Shown here: in pieces, positions 1 to 64,000 of the stretch
How the letters are laid out: every line of letters begins with the position of its first letter
How positions within the stretch are numbered: the stretch's first letter is position 1
From: Lactococcus carnosus
Lineage (GTDB): Bacteria > Bacillota > Bacilli > Lactobacillales > Streptococcaceae
Reading direction: 5' to 3'
NCBI RefSeq assembly: GCF_006770265.1
Contig: NZ_CP017194.1
Coordinates: 62,001-126,000, forward strand
Length of the DNA stretch: 64,000 nucleotides
Translations under genes and position numbers: made by a program
The notes under the pieces: model-generated
The model's database searches: none
Seen by the model: the letters and a program-made list of their open reading frames with translations, nothing else
What the model was told of the DNA's origin: nothing

Positions 1-1680
1 AAAGAATTGGCCATTTAGTTTGACGGTATCAATACCAATATGAATCAGTACCTCGACCCCTTGGTCAGATTTTATCCCAATAGCGTGATTGGTTTTGTAC
101 AAAGCTGTTACGCTCCCTTTTACAGGGGATACAAACAGCTTGTCATCTGTTATGATTGCACAGCCCTTGCCAATCATTTCCAGAGAGAAGACGTCATCTT
201 TTACTTGCTTGATCGGAACTAGCTTTCCAGATACAGGTGCTATGATCGTTGTGACACTTTGCTTGTTTCCTGCTGTCTGTTCACTAGCTGCTTGTTCAAG
301 TCCTTGTGCTGTATCCGTAGGCCTATGCTCCTTATATAAGAGATAAGAAATAACAAAAGAGACGATAAAGGCAATCCCACAACCGATACAAGCATTGATG
401 ATATTGGTCAGGCCTTTATCACCGATGTAGACGGGTAGGGTTAAGAGACCGGGAGAGCCAGAGGCAAACCGTCTAACACCCATCAAACCGATGAACAAGC
501 CGCCTACCCCACCACCTGCCATGGCAGCATATAGTGGTGTTTTAAAACGGACATTTATACCAAATAGTGCAGGCTCAGTGATGCCACATACGGCAGTGAT
601 GCCACTAGAAAATGCCAACTGCTTGATGTCACTCTTTTTAGTTTTGATACCGACGGCAAGTGCCGCCCCACCTTGGGCGATATTTGAGGGCAGGTTTCCT
701 GGGCCAATCATCGCATCATAGCCAAGTGTCATGATATTGTTAGCACCGATTGGAATAATACCATAATGTGTGCCAGTCATAACCAATAGTGGGAAGCAAG
801 CACCTAACAGAGTGGGCACTAGCCAGCCAGCTGTTCTATCCAAGAATATGACGCCGCTCGCGATGTAATTCCCAACGACGTAGCCGACTGGTCCCAAAAT
901 AACTAGCGCAACTAGTCCTGTGATCAACACAGTGATCAATGGAACTATAAAAAAAGCAATCATCTTAGGTGAATATTTTTTCGCATAGCGCTCAATATAC
1001 GACATGAACCAGACTGTTAAGATAATCGGAATTACGGTTGAGGCATAGCTTGCATTGTAGATAGGTAAAAAGGCAAATTTGATGGCATTTCCACTCTCTT
1101 TAGACGCTGTTACCATGGCAATGAAGTTTGGATGTAAGAGTACCCCACCTAACATGGCTGCTAGGTAAGTGTTACACTTAAATTTCTTGGATGCAGAAAT
1201 GGCCAAGAATATCGGGAGAAAGTAGAAAGCAGCATCAGCCATGAAGTTAATAACTTGATAAACCGTTGATGTTGCGGGGTCGACCCATTTAAAGGCCGTG
1301 CAAAGGGCTAGTAAGGCTTTAAGCATTCCTGATGCTGTGATGACAGGTAGAATGGGTGTAAAGATACTTGAAATAATATCAATCAACCTCGTACCGATAT
1401 GCTGATTTTTCTTATCCTCGGATCCCCCATCTGAGAAGCCTAGCATCTCAATCAATAGGTCATATACTTTTTCAACATCGTTACCGATAATAACTTGATA
1501 TTGGCCGCCACCTTTTGTGACACCTAGCACACCTTGTAGTTGTTTTAAATCATTGGTGCTTGCTTTAGTATCATCAGTTAAATTGAATCGAAGCCGAGTG
1601 GCACAGTGGGTTAAGTTTTGAATGTTTTTTTTACCACCAACATGTGTGATCACTTGGTCGGCTAATTTTTTGTAGTCCAT
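1..1680 (-). CDS. bglP: PTS beta-glucoside transporter subunit EIIBCA (3' end beyond window)
   Basis: Membrane permease of the phosphotransferase system that imports and phosphorylates beta-glucosides. 560 residues are visible; the family is usually about 610-640, so only the end of EIIA is missing past base 1. The EIIB domain has its phospho-cysteine at C26 (motif THCATRLRF). A multi-span EIIC domain occupies roughly residues 100-460. In EIIA the two active-site histidines are H532 (TNHAIGI) and H547 (LIHIGIDTV), 15 residues apart as in EIIA-Glc. The ATG is preceded by AAAAAGGAGGTGCTA. It lies 23 bases behind a BglG-type regulator on the same strand and is presumably co-transcribed with it. 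Exact substrate is not readable from sequence. Confidence 0.93.
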   Translation of the reverse strand, partial: MDYKKLADQVITHVGGKKNIQNLTHCATRLRFNLTDDTKASTNDLKQLQGVLGVTKGGGQYQVIIGNDVEKVYDLLIEMLGFSDGGSEDKKNQHIGTRLIDIISSIFTPILPVITASGMLKALLALCTAFKWVDPATSTVYQVINFMADAAFYFLPIFLAISASKKFKCNTYLAAMLGGVLLHPNFIAMVTASKESGNAIKFAFLPIYNASYASTVIPIILTVWFMSYIERYAKKYSPKMIAFFIVPLITVLITGLVALVILGPVGYVVGNYIASGVIFLDRTAGWLVPTLLGACFPLLVMTGTHYGIIPIGANNIMTLGYDAMIGPGNLPSNIAQGGAALAVGIKTKKSDIKQLAFSSGITAVCGITEPALFGINVRFKTPLYAAMAGGGVGGLFIGLMGVRRFASGSPGLLTLPVYIGDKGLTNIINACIGCGIAFIVSFVISYLLYKEHRPTDTAQGLEQAASEQTAGNKQSVTTIIAPVSGKLVPIKQVKDDVFSLEMIGKGCAIITDDKLFVSPVKGSVTALYKTNHAIGIKSDQGVEVLIHIGIDTVKLNGQFF

Positions 1681-1703
1681 TAGCACCTCCTTTTTTAGGG
1701 CAT

Positions 1704-2540
1704 TTAATTTTGTGTGATGCGTCTGATATGAATTGTCAGATACATCACTTCGTCATTTGTTAAGTGAATATTATGGTGTTTTAAAAAATGGTCGTATATT
1801 TTTAAGGTACATAGATATTCTTCCTTATATTTTTGTTTTAGCATGACTAGAAAATCAGCATCATCGTCCTTGATTTCATTACCAGAAAAAACACGTTGAA
1901 TAAAGAACTTCATATGTGTGATAAATCGGTCATAGTGCAGAGAATGTTCATCTAATTCAATACCGATAAAATGGTATTTGATGATAGATAAAACTTGTTT
2001 AATCATGGTCATCGTTTGTTTAGCTTGTGATGTACCTGAATAATCTTGCGTTGCACTGACAAGATGCAACGCGATAAAGGCTGCCTCATCTTCGGGTAGG
2101 TTAATCTTAAGCTTTTGCTGAATAATCTCTAATGATTCCTGCCCAATCATAAATTCATGGTGGTAAAATTGTTTAATTTCCCATAATAAGGCATTTTTGA
2201 TTATCAGACCTTCCTTTTCCCGCTCTATTGCAAATTGGATGTGGTCAGCAAGTGTCAAATAGATGTTATCTGACAACTGAGTGCCCAAAGACGTTTTAGC
2301 ATACTCCACAATGTCATTTGTTGCTTGAATTGTTGCTAAGGGTAGGCCTGTGAAGAGTGTCTCAAGGTTACTTAGGGCTTGCTTGGATTGTAGTCGATAA
2401 ATTTTATCGATTTTTTCTGGGTCGATCTCCATACCAATTTTTTTTAGATAGCCGATACCACACCCCATGACCAGCACTTCATGATTCAGGTCATCACTTG
2501 AACGAATAATATTATTATTAATGATTTTTTCAATTTCCAA
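1704..2540 (-). CDS. bglG: BglG/LicT-family transcription antiterminator, TTG start
   Basis: RNA-binding antiterminator of the BglG/LicT family: an N-terminal co-antiterminator (CAT) domain over about residues 1-55 followed by two PTS regulation domains (PRD1, PRD2) whose histidines are phosphorylated by PTS proteins. The protein should begin LEIEKIINNN, because a TTG codon at 2540 follows a strong AAGGAGGTAAGCGA ribosome site and matches the family's usual MEIKKIINNN start. The open frame continues 41 codons further upstream, but that part is the RNA leader containing a RAT and a terminator. Length 278 residues, normal for the family. It sits immediately upstream of the EIIBCA gene that it probably controls. 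Confidence 0.93.
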   Translation of the reverse strand: MEIEKIINNNIIRSSDDLNHEVLVMGCGIGYLKKIGMEIDPEKIDKIYRLQSKQALSNLETLFTGLPLATIQATNDIVEYAKTSLGTQLSDNIYLTLADHIQFAIEREKEGLIIKNALLWEIKQFYHHEFMIGQESLEIIQQKLKINLPEDEAAFIALHLVSATQDYSGTSQAKQTMTMIKQVLSIIKYHFIGIELDEHSLHYDRFITHMKFFIQRVFSGNEIKDDDADFLVMLKQKYKEEYLCTLKIYDHFLKHHNIHLTNDEVMYLTIHIRRITQN

Positions 2541-2627
2541 TCGCTTACCTCCTTTCTTGCTTAATTTGTTTGCGGCAATTGTCATAAAGATGACATCTGC
2601 TATGGATTCTCCCCAATTTTTGTACGC

Positions 2628-2674
2628 AAAAAAGACCATACTTTTTACACACAAATAAAACATCTGCGTATGTC
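2628..2674 (-). terminator. Leader terminator of bglG operon
   Basis: On the minus strand GACATAC (2674-2668) can pair with GTATGGTC (2641-2634), with one bulged base, directly before a run of six T. It begins right where the RAT ends, the normal arrangement for an antitermination switch. Confidence 0.6.
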
Positions 2675-2704
2675 GGTATAGCCTGCATGACCAGTCACAA
2701 TCTT
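2675..2704 (-). promoter_or_regulatory. RAT (ribonucleic antiterminator) upstream of bglG
   Basis: Minus-strand RNA reads AAGATTGTGACTGGTCATGC followed by AGGCTATACC. This matches the LicT/SacY/BglG target pattern (GATTGTTACTG..., then GCAGGC...ACC). It is placed between the promoter and the leader terminator, so the encoded BglG protein would bind it and allow read-through of its own operon. Confidence 0.8.
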
Positions 2705-2717
2705 CTTATACAATTTC

Positions 2718-2746
2718 AGTATAACATTTTTTTGAAAGCGCTTCAA
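2718..2746 (-). promoter_or_regulatory. bglG promoter with cre-like site over the -35
   Basis: Minus strand: -35 TTGAAG (2746-2741), 17-base spacer, -10 TATACT (2723-2718). TGAAAGCGCTTCAA at 2733-2746 (plus strand) fits the CcpA cre consensus at 12 of 14 positions and covers the -35, so carbon catabolite repression by CcpA is expected. Confidence 0.75.
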
Positions 2747-2788
2747 TGGTTTTTGGAGTTAAATATGAAATAGTTGGATTTTATTAGT

Positions 2789-2814
2789 AAAAACTATACT
2801 ATAATAGTAGTTTT
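2789..2814. terminator. Terminator downstream of NUDIX gene
   Basis: A-rich arm AAAAACTATA and arm TAGTAGTTTT can pair around a short AT loop, giving a hairpin with T runs on the minus strand. It separates the NUDIX gene from the bglG promoter. Confidence 0.55.
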
Positions 2815-2835
2815 CAGGACTGTTTATTGCTGTCC

Positions 2836-3339
2836 TCATTGTCCGTTTTCACGAAACCAAGCTTTATCACTAGCTTCATTTTCAGTCAATATTTTATGCA
2901 TGGTGCGTTGCGCTTGAGGAACAAACATCTTTGGTTCAGGAGAAACAGGTATAAATTTCACTTCGAGTGTTTCATCACCATCTGCATGGATACTACCGCC
3001 GACTAACTTTACTTCAAAGCCAATGGCGATGTTTTCTTGTGCGTCACCCCAAGAATTTTTATCATTAATATTCGTAGAAAGTCCTAAAATGCGGACAACT
3101 TCGACATCAAGACCCGTTTCTTCTTTAAATTCGCGAACGACAGCTTGCATAGGTGATTCCCCGTACTCTAGAAAACCACCTGGGAATCCCCAACCTGTAT
3201 CAGGAGAGTCGGCCCGTCGTTCTAGTAGAATTTCAGAACGATCAGCACGCCAAAGCACGCCAAATGCGGTCACAAAAATCATTCCCGTATGTCCGACGAG
3301 GGCCCGCATATCTGCAATATAATTTTTTTCTGTCATCAT
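2836..3339 (-). CDS. NUDIX hydrolase
   Basis: Hydrolase of nucleoside diphosphates linked to another moiety; substrate unknown. The complete NUDIX box (GX5EX7REUXEEXGU) is present around residues 54-76, with the segment GGFLEYGE and the metal-binding run REFKEETGL. 167 residues. Two adjacent ATG codons are possible starts (MMTEKN); AAAGAAGT precedes them. It is a single gene ending in a terminator and is not obviously coupled to the bgl operon. Similar to the 8-oxo-dGTP/ADP-ribose type of NUDIX proteins in length, but nothing in the sequence settles the substrate. Confidence 0.88.
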
Positions 3340-3399
3340 TGACTTCTTTCATGATTGATAGCTAAATTCTACCATATTTATCTAAGTAAGCGGTGAGGT

Positions 3400-3443
3400 A
3401 ACCCATTAATGAGGTGGGTTAAGCATCGCCATATCAGGCGATG
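3400..3443. repeat. Two tandem hairpins upstream of GNAT gene
   Basis: AACCCA/TGGGTT (3400-3420) and CATCGCC/GGCGATG (3424-3443) form adjacent stem-loops just before an extended -10 (TGATAGAAT). They could insulate the divergent NUDIX and GNAT genes or serve as an operator; no T run follows. Confidence 0.45.
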
Positions 3444-3500
3444 TTGTGATAGAATAAGAATGAATTGTTTAACAGGATAAAAAATGACAAGGGGATAACC

Positions 3501-3947
3501 ATGGATAAGACATTTAAACTAGCTCCGCTTGATGCCAGTAATTTAGCTGCATCTGTTGCATTATTCATTGATACATTTACGCAAGCACCCTGGTATGATA
3601 AATTTGAATCGACAAAACAAGTCGAGACTTTTTTTGAAAATCATCTGGCCAATAATTATTTTGTTGGCTATGTTTTATATGCTGGAGAAACGGTCATTGC
3701 CCTAAGCCTTGGCTTTAAAAAGCCATGGATAAATGGGATGGAGTATTATATTGATCAATTTTGTGTTGGTATCTCTTATCAAGGGCAGGGCCTTGGCAGT
3801 CAATTTATGCAGCTGATTGAGGCAGATATTAGTCGCAAGAGTATAGGTGCAATCATACTCAATACTGAAGCAGGCTATCCAGCAGAGCAATTTTATCTTA
3901 AAAATGGCTTTGAGGTGTTAAAAGGTCTCATGATCCTTGCAAAATAA
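3501..3947 (+). CDS. GNAT-family N-acetyltransferase
   Basis: Acetyl-CoA dependent acetyltransferase with unknown acceptor. The acetyl-CoA binding motif A is visible as VGISYQGQGLGSQFMQ near residues 93-108 (R/QxxGxG/A pattern), followed by the typical NTEAGYPAEQFYLKNGF end of the fold. 148 residues when started at the ATG at 3501, which has AAGGGG seven bases upstream; an upstream TTG in frame lacks a ribosome site. The CorA-like gene follows after 35 bases on the same strand, so the two may be co-transcribed. Confidence 0.85.
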   Translation: MDKTFKLAPLDASNLAASVALFIDTFTQAPWYDKFESTKQVETFFENHLANNYFVGYVLYAGETVIALSLGFKKPWINGMEYYIDQFCVGISYQGQGLGSQFMQLIEADISRKSIGAIILNTEAGYPAEQFYLKNGFEVLKGLMILAK

Positions 3948-3982
3948 GTCAACCATCAGATAAGAAAAATGGAGAAACTAAC

Positions 3983-4885
3983 ATGATTCGCAATATACAA
4001 TTAACAAAAGAGTTGAATTGGATTAATATCAAGACAAACGATAAGCTAGCACTAGGCCAATTTTATGAAACCCATGAGATAGATGCAGAAATTGTCGATT
4101 ATTCGCTAGATAAAAATGAGCGTGCCCACTTAGATTATGATCAAGCAACCAACACATTCGTCTTAATCTTTAATGTCTTAAATCGGACTAAGGTTGCCCA
4201 TCACTACGAAACGATTCCCATGACCTTTATTGTTAAAGATAATACGCTCTTAACCGTATCCAATCAAAATAATCATTATATTTGTGAGATGATGATTAAG
4301 CAAGTGGCTTCAAAAGAAATCAGTAGTCTATTTCATTTCTTATTTAGCAGCCTATTTCTTGTTGTTGATGCTTTTTTCCCTTATGTGGAAGCAATGGATC
4401 AGGACATTAAGCGAATCAATACAAAGCTAAAAGAAAAAACAACGAAACAAAATCTCTTATCTTTATCCGATTTGGATACTGGTATCATCTATCTTGTCTC
4501 GTCATCTAAGCAAAATGTTGTTTTGATTGAGCAAGTCAAAGCCCACCAAATCTTTAGACTACTAACAGAAGTTGAAAAAGAACGCCTAGATGATGTCCTG
4601 ATTGAAACAAAGCAGTTATCTGAAATGGCACAACTATCGTCACAAATTTTACAACAATTGTCGGGTACTTATAATAATATCCTGAACAATAACTTGAATG
4701 ATACCATGAAAATATTGACAGTTTTGTCTATTTTAATGACGATTCCAACGATTATTACAGGATTCTTTGGTATGAATATGCCACTACCTTTAGAACATAA
4801 TGTCTTTGGCTGGGGGATTACGCTCGTGATGAGTGCCGTTGTATGGGGTGTTCTGTCAGTCATTTTGAGAAGGATAATCAAATAA
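3983..4885 (+). CDS. CorA-family divalent cation transporter
   Basis: Membrane Mg2+/Co2+ channel-type transporter. A long cytoplasmic alpha/beta and helical N-terminal region is followed by two C-terminal membrane helices (about residues 243-262 and 272-292). The signature GMN follows the first helix (GFFGMNMPLP), although the usual MPEL after it is replaced by MPLP. 300 residues, typical length. Ribosome site GGAG. It closely follows the GNAT gene and is followed by a 24-base palindrome. Metal specificity cannot be read from sequence. Confidence 0.9.
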   Translation: MIRNIQLTKELNWINIKTNDKLALGQFYETHEIDAEIVDYSLDKNERAHLDYDQATNTFVLIFNVLNRTKVAHHYETIPMTFIVKDNTLLTVSNQNNHYICEMMIKQVASKEISSLFHFLFSSLFLVVDAFFPYVEAMDQDIKRINTKLKEKTTKQNLLSLSDLDTGIIYLVSSSKQNVVLIEQVKAHQIFRLLTEVEKERLDDVLIETKQLSEMAQLSSQILQQLSGTYNNILNNNLNDTMKILTVLSILMTIPTIITGFFGMNMPLPLEHNVFGWGITLVMSAVVWGVLSVILRRIIK

Positions 4886-4888
4886 TAA

Positions 4889-4912
4889 GCTAACTACCAT
4901 ATGGTAGTTAGC
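4889..4912. repeat. 24-base perfect palindrome after corA-like gene
   Basis: Each half reads GCTAACTACCAT and its reverse complement, with no spacer. It starts 4 bases after the corA stop codon and ends about 28 bases before the extended -10 of the next gene. It could be a terminator lacking a T run or an operator. Confidence 0.6.
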
Positions 4913-4939
4913 AAATGGCATCCGAAACTTTTGCTATTT

Positions 4940-4948
4940 TGGTATAAT
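4940..4948 (+). promoter_or_regulatory. Extended -10 promoter giving a leaderless mRNA
   Basis: TGGTATAAT is a perfect extended -10. The ATG of the methyltransferase is 7 bases past the end of the -10, where transcription would start; no Shine-Dalgarno site lies between. Confidence 0.65.
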
Positions 4949-4954
4949 AAAGAA

Positions 4955-5701
4955 ATGACGACAGAACCAATACTTAACCCAAATGAAAGAATCGATCAAC
5001 TCGCGACTAATGATGTCAAAATCATTCAGTCACGTGATGTTTTTTCTTATTCCATAGATGCTGTTCTCCTAAGTCGCTTTCCCAATATCCCTAAACGTGG
5101 GCAAATTGTTGACTTGTGTGCCGGAAATGGGGCAGTCGGGCTATTTGCAAGTAGCAGTACAACCGCAACTATCCTGGAAGTCGAACTACAAGAACGTCTG
5201 GCAGATATGGCCCAGCGTTCGGTTGCATTAAATGACTTAGGTGAGCAAGTGAAAGTGATTCATGATGATTTGGCAAATACCTTAAGGCATATCAAACCAT
5301 CTAGTACAGACTTGATTTTCTGTAACCCGCCCTATTTTAAACTAGATGAAAAATCTCGTGTTAATGAAAGTGAGCACTATCTATTGGCTCGCCATGAATT
5401 AGCGACGAATTTGGATGTGATTTGTAAGGTTAGCCAGCAATTGCTAAAGACAAATGGTCATCTCGCTATGGTACATAGACCGGATCGTTTTTTTGAAATT
5501 ATAGAGACCATGAAAAAGTACCATCTTGTGCCAAAACGGATTCAGTTTGTCTATCCTAAAGCAGATCGAGATGCCAATATCCTATTGATCGATGCCATTA
5601 AGGATGGGAAACCAGGTGGTGAGAAATTCCTGCCACCGCTCATCATCCATAAGCTAGACGGTAGTTATACAGATGAGGTACATCACATTTATTATGGCTA
5701 A
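4955..5701 (+). CDS. tRNA1(Val) A37 N6-methyltransferase-like protein (TrmN6/YabB family)
   Basis: SAM-dependent methyltransferase with the class I motif [13 protein letters not shown] (about residues 50-61) and the N6-adenine methyltransferase catalytic motif NPPYF (about residue 123), as in the TrmN6 family that modifies A37 of tRNA. Homology assignment is by motif and the start [14 protein letters not shown]-like N terminus. The start is placed at the ATG at 4955 ([14 protein letters not shown]), giving 248 residues; the longer frame starts inside the promoter. Overlaps the GIY-YIG gene by 8 bases, a pairing common in Firmicutes. Confidence 0.87.
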
Positions 5702-5960
5702 TCATTATTTTTATGTCCTCTTATGTGCCGACAATACACTTTATGGGGGCTATACGACTGACTTACAAAAACGACTAGAGACACATAATGCTGGAAAAGG
5801 GGCCAAGTATACCCAGCCAAGACGTCCAGTTCAGCTGATCTACTCGGAACTCTTTACAGACAAGTCCCAAGCCATGAGTCGAGAGTACTGGTTTAAAAAA
5901 ACGTTGAAACAACGCGCAAAAAAAGAAGCATTTTTACGTGAAAAAGGCGTCTTTTTATAA
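5694..5960 (+). CDS. GIY-YIG nuclease-domain protein (YazA/UPF0213 family)
   Basis: Small single-domain protein of the UvrC/GIY-YIG superfamily; motif [15 protein letters not shown] at the N terminus represents the GIY...YIG pair, followed by the conserved Arg and His of QKRLETHN. A start at [10 protein letters not shown] gives 88 residues, standard for the UPF0213 family; it overlaps the stop codon of the preceding methyltransferase gene, which indicates translational coupling. The cellular role of this family is not established. A strong terminator follows. Confidence 0.88.
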
Positions 5961-5965
5961 CATAA

Positions 5966-6006
5966 AAATGCCTACCAGTTTCTTTGGACTGATAGGTATT
6001 TTTTGT
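5966..6006. terminator. Bidirectional terminator
   Basis: AAATGCCTACCAGT pairs over 14 positions (two G-U) with ACTGATAGGTATTT, followed by T-rich DNA. It serves the plus-strand operon and probably the convergent ykuJ gene. Confidence 0.85.
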
Positions 6007-6009
6007 TGT

Positions 6010-6234
6010 TTAATAAATTAGATCAAAAACTTCCATCGCAACCAAGTCGATGCTATCAAAATCTGAAGTTTCTTTGATTTTTGGATACTTGACGATAAAG
6101 ACTTGATTGTCGCCATCAAAGCTAACAGTGATTTGTACTTCTTCGTTTTTTTCGAAGTTAAAGGTGTCTTTAGGATCACCAGAGTCAATAAGTTTTTCTA
6201 GTCGATTGATAATAGCAGAGAGATGAGATTTCAT
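6010..6234 (-). CDS. ykuJ: YkuJ-family small protein (DUF1797)
   Basis: A 74-residue soluble protein resembling the YkuJ family of Firmicutes: an N-terminal helix (MKSHLSAIINRLEKLIDSG) followed by a beta-rich part rich in acidic residues (VQITVSFDG, VFIVKYP). No catalytic motif is visible and the function of the family is unknown. It lies downstream of the glycolipid glycosyltransferase genes on the same strand, separated by 58 bases that contain a hairpin. Confidence 0.78.
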   Translation of the reverse strand: MKSHLSAIINRLEKLIDSGDPKDTFNFEKNEEVQITVSFDGDNQVFIVKYPKIKETSDFDSIDLVAMEVFDLIY

Positions 6235-6255
6235 TTTTACAGAGTCCTTTATTTT

Positions 6256-6292
6256 AAATAGTGAGATGATTTTGTTGCTTAAATCACTATTT
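6256..6292. terminator. Hairpin between glycosyltransferase gene and ykuJ
   Basis: AAATAGTGA (6256-6264) pairs perfectly with TCACTATTT (6284-6292), flanked by T-rich DNA. It may partly terminate transcription coming from the glycosyltransferase operon. Confidence 0.5.
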
Positions 6293-7624
6293 TTATTTTA
6301 ACTTTATTTTACCATACTTCTTTAGAATTTTGGCATGTTTGATTGCTTTTTTTGCAAAATAGGCGACTTTTTTTGGTGTTCTAACAACTGTTTTGACCGT
6401 TTTAGCAGGCGCTTGTCGAAATAGTCTAGCTGTTTGTCTGGGTATGGATTCTCCTTTTTGGGCTAAATAGTGATTATTTGAGATAATCTTATCTAGATAG
6501 AACTCATAGACACGCGCAGCAAAACATTCTGCTGAAATTGCATAAAGCTTTTGATTGTATTTTTCCTGGTCAAAAGCAGGTGTTGTCGAAATAGCTTTTA
6601 AGATCGTATCAGGTATGTGGGTGTCATCTTCAAAGAGACAGCCAAAGGCAGGATCAGTAATTAAGGTTCTGAGATAGGCATTATCAGCTGCTAAAACTGG
6701 GGTTCCTGAGGCAAGTGCTTCAATATAAGTTAAGCCTTGTGTTTCACTGGTAGAAGCTGAGATGAAAAAATCGGCAGCTTTATAGTAATAGGCTGTCTGA
6801 CTGTTATCAACTAGGCCAGTAAATACAACGATATCAGTCAGGTTAAGATCAGAAACAAGTTTTTGTAGCTTGTCCTGGTAAGGTCCGCTACCGACAATCA
6901 CAAGTTTGACTGATACTTGGTCACGAATCGTACTAAGCTTAGTGATAATTGCTTGAATATTTTTTTCTTCAGCTAAACGTGATAAAGATAACAACATGAT
7001 ATCCTGTTGTCTAATGCCAAGACTTGTACGTAGTTTAGCAACATCTGCCTGAGTAATCTCTGGTCGTACAAATTTATCTAATTTTATGCCAGTTGGGATA
7101 ACGCGTTTTTCGATTGACACACCGTATTGATTGATTGTATCCATTACGATATCACTAGGTGCGATCACACCGTCTACACCATGTAGATAGTTTTTGATGA
7201 TATACTTGACCATGCTTGGTCTAATAATTCGTCCCTTTGCAATATAATGCACGTAGTCTTCATACTTGGTATGAAGTGTATGAATGACTGGTATCTTGAG
7301 TTGTCTGGCAACCAATTTACCAAGCATGCCAACGCCGAATTCAGTTTGTGTATGGATGATATCAAGATGGTAAGTCTGAGCAACTTGATAGGCAGCAACG
7401 ACCCCTTTGAGGACAATGCGGCGTTCGGCTAATGAGATTAGCGGAATACTCCGTAAGCGAATAACATTTTTTTCATCATTTTCGGGATCAACTTGCGGAT
7501 CTGTTGTCGTGAAAATAAAGACATTATGTCCCATACTTGTGAGCTGGTTGGCTAAGGTTTCTATAGACGTTGCAACGCCAGAAACTTGTGGCAAGTAAGA
7601 GTCAGTGAAAAGACCAATTCTCAT
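6293..7624 (-). CDS. GT4-family glycosyltransferase, likely diacylglycerol glucosyltransferase
   Basis: Retaining GT-B glycosyltransferase. N terminus MRIGLFTDSYLPQVSGV is typical of GT4 enzymes that act on diacylglycerol; the C-terminal half carries GSGPYQDKL and the E-X7-E region SETQGLTYIEALASGTPV. By order next to a cpoA homologue it is probably the alpha-monoglucosyl-diacylglycerol synthase making the first membrane glycolipid and lipoteichoic acid anchor. Start set at the ATG at 7624 with AAAGGAG upstream, giving 443 residues; the longer frame begins inside the ribosome site. The last 60 residues are very basic (many K/R), which fits peripheral membrane binding. Confidence 0.87.
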   Translation of the reverse strand: MRIGLFTDSYLPQVSGVATSIETLANQLTSMGHNVFIFTTTDPQVDPENDEKNVIRLRSIPLISLAERRIVLKGVVAAYQVAQTYHLDIIHTQTEFGVGMLGKLVARQLKIPVIHTLHTKYEDYVHYIAKGRIIRPSMVKYIIKNYLHGVDGVIAPSDIVMDTINQYGVSIEKRVIPTGIKLDKFVRPEITQADVAKLRTSLGIRQQDIMLLSLSRLAEEKNIQAIITKLSTIRDQVSVKLVIVGSGPYQDKLQKLVSDLNLTDIVVFTGLVDNSQTAYYYKAADFFISASTSETQGLTYIEALASGTPVLAADNAYLRTLITDPAFGCLFEDDTHIPDTILKAISTTPAFDQEKYNQKLYAISAECFAARVYEFYLDKIISNNHYLAQKGESIPRQTARLFRQAPAKTVKTVVRTPKKVAYFAKKAIKHAKILKKYGKIKLK

Positions 7625-7726
7625 AATTACTCCTTTAGTGATCAAAGAATGGATAGCACAAACAATAGTTGATGCTTCAAGTAAGTGGCTGGATGTTGCT
7701 TTACCGATATGACACGATACGCATCA

Positions 7727-8725
7727 TTATTGTCCTAAAACTTGTTGATAAGCGGCTACTAATTGTGACGAGATATTCTCTATAGAGCGACTTTCTGCGA
7801 CCTGATAGCCGGCTGTACGTTTATCAATCTTACCAGCTAGTACATCTCTAAGTGCCGATGCAAATGCATCATTACTTGAGACGAGTGTTGCTGAGGTATT
7901 ATCAAGCCAACCTTCATAGACTGGTATTCGTCGTGCAACAACATGTTGATCTGAAGCAAGTGCTTCTAGGACAACAATCCCTTCAGTTTCTTCATTTGAA
8001 GGGAAGAAGAAGACATCACTTGCTGTCATAGCACCCTCATAGACGTCCCCTTTTATGTAACCAGGGAATTCGACATTTGCGGGGTGATTTTTTGTGACGA
8101 GTCGCCTTACGGAACGTGGGATTGTCCAAAGGTTTGTTTCTCCAAACCAGATAAACCTGACATCAGGCATCATTTCAGCGACTTTTACGAAATCATCGAT
8201 GCCCTTTCGCTTGAAGTAAAGGGCGGCACACATGACAATTTTTTGCGAATTATCTATCTTAAAATGCTTTTTAAAAGCAAGCTCCTTCTCGATAGATCGA
8301 CTGTATCTAGCGAGGTCAATCCCATTTGAAATCGCGATAATGGGTACGGTTACACCATAAGATGAGATCAGTTTTTTAGAGTACTCCGTGGGTGTGATAA
8401 CAAGGTCAGCACGACTATACAAGAAGGTAAGATATCTTCTGATAAGCGGTGCTAGTAGGTTTGACCCAATAAAAGAATTTCTAAAGTCTTCTTCTGTCGA
8501 GTGACCGTGGTAAATGACTTTTTTCCCCATTCGTTTAACGCGAAAAAGCAGCATGACGCTCCTGATGCCGTATGTATTAATATGAGCAATGTCGAAATCC
8601 TCGTGAGGATCTGTTGTATAGTCAATGCCAGCAATCTCTAATGCGCGTTTTTGATGGTAGATTGCGCGGCCAATGCCCGATTTACGTAGGAATTTTTCGG
8701 CTTCCAAATATAATAAAATTTTCAT
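7727..8725 (-). CDS. cpoA: CpoA-like GT4 glycosyltransferase (second sugar of glycolipid)
   Basis: The N terminus MKILLYLEAEKFLRKSGIGR and the segment YHGHSTEEDFRNSFIGSNLL strongly recall pneumococcal CpoA, which transfers galactose to monoglucosyl-diacylglycerol. A GT-B fold C-terminal half has FPSNEETEGIVVLEALA (E-X7-E motif). 332 residues, normal. It is the first gene of a two-gene unit with the glucosyltransferase 102 bases downstream, the same order as in streptococci. The predicted transcription start is only 4-5 bases before the ATG and no ribosome site is visible. Confidence 0.87.
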   Translation of the reverse strand: MKILLYLEAEKFLRKSGIGRAIYHQKRALEIAGIDYTTDPHEDFDIAHINTYGIRSVMLLFRVKRMGKKVIYHGHSTEEDFRNSFIGSNLLAPLIRRYLTFLYSRADLVITPTEYSKKLISSYGVTVPIIAISNGIDLARYSRSIEKELAFKKHFKIDNSQKIVMCAALYFKRKGIDDFVKVAEMMPDVRFIWFGETNLWTIPRSVRRLVTKNHPANVEFPGYIKGDVYEGAMTASDVFFFPSNEETEGIVVLEALASDQHVVARRIPVYEGWLDNTSATLVSSNDAFASALRDVLAGKIDKRTAGYQVAESRSIENISSQLVAAYQQVLGQ

Positions 8726-8736
8726 AACTTATGTCT

Positions 8737-8745
8737 ATTATATCA
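8737..8745 (-). promoter_or_regulatory. Extended -10 promoter of cpoA, nearly leaderless
   Basis: Minus strand TGATATAAT is an extended -10. Its distance to the ATG at 8725 leaves only about 4-5 transcribed bases before the start codon. Confidence 0.6.
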
Positions 8746-8835
8746 GAAAATAATAAGGAAAAATCAGACTAGCGGTGTAGATTACAAAAAAAACAAATAA
8801 TTAGTAAAAAAAAAGGTATTTAATTAAAAAAGGGG

Positions 8836-8864
8836 TTGACCGCTTACCTGTTTTACGATATAAT
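8836..8864 (+). promoter_or_regulatory. tRNA-Glu promoter
   Basis: TTGACC, 17-base spacer, TATAAT, about 40 bases upstream of the tRNA. Confidence 0.85.
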
Positions 8865-8905
8865 TATCTTTGTTGCTGAGAAAGAAGGCAATAAATACTT
8901 ACCCT

Positions 8906-8977
8906 GGTCCGTTGGTCAAGGGGTTAAGACACCGCCTTTTCACGGCGGTATCACGGGTTCGAATCCCGTACGGACTA
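8906..8977 (+). tRNA. tRNA-Glu (UUC)
   Basis: Cloverleaf with acceptor arms GGTCCGT/ACGGACT, anticodon TTC in the loop CTTTTCACG, T-arm GGGTTCGAATCCC. No CCA encoded. Stand-alone unit with its own promoter and terminator. Confidence 0.97.
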
Positions 8978-8982
8978 TCAGT

Positions 8983-9014
8983 AAATCCATGTCAGATTGA
9001 CATGGATTTTTTTT
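8983..9014 (+). terminator. tRNA-Glu terminator
   Basis: AAATCCATGTC pairs with GACATGGATTT across a 4-base loop, followed by a T run. Confidence 0.9.
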
Positions 9015-9041
9015 GTATTTTCAAGATAATCGGTATATAAT
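9013..9041 (+). promoter_or_regulatory. Promoter of the immunity gene
   Basis: TTGTAT, 17-base spacer, TATAAT, lying immediately behind the tRNA terminator; the ATG is 60 bases downstream. Confidence 0.6.
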
Positions 9042-9100
9042 TTAGATAATTAAGATATGTTGTAGAAATAAGATGCGTTATAGAAAGTGGAAAATTAAAA

Positions 9101-9430
9101 ATGTTTGCTGAGCGAAAAGAAAAGCAAGTAGATGCGATAAAAAAATTTGATGCCTTACTGACAACAGCGATGGATGCTTGCGATCTAATACCTGAGATCA
9201 AGCAGATTTTAGAGACCCACTATAAACAGTTTCAAAAATCTCAAGATGTAGACCGTGAACGCGGAAGGCTTTGTAATGCGCTTACCCCTTATGCGATAAA
9301 TAGGACTTTGCCTAAATCTACAGGGGAGTTATATCTAACGTTTACCCAACAGCACCTGACCCTAGACAGAATTGTGCGAGATCAGAGCCTATTAACGAGT
9401 TTGCTTATGGGTATGACGAGTATACGATAA
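9101..9430 (+). CDS. Orphan bacteriocin immunity protein (LciA/EntA-immunity-like)
   Basis: A 109-residue helical protein. The segment ALTPYAINRTLPKSTGELY around residues 64-82 is nearly the same as a segment of the lactococcin A immunity protein LciA as recalled (ALTPLAINRTL...SELY). The preceding part (EIKQILETHYKQFQKSQD) is predicted helical, in keeping with the four-helix bundle of this group, whose members protect cells from class II bacteriocins by binding the mannose-PTS receptor complex from inside. No structural gene for a class IIa/lactococcin A-type bacteriocin is nearby, so it appears to be an orphan immunity gene. Own promoter, GTGGA ribosome site, and terminator. Confidence 0.8.
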   Translation: MFAERKEKQVDAIKKFDALLTTAMDACDLIPEIKQILETHYKQFQKSQDVDRERGRLCNALTPYAINRTLPKSTGELYLTFTQQHLTLDRIVRDQSLLTSLLMGMTSIR

Positions 9431-9452
9431 ATCATCTGCATCATCACAATGT

Positions 9453-9490
9453 AAAAACGTAGCAAGCTATCATCAGCCTGCTACGTTTTT
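9453..9490. terminator. Bidirectional terminator between immunity gene and htrA
   Basis: AAAAACGTAGCA pairs with the matching TGCTACGTTTTT-type arm (GCTACGTTTTT), with A and T runs on either side. Confidence 0.9.
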
Positions 9491-9522
9491 GGTTGTTATG
9501 CTTTACTAGTGTAAGGATGTCT

Positions 9523-10770
9523 TTATTTATCAGTATTTTTCTTCTCAGCATCATCAAATTTCAACTTATCTGATGTATTATCTAGTTTAATGGTGGCAGT
9601 GTTCTCTTTACCATCACGATAATAGGTGATTTTCATGCTATCCCCAATATTGTATTTGTAAAGTGCTGTCTGGAGTTCAGTACCACTTGTTACCTTGGTA
9701 TCCCCAATTTTTGTGATGACATCATATTTCTTAAGACCAGCAGCAGCAGCAGGTAGCCCATCTTGAACCTTGGCGATCACAACACCAGCTGTGACTGCGC
9801 TAGGGAGTTTGAGTTGGGCTTGATTTTGCGAGCTGATGCTTGCAAGATCAAGCATTTGGACACCTAGTGCCGGACGTTTAATCTCACCATCTTTTTCAAG
9901 TTTGCTGATGATGCTGACAACATCATTTGAGGGAATAGCAAATCCCATTCCTTCAACAGAAACATCACTTGAAGAGGCACCTGTTGCCGAAATTTTACTT
10001 GAGTTAATGCCGATGACTTGGCCCTCTACATTAACGAGCGCACCACCAGAGTTACCAGGATTTATCGCAGCATCTGTTTGTAGGGCATTAATATTCACCG
10101 TCTCATTACTTTCGTTTTTCATGATGACTTGTCTTGAGAGACTAGAGATAATCCCTTCAGTTGCTGAGTTGGCGTATTGGCTGCCGAGAGGAGAGCCGAT
10201 TGCGATGGCAGGTTCACCCACAGTTAGTTTTGTTGAGTCACCAAAAGTTGCCACTTTAGAGACATCTTTTGCAGCCATCTTGATGACAGCTAAATCGCTA
10301 TACGCATCTTTACCAACCAATGTACCTTTCACTTTATTGCCGTTAGAAAGTAGGATTTCTAGCGAGCTAGCACCGTCTACAACATGGTTATTAGTGACAA
10401 CATAGGCAGTATCGCCATCTTTTTTATAGATGACCCCAGATCCTTCTGCTGCAGGTTGTTCTTTTGCGTCATCTTTCTTTGTCTTATTATCACGGTCGCC
10501 AAAGAGATCATCGATGGAAGACCCGCTTTCAGGTGCTTTTTGGTAATTGATAACAGAGACGACAGCATCAGATACTTTACTGATTGCTTTTGTTGTGTCA
10601 CTTGTGACTTTGTAGGCTGTATTATCAACCTTAGTAGCAGTACTGCTAGTATTTAGGGATGTACCAGTCGTGTTGAAGTGGTCATAAACGACGTTACCAC
10701 CTAGGGCGACAGCACCACCTATGACACCAGCAGTGATTAATTTTGCAGCTGTTTTTTTATTTGTTTTCAT
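9523..10770 (-). CDS. htrA: HtrA-like surface serine protease
   Basis: Membrane-anchored quality-control protease that degrades misfolded exported proteins. One N-terminal membrane anchor (about residues 10-29), a low-complexity linker, a trypsin-like domain with catalytic triad H129 (TNNHVV), D159 (AYSDLAVI) and S241 (INPGNSGGAL), then a single C-terminal PDZ domain (about residues 298-400). 415 residues, matching the single HtrA of lactococci and streptococci. Promoter TTAACA-17-TATGAT on the minus strand. Faces away from rlmH across a DnaA-box cluster. In streptococci htrA commonly lies near the replication origin. Confidence 0.96.
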   Translation of the reverse strand: MKTNKKTAAKLITAGVIGGAVALGGNVVYDHFNTTGTSLNTSSTATKVDNTAYKVTSDTTKAISKVSDAVVSVINYQKAPESGSSIDDLFGDRDNKTKKDDAKEQPAAEGSGVIYKKDGDTAYVVTNNHVVDGASSLEILLSNGNKVKGTLVGKDAYSDLAVIKMAAKDVSKVATFGDSTKLTVGEPAIAIGSPLGSQYANSATEGIISSLSRQVIMKNESNETVNINALQTDAAINPGNSGGALVNVEGQVIGINSSKISATGASSSDVSVEGMGFAIPSNDVVSIISKLEKDGEIKRPALGVQMLDLASISSQNQAQLKLPSAVTAGVVIAKVQDGLPAAAAGLKKYDVITKIGDTKVTSGTELQTALYKYNIGDSMKITYYRDGKENTATIKLDNTSDKLKFDDAEKKNTDK

Positions 10771-10826
10771 ATTTCTAATCCTTTATTCATCATTTATAAT
10801 AAGCTAAGTTTACGCTATACCACTTA

Positions 10827-10855
10827 ATCATACCTTAAAAAAGTCAGTTTGTTAA
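10827..10855 (-). promoter_or_regulatory. htrA promoter
   Basis: Minus strand TTAACA, 17 bases, TATGAT; transcription start would be about 50 bases upstream of the htrA ATG. Confidence 0.6.
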
Positions 10856-10906
10856 TTATTTAGTCATAAGTAGACCAGATTAAGCGCTAAAAGTTACTCA
10901 CAGTTT

Positions 10907-11038
10907 TGTGGAAAAGTGTGTATTTTGTGAACAACTGTGAAAAAAACAGAGAGTTTTCCACAAAATTGTGGAAAAAATAATGAAAATGTGGATAAGACAC
11001 GCTTTCATCTGTTTACATTTCAATGATGTTGTGGATAA
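10907..11038. promoter_or_regulatory. Cluster of DnaA boxes between htrA and rlmH
   Basis: Five DnaA-type nonamers lie within 132 bases: TGTGGAAAA at 10907 and 10967, TTTTCCACA at 10954, and two perfect TTATCCACA boxes in reverse orientation (TGTGGATAA) at 10987 and 11030. TGTGAACAA and TGTGAAAAA nearby are weaker copies. The stretch is AT rich. The last box overlaps where the -35 of the rlmH promoter would be. dnaA itself is not in the window. Confidence 0.75.
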
Positions 11039-11053
11039 AAACAACCTGATTTT

Positions 11054-11062
11054 TGTTATAAT
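11054..11062 (+). promoter_or_regulatory. Extended -10 of rlmH, leaderless
   Basis: TGTTATAAT, followed by six bases and then the rlmH ATG, so the first transcribed base should be the A of the start codon. No ribosome binding site is present. Confidence 0.65.
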
Positions 11063-11068
11063 AAAGTT

Positions 11069-11545
11069 ATGAGAGTTAAAATAATAAGTGTTGGTAAGTT
11101 AAAGGAAAAATACCTGAAAGACGGTATTGCAGAATATGTCAAACGGTTATCACGTTTTGCACAGGTAGAACTACTAGAATTAGCAGATGAAAAAACACCA
11201 GATAATGCATCAGATAAAGAGAATGAGCAAATTCTTTTTAAAGAAGGTCAGCGAATTTTAGCAAAAGTATCAGACCGTGATTTTGTTATGGCCATGGCTA
11301 TAGAAGGCAAATTAATCTCGTCAGAAGACTTATCCACAACCTTTGATCAGGCGATGCAGCAATCTTCCACGCTTATTTTCATCATTGGAGGTAGTCTAGG
11401 ACTAGCACCAGAGGTTAAAAAAAGAGCGAACGCACTGATTAGTTTCGGTAGGATTACCCTGCCCCATCAGCTGATGCGCTTGGTTTTGACAGAACAAATC
11501 TATAGAGGGTTCATGATCAGAGAGGGAAGTCCTTATCATAAATGA
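11069..11545 (+). CDS. rlmH: RlmH, 23S rRNA pseudouridine-1915 N3-methyltransferase
   Basis: SPOUT-class methyltransferase that methylates pseudouridine 1915 in helix 69 of 23S rRNA. 158 residues, standard length (about 159). The knotted SAM-binding region is visible as [13 protein letters not shown] and the C-terminal [23 protein letters not shown] followed by EGSPYHK, both hallmark segments. Single gene divergent from htrA. Its mRNA is predicted to be leaderless. Confidence 0.97.
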
Positions 11546-11637
11546 TAAGACTTAATCTGACAGCAGACTATTAAGGTGTTATCGCCACTAGTGAGCGTTG
11601 CCTTAGTGGCTAGCAATTAAGAATGGGGAGACGAGTA

Positions 11638-12315
11638 GTGAATAGTAAACAGTATCGCATTTTTGAGCGTGTGCGCGTGGCGATCTTATTAGCCTTTATC
11701 AGTGGTTTTGTAAATGCTTATACGTTTATGACGCAAGGTCAACGCTTCGCCGGTATGCAAACTGGTAATATGATTTATCTGATGAAATATTTGGCCGAGG
11801 GACATATTCTTACGGCAGCAAGTTATTTGTTGCCAATCGTTGCCTTTATGTTAGGTAGTCTGTTTACCTATTTTGCGAGAAGATTTGCTGTCCGTCATAA
11901 ACAGCTACGCTGGCATTCACTTGCAGGTGTCATTATTTTTGTGGGTATTTTATACACAGCCGTGATATCGCAATATGTCTCGTCACAGTGGACTGTCCTA
12001 TCCTTATCTTTTATTGCAGCAGTCCAACTAGAATCCTTTAGGAAAATGCGTGGTGCACCATATACCAATACGATGATGACCGGTAATCTTAAAAATATGA
12101 CCGTCTTTATCACACAAGGCTTGGTCGAAAAGAATGAGGATGTCTTAAAACGAGGTGGTTATATATTTCTGGTCATTTCAGGATTTTGTTTAGGGGTCTT
12201 TTTATCCACCGTGTTGTCTATCCAATTTTCTCAACATGCACTTTATGCGATCTTACCTGTTGTCTTGGGGTTTAATATCGTGCTTTATAAGGAAAAAAGG
12301 GACATTATTAAGTAA
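11638..12315 (+). CDS. YoaK/DUF1275-family membrane protein, GTG start
   Basis: Integral membrane protein with about six hydrophobic segments and family hallmarks GFVNAYTFMTQGQRFAGMQTGN (position about 22-43) and TNTMMTGNLK. Function of the family is unknown. The GTG at 11638 is preferred over the ATG at 11623, because GGGGAG lies seven bases before the GTG and nothing comparable precedes the ATG; this gives 225 residues. Stands alone between rlmH and the bacteriocin locus. Confidence 0.82.
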   Translation: MNSKQYRIFERVRVAILLAFISGFVNAYTFMTQGQRFAGMQTGNMIYLMKYLAEGHILTAASYLLPIVAFMLGSLFTYFARRFAVRHKQLRWHSLAGVIIFVGILYTAVISQYVSSQWTVLSLSFIAAVQLESFRKMRGAPYTNTMMTGNLKNMTVFITQGLVEKNEDVLKRGGYIFLVISGFCLGVFLSTVLSIQFSQHALYAILPVVLGFNIVLYKEKRDIIK

Positions 12316-12326
12316 GTATTTCAGGA

Positions 12327-12358
12327 ATGCTAGCTTAGTCTATTTACTAAACTAGCAT
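12327..12358. repeat. Hairpin downstream of YoaK-like gene
   Basis: ATGCTAGCTTAGT pairs with ACTAAACTAGCAT with one mismatch. No good T run follows, so termination activity is uncertain. Confidence 0.45.
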
Positions 12359-12377
12359 CTATTTCAGATCATTCAGG

Positions 12378-12425
12378 GTTGCGAAAATGCAACACTTGAA
12401 TTATCTGTTTTTTTTATGTTACACT
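12378..12425 (+). promoter_or_regulatory. Putative Rgg box and rgg promoter
   Basis: Inverted repeat GTTGC-N6-GCAAC (12378-12393) lies exactly 26 bases before the -10 TACACT (12420-12425). Both the box and the spacing recur at the bacteriocin promoter, so the regulator likely controls itself and the bacteriocin. Confidence 0.65.
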
Positions 12426-12553
12426 GTATATATAATAAATTCATGTAATTTTACAAACTAGTTTTTGAAATAAAAATAACAATTGATATCTAGTGAAGTT
12501 GTATCAACTAACTTATTAGGCCATAGGTTAACTCAGTCAAAGGAGGTAGGATC

Positions 12554-13415
12554 ATGAAAAAAGAACTTATAGGACAACATATCTGGGATTACTATCATCA
12601 AGTTCGACGTGATAGGGGCTATTCTATGGGGGATGTTGCTATATCTAATCCCTATCTGACTACCTCCCAATTATCGCGATTTGAGAGTGGCCAGAATATG
12701 TTGTCTATCGATCGTTTTCTAGCAGCGGTTAGTGGCTTGAATATGACCACCAGTGAATTTTTTGCCTTGCGAGACAATCAACCATCCTATTACCAACGCT
12801 TTAGTCAAAAAATGATGTTAGCTGTCATGGCCAAGGATATCCTGGCGCTGAAAGCGATGCTTAAGCCAAATGCGAAGATGAAGCTGGATAAACTGTACAA
12901 TCTACTCGTTAAGGCAGCAATACTTGATGTGAGTGGAGAAAAGCTAACGACTAGTTGCGAGAAAGCATTTCTTGGCACTTATTTACTATTGCTACCACAT
13001 TGGACGGTATTCGATGTTAATTTATTTAGTGCCTGTTTAGACATACTTGATAAAACAGAAGTCTATGCCTTAGGACAAGATATGTTAGCGAGTAATAGCT
13101 TAGCGACCCTACTATCTCAAAATGCAGAAGCTGTTAAAAAGGCATTGCTAAACCTCTATCTATTTTTTATCACTAGGCAGTATGTTAGTTGGGCAGTCCA
13201 TATTCAGGATCTGTTAGAACAGCTGTTAACAGAGTGGGATATGGCGGAGAAAATATCGCTACATATTGCCAAAAATTTTTTTGGTCTATCAACAAGAAAA
13301 AACACCAGAAATTTTGACAGAAATTCAAGGTGATTTTGCTACATTAGAACGATTTGAAGTAGTTGGTATGGCTAAACGCTTTAGACGTATATTTGATCAG
13401 CTAAATCAAGATTAG
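12554..13415 (+). pseudogene. Rgg/GadR/MutR-family regulator, frameshifted
   Basis: Transcription regulator with N-terminal helix-turn-helix (about residues 10-65; RRDRGYSMGDVAI, LSRFESGQNM) and a helical C-terminal repeat domain as in Rgg proteins. The open frame from ATG 12554 (ribosome site AAAGGAGG) runs to 13333. The remaining C terminus (PEILTEIQGDFATLERFE to FDQLNQD, stop 13413-13415) is in the +1 frame. The shift sits at an A5T7 tract (13271-13282); one T fewer would give a continuous 286-residue protein, normal for Rgg. It may be a null mutation, a phase-variable tract or a sequencing error. The truncated product would still have 259 residues and its DNA-binding domain. Confidence 0.8.
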
Positions 13416-13546
13416 TTTTTGCGCTTATCAATACCACCAAAGGCCATATAATTAATTGCACATCCGACTTTTCTTTTATTTTTCATTTTGATGTGCACAG
13501 CATATCGTACTATTTGCTATTTAATCGACTCTTTTTTATGTCAACT

Positions 13547-13594
13547 GTTGCAGATTCGCAACTTTTAAAATTCGCAGTTTTTTTATGCTATACT
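13547..13594 (+). promoter_or_regulatory. Putative Rgg box and bacteriocin promoter
   Basis: GTTGC-N6-GCAAC (13547-13562), then 26 bases, then -10 TATACT (13589-13594). The box would abut a poor -35, as expected for an activator-dependent promoter. Downstream bases (TATGTATATAA) also resemble those after the rgg -10. Confidence 0.7.
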
Positions 13595-13654
13595 CTATGT
13601 ATATAAAAGGTTCGAACATTTTTATAATAAAAATATTGAAGTGGAGAGATTAAC

Positions 13655-13978
13655 ATGAAAAAAACAAAGAAACTCATCGTCATCGGTGCGCTTGCACTAT
13701 CTATTGGGACTGCAGGTGCAGTCAGTGCTGTGATTACAAATCCAGCGCCCTCACCAATCATTGATGTATGGAGCTATGGTACGGCCTTAGGTGGTAAGCG
13801 GACATATTCACATTACTATGTGCAATCAGCAGGATATGGTTCCATCTCATCTGTGAAAAATTCTTTTGGTAGAGTGAAATCATCGGCAATAGAGAGTTAT
13901 GGTTGGGCGAGATCTGATGCAAATAAAGCATGGAATGATGGCACACTATCTGCACATTGGGGATACTATACTTTTTAA
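13655..13978 (+). CDS. Lactococcin 972-family bacteriocin precursor
   Basis: 107-residue secreted peptide. Sec-type signal peptide MKKTKKLIVIGALALSIG... with likely cleavage after AVSA at residues 22-25. The mature part has the lactococcin 972 layout: an early W-x-YG, the aromatic-rich YSHYYV run, then YGWARSDANKAW and a C-terminal HWGYYTF; lactococcin 972 itself similarly has an early W/YG, YSNYHH, GVWAKA and FYYNFW. Lactococcin 972 blocks septum formation by binding lipid II. The flanking membrane protein and ABC ATPase genes are those usually found with this family. Ribosome site GGAG. Mature spectrum unknown. Confidence 0.85.
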   Translation: MKKTKKLIVIGALALSIGTAGAVSAVITNPAPSPIIDVWSYGTALGGKRTYSHYYVQSAGYGSISSVKNSFGRVKSSAIESYGWARSDANKAWNDGTLSAHWGYYTF

Positions 13979-14057
13979 GATGTATTAAGACATTACTACG
14001 ATGATTCTTAATGCCATATCGTAAAAACTAGGTTAGCACCAAAGGGATGTTTTACTT

Positions 14058-14099
14058 TTAAAGTCAGATCCTATATTTTATACAGGATCTGATTTTAAA
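14058..14099 (+). terminator. Attenuating terminator after bacteriocin gene
   Basis: TCAGATCCT pairs with AGGATCTGA around an AT-rich loop, followed by TTTT. Partial read-through would give more bacteriocin than immunity/transport protein, a common arrangement. Confidence 0.65.
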
Positions 14100-14187
14100 G
14101 ATTGAACTAGTGGTTGTCACATCAAGCACGGTATGTTAGGATCGTTCAAATCTTGATAAAGGACTAGGTGTTGTTAGGGAGGATTGT

Positions 14188-16167
14188 TTGAAACTAAAAT
14201 TAGGAGTTGTCGCGTTTTTCTTTTGCTTAATGGCCATGTTAGGGGTACTTGCCCTCGAGGATCAACAGGAACCTGTTCCCCTACCTGTTGATGGCGCTTT
14301 TTCGATAGAGGGAAAAAGTATAAGCACCAATAAAGTGGTCTATGCAATAATGCAGAAGCTATGTGATGAAAAAGGTGTGACAGTCTATAAACCGATAGTA
14401 GATAAGGATAGTCAGATTCGCTATCCAAAACTGAATGATAGCAAGGATCAAAAAAGCTATCTACAAGTGCCTGTTATCGGGATGTATTATAGCTCTGGCC
14501 GCATCTCTCCTGCTGATTTTGATGGACTAAGACGTACAGGGTTACAGATAGTCTACCAAAAACTACCTTGGTTTTTAGGGGGATTTGCCCAGTTTTCAGG
14601 CACACTTCGTGCTATGCTAACGACGTCACTCTATATGATCTTTTTTATCTGCCTACTCGTATCGGGTAGCAGAAAGCTAAAAGAGCGGGTGATCTGGCGT
14701 TCATTAGGTAAACCAATCATCAGATTTTTTGCAGACAGCTGCCTACCCTTACTGGTCAATATGGGCTTGACCTTACTACTAGCCCTGCTCTATAGTCATT
14801 TTCGAGGTAACGGCTTGCATACGTACAGTAGTCAGGCTTTCTTAGCTATCCTACTTACAAACCTAATCATTTTTCAAGTGCTTGAACAGGTCTCACTTTT
14901 GATCGCCTATATGACGATTAAACTAGAGAAGCCTGTTGAGATGATTAAAAATAAGCTAAAGGGGGGCAGCTTATTTTTGATCTGGCTGGTGATGATTGGC
15001 GCCTTGATCTTTATTTCTGGTCAAGTGTTAAAAGAAACGACTCAGACCCAGGTAACCCTAAAAGATCAGATTGCCATGCTCAAGCCTTGGGAGCAAGTCA
15101 AGACGTGGCAGAAGTTAGAGCCGATTGGGATTCAGTCATTTGATCAAAATGGCCATGATTCTGACTTTAGAGAGAGTAACAAAATCTATACTGAGATTTT
15201 AGAAGCTGTCAAAGAGACTGAGTTTCTCTATCTTGGTGCTTCAGGTGCTTATGTACCAGATAGTGCCGTAGATGGTGGGTTCACGGCACAACTAAAATCA
15301 GATGGCATTAGTCAGCCAGAGATAAACAAACGACTGATCTATATTAACCAAGCAGGTGCTAAGCTCGAAAATGCAGTTAATCAAACGACTTATCAGCCGG
15401 TAAAGGGAAAACTAGCGACGATCTGTCTGCCTGAAAAATACAAAGAGGCACAAGCATCTGTTTTAAAAACTGTCTTTAGGGAGCAATTTATTGGGACGAC
15501 GGTTACAAAAGACGAGATTGCGCTGCAAGTCATCCCAAATGGTCAAAAATTATTTTACTTTAATCCATCAGGAGATGATCGATCCCAGCCAGATATGTTG
15601 TCACGTCTAGGAAGTCGTGCTAGTGATGAGGATGCTATCCTTGTTATTTTAGATACTCAGTTGATGCCAGCGCAGAGAGGTGGCGCACTTGCTAGTAATA
15701 TCACCAATAATGGATTATTTAGTCCAGAAGCTGTGGGTCGAATAGCAGCGCTAAGTAACCGATTAGACTTTGCTATCAATCCCGTGACAGTTTATCAAGG
15801 CGTTGTGCTTAATATCCAGTCGCTAAAGCATCAACTGGTCATGGCAAAATTTTTACAGAATTTGATGCTACTCATCTTGTTTATCTGTGTCTATCAGTAC
15901 GCGATGACGTTGCTTGCAAGCAAGCAATCTGACTTCGTTAAGGTGCTCATCTTAGGTCGTTCAAAGGTAGGGATGGCTGTCACAGCACTATTAGGGTTGT
16001 TTCTGGTTATTATCGGCGTAATTGCCATAACTGTCGCTCTCACTGGTCAGGTTATCCTTATCTTGCTTGCTTTACTATTAGGTGTGACGATCATCGGTGC
16101 CAGTATCCGAAGTTTCTTATTGATGCGTCGACATTATACACAAATTGTGAAAGGAGAATTATCGTGA
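14188..16167 (+). CDS. Bacteriocin-associated large membrane protein (lactococcin 972-group permease/immunity)
   Basis: 659-residue protein with one N-terminal membrane helix (about 5-22), a short extracytoplasmic part, four hydrophobic segments between about 145 and 285, a large extracytoplasmic domain (about 290-560) and three C-terminal helices (about 568-655). This FtsX/MacB-like layout matches the integral membrane protein regularly encoded next to lactococcin 972-type bacteriocins and thought to form an immunity/export complex with the following ATPase. TTG start at 14188, five bases behind AGGGAGG. Its last codons overlap the ATPase start by 4 bases, showing coupling. The individual role (export versus immunity) is not decided by sequence. 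Confidence 0.8.
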   Translation: MKLKLGVVAFFFCLMAMLGVLALEDQQEPVPLPVDGAFSIEGKSISTNKVVYAIMQKLCDEKGVTVYKPIVDKDSQIRYPKLNDSKDQKSYLQVPVIGMYYSSGRISPADFDGLRRTGLQIVYQKLPWFLGGFAQFSGTLRAMLTTSLYMIFFICLLVSGSRKLKERVIWRSLGKPIIRFFADSCLPLLVNMGLTLLLALLYSHFRGNGLHTYSSQAFLAILLTNLIIFQVLEQVSLLIAYMTIKLEKPVEMIKNKLKGGSLFLIWLVMIGALIFISGQVLKETTQTQVTLKDQIAMLKPWEQVKTWQKLEPIGIQSFDQNGHDSDFRESNKIYTEILEAVKETEFLYLGASGAYVPDSAVDGGFTAQLKSDGISQPEINKRLIYINQAGAKLENAVNQTTYQPVKGKLATICLPEKYKEAQASVLKTVFREQFIGTTVTKDEIALQVIPNGQKLFYFNPSGDDRSQPDMLSRLGSRASDEDAILVILDTQLMPAQRGGALASNITNNGLFSPEAVGRIAALSNRLDFAINPVTVYQGVVLNIQSLKHQLVMAKFLQNLMLLILFICVYQYAMTLLASKQSDFVKVLILGRSKVGMAVTALLGLFLVIIGVIAITVALTGQVILILLALLLGVTIIGASIRSFLLMRRHYTQIVKGELS

Positions 16168-16787
16168 CACTTGAACTAGTTAATTTTAGTAAGCGCTATG
16201 GGAAAAAAATCGTAATCGATCATATCACCTTGACTTTTGAAGCGGGGAAGAGCTATGCTTTGGTCGGTGTTTCTGGTTCTGGTAAAACAACACTACTCAA
16301 CAGCATTGGTCGCCTAGAAAAGATTCAGTCGGGCAAGATACGACTTGATGGTGAGGATATTTGGGAGATTAGTGAGCGTACTTTTTTTCGAGATTATTTA
16401 GGCTATGTTTTTCAGAGTTATTCGCTGTTAGAAAACAAGACTGTCAAACAAAATCTCAAGTTAGTCGAGACTAATCAAACAAAGCTAGTTGAGACACTTG
16501 AAAAAGTGGGGCTAGATGCCACTTATTTGGCTGCAAAAATTTATGAGTTATCTGGTGGGCAAGCACAGCGGGTTGCGATTGCAAGGATGCTCTTAAAAGC
16601 TAAGAAGATCATCTTAGCGGATGAGCCGACGGGTGCCCTGGATAAGCAGACAGGAGACGAGATTGTCACCTTATTATTAAATGAAGCGAAAGCTGATCAG
16701 TATGTCATCATCGCCACACATGATCCAGATGTTTATAATCAGGTTGATGTTGTCATAGATGTGACAACTTTGGGAGATGCAACATGA
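16164..16787 (+). CDS. ABC transporter ATP-binding protein of the bacteriocin locus
   Basis: 207-residue ATPase subunit: Walker A GVSGSGKTT (residues 35-43), Q-loop VFQSYSLL, signature LSGGQAQRV and Walker B IILADEPTGALD, followed by the switch histidine in IATHDPDV. Resembles LolD/MacB-type ATPases and the lactococcin 972-group export ATPases. GTG start with AAAGGAG upstream, overlapping the stop of the membrane protein gene and itself overlapping the next ATG, so the three genes form one translational unit. Confidence 0.9.
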   Translation: MTLELVNFSKRYGKKIVIDHITLTFEAGKSYALVGVSGSGKTTLLNSIGRLEKIQSGKIRLDGEDIWEISERTFFRDYLGYVFQSYSLLENKTVKQNLKLVETNQTKLVETLEKVGLDATYLAAKIYELSGGQAQRVAIARMLLKAKKIILADEPTGALDKQTGDEIVTLLLNEAKADQYVIIATHDPDVYNQVDVVIDVTTLGDAT

Positions 16788-17296
16788 AGAGAAGCAAACG
16801 AAGGAGAAGATTGATTCTACTGACTCTAGTCTTGACTTGTCTAGTTGTTGGGGTGGTCGTGTTCAAAAAATTAACCAAAAAACTACCACAAGTCAAACCC
16901 ATAGTGACAATCCAGATCTGCACCTTATCAGATGCGGATACAGCAAGCTGGCAAAACCTAAAAAAAGTAAGTTTGGATGATGTGAATTATCTGATAGTGG
17001 TGAAGCAAAAAGCAACTGTAGAGGAGCTCTTCCAAAGTTTAATAGATGAGGGTCTGGCTTATGGTTATGGTGTTGATGAGACAAGTGTCGCATCTTACAA
17101 CGATAACATAGGAGATGAGGTCATCAACAGCAAGGGGAGCAGGTTACTAGGGATTAAATCGATTGGGGTGTCAGATACTAACTTTATGGTTGCTGATTTC
17201 GATTATGGCAGTAAAATGCTTAATCAGCAAAAAAAAGACTCAGAACCAATGCTAAAAAAATTCTATCAAGCCTATCAAAAGGCACAAAAAAAATAA
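16784..17296 (+). CDS. Membrane-anchored protein of unknown function in bacteriocin locus
   Basis: 170 residues, not recognised. A very basic N terminus (MKRSKRRRR) and one membrane helix (residues about 10-27, LILLTLVLTCLVVGVVVF) put the remaining 140 residues outside the cell. The outer part is mixed alpha/beta (SLDDVNYLIVVKQKATVEELFQ) with a lysine-rich tail. It overlaps the ATPase stop codon (ATGA), so it belongs to the bacteriocin operon, and a terminator follows directly. It may be an accessory immunity protein or an adaptor that captures the bacteriocin; that is inference from position only. Confidence 0.7.
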   Translation: MKRSKRRRRLILLTLVLTCLVVGVVVFKKLTKKLPQVKPIVTIQICTLSDADTASWQNLKKVSLDDVNYLIVVKQKATVEELFQSLIDEGLAYGYGVDETSVASYNDNIGDEVINSKGSRLLGIKSIGVSDTNFMVADFDYGSKMLNQQKKDSEPMLKKFYQAYQKAQKK

Positions 17297-17307
17297 GAAC
17301 CGTTTCG

Positions 17308-17332
17308 CTTTGTCAGTTGGCAAAGTTTTTTT
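17308..17332 (+). terminator. Terminator of bacteriocin operon
   Basis: CTTTG pairs with CAAAG, extended inward by two or three pairs, followed by seven T. Confidence 0.75.
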
Positions 17333-17465
17333 GTTTTCGATACCGGTTTGTAAGCATGACACCAGAAAAAAAGCCAATAACCAGGGGATTTAGCGTTCCA
17401 GGCTATAGACTTCTATTTATATTTGAAGTAATTGGCGCATCTCAAGGTGCGTTATGTTAAGCTAA

Positions 17466-17651
17466 CTAGAGTCGTTTTCTTGTATCATAGCGCGTAAAAC
17501 ATAACTGTACTAAGTAAGGTGTGGTAAGACTGAGGGGGATGATGATTAAGTAGGCAAGTAGCCATGACGTCAGCCAACCTTGTATAGAAAACGCATGTAT
17601 ACCTTGCGACAGGACCGTCATCGTAAAAGATAGGACGCACGTATTAATCAA
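17466..17651 (-). CDS. Small membrane protein resembling DUF2798, start uncertain
   Basis: About 61-73 residues with two hydrophobic helices; the pattern SFTMTVLSQGIHAF, then GWLTSWLLAYLIIIPLSLTTP, resembles DUF2798 membrane proteins of unknown function. The reading frame is open back to a TGA inside the end of the epimerase gene, but the only conventional start is a TTG at 17651 without a ribosome site, and sequence before it (RLIEKLSIS) also looks like protein. It is either started by an unusual codon or is a remnant. It lies directly downstream of the epimerase on the same strand. Confidence 0.5.
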   Translation of the reverse strand: MINTCVLSFTMTVLSQGIHAFSIQGWLTSWLLAYLIIIPLSLTTPYLVQLCFTRYDTRKRL

Positions 17652-17679
17652 ACTGATACTTAATTTTTCTATTAGTCTG

Positions 17680-18525
17680 CTAAAGATCTTTCATCCCCTC
17701 TCGCCAAGAGTTAAAGGCTAGTTTGCCACCGTTTTGTTTATAGACTGCATTTGACACCGCTCGCTCCCACGGATTTTTGCTAAGATATGAGATAGTATTG
17801 CTGTCTCCGTTTAGTTGCTTAGCATAGTAGGGAGCCCAAATAGGGCCGCAAGCAGGTTCATCATCTACAATATTATAAATACCAGTAGGTAAGGATATTG
17901 CCAGTATAGCTGCTGCTACAGCATCCTGGATATGAATGAAATTTGTGATGCCATGACTTACTTTAGCAGTGCCATCTAAAAATTGCTGATGGATATCCCC
18001 ATTTTTTGCGTACCAAGTGTCCTCACCATATAAGGTACCATATCTTAAAATAACATGTTGCGCTAGTTGTTGTGTCGCCTTTTCTAAGGCTAGTATGCCA
18101 TCGATTGTTGTTTTCCTAGGAAAGTCTGCTGCTAAATCTAAGGGCGTGTCTTCTGTTGCCGTTTCTTTTCCGGCTTCATATGCCCAAGAAATACTTTGTG
18201 AGATGAGTTTCTCAACATGATAAGCGAGTGAAGCTGCTACGATGTGTTGTGTGCCAATCTTACGGATCGTTGCATTGTCTTGGCTACTTAGGTGCTTTAA
18301 ATCAGTTACTTGATGGATAATGATAGTCGGTTTAAATGAGTTAACCATGTCAAAGACAAAGGCTTTATCACGAATATCCCCGATATATGCGCGTGCATTA
18401 AGTGTATGCAGCATATCTGCACCTGATTTTGTTCTTGTTAATCCGGCCACGTCGTGAATTTTTGCTAAATGTTTTGTGATACGCTTGCCTAAAACACCAG
18501 TGGCACCTGTAATTAATATTTTCAT
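17680..18525 (-). CDS. NAD-dependent epimerase/dehydratase-family protein
   Basis: Extended short-chain dehydrogenase with the nucleotide-binding motif GATGVLGKRI at residues 7-16. The usual catalytic YxxxK is not evident: the corresponding region reads SISWAYEAGKE, so the Tyr-Lys pair would have to be YEAGK (fits YxxxK). 281 residues. The substrate is unknown; related proteins act on nucleotide sugars or small aldehydes. Ribosome site AGGAGG. Transcribed divergently from a MocR-type regulator through interleaved promoters, so it is probably the regulator's target. Confidence 0.82.
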   Translation of the reverse strand: MKILITGATGVLGKRITKHLAKIHDVAGLTRTKSGADMLHTLNARAYIGDIRDKAFVFDMVNSFKPTIIIHQVTDLKHLSSQDNATIRKIGTQHIVAASLAYHVEKLISQSISWAYEAGKETATEDTPLDLAADFPRKTTIDGILALEKATQQLAQHVILRYGTLYGEDTWYAKNGDIHQQFLDGTAKVSHGITNFIHIQDAVAAAILAISLPTGIYNIVDDEPACGPIWAPYYAKQLNGDSNTISYLSKNPWERAVSNAVYKQNGGKLAFNSWREGMKDL

Positions 18526-18544
18526 ATATCCTCCTGTTCAGTTT

Positions 18545-18576
18545 GATTGTAACATGCTGTAAACTTTGATACAATC
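18545..18576. promoter_or_regulatory. Interleaved divergent promoters and inverted repeat (mocR/epimerase)
   Basis: GATTGTA (18545-18551) and TACAATC (18570-18576) form an inverted repeat with an 18-base gap. Plus strand reads TTGTAA-17-TACAAT (toward mocR); the minus strand reads TTGTAT-17-TACAAT (toward the epimerase). The -35 of each promoter is therefore the complement of the -10 of the other. Confidence 0.7.
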
Positions 18577-18616
18577 ATATATAAATGAATCTGTATGGGG
18601 ACAAAAAGGACGTGTC

Positions 18617-19960
18617 ATGACTAAATATGAGCAAATTATTGATGATATAAAAGCGATGATACAAGCCGGTGATCTGGTTCAGGGAGACAGGCTGCCAGCA
18701 ATACGTAGGTTAGGTGAGACATATGGGTGTAATAAGGATACTGTAAGTAAAGCCTTATTAGCATTGAAGTATCAAAATATCATCTATTCAAAAGAAAAAA
18801 GTGGGACTTATGTGTTGCAGGGGAATATCACGTCGGATAGTGAGTTATCAGACGTCATAGATTTTGGGAATGCCATGCCCGATGAGCGGTTATTTCCTTA
18901 TGCTGATTTTAGACAGTGCCTTGATCAAGCCATCCAAACAAAACAGGCAAAATTATTTACTTACCATCTAAACCATAAAGGACTTGCTGATTTAGTAGAC
19001 GCACTCTATCTTTATCTTAAACAAGAGCAAGTCTATACACAAAAAGAGAGCATACTTATAACGACTGGTATCCAGCAGGCACTCTACATCTTAAGCCAAA
19101 TCCCTTTTCCAAATGATAAATCGGTCATCCTTATTGAGCAACCAACCTATCATATGATGAATCAGTTGCTTGTGGCGGAAAAAATAGAGTTTGAAACCAT
19201 ACGTCGTGATCATAAAGGCGTCGATCTTCATGAGCTAGAGCAGCTATTTAAAACAAAGTCGATCAAATTTTTTTATACGATTCCCCGGTTTTCAAATCCT
19301 CTAGGTGCTTTTTACACGGCAAAACAAAAGCAGAAAATCATTTCCTTAGCAGAACAGTATGATGTTTATATAGTAGAAGATGACTATTTATCAGATTTTG
19401 ATGTGAATCACAATAATTTGCCATTGCATTATTATGATGTCAATCAACGTGTCATTTACTTAAAATCTTTTTCAAAAATTATTTTTCCAGCCCTAAGGAT
19501 AGGATGCTGTGTTTTACCAGAAGCAATAATAGAGACATTTCTAGCAAAAAAAGTGTTAATTGATTATGATACAAACTTGATCACTCAGATGGCTCTAGCG
19601 CTCTATTTAGACAGTGGCATGTTTGATAAACATAGAAAAGAATTGGCCAAAATATATCGAAAGAAAGCACGCGCTTTAAACCAAACTTTACGAGATCTTG
19701 GCTATGCGCCAAACCATTTTGATAAGACTTTAGATACGAAGTTCGTCTTTCAACTCAAAGATGATGTGGCAATTCACGAGATAGAGAGACAGTTAATACA
19801 GCAAAAAATTAGCGTCGATTTTATGGTTAGAAATTTTATACAGCTACCTCAAAAGCACTATATCAAGATAGATGTTCGTAACATGACACAAAAAAAGATA
19901 GCAGAAAATGTCAAAAAATTAGTTGCAATTATACATGACTCAGTCAGAATAGATGGTTAA
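18617..19960 (+). CDS. MocR/GntR-type regulator with aminotransferase domain
   Basis: Fusion regulator: an N-terminal winged helix of GntR type (about residues 1-68; GDRLPAIRRLGETYGCNKDTVSKAL) and a fold-type I aminotransferase-like domain (about 85-440) with the PLP-binding lysine K287 in YLKSFSKIIFPALRIG and conserved N227-P228 (RFSNPLG). 447 residues from the ATG at 18617, chosen because AAGGA lies seven bases before it; the in-frame upstream extension spans the promoter. MocR proteins sense PLP or amino compounds and usually regulate the divergent gene, here the epimerase. Confidence 0.9.
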   Translation: MTKYEQIIDDIKAMIQAGDLVQGDRLPAIRRLGETYGCNKDTVSKALLALKYQNIIYSKEKSGTYVLQGNITSDSELSDVIDFGNAMPDERLFPYADFRQCLDQAIQTKQAKLFTYHLNHKGLADLVDALYLYLKQEQVYTQKESILITTGIQQALYILSQIPFPNDKSVILIEQPTYHMMNQLLVAEKIEFETIRRDHKGVDLHELEQLFKTKSIKFFYTIPRFSNPLGAFYTAKQKQKIISLAEQYDVYIVEDDYLSDFDVNHNNLPLHYYDVNQRVIYLKSFSKIIFPALRIGCCVLPEAIIETFLAKKVLIDYDTNLITQMALALYLDSGMFDKHRKELAKIYRKKARALNQTLRDLGYAPNHFDKTLDTKFVFQLKDDVAIHEIERQLIQQKISVDFMVRNFIQLPQKHYIKIDVRNMTQKKIAENVKKLVAIIHDSVRIDG

Positions 19961-20004
19961 ACTTTCCGATTTTAGTTGTGTACGACTAATACGGGCTAAA
20001 CCAT
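19953..20004. repeat. Nested inverted repeat over the mocR stop codon
   Basis: ATGGTT/AACCAT, CCG/CGG and TTAGTTG/CGACTAA pair in order around a TGTA loop. There is no T run. It covers the mocR stop codon and could end transcription or protect the 3' end. Confidence 0.45.
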
Positions 20005-20027
20005 TGATAATAGTTGAACCAAATGTA

Positions 20028-20055
20028 TTGACAAAGCTAGATAGCATGATAGAAT
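20028..20055 (+). promoter_or_regulatory. guaB promoter
   Basis: TTGACA, 16-base spacer, TAGAAT. No purine riboswitch fold is evident in the roughly 60-base leader. Confidence 0.75.
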
Positions 20056-20098
20056 AGTAACAATATCAAATTGTCAAGCAAGAAATTGCTTATTATAA

Positions 20099-21604
<1,506 letters not shown>

Positions 21605-21632
21605 GCAATAGTTATGGCTAAAAAATAGTAAG

Positions 21633-21660
21633 AACTAGCGAGACGATTCGCTAGTTTTTT
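21633..21660 (+). terminator. guaB terminator
   Basis: AACTAGCGA pairs with TCGCTAGTT around GACGAT, followed by T's. Confidence 0.9.
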
Positions 21661-21789
21661 ATTATCAAGAAGTTGTGATGCTATATATTGATAAGTTAAA
21701 CTAAAATTAGCATCATACTATAGTGGTGAGGTCATTTTTACCTATTCCTGGTTTCTCTACTGTCCTAAGTAAAAAACATGAAAAACCGT

Positions 21790-21818
21790 TTGACAACGCT
21801 TACAATTAGTGATAGTAT
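21790..21818 (+). promoter_or_regulatory. bglG2 promoter with perfect cre site
   Basis: TTGACA (21790-21795), 17-base spacer, TAGTAT (21813-21818). TGACAACGCTTACA (21791-21804) matches the cre consensus TGWNANCGNTNWCA at all 14 positions and lies on the promoter, indicating CcpA repression. Confidence 0.85.
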
Positions 21819-21831
21819 GGATATAGGAATA

Positions 21832-21861
21832 AGGATAGTTATTATTAAGTTAAGCTAGACC
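21832..21861 (+). promoter_or_regulatory. RAT in the bglG2 leader
   Basis: GGATAGTTATTATTAAG followed by TTAAGCTAGACC resembles the BglG-family RAT (GGATTGTTACTG...ACC), though diverged in the centre. Its last bases overlap the first arm of the following terminator, as antitermination requires. Confidence 0.65.
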
Positions 21862-21903
21862 GAAAATTGATGGGGTTACTGTCACTTTTTTGGTCTATTT
21901 TTT
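21856..21903 (+). terminator. Leader terminator of bglG2
   Basis: TAGACCGAAAA pairs over 11 positions with TTTTTGGTCTA (one G-U), followed by at least six T. Mutually exclusive with the RAT. Confidence 0.8.
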
Positions 21904-21924
21904 GTTGGATTGGGTATAGGACTG

Positions 21925-22764
21925 ATGGAGATTAAAAAAATCCTCAACAATAACGTTGTCATCTCTTTAAAAGGGAATTCTGAGGTCGTCGTCATGGGAC
22001 GTGGTCTTGCGTATGGTAAAAAAATAGGTGATCTATTATTAGCCGAAAATATCGAGAAAGTCTATGAATTATCTGGTGATGGTCAAAGTCGTGTGACAGA
22101 TTTATTGTCGGGTATTCCAGATGAAGTGCTTGAAATTGCAGATGCCATTGCAACATTTGCCAAAGAGACGATAACTGGTAAAGTCAACGACTCGCTCTTT
22201 CTAACATTGGCTGATCATATTAATGGGGTTGTAATTCGACTAAAAGATAACATTGTCGTTAAAAATTTTCTGCTTTGGGATATCAAGCGATTTTTCCCTG
22301 AGGAGTATGCTATTGGCCAAAAGGCGATAGAACAAATTTCACAAAAATATGATATCAAATTGGATGAAGACGAAGCGGGTTTTATCGCCATGCATATCGT
22401 CAATAGTGAGCTTGGGAGTCGAAATTCCTCAGCAGCAAGTCAGTTGACGAAATTGATTGAAGAGATTGTCACGATTGTCAAATATAGTCTGCAGGTGTCT
22501 CTGAACGAGGAAGATATTTATTACCAGCGTTTCATGACGCATCTTAGATTCTTTGCTGAGCGTGTCCTATCTAAAAAAGTGAGTACCAATCCTGATGAAA
22601 TGGATGATGCCTTGTTTGAGATGATTGCCTTTAAATATCCTCAAGCTTATCGTACAACTCAGAAAATTTCAGGTTTTCTACTTCAAACACTTGATTATCA
22701 TGCATCGCATGATGAACAAATGTATCTAACGATTCACCTAGCACGGATTATTGAAAAAGAATAG
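21925..22764 (+). CDS. BglG/LicT-family transcription antiterminator (second copy)
   Basis: 279 residues: CAT RNA-binding domain (MEIKKILNNNVVISLKG, residues 1-55) and two PRDs containing the conserved histidines (LADHIN, IAMHIV, FMTHLRFF, IHLARI). Start placed at ATG 21925, as in all family members; a TTG five codons upstream is in frame. First gene of the beta-glucoside island. Its own leader has a RAT-terminator, and both downstream permease genes have RAT-like leaders, so one protein may control the island at several points. Its PRDs would report sugar supply through phosphorylation by the adjacent permeases and HPr. Confidence 0.93.
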   Translation: MEIKKILNNNVVISLKGNSEVVVMGRGLAYGKKIGDLLLAENIEKVYELSGDGQSRVTDLLSGIPDEVLEIADAIATFAKETITGKVNDSLFLTLADHINGVVIRLKDNIVVKNFLLWDIKRFFPEEYAIGQKAIEQISQKYDIKLDEDEAGFIAMHIVNSELGSRNSSAASQLTKLIEEIVTIVKYSLQVSLNEEDIYYQRFMTHLRFFAERVLSKKVSTNPDEMDDALFEMIAFKYPQAYRTTQKISGFLLQTLDYHASHDEQMYLTIHLARIIEKE

Positions 22765-22793
22765 TCCATTGTACACTTAACACAGTTCATCCC

Positions 22794-24782
<1,989 letters not shown>

Positions 24783-24800
24783 AACAAGCGGTGTATTTAA

Positions 24801-26258
<1,458 letters not shown>

Positions 26259-26314
26259 CTGATTATCATTAAATTTGCGTCCTGTTTTAAGTAATATTTT
26301 ATTAAGTTCACCCC

Positions 26315-28317
<2,003 letters not shown>

Positions 28318-28357
28318 AATGCTAGTTTAAGACATCAGAGACGTAATTGGCTAGTAA

Positions 28358-30686
<2,329 letters not shown>

Positions 30687-30702
30687 AGAAAAGGAGAATT
30701 AA

Positions 30703-32148
<1,446 letters not shown>

Positions 32149-32157
32149 TCTCATATG

Positions 32158-32186
32158 AAAAAGTTGTCTTAGGACAGCTTTTTTTT
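32158..32186 (+). terminator. Terminator of beta-glucoside island
   Basis: AAAAAGTTGTC pairs with GACAGCTTTTT (one G-U) around TTAG, followed by further T's. Confidence 0.9.
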
Positions 32187-32196
32187 GAACTTGTGC

Positions 32197-32233
32197 TTGA
32201 CTAGTTGCTTTTTATAGTCAAAACAGTTACACT
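32197..32233 (+). promoter_or_regulatory. Promoter and inverted repeat upstream of GlcU-like gene
   Basis: TTGACTA (32197-32203) and TAGTCAA (32215-32221) form an inverted repeat over a candidate promoter TTGCTT-17-TACACT (32205-32233). An operator role is possible. Confidence 0.4.
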
Positions 32234-32314
32234 TATAAACGTTGGGTTTTTCAGCCTAATGTTAATCATGTGTTAAATTAGTAGTAACTTATCAAATAAA
32301 AAGGAAATCGATAT

Positions 32315-33199
32315 ATGGAAGGCATTTTGCTAGCACTAATTCCTATGGTGTCATGGGGATCTATTATTTTTGTTTCAAGTAAAATCGGCGGCAACGCTAA
32401 TCAACAGACGTTTGGCATGACATTAGGTGCCTTTGTTTTTGCGCTTGTTGTCTTTGCTGTTAGGCAACCAAAGCTAGATTTAACAACGATTCTGATTGGT
32501 CTAGTCGGTGGTGGCTTATGGTCAATTGGTCAAAATGAACAGTTTAAGGCTGCCAAATTTATGGGCGTGTCTGTTGCAGGACCGTTATCAAGTGGGGCGC
32601 CACTCGTGATTGGCTCGCTAATAGGTGTTCTCGCTTTTGGTGAATGGTCAAAGCCGATTCAATATCTACTGGGTAGTATCGCGATTATTGTGCTTGTGAT
32701 TGGGTTTTATTTTTCGTCTCGTAAGGACCCCAATATTGAAAGCGTATCTGGGCAACAGCATCTAGGAAAAGGGCTACGCTCCATCGCTTATTCAACCTTT
32801 GGCTATGTCTTGTATGCGACGCTATTTAATAATTTATCCGAACTTATTTTTCATGTCAAGATAGATACATTGACAGTTATTTTGCCCATGTCAGTTGGTA
32901 TGATGATCGGTGCCTGGATAATTGCAGGTGGTAAAATTAAACTTGAACCGGTTGTTTTCAAAAATATTCCAGTTGGGTTGATGTGGGGTCTAGGTAATGT
33001 GTTTATGTTGCTGGCTGCAGCAAAAGCAGGGCTTGCTATTGCATTCTCATTTTCACAACTTGGCATTATCATCTCAACAATTGGCGGCATTCTATTTCTC
33101 GGGGAGAAAAAGACAAAATTGGAACTACGCTATGTTGTGATTGGGACTGCATTATTCATTATTGGTGCGATACTATTAGCGATTGTTAAAATACAATAA
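32315..33199 (+). CDS. GRP/GlcU-family sugar uptake protein
   Basis: 294-residue membrane protein with ten hydrophobic segments and no extra domains. The N terminus MEGILLALIPMVSWGSIIFVS and the run GGLWSIGQNEQFKAAKFMGVSVAGPLS are typical of the glucose/ribose uptake family (GlcU, RbsU) of Firmicutes, proton-coupled transporters independent of PTS. It lies right behind the beta-glucoside island and could bring in free glucose. Ribosome site AAAGGAAA. Confidence 0.87.
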   Translation: MEGILLALIPMVSWGSIIFVSSKIGGNANQQTFGMTLGAFVFALVVFAVRQPKLDLTTILIGLVGGGLWSIGQNEQFKAAKFMGVSVAGPLSSGAPLVIGSLIGVLAFGEWSKPIQYLLGSIAIIVLVIGFYFSSRKDPNIESVSGQQHLGKGLRSIAYSTFGYVLYATLFNNLSELIFHVKIDTLTVILPMSVGMMIGAWIIAGGKIKLEPVVFKNIPVGLMWGLGNVFMLLAAAKAGLAIAFSFSQLGIIISTIGGILFLGEKKTKLELRYVVIGTALFIIGAILLAIVKIQ

Positions 33200-33208
33200 C
33201 CTTAAAGC

Positions 33209-33239
33209 ATGAGATCTGACTAGTCGGACCTCATTTTTT
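33209..33239 (+). terminator. Terminator of GlcU-like gene
   Basis: ATGAG-A-TC pairs with GA-C-CTCAT (one mismatch), with a GACTAGTC inner stem, followed by six T. Confidence 0.75.
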
Positions 33240-33254
33240 GTCTTGTTAACGATA

Positions 33255-33263
33255 TGCTACAAT
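33255..33263 (+). promoter_or_regulatory. Extended -10 of AEC transporter gene, leaderless
   Basis: TGCTACAAT, then six bases, then the ATG at 33270: the same geometry as at 4940 and 11054. Confidence 0.6.
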
Positions 33264-33269
33264 ATAGAT

Positions 33270-34223
33270 ATGATACAAGCCTATTTTAATATTTTCGCTA
33301 TTTTTGCCATGATGTTTGTTGGCTATTTCTTATCCTATAAGAAATGGTTTGATAGCCATACGGCAGATGTTTTTTCAAAAATGGTATTAGGCCTAGCCTT
33401 ACCGTTTGAAATGTTTATCACACTCACACAGAAATTCTCCAGAGGAGAATTTTTAAACCTATTTGCTAGCATCGTTGTGCCTGTTTTATCCATGGTTTTA
33501 AGTTACTGGGTTTCAAAAGGTATGGCAACTTTACTAAGTATTGACAAACATCGTCTAGGGACATTTAGTACGATGTTCACATGTAGTAATACGATTTTCA
33601 TAGGGTTGCCGATTAACATGGCAATCTTTGGTAGCCAAGCTGTGCCCTATGTCTTGATTTACTATATCGCAAATACGACATTCTTCTGGACCTGGGGCAT
33701 ATACAAGATTTCCCAGGACTCTCAAACTTTTGCTAATGTAGCAGTAGCCCAATCATTTAGCCTTATTGACGGCCTGAAAAAGCTGTTGAATCCTGCCATG
33801 CTTGGCTTTTTAGTTGGTATTGCATGGTTGTTGACGGGTGTCAAAGTGCCACTTGCTTTGTCAAGTTTTTCGACGTATATCGGCAATCTAACGACGCCGT
33901 TGTCGATGTTTATCATAGGAATTACGGTCTATTTTTTAGGAATTAGAACACTAAAATTGAATAAGGCAATCGTTGGTGTTTTACTGGGGAGATTTATTAT
34001 TTCTCCTTTGCTCATTATCTTAATCACTCGCGTGATACAGTTGCCGGATATGATGGTTAAAGTCTTCTTCATTCAATCTGCTATGCCTATTCAGAATTCA
34101 GTTCCTATTTTGGCTAGACTATATCATGCAGATGTGGAATTTGCAACGTCAACGCTAGGTTATACAGTCTTATCTTATTTAGCAGTTGTTCCGATGTTAC
34201 TTGCTGTTATGCAATTAATATAA
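33270..34223 (+). CDS. AEC-family (auxin efflux carrier-like) transporter
   Basis: 317-residue membrane protein with about ten segments; N-terminal IFAIFAMMFVGYFLSYKKW and central TFSTMFTCSNTIFIGLPINMAIFG (conserved N and GLP motif of AEC carriers). Bacterial members carry malate, malonate or other organic acids; the substrate here is unknown. The ATG at 33270 (MIQAYFNIF) is used rather than an in-frame upstream codon that lies in the promoter. The mRNA is predicted to be leaderless. Converges with dacA. Confidence 0.85.
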   Translation: MIQAYFNIFAIFAMMFVGYFLSYKKWFDSHTADVFSKMVLGLALPFEMFITLTQKFSRGEFLNLFASIVVPVLSMVLSYWVSKGMATLLSIDKHRLGTFSTMFTCSNTIFIGLPINMAIFGSQAVPYVLIYYIANTTFFWTWGIYKISQDSQTFANVAVAQSFSLIDGLKKLLNPAMLGFLVGIAWLLTGVKVPLALSSFSTYIGNLTTPLSMFIIGITVYFLGIRTLKLNKAIVGVLLGRFIISPLLIILITRVIQLPDMMVKVFFIQSAMPIQNSVPILARLYHADVEFATSTLGYTVLSYLAVVPMLLAVMQLI

Positions 34224-34260
34224 GCTATCATGACATTGGCATCATGAAAATACGTCAATA

Positions 34261-34300
34261 AAAATCCGCTTGGCATGTTAATTGCTGCCAAGCGGATTTT
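34261..34300. terminator. Bidirectional terminator AEC gene / dacA
   Basis: AAAATCCGCTTGGCA pairs perfectly over 15 positions with TGCCAAGCGGATTTT. Confidence 0.95.
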
Positions 34301-34302
34301 GT

Positions 34303-35595
34303 TTATAATTTTTCATTTACAAATTTCACAAAGTGATTCCACATAATTTTAACGGAATTACTTCTCGCAACAGCACTTGTTGCTGTCAAATGTAGGTCTT
34401 CTCCATCAAATCCTGGTAGGTAGCCTAGTTTGTCTTTAATATGAAAAGTTACCTTGACAAGTTTTTGATTCTTGGCAATTGCAGCGGTCACTTTGTCGTT
34501 TTGCTTTTTATTGAATGTGATTGCAGTCGTTATGCCTGTACCAGCCATTGGGATAACAGCTGAAAAATCTTTTTCTGGCACGACGTTAATTTGGTTACGT
34601 TGTCCATCGACAACCGTCAATTGGGTCGGTGCATCAGGACTGTCCATTTTAATCCCTTTGGCTGCAAATGTATGGGTTTGCCAAGTACCATAGACATAGT
34701 TCATGAGTGTACCAGTTGCTGTAAAACGTGCTAATTGATCAGCATCAGCATTGTCAGCATTTAAGACAACCGTGATAATGCGGAAGCCATTTTGAACCGT
34801 TGTTGCGACAAAACAGGCGCCTGCTAAAGCAGTTGTCCCTGTTTTTAAGCCATCAACTCCTGGTCTGGCTGCTGGCAGTCCAGGTAACATATAGTTATAA
34901 GTGGCTAGTGTTTGTTTAGAAGGACCATTAGCATCAAAGGGTTCAGTTGCTTTTTGGCTGGTTTCTAAAACATCTGGAAAATCAGCAATTAAATGTTGGG
35001 CAACGATGGCAACATCTTGTGCAGACAGTTCATTTTCATCTGTCGATGATGAACCGGGGTAAATATTTTCACCAAGTACGCTATTGTTTAGACCAGATGC
35101 GTTGACAAGTTTGGCATCTGTAATCCCCCAATAGGCTAATTGGGTTTTCATTAAATCGACGAATTTGGGTTCTGATCCGCCAATTTTTTCAGCCAGTGTG
35201 ATCGCAGCAGAATTGGCTGATTGGATCATAGCAGCGTTAAATAGATCGCGAACTGTAAATGCTTCATCTTTATCCATGACAGCAATGTTAGACGCTTCTG
35301 GATTTTGGGTCAAGTTATAAGCATAATCACTCATTTTAATTTTATCGTCCCAATTTAGTTTGCCTTTTTTAATGGCATCAAGTGTCATATAAATTGTGAT
35401 GATTTTGGTAATAGAGGCAACACCCATAGGAGAGGTTGTGTTCTTTGCATATAAAACCTTACCGCTACTTGCATCTATTGCAAGTGCTGCTTTTGCAGAA
35501 ACGTCAAATGGTTCCTCGGCACTAACAACAGAAACAAAAGGCGTCGTGATAAGGGTAAAGCAAAGTGTTACTAGTAAAAATATCTTTTTCTTCAT
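34303..35595 (-). CDS. dacA: D-alanyl-D-alanine carboxypeptidase (low-mass PBP)
   Basis: Trims the terminal D-Ala of peptidoglycan pentapeptides outside the membrane. 430 residues: signal peptide ending near VVSA (residues 22-26), then a peptidase S11 domain with SxxK S61-ITK, SxN S126-AN, and KTG K250-TGT, then a beta-rich C-terminal domain and an amphipathic C-terminal helix for membrane attachment (ending IMWNHFVKFVNEKL). All catalytic residues are present. Corresponds to PBP3/DacA of streptococci. Single gene on the minus strand. Confidence 0.96.
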   Translation of the reverse strand: MKKKIFLLVTLCFTLITTPFVSVVSAEEPFDVSAKAALAIDASSGKVLYAKNTTSPMGVASITKIITIYMTLDAIKKGKLNWDDKIKMSDYAYNLTQNPEASNIAVMDKDEAFTVRDLFNAAMIQSANSAAITLAEKIGGSEPKFVDLMKTQLAYWGITDAKLVNASGLNNSVLGENIYPGSSSTDENELSAQDVAIVAQHLIADFPDVLETSQKATEPFDANGPSKQTLATYNYMLPGLPAARPGVDGLKTGTTALAGACFVATTVQNGFRIITVVLNADNADADQLARFTATGTLMNYVYGTWQTHTFAAKGIKMDSPDAPTQLTVVDGQRNQINVVPEKDFSAVIPMAGTGITTAITFNKKQNDKVTAAIAKNQKLVKVTFHIKDKLGYLPGFDGEDLHLTATSAVARSNSVKIMWNHFVKFVNEKL

Positions 35596-35692
35596 AGTTT
35601 AAATTATAACAGATTTTAGTTTATTTTAGCTAGTGTACCTTTATCAATGCGTCTACTTAAAGTGAATATGTTGTGTGTTTAAGTAATTGCTA

Positions 35693-35721
35693 TTGACACA
35701 ATATAGTAAGTATGATAAACT
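35693..35721 (+). promoter_or_regulatory. rpsL-rpsG promoter
   Basis: TTGACA, 17-base spacer, TAAACT (preceded by TG at the extended position). The rpsL ATG is about 190 bases past the predicted start, so a long leader is made. Confidence 0.8.
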
Positions 35722-35757
35722 GATAAACGGTACTTTTTCATTTGGTAACACAAAAGA

Positions 35758-35917
35758 AGCCTAAGTTAATTAGCTTAGGTAGTATCCAAAATTCTTGTTG
35801 GAACTTGGTTTAAGCGACCATATACCAACGCAACTAAACGAAAAAACGAAAGGAATGCTATCGGTCTTATTATCGCTTATTGACTTCGTCAAAATAACGA
35901 CTGACAGCAAGCAAGAA
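35758..35917 (+). promoter_or_regulatory. Structured 5' leader of rpsL
   Basis: About 190 bases without a separate gene hold three hairpins: CCTAAG/CTTAGG (about 35761-35780), GTTGG...GGT/ACC...CCAAC (about 35798-35831) and TTGAC/GTCAA near 35880-35892. The rpsL frame is open through the leader from a TTG at 35795. The ribosome site before the true ATG is weak (AAGCAAGAA), unusual for a ribosomal protein gene. Feedback by a ribosomal protein is possible. Confidence 0.45.
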
Positions 35918-36331
35918 ATGCCTACTATTAACCAATTGGTTCGCAAACCGCGTAAATCAAAAATTGTTAAATCAACAGCGCCAGCATTGAACATTGGCTT
36001 CAACAGCCGTAAAAAAGTTCAAACGAAAACAAACTCACCACAAAAACGTGGGGTTGCAACTCGTGTTGGTACAATGACACCTAAAAAACCTAACTCAGCT
36101 TTACGTAAATTCGCACGTGTGCGTTTGTCAAACTTGATCGAGGTAACAGCTTATATCCCAGGTATCGGTCACAACTTACAAGAGCATAGCGTTGTTTTAC
36201 TTCGTGGTGGTCGTGTAAAAGACCTTCCAGGAGTACGTTACCATATCGTCCGTGGTGCACTTGATACTGCTGGCGTAACAGATCGTAAACAAGGCCGTTC
36301 TAAATACGGTACTAAAAAACCTAAAGCATAA
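35918..36331 (+). CDS. rpsL: 30S ribosomal protein S12
   Basis: 137 residues beginning [15 protein letters not shown], the universal S12 start; [11 protein letters not shown] and [11 protein letters not shown] contain the positions where streptomycin-resistance changes occur (lysines appear in the wild-type state). Located in the decoding centre of the small subunit. The in-frame extension of 41 codons upstream is leader, not protein, by comparison with the family. First gene of the rpsL-rpsG pair; fusA follows after a terminator-like hairpin. Confidence 0.98.
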
Positions 36332-36351
36332 TCTGAAAGGAGATAAGATAA

Positions 36352-36819
36352 ATGCGTAAAAATCGTGCACCAAAACGTGAAGTTTTGGCAGATCCATTAT
36401 ACAACTCAGTAGTAGTCACTCGCCTTATCAACCGCGTTATGCTTGATGGTAAACGTGGTACTTCAGCTAGCATCGTCTATGGCGCCTTTGAGCAAATCAA
36501 AGAAGCGACAGGAACAGAAGCTATTGAAGTATTTGAACAAGCGATGGAAAACATCATGCCAGTTTTGGAAGTTCGTGCTCGCCGTGTTGGTGGTTCAAAC
36601 TACCAAGTACCAGTTGAAGTACGTCCAGAACGCCGTGTAACACTTGGTTTGCGTTGGTTGGTAACAATCGCTCGCAAACGTGGTGAACATACAATGCAAG
36701 ATCGTTTGGCTAAAGAAATCATGGATGCAGCTAACAATACTGGCGCTGCAGTTAAAAAACGTGAAGATACTCACAAAATGGCAGAAGCTAACCGTGCGTT
36801 CGCTCACTTCCGTTGGTAG
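36352..36819 (+). CDS. rpsG: 30S ribosomal protein S7
   Basis: 155 residues, standard; starts [19 protein letters not shown] and ends NRAFAHFRW as in streptococci. Primary binder of the 3' domain of 16S rRNA and often the translational regulator of this operon. Ribosome site GAAAGGAG. 20 bases after rpsL. Confidence 0.98.
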
Positions 36820-36887
36820 AATTTTTTCTGAGCGAGTGTTCGTTTTCTGATCACAGCTAAGAAAAAATTTAACATAAGTAACTTAAG

Positions 36888-36925
36888 AAAATACTAGGTG
36901 GGCGACCTGCCTTCCTAGTATTTTT
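36888..36925 (+). terminator. Terminator or attenuator between rpsG and fusA
   Basis: AAATACTAGG pairs with CCTAGTATTT around a GC-rich loop, followed by T's. Partial read-through into fusA or a separate fusA promoter is likely. Confidence 0.85.
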
Positions 36926-36955
36926 ACTCAAATAGACATATTAGGAGACCTATAC

Positions 36956-39031
36956 ATGGCACGCGAATTTTCTTTAGAAAACACTCGTAACATCGGTATC
37001 ATGGCCCACGTCGACGCTGGTAAAACAACGACGACTGAGCGTGTACTTTACTATACTGGTAAAATCCATAAAATTGGTGAAACACATGAAGGTGCTTCAC
37101 AAATGGACTGGATGGCCCAAGAACAAGAACGTGGTATCACGATCACTTCAGCGGCAACAACTGCTGCATGGCATGATACACGTATCAACATCATCGACAC
37201 ACCAGGTCACGTGGACTTCACAATCGAAGTGCAACGTTCACTTCGTGTACTAGATGGTGCTGTTACAGTTCTTGATGCACAATCTGGTGTTGAGCCTCAA
37301 ACAGAAACTGTTTGGCGTCAAGCAACAGAATACGGTGTGCCACGTATCGTATTTGCTAATAAGATGGATAAAATCGGAGCTGATTTCTTCTACTCATTAA
37401 CAACACTTCATGATCGTTTGAATGCCAATGCACATCCAATCCAAATTCCAATCGGTGCTGAAGAAGATTTCGAAGGGATTATCGACCTAGTAAGAATGCG
37501 TGCCGAAGTCTATACAAATGACCTTGGTACTGATATTCTTGATGAAGAGATTCCAGAAGAATACCTTGCACAAGCTGAAGAGTGGCGTGCTAAATTAATC
37601 GAAGCTGTTGCAGATACTGATGAAGACATCATGATGAAATATCTGGAAGGTGAAGAAATCACTGAAGCTGAGCTTAAAGCGGCTATCCGTAAAGCAACAA
37701 TCAACGTTGAATTCTACCCAATGCTTGCAGGTTCTGCCTTCAAGAACAAAGGTGTTCAAATGATGCTTGATGCAGTAGTTGACTACTTGCCAGCACCAAC
37801 TGACGTACCTGCTATTAAAGGTGTTACACCTGACGGCGAAGAAACTGAACGTCATGCTGACGATTCAGAGCCTTTTTCAGCACTTGCCTTTAAAGTTATG
37901 ACTGACCCATTCGTAGGTCGTTTGACATTCTTCCGTGTTTATTCTGGTGTCTTGTCATCAGGTTCATACGTTTTGAATGCATCAAAAGGTAAACGCGAAC
38001 GTATCGGTCGTATCCTCCAAATGCACGCAAACACACGTAATGAAATTAACGATGTCTTTTCAGGAGATATCGCTGCAGCTGTTGGTTTGAAAGATACAAC
38101 AACTGGTGACTCATTGACAGACGAGAAGAATCCAGTTATTCTTGAATCTATCGAGTTCCCAGAACCAGTTATCCAAGTTATGGTTGAGCCTAAATCTAAA
38201 GCTGACCAAGATAAAATGGGTGTTGCCCTTCAAAAACTTGCTGAAGAAGATCCATCATTCCGCGTTGAAACAAACGTTGAAACTGGTGAAACACTTATCG
38301 CTGGTATGGGTGAGCTTCACTTAGATATCCTTGTTGACCGTATGCGTCGTGAGTTCAACGTTGATGCAAACGTTGGTGCGCCACAAGTATCATACCGTGA
38401 AACATTCCGTGCCCCTGTGACACAAGCCGAAGGTAAATTCGTTCGTCAATCAGGTGGTAAAGGTCAATACGGACACGTTTGGGTTGAATTTACACCAAAT
38501 GAAGAAGGTAAAGGATTTGAGTTTGAAAATGCCATCGTTGGTGGTGTTGTCCCTCGTGAATATATCCCAGCTGTTGAAAAAGGTTTGGCAGAAGCAATGC
38601 AAAATGGTGTCCTTGCTGGATACCCACTTGTTGACGTGAAAGCAAAACTTTACGATGGGTCATACCATGATGTCGATTCAAATGAAACTGCCTTCCGTGT
38701 TGCTGCATCATACGCTTTGAAAGCTGCTGCACCAAAAGCGAAACCAGTTATTCTTGAGCCAATGATGAAGGTTACTGTTACAGTTCCTGAAGAAAACTTA
38801 GGCGATATCATGGGTCACGTGACTGCTCGTCGTGGTCGTGTTGAAGGTATGGAAGCGCATGGTAACAGCCAAATCGTTCATGCGTTTGTACCACTTGCTG
38901 AAATGTTCGGTTATGCAACAACACTACGTTCGTCTACACAAGGACGTGGTACGTTCATGATGGTATTTGACCACTATGAAGATGTTCCTAAATCAGTACA
39001 AGAAGCAATCATTAAGAAAAATCAAGGTTAA
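36956..39031 (+). CDS. fusA: Elongation factor G
   Basis: GTPase that drives ribosomal translocation. 691 residues, in the streptococcal range. G1 [12 protein letters not shown] (residues 18-29), G2/switch [13 protein letters not shown]3 DTPGHVDF, G4 NKMDKIGAD, then domains II-V ending in KNQG. Strong codon bias. Ribosome site TTAGGAGACC. Conserved order rpsL-rpsG-fusA; tuf does not follow here. Confidence 0.99.
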
Positions 39032-39045
39032 GACTAATAAATTAG

Positions 39046-39075
39046 CACGAACAATTTTAATTGTTCGTGTTTTTT
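39046..39075 (+). terminator. fusA terminator
   Basis: CACGAACAA pairs with TTGTTCGTG, followed by a T run. Confidence 0.93.
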
Positions 39076-39084
39076 GTTTTTCTT

Positions 39085-39093
39085 TGCTATAAT
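39085..39093 (+). promoter_or_regulatory. Extended -10 of purR
   Basis: TGCTATAAT. The gene start is about 175 bases further on, leaving a leader in which no clear PurBox or other element was seen. Confidence 0.55.
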
Positions 39094-39268
39094 AGAATAA
39101 GAACAAACATTACTAAATTAAACATTTTATGATAAAGAAGGTTGTTTTAAGACATAAAAATGATTAGATTGATACTGCACCTTAACTAGTAGTTTAAGCT
39201 TATCAAGACATTTTCAGGATGATTTGATGTACCGTGGTGATTGTTTGTTACTGAAAAGAGGTAGACCC

Positions 39269-40081
39269 ATGAAAAGAAGTGAACGATTGGTAGATTTTAC
39301 CAACTATTTATTAAACCACGCTAGAAAATTGACAACCCTATCTTTTTTTAGTGACAGGTATGGTGCTGCAAAGTCATCAATATCAGAAGATTTAGTAATC
39401 ATCAAGCGGATCTTTGATGAGACTGGTGTTGGTACAATTAAAACGTACGCGGGTGTTTCTGGAGGGGTTGTGTTTACACCTGAAATATCTGACGAACATT
39501 CGCGCAAAATCGTATCCGAAATTGCAACGCTGATGCGTGAGAGTAACCGCATTTTACCAGGTGGTTATATCTACCTGTCGGATATCTTAGGTAGCCCGAA
39601 AAATCTAGACAAAATTGGCAAAATTATCGCCCATGCCTATGCAGGAAAGCAGATAGACGCAGTCATGACAATCGCGACAAAAGGCATTCCGATTGCGCAG
39701 GCAGTAAGTGCAATTCTGGACGTACCATTTGTGATTGTCAGACGTGACCCGAAAGTAACCGAAGGTGCCACGCTAAATGTTAACTACATGTCTGGATCAA
39801 GTTCAAAAGTTGAAAATATGACCTTGTCTAAAAGGTCGCTTGCACCAGGTCAACGTGTCCTTATCGTAGACGATTTTATGAAAGGCGGTGGGACATTGAA
39901 CGGTATGAAATCACTCGTCCATGAATTTGATTGTTTGCTTGCGGGAGTTGCAGTTTTTGCGGAAGGACCTTTTAAAGGCCAACGCTTAATTTCGGATTTT
40001 AAATCCATTTTAAAAATAAAGAGTATCGATATAGAAAACAGATCAATAGATGTTGCATTAGGCAATATCTATGACACATAA
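39269..40081 (+). CDS. purR: Purine operon regulator PurR
   Basis: 270 residues: N-terminal winged helix (MKRSERLVDFTNYLLNHARK) fused to a phosphoribosyltransferase-like domain that senses PRPP; the PRPP loop is visible as VLIVDDFMKGGGT near residues 200-212. In lactococci this family activates pur genes. The ATG at 39269 follows AAGAGG and gives the standard family start; the longer frame (15 codons more) lacks support. Single gene with its own terminator. Confidence 0.95.
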   Translation: MKRSERLVDFTNYLLNHARKLTTLSFFSDRYGAAKSSISEDLVIIKRIFDETGVGTIKTYAGVSGGVVFTPEISDEHSRKIVSEIATLMRESNRILPGGYIYLSDILGSPKNLDKIGKIIAHAYAGKQIDAVMTIATKGIPIAQAVSAILDVPFVIVRRDPKVTEGATLNVNYMSGSSSKVENMTLSKRSLAPGQRVLIVDDFMKGGGTLNGMKSLVHEFDCLLAGVAVFAEGPFKGQRLISDFKSILKIKSIDIENRSIDVALGNIYDT

Positions 40082-40093
40082 AAACTGAATTTA

Positions 40094-40125
40094 AGGAATC
40101 ATATAAGCCTATGATTCTTTTTTTT
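40094..40125 (+). terminator. purR terminator
   Basis: GAATCAT pairs with ATGATTC, followed by eight T. Confidence 0.88.
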
Positions 40126-40156
40126 ATGGGGTTAAACGTGTTTAAGAGAGTATACG

Positions 40157-40986
40157 CTAGGATAATAAAGCTAATCCAGATGAATGCACATAACAACTAA
40201 TCAAAAAATATAATTGGCGATGGATCAGTCCATTTTTAATTTCATCAAAAAAAGAACAAGACTTTAGTGTGTCGTCTTGTTCTTCTAATGTTATATCAGG
40301 ACTTTTATGATACCAGTACTGATGCTTTTGCATAAATAACGCCTGTAGTCGATAATAGTATTGCAAATCACTCGTTTTATAGTAATGATACCAGGCATCT
40401 AAAATATCTGGATCAATAATATTAAATTTCGTAACTAACGTGTATGCGACAAGTAATGCACTTGTTGCAATAGCTGTAATTAAATTACCATCAACAACAA
40501 GTGGTTGATCGAGATAATTTGATTCACTAACATACTGATTGCTAACTAATTTTAAAAAATCTGATGTTTGATTTCAAAAGTTTATATTTTGGGGGTCACA
40601 TCATTACTGGTATGTTTTCGTGTCTTTAGTATACCTATAGAATTTAAGGCGCCTACAGACGCACACATAGATACAACGGTTCCGTTTTCTAGTAATACTT
40701 TTTCCGTCAAGAACAGTATGTCTTTATGTTTTTTATCATGCCACGTATCTGCACCAGCTAATAGCAGTACAGTATCAGCAGAAATGTCTATTTCTGCAAC
40801 AGTACAGTCGGGGATAATTTTGAGACCGCCTGCCGTCTTAATGGGCCTATTATCTGCGCCAACCATTTTCAACTCAATTTTATCATGATCTACTTTATAA
40901 AAGCTATCATTGTTTAAAAGTGGCAATAAGTAAGCATATTGCCAATCAGCCATCGTATCCATTATGTAAATATAGACTTGTTTCAT
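40157..40986 (-). pseudogene. DJ-1/PfpI-family protein gene, broken
   Basis: The first part (40986-40582, 134 residues) has the DJ-1/PfpI (class I glutamine amidotransferase-like) fold start and the nucleophile elbow VVSMCASVGALNSIG, followed by the conserved RKHTSND. It then stops. The second part lies in another frame from about 40541 to 40157 (FLKLVSNQYVSESNYLDQPL, VVDGNLITA, AYTLVTKF, and a 90-residue tail), which is the rest of the same family. Around 40 bases at the junction fit neither frame and include stops, so an insertion plus frame change broke the gene. A -10 (TATAAT, 41076-41071 minus) would serve it. Confidence 0.72.
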
Positions 40987-41213
40987 TTGTTTTCATTCTT
41001 TCTTTTGTTCTCTTCATGTTATGTTGTCCATGCAGTTCAATTAAGCAAATCATCCATCAATTCCTTTTGTATTATAATAGATTCCGTATATACCAAATGA
41101 TATTTAATGCCAATTTAGAACATAATGAGAGTGGTGATGGAAATAAAGACTGATTCAGAATTAGTTTTAATAAAGTAGCAAGAAATAAAAAGCGAAAAAA
41201 AGCAAAAAAGGTG
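40987..41213. other. AT-rich spacer between broken gene and rRNA promoters
   Basis: No gene of convincing size is visible. It holds a minus-strand -10 (TATAAT at 41076-41071) for the DJ-1/PfpI gene and AT-rich DNA just before the rRNA promoters, which might act as an upstream activating (UP) element. Confidence 0.5.
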
Positions 41214-41338
41214 TTGACAGTTAAGTAAGGATTTGATAAGATAATAAAGTACTAAAAAACACCGGAAGCGAACGATTGAAAAGAAAATAAAAAAACTTTT
41301 CAAAAGTAGTTGACAGCAACAAAAACTTCTGGTAGAAT
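41214..41338 (+). promoter_or_regulatory. rRNA operon tandem promoters P1 and P2
   Basis: P1: TTGACA (41214) -17- TAAGAT (41237-41242). P2: TTGACA (41310) -17- TAGAAT (41333-41338). Both have consensus -35 boxes and A-rich DNA upstream. A leader of roughly 180 bases precedes 16S. Confidence 0.85.
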
Positions 41339-41520
41339 TAAGTAGTTGTCTCGTAAGAACAACGACAACGAAATAGACCTTTGAAAACTGAATAATACAG
41401 AATAATAACCAAGTGCAGGCTTGTTATTTAGCAATAGATAACAAACTGTCAATTCGACAATAAATCGTTAAGAAATTAACGGACAAAAAACAAAAGCTAG
41501 ATGATATTTATATCATCTCA

Positions 41521-43076
<1,556 letters not shown>

Positions 43077-43193
43077 AAAAATGGTTGCTTAGGCAATTCA
43101 TGGATAACCTGCATTTGCGTTTTAATTCTGTATTATTTAGTTTTGAGAGGTTTATACCTAATAGCAAGAGTAAAAATCTTCTCTGAAGAAGAG

Positions 43194-43266
43194 GGGGCCT
43201 TAGCTCAGCTGGGAGAGCGCCTGCTTTGCACGCAGGAGGTCAGCGGTTCGATCCCGCTAGGCTCCA
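43194..43266 (+). tRNA. tRNA-Ala (UGC)
   Basis: Acceptor GGGGCCT/AGGCTCC, anticodon TGC in CTTTGCACG, T-arm GCGGTTCGATCCCGC. In the 16S-23S spacer, the usual place in Streptococcaceae. Confidence 0.97.
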
Positions 43267-43459
43267 TAGGGTGGTAGTAATATCATCTTGTCAACGAAGA
43301 CGTTAAAATAGAGATTTGATCATTGAAAACTGAATAACAATTTCTAAAATAACAAGAAATAAACCGAGAAGTGTTGTATTTATACAACACCTCAAAAAAA
43401 AAGCGTGAGTCGAAAGACTCAATACTTATTACCAAGATACTTAAATGTATCAATTTAAA

Positions 43460-46363
<2,904 letters not shown>

Positions 46364-46464
46364 TAGTAGAGTTTAAGTTTTAAACGTTTTGGTTTAGTGA
46401 GTTATTTTAGAAAAATGTTATTCAGTTTTGAATGTTCAAATGCAAGTTTAGATATTCGAGATAA

Positions 46465-46581
46465 GTTTGGTGCTTATTGCATGAGAGATACACCTGTTCC
46501 CATGTCGAACACAGTAGTTAAGTCTCATTACGCCGGAAGTAGTTGGGGGTTGCCCCCTGTGAGATAAGGTCGGTGCCAAGC
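46465..46581 (+). rRNA. 5S ribosomal RNA
   Basis: Terminal helix GTTTGG/CCAAGC, with the conserved internal CCTGTTCCCATGTCGAACAC. About 117 bases; ends are set by the terminal helix. Confidence 0.93.
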
Positions 46582-46587
46582 GAAAAG

Positions 46588-46614
46588 AAAGCGACTGGAA
46601 GGCCGCTTTTATTG
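46588..46614 (+). terminator. Hairpin after 5S
   Basis: AAAGCG pairs with CGCTTT across a 10-base loop, followed by TATT. Probably a processing signal or partial terminator, because the tRNA genes follow. Confidence 0.4.
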
Positions 46615-46704
46615 GGAGTTTAGCTCAGCTAACACGCGAGTGTTTGTTTCGAGGATTACGCAAGTAACCATAGAAACAGGTCAGTTGAGATAGACTTCCT
46701 CCCA
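46614..46704 (+). ncRNA. tRNA-like structured element between 5S and tRNA-Val
   Basis: First 17 bases (GGGAGTTTAGCTCAGCT) equal the 5' end of the tRNA-Val that starts at 46706, then the sequence diverges. It ends CTCCCA, so GGGAG (46614-46618) can pair with CTCCC (46699-46703) like an acceptor stem with a discriminator A. Inside, CTCAGCT pairs with AGTTGAG; a hairpin AACAC-GCGA-GTGTT and a longer one (TGTTTC/GAAACA, GGATTAC-GCAA-GTAACC with a bulge) follow. Both loops are GNRA tetraloops. There is no anticodon or T arm. Function unknown. Confidence 0.6.
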
Positions 46705-46705
46705 T

Positions 46706-46778
46706 GGGAGTTTAGCTCAGCTGGGAGAGCATCTGCCTTACAAGCAGAGGGTCGGGGGTTCGAACCCCTCAACTCCCA
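46706..46778 (+). tRNA. tRNA-Val (UAC)
   Basis: Acceptor GGGAGTT/AACTCCC, anticodon TAC in CCTTACAAG, T-arm GGGGGTTCGAACCCC. Confidence 0.97.
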
Positions 46779-46801
46779 TTAGGTGTATACCTAATGAAAC
46801 A

Positions 46802-46874
46802 GGTCTCGTAGTGTAGTGGTTATCACGTCGCCCTGTCACGGCGAAGATCGCGGGTTCAAATCCCGTCGAGACCG
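46802..46874 (+). tRNA. tRNA-Asp (GUC)
   Basis: Acceptor GGTCTCG/CGAGACC, anticodon GTC in CCTGTCACG, discriminator G. Confidence 0.97.
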
Positions 46875-46912
46875 TTTAAGTTTTACGAAAAACTTAATCA
46901 TACCAAGTATTA

Positions 46913-46985
46913 GACTCGTTAGCTCAGTTGGTAGAGCAATTGACTTTTAATCAATGGGTCGCTGGTTCGAGCCCAGCACGGGTCA
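46913..46985 (+). tRNA. tRNA-Lys (UUU)
   Basis: Acceptor GACTCGT/ACGGGTC, anticodon TTT in ACTTTTAAT, T-arm GCTGGTTCGAGCCCAGC. Confidence 0.97.
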
Positions 46986-46989
46986 TCAA

Positions 46990-47071
46990 GCGGATGTGGC
47001 GGAATTGGCAGACGCACTAGATTTAGGATCTAGCGCTTTACGGCGTGGGGGTTCAAGTCCCTTCATCCGCA
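46990..47071 (+). tRNA. tRNA-Leu (UAG)
   Basis: Long variable arm (class II). Acceptor GCGGATG/CATCCGC, anticodon loop TTTAGGA. Confidence 0.97.
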
Positions 47072-47118
47072 TTTGTCGTCAGACAATGCAATAAGCTAAT
47101 CGCTTATACACTGCCTTA

Positions 47119-47191
47119 GCCGGCTTAGCTCAGTTGGTAGAGCATCTGATTTGTAATCAGAGGGTCGCGTGTTCAAATCATGTAGCCGGCA
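47119..47191 (+). tRNA. tRNA-Thr (UGU)
   Basis: Acceptor GCCGGCT/AGCCGGC, anticodon TGT in ATTTGTAAT. Confidence 0.97.
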
Positions 47192-47211
47192 TTACAATTA
47201 AATAATGATAT

Positions 47212-47283
47212 GCGAAAGTAGTTCAGTGGTAGAACATCACCTTGCCAAGGTGGGGGTCGCGGGTTCGAACCCCGTCTTTCGCT
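47212..47283 (+). tRNA. tRNA-Gly (GCC)
   Basis: Acceptor GCGAAAG/CTTTCGC, anticodon GCC in CTTGCCAAG, T-arm CGGGTTCGAACCCCG. Confidence 0.97.
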
Positions 47284-47297
47284 TATGCTAGAGGTAA

Positions 47298-47383
47298 GCC
47301 GGGGTGGCGGAACTGGCAGACGCACAGGACTTAAAATCCTGCGAAGGGTGACCTTCGTACCGGTTCGATTCCGGTCCTCGGCA
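47298..47383 (+). tRNA. tRNA-Leu (UAA)
   Basis: Class II tRNA with long variable arm GAAGGGTGACCTTC; acceptor GCCGGGG/CCTCGGC, anticodon loop CTTAAAA. Confidence 0.97.
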
Positions 47384-47447
47384 TTTCTTGATCACAGTGT
47401 GATAGGGAATGGTTTAAACTGGTGCTTATATAGACTAGTAGATAGTA

Positions 47448-47521
47448 GCACCCTTGGCTCAACTGGATAGAGTACCTGACTACGAATCAGGCGGTTGCAG
47501 GTTCGAATCCTGCAGGGTGCA
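47448..47521 (+). tRNA. tRNA-Arg (ACG)
   Basis: Acceptor GCACCCT/AGGGTGC, anticodon ACG in ACTACGAAT; A34 is normally edited to inosine by TadA. Confidence 0.97.
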
Positions 47522-47559
47522 TCAAGATTATCTAAGATTCGAGAGTAGATAATCTTGAT
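47521..47559 (+). repeat. Perfect 14-bp hairpin between tRNA-Arg and tRNA-Pro
   Basis: ATCAAGATTATCTA pairs perfectly with TAGATAATCTTGAT around an 11-base loop; it starts at the discriminator base of tRNA-Arg. No T run follows, so a role in processing of the tRNA precursor is more likely than termination. Confidence 0.7.
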
Positions 47560-47580
47560 GTGATAGAGATATAAATTATT

Positions 47581-47654
47581 CGGGAAGTAGCTCAGCTTGG
47601 TAGAGTACTTGGTTTGGGACCAAGGTGTCGCAGGTTCGAATCCTGTCTTCCCGA
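47581..47654 (+). tRNA. tRNA-Pro (UGG)
   Basis: Acceptor CGGGAAG/CTTCCCG, anticodon TGG in GTTTGGGAC. Last tRNA of the cluster. Confidence 0.97.
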
Positions 47655-47659
47655 TATTC

Positions 47660-47682
47660 ACGACTGATTCAGTCGTTTTTTT
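47660..47682 (+). terminator. Terminator of rRNA-tRNA operon
   Basis: ACGACT pairs with AGTCGT around GATTC-type loop bases, followed by seven T. Confidence 0.9.
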
Positions 47683-47713
47683 GTATATACAATTAACTTT
47701 TTATAACTATTTT

Positions 47714-47722
47714 TGTTATAAT
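47714..47722 (+). promoter_or_regulatory. Extended -10 of rsmD-coaD-sepM operon
   Basis: TGTTATAAT, about 38 bases before the rsmD ATG, with an ordinary leader containing GAGGAG. Confidence 0.7.
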
Positions 47723-47760
47723 AAAGCATCAAATTAATGTTACGAGTATGAGGAGTGTCA

Positions 47761-48312
47761 ATGAGAGTTGTTGCAGGCAATTATGGTGGCAGAAATTTAA
47801 AAACACTTGATGGGAAACTAACACGGCCAACAGGCGATAAGGTTAGGGCTGCGATGTTTTCTATGATTGGCCCTTTTTTTGAAGGTGGCCGGGTACTTGA
47901 CTTATATGCTGGTAGTGGTGGGTTGGCGATAGAGGCTATTTCTAGAGGGATGTCTTCTGCTGTTTTAGTTGAAAGAGATCGAAAAGCACAGACTATTATT
48001 TTAGATAATATAGAGATGACTAAGGAATTAAATAAATTTAGTTTATTAAAAATGGATGCCAGACGTGCACTGAAACAATTGTCTGGACCATTTGATCTTG
48101 TATTTTTAGACCCTCCCTATGCTAAAGAAACTGTGGGAAATGATATCAGCAGTTTGGATAGTCTACAAGTATTGAGCGACCGAGTGATTATTGTATGTGA
48201 AACTGACGAGTCAGTTGTACTACCTGATAGTATAGGAGAGTTTGAGATAATAAAGCAAAAACGCTATGGTATCTCTAAAGTAACGATTTATGAAAGAGGT
48301 GATCATGACTAA
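47761..48312 (+). CDS. rsmD: 16S rRNA guanine-966 N2-methyltransferase
   Basis: SAM-dependent methyltransferase acting on G966 of 16S rRNA in the small subunit. N-terminal [15 protein letters not shown], motif [16 protein letters not shown] (about residues 45-59) and catalytic motif LDPPY (about 118-122) are diagnostic. 183 residues. Start at ATG 47761 with GAGGAG five bases upstream. Overlaps coaD by 8 bases, the classical rsmD-coaD pairing. Confidence 0.96.
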
Positions 48313-48793
48313 AAAAATTGGCCTATATACTGGAACTTTTGATACTGTAACAAATGGTCACCTAGATATTATTTATCGGGCTGCTAAATTATTTGATACC
48401 CTTTATGTGGGTATATTTAACAATGATAAAAAGAATCCGTTATTTTCGACGCTTGAGCGAAAAGTCATGTTGGAAAACTTATTGCTTGAATTTGATCATG
48501 TTCAAGTAATTGTTCATGAGTCGGATTTAACGGTTAATGTTGCGGAAGGACTACAGGTAACAGCCTTAGTTCGAAGTGTGAGAAATGCGCAAGATTTAGC
48601 CTATGAATCAGAGATGGTTTATTTTAATCAACAGATGAGTGGTATTGAAACTGTTATATTGCTTGCCAATCCTAATTTACAATATATTAATAGTACACGT
48701 ATCAAGGAATTGGCACAGTTTGGAGTTGATATTTCAAAATGGGTACCAAATTTAGTCATAAAAGAATTGGAGCGTAAAATTGAAAAAAAATAA
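48305..48793 (+). CDS. coaD: Phosphopantetheine adenylyltransferase
   Basis: Fourth step of coenzyme A synthesis: 4'-phosphopantetheine plus ATP to dephospho-CoA. 162 residues. Nucleotidyltransferase motif (T/H)xGH is seen as [14 protein letters not shown] at residues 9-22, and the late motif as [10 protein letters not shown]. Start at ATG 48305 with AAGAGGTGATC upstream; the earlier in-frame codon lies inside rsmD. Confidence 0.97.
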
Positions 48794-49832
48794 ACAGTCT
48801 TTTATCAAAAAAAGATGGTTAGTTATCCTTTTTTTAACGATTTTGCTAATCATCGGTATCTTATTTCCATTACCTTATTACATTGAAATGCCAGGAACTA
48901 CTGAAAATGTTGGCTCCATGGTCAAGGTTGATCAGGCTTCTGTCGTCGGTAAAGGGTCGTTAAATTTGACAACGGTATCTATGATGCAGGCAACCGGAGC
49001 AGGTTTGATCTATGCTGCAGCAACTGATTTCACAGATGTTTACAGTAAGAAGGACATGATGGGCAATCAATCTGATAGTGATTATAATCGGATGAATGCT
49101 TTTTATATGGAAAGTGCACAAAATGCGGCTATTTATGAAGCATTTAAACTGGCTAATAAACCTTTTGAATTAACCTATAAAGGGGTTTATGTTTTAGACG
49201 TGATGCGGGCATCGTCTTTTAAAAATGTGTTACAAGTAGCTGATACCGTTAGTGGTGTTGATGGAAAAAAATTTACATCATCTCAAGAGTTAATGTCATA
49301 TATCAAGTCTTTAAAAGTTGGTGCACCTATCTCTGTTCAATATACCAGTGGTCAGGGGAAAAATAAATCTGCGGATGGCAAAACAATTAAATTAGCTGAT
49401 GGTAAAGCTGGCATTGGGATTACATTAGTAGATCATACCGTTGTTTCTAGCACGCCTGCGGTCACGATAAATGCTGGGGGAATAGGCGGACCGTCTGCTG
49501 GGATGATGTTTACACTTGAAATCTATTCTCAGTTAACTGGTAAGGATTTGACTCATGGTAAGGATATAGCTGGTACAGGGACTATCGAGGTAAATGGGAT
49601 CGTAGGTCGAATTGGTGGTATCGATAAAAAAGTGGCGACTGCCAATCAAAATGGCGCGAAGGTATTTTTAGCACCAGATGATCAGATTACGCCGGAAATG
49701 AAAAAATACGATAAGCATATCAAAACAAATTATCAAGAGGCACTGGATGCTGCAAAAAAATTGAAAACTAAAATGAAGATTGTGCCAATAAAGACAGTAC
49801 AAGACGCAATTAATTACTTGGAAAATAATTAA
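48780..49832 (+). CDS. SepM/YlbL-like PDZ and Lon-protease-domain protein
   Basis: Membrane-anchored serine protease facing outward: one N-terminal helix (about 12-30), a PDZ domain (about 130-185) and a C-terminal Lon-type proteolytic domain with catalytic S239 (GGPSAGMM) and probably K284 ([10 protein letters not shown]). 350 residues. In streptococci SepM trims the competence-stimulating peptide, a role not inferable here because no competence peptide gene is seen. TTG start with GGAG seven bases before it, overlapping coaD by 14 bases. Same rsmD-coaD-sepM order as in streptococci. Confidence 0.9.
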
Positions 49833-49843
49833 AGTTAAGGCTT

Positions 49844-49877
49844 ATGAACAAATGTCAACATTTGTTCATTTTTTTTA
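49844..49877 (+). terminator. Terminator of rsmD operon
   Basis: ATGAACAAATG pairs with CATTTGTTCAT around TCAA, followed by eight or more T. Confidence 0.93.
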
Positions 49878-49926
49878 TTTACTTTGTGAATTAGGTTTCT
49901 TTTAAAATCCGCCTTCCTTAACTATA

Positions 49927-49944
49927 AAGTGATTTATTTCACAA
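49927..49944 (+). promoter_or_regulatory. Rex-type operator upstream of adhE
   Basis: AAGTGATTTATTTCACAA fits the Rex consensus TTGTGA-N6-TCACAA at all but the first two positions. Rex senses the NADH/NAD+ ratio and commonly represses adhE. Confidence 0.6.
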
Positions 49945-49977
49945 AGTGGATAAAAATACCTTATTTTTATCCACTTT
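49943..49977 (+). repeat. 16-bp perfect inverted repeat upstream of adhE promoter
   Basis: AAAGTGGATAAAAATA and its reverse complement are separated by only 3 bases (CCT). Each arm contains TTATCCACT, one base off a DnaA box. It overlaps the end of the Rex-type site and lies just before the -35. Confidence 0.75.
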
Positions 49978-49982
49978 TTCGC

Positions 49983-50010
49983 TTTACAAACGTTTTCAAA
50001 ATGGTATAAT
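49983..50010 (+). promoter_or_regulatory. adhE promoter with cre-like site
   Basis: TTTACA, 16-base spacer, TATAAT with an extended TG. TACAAACGTTTTCA (49985-49998) matches cre at 12 of 14 positions and overlaps the -35 and spacer. Confidence 0.7.
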
Positions 50011-50023
50011 AAGTTCATAAAGA

Positions 50024-50047
50024 CAAGTTAGTGAATTCACTAACTTG
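50024..50047 (+). repeat. 24-base perfect palindrome in adhE leader
   Basis: Halves CAAGTTAGTGAA and TTCACTAACTTG with no spacer, starting about 7 bases after the predicted transcription start. It may be an operator or a 5' stabilising hairpin. Confidence 0.7.
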
Positions 50048-50088
50048 AAAAGACTTATCACTCTTACCATTTTTAAGGAGAAAAAAAG

Positions 50089-52689
50089 ATGGCTACTAAA
50101 ACTGTAGATAAAACTGAAACATTTGACGTTGCTGGCATGATTGATGAACTGGCTGCCAAAGGTGCCCAAGCACTTAAAGGACTTGAAAAATTAAATCAAG
50201 AACAGATTGACCATATTGTCCATGAAATGAGTATGGCAGCCCTTGATCAACATATGCCACTTGCAAAATTAGCAGTCGAAGAAACTGGTCGCGGTATCTA
50301 TGAAGATAAAGCAATCAAAAATATGTATGCATCAGAGTATATCTGGAATGCTATTAAAGATAATAAAACTGTTGGAGTTATCAACGAAGATAAAGAAGCT
50401 GGTATCATTGAGATTGCTGAACCAGTCGGTGTTATCTGTGGTGTGACGCCAACAACGAACCCAACGTCTACAACAATTTTTAAAGCAATGATTGCCATTA
50501 AAACACGTAACCCAATCATCTTTGCTTTTCACCCTTCTGCTCAAAAGTCTTCTTCAGCAGCAGCGCAAATCGTGCTTGATGCGGCAGTAGCGGCTGGTGC
50601 ACCTGAAAACTGTGTACAGTGGGTTACAAAACCTTCTATTGAAGCAACTGGTCTCTTGATGAACCACCCAACGATTGCAACAGTACTTGCGACTGGTGGA
50701 TCAGCGATGGTTAAATCTGCTTACTCTACTGGTAAACCAGCACTTGGTGTAGGTCCAGGTAACACACCTGCTTACATTACTAGGGAAGCCAAAATCAAAC
50801 GTGCGGTAAATGACTTGTTCCTTTCAAAAACATTTGATAACGGGATGATTTGTGCATCTGAGCAAGCAATTATTGTTGACAATGAAGTCTTTAATGAAGT
50901 TAAAGATGAGTTCTTAGCTCATAATGCCTATATCGTTTCTTCAAAAGCAGAATTAGCTAAACTTGAAGCAACTGTTATGTTACCTGATGGTCATGCGGTT
51001 AATCCGAAAATTGTTGGTTTCTCTGCCAAACATATTGCCGAATTAGCAGGGATTAAAGTACCAGCTGAAACGAAGCTCTTGATTGCAGAAATTGCTGGTG
51101 TTGGACCTGATTATCCTTTATCACGAGAAAAATTGTCACCAGTATTAGCAATGATTAAAGCTAACTCGACTGAGGAAGGTCTTGATTTATGTGAAGCCAT
51201 GCTTGATCTTGGTGGCCTAGGTCATACAGCAGTTATCCATACTGAGGATGAAGCGCTCCAAATTGAATTTGGTATCCGCATGAAAGCATGTCGTATTCTT
51301 GTCAATACACCTGCTGCTGAGGGTGGTATCGGTAATATCTACAATGAAATGTTACCATCGTTGACACTAGGCTGTGGCTCATACGGACATAACTCAGTAT
51401 CACACAATGTATCAGCAGTTGATTTGATTAATGTTAAGACACTTGCTAAACGGAGAAATAATATGCAATGGTTCAGATTACCACCAAAAGTTTTCTTTGA
51501 AAAGAATTCGATTACTTACTTGCAACAGATTAAAGCGGAACGTGTCATGCTTGTTTGTGACCCAGGTATGGTCCAATTTGGTTATGCTGATCTTATCCGT
51601 AAACAACTTGAGAAAAATCCAAATGATCCAAGCATTGAAGTATTTTCAGATGTGGAACCTAACCCATCTACAAATACAGTCTATAAAGGATTAGAAATGT
51701 TCAATAACTTCCAACCAGATGTTGTCATTGCATTGGGTGGTGGTTCAGCAATGGATGCTGCTAAAGGGATGTGGATGTTCTTTGAACACCCAGATACAAG
51801 TTTCTTTGGTGCTAAACAAAAATTCCTTGATATCCGTAAACGTGCTTATAAGATTGAATATGCTGAGAAAGCAAAATTCATCTGTATTCCAACAACATCA
51901 GGAACAGGTTCAGAAGTGACACCTTTTGCGGTAATCACTGACTCAGATGATCATACTAAATATCCTTTAGCTGATTATGCGTTGACACCAGATGTGGCAA
52001 TTATTGACCCACAACTTGTTATGTCAGTTCCTGCAAGCGTAACAGCTGATACAGGGATGGATGTGTTAACACATGCGATCGAGTCATACGTGTCAGTTAT
52101 GGCATCAGATTATACACGTGGTTTGTCATTACAAGCTATCAAGATTGTCTTTGAATATCTTGAAAAATCAGTCAAAACTGGTGACGCTGAGTCTCGTGAG
52201 AAGATGCATAATGCCTCTACGATGGCTGGTATGGCCTTTGCAAATGCTTTCCTCGGTATTTCTCACTCAATCGCCCATAAAGTGGGTGGTGCTTGGGGTG
52301 TACCTCACGGACGTACGAATGCGATTTTATTACCGCACGTTATCCGTTACAATGCCAAAGATCCTCAAAAACATGCCATGTTCCCTAAATATGACTTCTT
52401 CCGTGCAGATACAGACTATGCTGATATCGCACGATTCTTAGGACTCAAAGGTAATACGACTGCCGAACTTGTTGAAGCACTTGCAAGTGCAGTTTATAAA
52501 CTTGGTATTGCGACTGGCATCGAAATGAACTGGCAATCACAAGGCTTGACTAAGAAACAAATGGTAGCAGAAATTGATCATCTTGCTGAAAAAGCATATG
52601 AAGACCAATGTACAACTGCAAATCCAAAACAACCTTTGATTTCTGAACTGAAAGCAATTATCGAAATTGCTTACGACTACAAAGGTTAA
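50089..52689 (+). CDS. adhE: Bifunctional acetaldehyde-CoA/alcohol dehydrogenase
   Basis: Reduces acetyl-CoA to ethanol with two NADH, regenerating NAD+ in mixed-acid fermentation; forms spirosomes. 866 residues: an aldehyde dehydrogenase domain (about 15-440) with catalytic C255 in NGMICASEQA, and an iron-dependent alcohol dehydrogenase domain (about 460-860) with GGGSAMDAAKGMW and the metal ligands in THAIES, SHSIAHKVG and VPHGRTN. Ribosome site AAGGAG. Single gene with a complex control region (Rex-type site, cre, hairpin, palindrome). Confidence 0.98.
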   Translation: MATKTVDKTETFDVAGMIDELAAKGAQALKGLEKLNQEQIDHIVHEMSMAALDQHMPLAKLAVEETGRGIYEDKAIKNMYASEYIWNAIKDNKTVGVINEDKEAGIIEIAEPVGVICGVTPTTNPTSTTIFKAMIAIKTRNPIIFAFHPSAQKSSSAAAQIVLDAAVAAGAPENCVQWVTKPSIEATGLLMNHPTIATVLATGGSAMVKSAYSTGKPALGVGPGNTPAYITREAKIKRAVNDLFLSKTFDNGMICASEQAIIVDNEVFNEVKDEFLAHNAYIVSSKAELAKLEATVMLPDGHAVNPKIVGFSAKHIAELAGIKVPAETKLLIAEIAGVGPDYPLSREKLSPVLAMIKANSTEEGLDLCEAMLDLGGLGHTAVIHTEDEALQIEFGIRMKACRILVNTPAAEGGIGNIYNEMLPSLTLGCGSYGHNSVSHNVSAVDLINVKTLAKRRNNMQWFRLPPKVFFEKNSITYLQQIKAERVMLVCDPGMVQFGYADLIRKQLEKNPNDPSIEVFSDVEPNPSTNTVYKGLEMFNNFQPDVVIALGGGSAMDAAKGMWMFFEHPDTSFFGAKQKFLDIRKRAYKIEYAEKAKFICIPTTSGTGSEVTPFAVITDSDDHTKYPLADYALTPDVAIIDPQLVMSVPASVTADTGMDVLTHAIESYVSVMASDYTRGLSLQAIKIVFEYLEKSVKTGDAESREKMHNASTMAGMAFANAFLGISHSIAHKVGGAWGVPHGRTNAILLPHVIRYNAKDPQKHAMFPKYDFFRADTDYADIARFLGLKGNTTAELVEALASAVYKLGIATGIEMNWQSQGLTKKQMVAEIDHLAEKAYEDQCTTANPKQPLISELKAIIEIAYDYKG

Positions 52690-52698
52690 ATAATTAAG

Positions 52699-52726
52699 AA
52701 AAACCGTACAGATGTGCGGTTTTTTT
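52699..52726 (+). terminator. adhE terminator
   Basis: AAAACCGTAC pairs with GTGCGGTTTT around AGAT, followed by T's. Confidence 0.92.
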
Positions 52727-52786
52727 ATGTTATAAATAAGTCATCTGTCAAAACATATAAGTAGAGACTAGCTAGTTTAATCTTCC

Positions 52787-52820
52787 CTGATATGTCTAGT
52801 AAGTTCGCTAGGCATGTCAG
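52787..52820. repeat. Imperfect 13-bp hairpin upstream of NUDIX gene
   Basis: CTGATATGTCTAG pairs with CTAGGCATGTCAG (two G-U) around TAAGTTCG. No T run; role unknown. Confidence 0.45.
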
Positions 52821-52886
52821 ACGACTTAGATTTTTACTTGTCATTTATACCCACTTGACGTATGATATGTTGTGGAGGAGATAAGC

Positions 52887-53405
52887 ATGGAATTATTTGA
52901 TATTTATGATCAAGAGCGTCGACTCACGGGTAGAACAGCTGAACGGGGGACAAAACTGAGTGTTGGTGATTTCCGATTGGTCGTTAATTTGAGTATTTTA
53001 AATTCGGACAATCAGTTATTGATTCAGCAACGTCAGCCTTTTAAAGAGGGGTGGCCTAATATGTGGGATATCTCAGCCGGCGGGAGTGCTGTTTCTGGAG
53101 AAACAAGTCAAGAAGCGATTGCACGTGAGACACAAGAAGAAATTGGGTTGCATTATGATTTTTCTGAGATGAGACCCTTTTTTACCCTGAACTTTGATGA
53201 AGGATTTGATGATTACTATATGCTCTATCAAGACATAGCACTATCAGAGTTAAGGCTGCAAACATCTGAAGTCCATGCGGTAAAATGGGCAACACGTGAA
53301 GTGGTTCAAGCCTTAATTTTAAGTGGCGAATTTATTCCTTATCACAAAAGCGTCATTGATTTATTGTTTGACTTGAATGGTGTTTACGGTGGGCATGATC
53401 TATAA
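52887..53405 (+). CDS. NUDIX hydrolase of the YfcD/isopentenyl-diphosphate isomerase-like group
   Basis: 172 residues from ATG 52887 (ribosome site GGAGGAG). NUDIX box around residues 65-87: GGSAVSGETSQEAIARETQ followed by EEIGL. N-terminal MELFDIYDQERRLTGRTAERG resembles the YfcD subgroup, whose substrate is unknown. It is a single gene between adhE and a convergent Lrp-type regulator. Confidence 0.86.
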   Translation: MELFDIYDQERRLTGRTAERGTKLSVGDFRLVVNLSILNSDNQLLIQQRQPFKEGWPNMWDISAGGSAVSGETSQEAIARETQEEIGLHYDFSEMRPFFTLNFDEGFDDYYMLYQDIALSELRLQTSEVHAVKWATREVVQALILSGEFIPYHKSVIDLLFDLNGVYGGHDL

Positions 53406-53411
53406 GATAGA

Positions 53412-53831
53412 CTATTGCCTATCTTTTTTTCTGTTGTCAAGGACAGTTTCGATGCTGTAACGTCCCCATTTTGAGATTGTCGTAATGAATTGGGCTAGTC
53501 TTTCATGAGAAAAATGGCCAACAATCATATAACAGGCCTGTCCTGACACTTTATAAAAGTCGTCTACTTCAAGATAGCTATTTACTGCGGCTTCAAAAGT
53601 GTCATATTGGTTATTATCCATGAAAACGCGGATAAATTGTTTGTGATCATACTGAATAGAGATGGTGTAGTTTTGAATGTGTCCAGCATCAATCAATTTA
53701 TTGATTCTGATACCTACGGCCTGTCCTGTCATATGAATCAGTTGGCCAATGTCCTTGTTTGTCAGTTTAGCATTTGATTTCAAATAGGCTAAGATTTGGT
53801 GATCGATGTTGTCCAATGAGATTCCTTTCAT
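53412..53831 (-). CDS. Lrp/AsnC-family transcriptional regulator
   Basis: 139 residues: N-terminal helix-turn-helix (LDNIDHQILAYLKSNAKLTNKDIGQLI, then MTGQAVGIRINKL) and a C-terminal ligand-sensing alpha/beta domain (VSGQACYMIVGHF). Typical Lrp/AsnC length is 140-160. Transcribed divergently from the cysteine hydrolase gene across a 93-base region that holds a CTTTCGCGAAAG palindrome, so it may control that gene. Effector unknown. Confidence 0.88.
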   Translation of the reverse strand: MKGISLDNIDHQILAYLKSNAKLTNKDIGQLIHMTGQAVGIRINKLIDAGHIQNYTISIQYDHKQFIRVFMDNNQYDTFEAAVNSYLEVDDFYKVSGQACYMIVGHFSHERLAQFITTISKWGRYSIETVLDNRKKDRQ

Positions 53832-53855
53832 CGTGAAAGATGTTGGCTAAAACTC

Positions 53856-53867
53856 CTTTCGCGAAAG
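53856..53867. promoter_or_regulatory. 12-base palindrome in the Lrp-hydrolase intergenic region
   Basis: CTTTCGCGAAAG, perfect palindrome directly before the -35 (53870) of the hydrolase promoter; a candidate operator for the divergent Lrp-type regulator. Confidence 0.5.
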
Positions 53868-53869
53868 TA

Positions 53870-53898
53870 TTTACTAGCTACTATAAAACAATTATACT
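53870..53898 (+). promoter_or_regulatory. Promoter of the cysteine hydrolase gene
   Basis: TTTACT, 17-base spacer, TATACT. Confidence 0.65.
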
Positions 53899-53924
53899 TT
53901 ATTTTATAGAGAAGAGGTATAGAG

Positions 53925-54464
53925 ATGAAACAAGGACTTTTAGTGATTGATGTGCAAAATGATTATTTTGCAGGCGGGAAAATGGCATTAGCTGGTGCTG
54001 ATGAGGTTTTACTGAAAATTAATGCGTTGGAAGAAAGATTTCTTGCAGAAAAACTCCCAATCATTTATATCCAGCATATCAAGTATGCATCAGGTGCAGA
54101 TTTTTTTGAAGTAGGAACAGTAGGTGCTGACTTACATCCGCAATTAAAACATGATGCTAGCTCAATAACTGTAGAGAAACAATTCCCAAACAGTTTCCAA
54201 GGTACAGACTTGCAGCATCAATTAGAACAAAATGGTGTTGAACAGCTTGTCATTTGTGGCATGATGACGCATATGTGTATCCGTGCAACAACACCAGTTG
54301 CGGAAAGCTTAGGCTATACACCATTCGTAATATCTGATGCGACGGCTACAAGAGATTTGACAGTAAATGGCGAGCTAATGCCTGCCAAACAAGTTCAAGA
54401 AACAATGCTTGCTGAACTTTCGGCAGTAGCAAGTTTGATGACGACGAACGAATTTTTGGCATAA
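53925..54464 (+). CDS. Isochorismatase-family cysteine hydrolase
   Basis: 179 residues with the fold and catalytic triad of the isochorismatase/nicotinamidase family: D9 (LLVIDVQNDY), a lysine in VEKQFPNSFQGT and the cysteine in VICGMMTHMCIRAT, preceded by the typical cis-peptide GMM. Could act on nicotinamide, N-carbamoyl compounds or another amide; the metal-binding residues expected of nicotinamidases are not clear, so the substrate is open. Ribosome site AGAGG. Divergent from an Lrp-type gene. Confidence 0.88.
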   Translation: MKQGLLVIDVQNDYFAGGKMALAGADEVLLKINALEERFLAEKLPIIYIQHIKYASGADFFEVGTVGADLHPQLKHDASSITVEKQFPNSFQGTDLQHQLEQNGVEQLVICGMMTHMCIRATTPVAESLGYTPFVISDATATRDLTVNGELMPAKQVQETMLAELSAVASLMTTNEFLA

Positions 54465-54513
54465 TGAGGTGGACTAAAAGGTTGCTTTATTCTTGTTTAT
54501 TACCAAATAAGAC

Positions 54514-54542
54514 TTGTAAAACACGCTAAAGTCGTGTATAAT
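54514..54542 (+). promoter_or_regulatory. rpsB promoter
   Basis: TTGTAA, 17-base spacer, TATAAT, followed by a leader of about 125 bases. Confidence 0.75.
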
Positions 54543-54593
54543 TAAATGGTTGCAGTAAAATTTTACGCAATCTAAACCACATTTTGAACGGAT

Positions 54594-54625
54594 ATCATCG
54601 TTGTGCTAGCGATAGTTGCGGTGAT
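54594..54625 (+). promoter_or_regulatory. Hairpin in rpsB leader
   Basis: ATCATCG pairs with CGGTGAT (one G-U) enclosing a GC-rich loop; further pairing of TTGAAC with GTTCGAA nearby can extend it. Such a leader could mediate S2 feedback; this is inference. Confidence 0.4.
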
Positions 54626-54673
54626 AGTTGATGTTCGAAAGAGGAAAAAACAATTTTAAAAGGAGACTAGCTC

Positions 54674-55456
54674 ATGGCAGTCATTTCAATGAAACAACTA
54701 CTCGAAGCGGGTGTTCACTTCGGTCACCAAACACGCCGTTGGAACCCAAAAATGAAACCGTTCATCTTTACAGAACGTAACGGTATTCACGTTATCGATT
54801 TACAAAAAACAGTAAAACTTGCTGATGACGCATACAACTATGTACGCGATGCAGCTGCAAACGGCGCTATTGTTCTTTTTGTAGGTACAAAAAAACAAGC
54901 TGCTGAAGCTGTTAAAGAAGAAGCACTTCGTGCTGGTCAATACTACATCAACCACCGTTGGTTGGGTGGTACTTTGACTAACTGGGGTACGATTCAAAAA
55001 CGTATCGCACGTTTGAAAGAAATCAACAAAATGGAAGAAGACGGTACTTTTGACGTGCTTCCTAAAAAAGAAGTTGTACTCTTGAACAAACAACGCGATC
55101 GTCTTGAAAAATTCTTGGGCGGTATTGCTGATATGCCTCGTATCCCAGATGTTATCTACATCGTGGATCCACATAAAGAGCAAATTGCAGTTCAAGAAGC
55201 AACTAAATTAAACATTCCAATCGTTGCAATGGTTGATACAAATGCGGATCCTGATCCAATTGATGTTATCATCCCTGCAAATGACGATGCAATTCGTGCG
55301 GTTAAATTGATCACTGGTAAAATGGCTGACGCTATTATCGAAGGTCATCAAGGTGAAGATGCTGTTGAAGCTGAAGATGCAAACGTATCTGAACCAGCAT
55401 CAGCTGAATCAATCGAAGAATTGGTAGAAGTTGTGGAAGGTTCAAAAGAAGCTTAA
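54674..55456 (+). CDS. rpsB: 30S ribosomal protein S2
   Basis: 260 residues, starts [25 protein letters not shown], the conserved S2 N terminus, with [20 protein letters not shown] late. The acidic C-terminal tail is typical of lactococci and streptococci. Ribosome site AAAGGAG. Pairs with tsf as in nearly all bacteria, here separated by a strong terminator. Confidence 0.98.
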
Positions 55457-55516
55457 GCTTCTTTTGAATTGAGTTGGCAAGCGTTAGCGAGTCAACTCAA
55501 ATGACCAATAAAATTG

Positions 55517-55551
55517 AAAGAGGGCGGGGCCTACGCCTCAGCCCTCTTTTT
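55517..55551 (+). terminator. Terminator between rpsB and tsf
   Basis: AAAGAGGGC pairs with GCCCTCTTT around a GC-rich loop, followed by T's. Read-through presumably supplies tsf, giving more S2 than EF-Ts. Confidence 0.9.
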
Positions 55552-55598
55552 CATAAAAAATTAAGTATCGTAAAGCACATCAAAAAGGAGAAAATAAA

Positions 55599-56636
55599 AT
55601 GGCAATTACTGCAGCTCAAGTAAAAGAATTACGTGAAAAAACTGGTGCTGGCGTTATGGACGCTAAAAAAGCATTGGTAGAAACTGATGGTAACATCGAA
55701 AAAGCAACTGAGTTACTCCGTGAAAAAGGGATGGCTAAAGCAGCTAAAAAAGTTGACCGTATTGCAGCAGAAGGCTTAACTGGTGTTTACGTTGACGGTA
55801 ACTTTGCAGCACTTGTTGAAGTTAACTCAGAAACAGACTTCGTTGCTAAAAATGAACAGTTTGTTGCTTTAGTTAATGAATCAGCAGAATTGATTGCTAA
55901 AAACAAACCAGCTGATAATGATGCAGCGCTTGCGATTCAAATGGCATCTGGTAAAACTTTATCAGAAGCTTACGTTGAAGCAACTTCAACTATCGGAGAA
56001 AAAATTTCTTTCCGCCGTTTTGCTTTGATTGAAAAAACAGATGCCCAACATTTTGGTGCTTACCAACATAATGGTGGACGTATTGGTGTTATTACAGTTG
56101 TTGATGGTGCTGATGATGCACTTGCTAAACAAGTGTCAATGCATATTGCAGCAATGAAACCAGTTGTGCTTTCATACACTGAATTAGAAGAACAATTCGT
56201 TAAAGATGAGTTGGCGCAACTTAACCACGTGATTGAATTGGACAACGAAAGCCGCGCAATGGTTGACAAACCAGCTTTGCCTTTCTTAACTTACGGCTCT
56301 AAAGCCCAACTTACAGATGAAATCGTTGCTGCAGCAGAAGTGGCTATTAAAGCTGAATTAGCTGCTGAAGGTAAACCTGAAAAAATCTGGGACAAAATTA
56401 TTCCAGGCAAAATGGAACGTTTCATGCTCGATAACACAAAAGTTGACCAAGCTTACACACTTTTAGCACAACTTTATGTGATGGATGATAGCAAAACTGT
56501 TGAGCAATACTTAGCTTCTGTTAACGCAACTGTTGTTGCATTTGCACGTTTTGAAGTTGGCGAAGGTATTGAAAAAGCAGCAAATAACTTTGAAGCTGAA
56601 GTTCAAGCGACAATGGCTGCTGCCTTAGAAAAATAA
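55599..56636 (+). CDS. tsf: Elongation factor Ts
   Basis: Guanine-nucleotide exchange factor of EF-Tu. 345 residues: N-terminal UBA-like domain ([26 protein letters not shown]) and core with the [10 protein letters not shown] motif ([15 protein letters not shown]). Strong codon bias. Ribosome site AAGGAG; terminator follows. Confidence 0.98.
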
Positions 56637-56652
56637 TCTTTAAGAAATACGG

Positions 56653-56689
56653 AAAAAAGACACGGGGAGTTAACTTTCGGTGTCTTTTT
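56653..56689 (+). terminator. tsf terminator
   Basis: AAAAGACAC pairs with GTGTCTTTT around a long loop, followed by T's. Confidence 0.85.
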
Positions 56690-56700
56690 CTGTGTAAATA

Positions 56701-56709
56701 TGGTATAAT
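56701..56709 (+). promoter_or_regulatory. Extended -10 of ezrA
   Basis: TGGTATAAT, 72 bases before the ezrA start. Confidence 0.6.
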
Positions 56710-56781
56710 GAAACACGGAATTTATAATTTAAATACACGGTTTAAATATATTAACAGATCAGTGATGGAGAGTAAAAAAGA

Positions 56782-58512
56782 ATGCCTAAAAGTATTATAA
56801 TTGCAATAATCATATTGCTAGCAGTAGTTGTTATATTCTATGCTATAGCGATGGTACTGCGTAAGCAAACAGAAAATCGCATTCTTGCTCTTGAAAAACG
56901 CAAGGAAGATTTATTTGATTTGCCAGTTCAAGAAGAAGTTGATGCTGTTAAAAAATTGCATCTGGTGGGACAAAGCCAGACAATTTTTAGAGAGTGGAAT
57001 CAAAAATGGATTGATTTATCAGCAAATTCATTTGCTGATTTAGAAAATCATATTTTTGAAGCTGAACAGTTAAATGATTCTTTTAGGTTTATCAGAGCGC
57101 GTGCATCAGTTGATGCCTCAGAAGGGCAAATCAAACTGATGGAAGAAGATGTACTGTCTATTCGAGATGGCATATCTGAGTTAACCAAGCAAGAAACGAT
57201 TAATTCCTCTAAAATTCAAGATTCTCTAGACTTATATGATACCTTACGTTCAGAAATTGCTGATAATGCTGGGAAATACGGTGTTGCAATCACTGAACTT
57301 CAAGTGCAGCTAAAAAATATAGAAACAGAGTTTACACAGTTTGTTGACTTGAACTCTACAGGGGATCCGATAGAGGCATCCGAAGTTTTAGAAACAGCTG
57401 AAGAGCATACAATCGCTCTAGGGGCAATTGCGGATCGTATTCCAGCTCTTGTTGAAGAGTTAACACAAACATATCCTGCACAACTTCAAGAGCTAACTGA
57501 AGGTTATGACGCATTCAAAGCGCAAGATTTGAAATTGCCGGATTCAGCTAAAGTTGATGATAGATTGCAAGAAATTAGTGATGATTTAGCACAAGCTATG
57601 ATTTTTCTGGAAAATTTCGAACTAGATCGTGCAGACGCTCAGTTGGAAAAAATGAAGCTTAATTTGGATGGTCTTTATGAAATTTTCTCAGACGAGTATA
57701 AAGCACGACGAGATGTTGCTAATAATGCAGCGATTATAAAAGATTATCTTACACATACGCGCACGAATAATAAGAATCTATTGCTTGAGATTGACCATGT
57801 CTCACAGAATTATATTTTAACTGGTAATGAGATGGGGTTAGTCAGAGGGTTCCAAGAAGAACTTGAGACGCTTGATTCGGGTGTAAGTGAGATTCTTGAT
57901 GTGATAAAAGAGAACGCCCAGCCTTATAGTTTACTTGGTAAAGAAGTAGATATTATTATTTCTACGCTTGATGATATTGAAAAAAATCAAGTTAAGATCA
58001 GTAGCGATCTTCAAAATTTACGAAAACAAGAAAAGGCTGCACAAGATGTGGCTGATACCTTTGATAGAGAAATACGCATTTTAAAACGGTATGTTGAGAA
58101 ACGTAACTTACCTGGGTTACCTCAAGCCTATCTAGATAAGTTTTTTGCCACATCTGAACGGGTACAAACCTTATTTAAAGAGTTGAATAAGGTTAAGGTC
58201 AATATTGATGGTGTCAATCATCTAGTTGATGTTGCAACAGAGGATGTTGCAAACCTTAAAGATGCGACAGATGAGATGGTTGATAAAGCACGCTTAGCTG
58301 AAGATTTGATGCAATATGGTAATCGTTACAAGACAACAAATGAACGAGTTGCTAAGAGTATTGCGCGAGCTTATCAATTATTTGAGAGAGATCGCAATTA
58401 TGCAGCGTCATTTGAAGAAATATCAGTAACTTTAGATGAAGTAGAGCCTGGAGCATCAGAACGAATTTCAAATGTTTACTACAATACAAAGCCAACACCA
58501 GATTATCGCTAA
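56782..58512 (+). CDS. ezrA: Septation ring formation regulator EzrA
   Basis: Membrane-anchored regulator of FtsZ ring assembly in Firmicutes. One N-terminal helix (about residues 4-26, rich in I/L/V/A) with the rest cytoplasmic, built of spectrin-like coiled-coil repeats rich in E, D, K and L (about 30-560). 576 residues, close to the usual 570-575. The C-terminal YRTTNERV...[20 protein letters not shown] is a family hallmark. Ribosome site GGAG. Confidence 0.95.
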
Positions 58513-58548
58513 AAATGTAAGGTTGCTATTTAGCAAGCTTCAGTGTGA

Positions 58549-58579
58549 AGACAAAGTCGCTAAGACTTTGTCTTTTTTT
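58549..58579 (+). terminator. ezrA terminator
   Basis: AGACAAAGTC pairs perfectly with GACTTTGTCT around GCTAA, followed by T's. Confidence 0.95.
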
Positions 58580-58652
58580 ACGTTTCGTAGTGATACTGGG
58601 GTCAGGCATCCTAGTAGGTTTATAAGGTTGCTAGCACATATAATCGTAAATA

Positions 58653-58661
58653 TGATATAAT
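58653..58661 (+). promoter_or_regulatory. Extended -10 of rml operon
   Basis: TGATATAAT, about 97 bases before rmlA; a second TATAAT lies at 58639-58644. Confidence 0.55.
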
Positions 58662-58758
58662 TAGATGATTGATATTTTGGATACTAGACAATAAGAGGTT
58701 AACTATTGTTAGCGGTTTATCGCTAGATTTAAAGATAAAATAGAAAAGAGAACTCATC

Positions 58759-59634
58759 ATGACAAAAGGTATTATATTAGCAGGCGGTTCAGGAACACGT
58801 TTATATCCACTAACGCGTGCAGCAAGCAAACAATTGATGCCAATCTATGATAAACCAATGATTTATTATCCGCTTTCAACTTTAATGTTAGCAGGTATTA
58901 AAGAAATTTTGATTATTTCGACCCCACAAGATGTGCCGCGTTTTGAAGAACTACTGGGAGATGGTAGCGAATTTGGTATCTCGCTAAGTTATGCAGTTCA
59001 GCCTAGTCCGGATGGTTTGGCACAAGCCTTTATTATCGGTGCGGACTTTATCGGTGATGATAATGTTGCCTTGATACTTGGGGACAATATTTACTATGGT
59101 CCTGGTATGTCTAGTATGTTAGCTCGTGCTGCAGCTAAAGATACAGGTGCCACAGTTTTTGGCTACCAAGTGAAGGATCCAGAACGTTTTGGAGTTGTCG
59201 AATTTGACAAAGATATGCGTGCGGTATCAGTAGAAGAAAAACCTGAGCATCCAAAATCAAACTATGCAATTACAGGATTGTACTTCTATGATAATGATGT
59301 GGTTGAAATTGCTAAGTCTATCCAACCATCGTCTCGTGGTGAACTGGAGATAACAGATGTAAATGACGCCTATCTTAAACGTGGGGATTTAGATGTTGAA
59401 GTAATGGGTCGCGGTTTTGCGTGGCTAGATACTGGCACGCACGAGTCCTTACTAGAAGCGGCACAATATATAGAAACTGTGCAACGCATGCAAAATGTAC
59501 AAGTGGCTAATTTAGAAGAAATTGCCTACCGTATGGGTTATATAACGCGTGAGCAAGTGATTGAACTTGCGCAACCCCTTAAGAAAAATGAATATGGTCA
59601 ATATTTACTAAGACTTGTGGAGGCTGATGTTTAA
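58759..59634 (+). CDS. rmlA: Glucose-1-phosphate thymidylyltransferase
   Basis: First step of dTDP-L-rhamnose synthesis: glucose 1-phosphate plus dTTP gives dTDP-glucose. 291 residues; nucleotide-binding start [21 protein letters not shown] and the catalytic [11 protein letters not shown] and GDNIYYG segments are complete. Ribosome site AGAGAAC. First gene of the rmlA-C-B-D operon, the order usual in streptococci and lactococci. Confidence 0.98.
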
Positions 59635-59635
59635 A

Positions 59636-60229
59636 ATGAGTGAAGATTTTTTTGGTAAAACATTAGCAGTGCGAGAAATTTCTGAAATCCCAGGTATGTT
59701 AGAGTTTGATATTCCTGTTCATGGAGACAATCGTGGCTGGTTTAAAGAAAACTTTCAAAAAGAAAAAATGATGCCCCTAGGATTTCCGACCTCTTTTTTT
59801 GCAGAAGGTAAATTGCAGAATAATGTCTCGTTTTCGAGAAAAGACGTTTTACGTGGCTTACACGCGGAACCTTGGGATAAATATATTTCTGTAGCAGATA
59901 ATGGTCGTGTACTTGGTGCATGGGTTGATTTGCGAGAAGGTGCTAGTTTTGGTCAGGTCTATCAAACTGAAATTAACGCTAGTAAAGGTATATTTGTCCC
60001 ACGTGGTGTGGCAAATGGCTTCCAAGTTTTGAGTGAGTTTGTGTCTTATAGCTACCTTGTCAATGATTACTGGGCACTTGAGTTAAAACCAAAATACGCC
60101 TTTGTCAATTATGCTGACCCTGCCTTAGGGATCAAATGGGAAGATGTTGCTAATGCAGAAGTGAGTGAAGCAGATATCAATCACCCCTTGCTTAGTGATG
60201 TGAAGCCATTAAGTGCAGATTCACTGTAA
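59636..60229 (+). CDS. rmlC: dTDP-4-dehydrorhamnose 3,5-epimerase
   Basis: Cupin-type epimerase converting dTDP-4-keto-6-deoxyglucose to dTDP-4-keto-rhamnose. 197 residues; catalytic His in LRGLHAEPWDKY, then the ASKGIFVPRGVANGFQVL run. Start at MSEDFFGK (59636), one base after the rmlA stop; the earlier in-frame ATG at 59627 is also possible but lies inside rmlA. Ribosome site GGAGG inside the end of rmlA. Confidence 0.96.
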   Translation: MSEDFFGKTLAVREISEIPGMLEFDIPVHGDNRGWFKENFQKEKMMPLGFPTSFFAEGKLQNNVSFSRKDVLRGLHAEPWDKYISVADNGRVLGAWVDLREGASFGQVYQTEINASKGIFVPRGVANGFQVLSEFVSYSYLVNDYWALELKPKYAFVNYADPALGIKWEDVANAEVSEADINHPLLSDVKPLSADSL

Positions 60230-60265
60230 ACTATATGGTTTATGATGATTAAGGATCGTCATTAA

Positions 60266-62184
<1,919 letters not shown>

Positions 62185-62200
62185 AATGATGCTTTACAAG

Positions 62201-62224
62201 CAAGTACTTCGGTACTTGTTTTTT
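62201..62224 (+). terminator. rml operon terminator
   Basis: CAAGTAC-TTCG-GTACTTG, a stable stem with a UUCG tetraloop, followed by six T. Confidence 0.93.
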
Positions 62225-62301
62225 AGATTTTAACATGTCCTATCCGTAGCGTATCTAAGATGCCCCCCCTTGTAAGTCCTTAACTGTAATCAGACGGTAA
62301 A

Positions 62302-62330
62302 ATGACAATTATCCTTAATTATGCTATACT
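62302..62330 (+). promoter_or_regulatory. rgp operon promoter
   Basis: ATGACA, 17-base spacer, TATACT with an extended TG. Confidence 0.7.
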
Positions 62331-62362
62331 GAAAAAGACTATGACGAGAAATTAGGTGAAAA

Positions 62363-63505
62363 ATGCAACATGTTTTTATAATTGGTTCGCGCGGATTGCC
62401 AGCCAAATATGGAGGCTTTGAGACTTTTGTTGAGGAGCTTGTTAGTCATCAACAGTCAGATCAAATTAAGTATCATGTTGCCCAGCTTTCGGATAGTGAA
62501 ACAGGCAAACATCTTACTTATAAAACTGCGGATGTATTTGAAGTAAAAGTAAGAAATTTTGGTGCGGCAAATGTCATTTTCTATGACCGAGATGCGATCA
62601 TCTATGCGATACGATATATTAAAGCAAACAATATTACGAACCCCATATTTTATATTTTAGGGAACACATTAGGTGCCTTTATTGGTCACTATGTGAAGCT
62701 GATTCATAAGATAGGTGGCAAATTGTACGTTAATCCAGATGGACTTGAGTGGAAGCGTAGTAAGTGGATAAAGCCAATTCAAGTGTACTTGAAATATTCA
62801 GAGAAAAAAATGGCTGAAAATGCTGATTTGATTATTTCGGATAATCAGGGGATTGAAGACTATTTAAAAGCTGAATATGATCATGTTGCATCAAAAGTGA
62901 TTGCATATGGTACGAACGATGTCGTAACGGTTCCGGGAGCAGCTCAACCATGGTTGGATAAATATGGCATCCAAGTGGGTGCCTATTACCTTGTTGTTGG
63001 TCGATTTGTTCCTGAGAATAATTACGAGGTAATTATTCGTAATTATATGAATTCAAGTACAACACATGATTTGGTGATCATCACCAACCATCTGGGCGAT
63101 CCTTATTTTGAAAAATTACGTCAATTAACCAACTTTGATCAAGACAAGCGAATCAAGTTCGTTGGCACAGTGTATGATAAAGAGCAACTGACTGCTATCA
63201 GAAAGCATGCTTTTGCTTATATACATGGACATGCCGTAGGCGGGACAAACCCAGGATTACTTGAAGCGATGAGTGCGACAGATTTAAACTTGGTATTTGA
63301 TGTTAGTTTTAACCGAAATGTTGCCTTAGATTCGGCTCTTTTCTGGCAAATCGATACACTTACTGAGGTAATGAGTCAAGCAGAGATGCTCAAAGTTGAA
63401 GCAATTGAGGGACTTGCAAAAAAGGCGAAAAAAATTATTGCTGAGAAATATACTTGGGATAAGATTGTTGACCAATATGAGGAGTTGTTTTTGAATGAAA
63501 GTTAA
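62363..63505 (+). CDS. rgpA: RgpA-like rhamnosyltransferase (Cps2T/DUF1972 family)
   Basis: GT4-type glycosyltransferase that starts rhamnan chain synthesis in the cytoplasm. 380 residues; N terminus MQHVFIIGSRGLPAKYGGFE is diagnostic for the DUF1972/Cps2T beta1-4-rhamnosyltransferase group (RgpA, GacB). The second half contains VVGRFVPENNYE and the HGHAVGGTNPGLLEAM segment with the donor-binding E. It sits directly after the rmlABCD operon that makes its donor dTDP-L-rhamnose, and its end overlaps the next glycosyltransferase gene, as in streptococcal rgp clusters. Confidence 0.92.
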   Translation: MQHVFIIGSRGLPAKYGGFETFVEELVSHQQSDQIKYHVAQLSDSETGKHLTYKTADVFEVKVRNFGAANVIFYDRDAIIYAIRYIKANNITNPIFYILGNTLGAFIGHYVKLIHKIGGKLYVNPDGLEWKRSKWIKPIQVYLKYSEKKMAENADLIISDNQGIEDYLKAEYDHVASKVIAYGTNDVVTVPGAAQPWLDKYGIQVGAYYLVVGRFVPENNYEVIIRNYMNSSTTHDLVIITNHLGDPYFEKLRQLTNFDQDKRIKFVGTVYDKEQLTAIRKHAFAYIHGHAVGGTNPGLLEAMSATDLNLVFDVSFNRNVALDSALFWQIDTLTEVMSQAEMLKVEAIEGLAKKAKKIIAEKYTWDKIVDQYEELFLNES

Positions 63506-64000
63506 TATTGTTCTCTCAACCTACAATGGGGCCAAGTTTCTTTCCGAACAAATTGATAGCATCCAAGCGCAGACGTTTACAGATTGGCAATTACTGATTC
63601 GTGATGATGATTCGAGCGATAAAACGCGGGATATTATTGTGTCTTACATGTTGAAAGATGAGCGCATCAAGTTTATTAATGAGGGTGATCATACAAATCT
63701 GGGTGTCATTAATAGTTTTTACAAGCTAATCAAGCATGATAGCGCAGATTATTATTTTTTCTGTGATCAAGATGATGTTTGGCTTCCGGAAAAAATGGCA
63801 ACGATGTTAGCTGAAGCGACAAGACATGACGTAAGTCAACCGTTGATGGTCTATATGGATTTATCAGTAGTGGATGAAAAACTGAGGGTGATCAATCCAT
63901 CTATGATTCATAGCCAAAGTCATCATGCCAATACAAGTTTACTGGCAGAGTTAACAGAGAATACTGTGACTGGTGGTGTGGCGATGATCAATCATGCTTT
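63495..64000 (+). CDS. rgpB: RgpB-like GT2 rhamnosyltransferase (3' end beyond window)
   Basis: The first 168 residues of a GT-A glycosyltransferase: MKVNIVLSTYNGAKFLSEQI, the nucleotide-binding RDDDSSDKT, and the metal-binding FFCDQDDVWLPEKM. This is the start of the RgpB-type alpha-rhamnosyltransferases that extend the rhamnan backbone. Its ATG overlaps the rgpA end by 11 bases; GAGGAG lies 10 bases upstream. The gene runs past the right edge. Confidence 0.88.
   Translation, partial: MKVNIVLSTYNGAKFLSEQIDSIQAQTFTDWQLLIRDDDSSDKTRDIIVSYMLKDERIKFINEGDHTNLGVINSFYKLIKHDSADYYFFCDQDDVWLPEKMATMLAEATRHDVSQPLMVYMDLSVVDEKLRVINPSMIHSQSHHANTSLLAELTENTVTGGVAMINHA

Follow-up and report, generated by a model that had tools for sequence, protein, structure and literature searches.

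A cassette of five genes in Lactococcus carnosus, lying within the stretch of 64,000 nucleotides analysed here (the window) of a genome that consists of a single contig of 2.16 Mb, belongs, judged by its sequence, to an outlying lactococcin 972-like branch that is marked by a fourth structural gene and, within Lactococcus, by an Rgg regulator of its own. The cassette is chromosomal, and it is present in some species of the genus and absent from others. We think it likely that the locus as a whole is a regulated lactococcin 972-like bacteriocin cassette with a three-gene immunity unit, and the cassette is real and probably functional, or was functional until recently. The computed support for this reading comprises the gene order, the similarity of a modelled fold, a shared repeat, the retention of three genes and the pattern of cassette presence and absence.

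Open reading frames together with profile searches gave the forward-strand order rgg, precursor, 659-residue membrane protein, ABC ATPase and 170-residue anchored protein, between a DUF1275 gene on one side and an epimerase gene on the other (Table 1). The secreted precursor of 107 residues and the three products after it, which a first-pass annotation had described, were all found as genes, and the set is beyond chance, the four structural genes recurring in the same order in Streptococcus and in Lactococcus plantarum. That annotation also had all of these genes overlapping by a few bases, which is correct for the membrane-protein and ATPase genes and for the ATPase and 170-residue genes (4 nt each), whereas the precursor stop codon is 209 nt from the membrane-protein gene, with a strong hairpin in the gap. 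A 101-nt region around this hairpin folds at -27 kcal/mol (z -3.72; 0/200 shuffles as stable), and a hairpin that differs in sequence is likewise present in the corresponding L. plantarum gap (z -2.57; 3/200 shuffles as stable). The terminator-like site after the last gene is weak, because shuffles give as many such sites as the region itself (mean 3.3 versus 3), and Rfam returned zero matches at gathering scores across 12300-17700.

Table 1. Features of the cassette, in coordinates of the window
Feature	Position	Strand	Basis or remark
Operator-like inverted repeat TTGC-N6-GCAA + 27 nt + -10-like box, 5' of rgg	12379..12425	+	perfect 47-nt pattern match
rgg, Rgg/GadR/MutR-family regulator, open frame 259 aa	12554..13333	+	Rgg_C, TIGR01716; frameshifted near 3' end
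Second repeat + -10-like box, 5' of precursor gene	13548..13594	+	perfect 47-nt pattern match
Precursor, lactococcin 972-like, 107 aa; predicted mature part from residue 26, 82 aa	13655..13978	+	modelled fold; PF09683 sub-threshold
Hairpin between precursor and downstream gene; possible attenuator or processing site	14057..14099	+	20-nt arms, 90% complementary
Multi-pass membrane protein, 659 aa, TTG start, presumed immunity transporter	14188..16167	+	homology to streptococcal counterparts
ABC ATPase, 207 aa	16164..16787	+	best NCBIfam model TIGR03608 L_ocin_972_ABC
170-aa membrane-anchored protein, predicted one-lobe solute-binding-protein-like outer domain	16784..17296	+	hydrophobic segment 10-28; structure model
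Terminator-like site after 170-aa gene, 8-pair stem then T run	17307..17336	+	weak

The precursor and its family

The signal peptide and mature part of about 82 residues proposed in the first-pass annotation are plausible, with the cut after AVSA placed by eye; the mature peptide has a computed mass of 8975.7 Da and contains no cysteine. Membership of Pfam Lactococcin_972 (PF09683), which that annotation had put forward for an HMM check, was not borne out: the precursor scored 13.6 bits (E 0.1) against a gathering cutoff of 22, and 2 of the 20 aligned precursor sequences matched the model at E ≤ 0.1, the best at 0.026. A sequence profile of the precursor family found no match in the PDB up to E 10, and a protein search of a plasmid collection with the precursor gave zero matches.

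The structural model of the precursor, built with 12 relatives, has six β-strands, with confident prediction starting near residue 36. Foldseek ranked 2lgn (lactococcin 972) first among 350,542 PDB chains for this model (E 5.4e-3, probability 1.00, TM 0.63 by target length), with no match among those chains at E ≤ 0.001. In VIA-align, 64 of the 66 residues of 2lgn were aligned at Z 7.2 and rmsd 2.7, level with 9hkj ‘Formosin D’ (Z 7.1) and ahead of a following row at 4.8, scores that fall under the program's own warning that Z under 8 may reflect a common arrangement; a literature search for ‘formosin’ returned no bacteriocin paper among the matches listed. The alignment to 2lgn begins at model residue 36, so that about the first 10 mature residues, including a P-x-P that is invariant in 20/20 aligned sequences, have no lactococcin 972 counterpart. 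The precursor thus probably has the lactococcin 972 fold, on moderate model-based support that falls short of conclusive.

The ATPase points the same way. TIGR03608 (L_ocin_972_ABC) was the first of 200 matching NCBIfam models at 225.5 bits, 81 bits ahead of the runner-up (144.7), although this score, like those of the three relatives' ATPases that were scanned, is below the curated cutoff of 254.85. The membrane protein is 42-44% identical to full-length streptococcal counterparts and had no direct match to TIGR01654 (bact_immun_7tm) in Pfam and NCBIfam scans; it is homologous (23-24%) to the proteins of two loci, L055 and L062, which do match TIGR01654 at E 6e-12 and 2.8e-13, both below its cutoff. 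The description of the locus as lactococcin 972-type therefore stands for the predicted fold, with 2lgn first, for the best family of the ATPase and for the gene order, but not as plain membership, the curated Pfam and NCBIfam cutoffs being missed. We call the locus lactococcin 972-like and do not file it in PF09683 because, with those cutoffs missed, it is the model fold and the ATPase family that point to lactococcin 972.

The anchored protein and the three downstream genes

The 170-residue protein had been called unrecognised, which is true in that no Pfam or NCBIfam family scored above cutoff, but it is a conserved fourth gene of the streptococcal branch. It has a single N-terminal hydrophobic segment, and its model (pLDDT 80.3) gave no Foldseek match at E ≤ 0.001. 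VIA-align aligned this model to 1xs5 (Z 10.3, 108 residues) and 4k3f (Z 9.8, 107 residues), at rmsd 3.0, both of which we take to be MetQ-like binding proteins, and further rows contained ovotransferrin lobes and a Streptococcus mutans lipoprotein; all four presumably share the type II solute-binding fold, of whose two lobes the model holds one only. With moderate support from these second-look alignments, the protein is predicted to be a membrane-anchored single lobe of a solute-binding fold. The single PDB match of the family by sequence, at E 0.033, was not credited.

Its profile matched 45/295 genomes of the family, in 2/10 genera, three of them only marginally (near E 1e-3); the 42 with clear homologues are the present one, that of L. 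plantarum and 40 from the Streptococcus-containing genus, and precursor matches occur in 43/295. A tblastn search with the protein found no match in distant lactococcin-like loci, in fetched stretches from the Lactococcus genus and other genera, and a search of the available literature collection returned no paper that links lactococcin 972 with a fourth gene, or streptococcin and lactococcin 972 with solute-binding proteins. We tentatively suggest that the protein represents a new class of bacteriocin-immunity receptor, a tethered lobe that would pass the peptide or its lipid II complex to an ABC pump. With similar reserve, it may be a branch-specific component beyond the three-gene layout given for streptococcin in the available text.

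A closer alignment in the collection scan found 18 loci. For the fate of the genes, 44 loci were scored for precursor, membrane protein, ATPase and 170-residue gene, and nine were set aside: the window, L. plantarum, five cut by a contig end (L034, L036, L129, L145, L146), and L138 and L139, which have a 170-residue gene with no membrane protein found (at L138 tblastn gives nothing but an ATPase remnant, and the 170-residue gene of L139 is itself a fragment). A precursor was scored as broken when its coverage was below 0.9, and a downstream gene as kept at 95% coverage or more. The 35 streptococcal loci counted comprised 15 with an open precursor frame, four of them (L033, L043, L045, L047) with no nearby start codon by the rule used, and 20 with a broken one. 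All three downstream genes were kept in 15/15 of the former and 18/20 of the latter, where the exceptions are L135 (ATPase) and L141 (membrane protein) and where two of the 18 (L131, L133) have a 170-residue gene that extends past the contig end. The three downstream genes together are about nine times as long as the precursor, so that unconstrained decay would be expected to strike them first; the 20 broken loci are not 20 independent events, because they share ancestry.

This retention, as read from the sequences, favours an immunity role. Export of the bacteriocin, or of a signal, by the same three proteins is an improbable alternative; it takes its cue from the NCBIfam name of the ATPase family, ‘putative bacteriocin export ABC transporter’, and is opposed both by the Sec-type signal peptide seen by eye in the precursor and by the 18/20 broken loci themselves, since an exporter without cargo should not be kept. 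We regard as very improbable that the secreted β-protein, instead of being a bacteriocin, serves as a signal or stress protein that the downstream complex senses: the receptor-like lobe modelled for the anchored protein would suit such a role, but the first structural neighbour of the precursor is a bacteriocin (2lgn), and a precursor that is often broken while the downstream genes stay is what a bacteriocin with its immunity would leave. Published observations can be set beside the immunity reading. In pneumococci, partial clusters are in most cases missing the bacteriocin gene while still containing genes for immunity, transport or both (available text of PMC6120550), and a defensive role is proposed in connection with mitis in the part of PMC11921387 at hand. 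The whole lactococcin 972 cluster raises the resistance of L. lactis, with MICs of 800-1600 AU/mL for cluster plasmids versus 12.5 for the host (excerpt of PMC4055356). The roles of the two downstream gene products are, according to an excerpt of PMC11796350, experimentally unverified in any lactococcin 972 locus.

Regulator, promoter element and distribution

The gene directly upstream is of the Rgg type, as first annotated, with 67.1 bits to Pfam Rgg_C (PF21259; cutoff 27) and 69.5 to TIGR01716 (36.9). Its main frame aligns to position 252 of the 281 profile positions and loses the last part, positions 237-279 being recovered in another frame (13230-13412), and the change of frame is at an A5T7 run. 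Of the other five Rggs of the genus, four are called at 280-287 residues, and an open frame of this length exists for the fifth. A mutation and an assembly error look alike here because one genome per species was compared. Programmed frameshifting is unsupported, the five other Rggs lying in a single frame. With its frame shifted, regulation may be impaired in this strain.

The same promoter element stands before rgg and before the precursor gene: TTGC-N6-GCAA and, after exactly 27 nt, a -10-like box that follows TTTTTTATGY. The L. plantarum precursor has this element upstream with the same 27-nt spacing; it is absent before the L. plantarum rgg and at a second lactococcin-like locus of the present genome. 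Searched for as a 47-nt pattern, the whole element occurs without mismatch twice in the 2.16-Mb genome, both times at the cassette, against 0 for the reversed pattern, and allowing one mismatch adds six further matches versus two for the reversed pattern. Across 12 genomes of the genus there were five perfect matches (reversed pattern 0), three at the cassette in two species and two in the close relatives G031 and G038, before other genes; these two precede a gene for a short anchored protein, and of the five query genes only distant ATPases (31-39% identity) match nearby. The bare TTGC-N6-GCAA repeat is not rare, with 7 copies in the window against a shuffle mean of 2.1 (4/100 shuffles reach 7). 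A pheromone gene beside rgg was sought by eye among small open reading frames on both strands around the gap between rgg and precursor, and none was convincing or shared with L. plantarum.

An Rgg gene lies upstream of the lactococcin-like precursor in 6 of the 7 assessable loci of the genus (the present window, L032, L050, L052, L059 and L072, with L061 lacking it and L053 not assessable). At 32 loci of other genera, a profile built from six Rggs of the genus found a divergent Rgg-like gene upstream in seven (L035, L037, L038, L042, L055, L062, L064), and Pfam added a ComR-type gene at L057; four of the five divergent genes run against Pfam pass the Rgg_C cutoff, and that of L035 falls just short. 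The first-pass annotation knew of no Rgg link for this family. The link itself is real, in view of the shared operator-like repeat and the recurrence in the genus, but its novelty does not hold: ScbR has been published for streptococcin B (available part of PMC11796350), and Rgg and PlcR regulators are described as common neighbours of pneumococcal bacteriocin clusters (section seen of PMC6120550).

G031 and G038 carry the same flanking genes and no cassette. Their epimerases are 95.0 and 97.2% identical to that of the window and their DUF1275 proteins 97.0 and 95.7%; their DNA matches the window as far as 12414 and 12438, respectively, and does so again from 17388. A TTGC-N6-GCAA repeat is still present at the junction in both, which suggests, from the alignment, that the cassette was lost and part of the rgg promoter stayed in place; gain by recombination is the less likely alternative. 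The L. plantarum cassette lies between DUF1275 and guaB, and in seven other genomes of the genus the fetched stretches contained DUF1275 and guaB with no match to cassette genes. A recent foreign origin is unsupported by base composition (cassette 39.6% G+C, window 39.8%).

Between the window and L. plantarum, the precursor is 84% identical with pN/pS 0.16, followed by the compared part of the ATPase (80%, 0.17), the membrane protein (64%, 0.29), Rgg (47%, 0.48) and the ectodomain of the 170-residue protein (42%, 0.49). These ratios are rough because synonymous sites are near saturation, and housekeeping genes are tighter still (guaB 0.04, rlmH 0.09). By its ratio, the precursor is under purifying selection in this comparison of two Lactococcus species. 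The L. plantarum ATPase is cut off at 167 residues, before the region corresponding to the ATHD motif of the window's ATPase, presumably the H-loop. This truncation, the two close relatives without a cassette and the early end of the rgg main frame could together speak for a locus that is decaying and silent in this strain, a relic with a dead regulator. We hold that to be rather unlikely: the precursor and the three genes after it are full-length, the rgg shift coincides with an A5T7 run and may be an artefact of assembly, and five flanking genes of the window match G031 over their whole length, so that decay is not a general feature of the region.

For the regulated cassette that we prefer, we infer secretion, a lipid II target, binding of the regulator and of its peptide, immunity and attenuation along the following lines. 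Rgg, presumably with an imported peptide bound, would bind TTGC-N6-GCAA before its own gene and before the precursor gene and switch on both. The precursor would leave the cell by the Sec route, losing about 25 residues, and its mature part would fold as a lactococcin 972-like β-sandwich, whose most likely action is to bind the lipid II of close relatives and to arrest septum formation. The hairpin after the precursor gene could let fewer transcripts reach the three downstream genes, whose products may form one membrane complex. At the cell surface, the anchored lobe of that complex would capture the bacteriocin, alone or bound to lipid II, for the membrane protein and ATPase to drive off, and the cell would thereby be immune.

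Relation to known systems

Lactococcin 972 (lcn972-orf2-orf3 on plasmid pBL1 of Lactococcus lactis) resembles the present system in the predicted mature fold and in being a secreted peptide, and its two downstream genes are described as a putative ABC transporter (text consulted of PMC4055356). Identity is 20-23% over the aligned part, and here an additional N-terminal stretch with the invariant P-x-P precedes the aligned region; the present locus also differs in being chromosomal and in having its own rgg, a further gene after the ATPase and a hairpin after the precursor. L. raffinolactis, too, is reported to have a lactococcin 972-like gene on its chromosome (portion seen of PMC11409674).

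The streptococcin B locus (scb) of Streptococcus pneumoniae, as far as the available text of PMC11796350 describes it, likewise encodes a lactococcin 972-like peptide with two downstream genes and a Rgg/ComR-type regulator directly upstream, and its -10 box is preceded, at a short and fixed distance, by an inverted repeat. There, the ComR-type ScbR activates streptococcin B with a XIP-type peptide, encountered in a relative, through the box taaggacattg(a/g)tgtccttg-n20-tataat, in which the inverted repeat lies 20 nt before the -10. In contrast, the repeat in L. carnosus is a different one, also precedes the regulator gene, and has no pheromone gene seen adjacent to it.

The four-gene loci of S. 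mitis, S. sanguinis, S. infantis, S. pneumoniae and others have the same structural genes in the same order. Relative to the window, their unbroken precursors are 42-51% identical, full-length membrane proteins 42-44%, ATPases 62-65% and 170-residue proteins 29-38%. They differ in that many of their precursors are broken and that no codirectional Rgg was found in them; four (L035, L037, L038, L042) have a divergent Rgg-like gene, and other upstream neighbours are BioY at L041 and an O-methyltransferase gene at L033. The branch amounts to a testable four-gene version of the system with a distinct anchored protein, and it offers natural loci that keep the other genes beside a broken precursor, together with close relatives in which the cassette is absent from the site. 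To the known link between Rgg/ComR regulators and this bacteriocin family it adds a regulator with a precise shared promoter element. The kind of system is known, and its new parts, as far as our searches reach, are the fourth protein and that shared element.

Gene content at the cassette site

The epimerase-like and MocR/PdxR-type genes that precede guaB are present in the genome holding the window and in two close relatives that lack the cassette (G031, G038), and are absent in L. plantarum; the site has therefore gained or lost other genes besides the cassette. Positions are listed in the table.

Coordinates of features at the cassette site and at related loci
Feature	Position	Strand	Remarks
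Epimerase-like gene and MocR/PdxR-type regulator	window 17680-19960		between cassette and guaB
DUF1275 gene with internal TGA	G038:C1:2149204-2149893		close relative
L072, second lactococcin 972-like locus of the window genome	G000:C1:1352000-1368000; precursor 9096-9428	minus	
Small ORF	L002 1970-2137	minus	counterparts in L059, L061, L050
Shortened ATPase gene, 167 aa	L032 8498-8998		L. plantarum DSM 20686; also in L073

Shortened and incomplete cassettes

The L. plantarum DSM 20686 cassette locus may be defective because its ATPase is cut to 167 aa; the gene for the 170-aa anchored protein lies directly 3' of the shortened gene. Two streptococcal stretches (L138 of genome G184, L139 of G190) carry the 170-aa gene with no recognisable membrane protein gene, and in L139 the 170-aa gene is itself a fragment.

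Second-type loci and their small ORF

The second precursor of the window genome has its own intact Rgg gene (287 aa) immediately upstream, and tblastn of the stretch around this locus gave no match to the 170-aa protein. Small ORFs of 48–59 aa sharing SNLVANK.D were found at second-type loci in the genus, located in the gap between rgg and the precursor or, in L061, upstream of the precursor; such an ORF may encode a signal peptide or may reflect conservation of leader DNA.

Promoter pattern at other genes

The pattern preceding rgg and the precursor in the window (TTGC-N6-GCAA, 27 nt and a -10-like box) also occurs in both cassette-free relatives (L150 in G038, L151 in G031), where it lies ahead of a gene encoding a short anchored protein; in L151 that gene is followed by a 446-aa gene with no assigned function.
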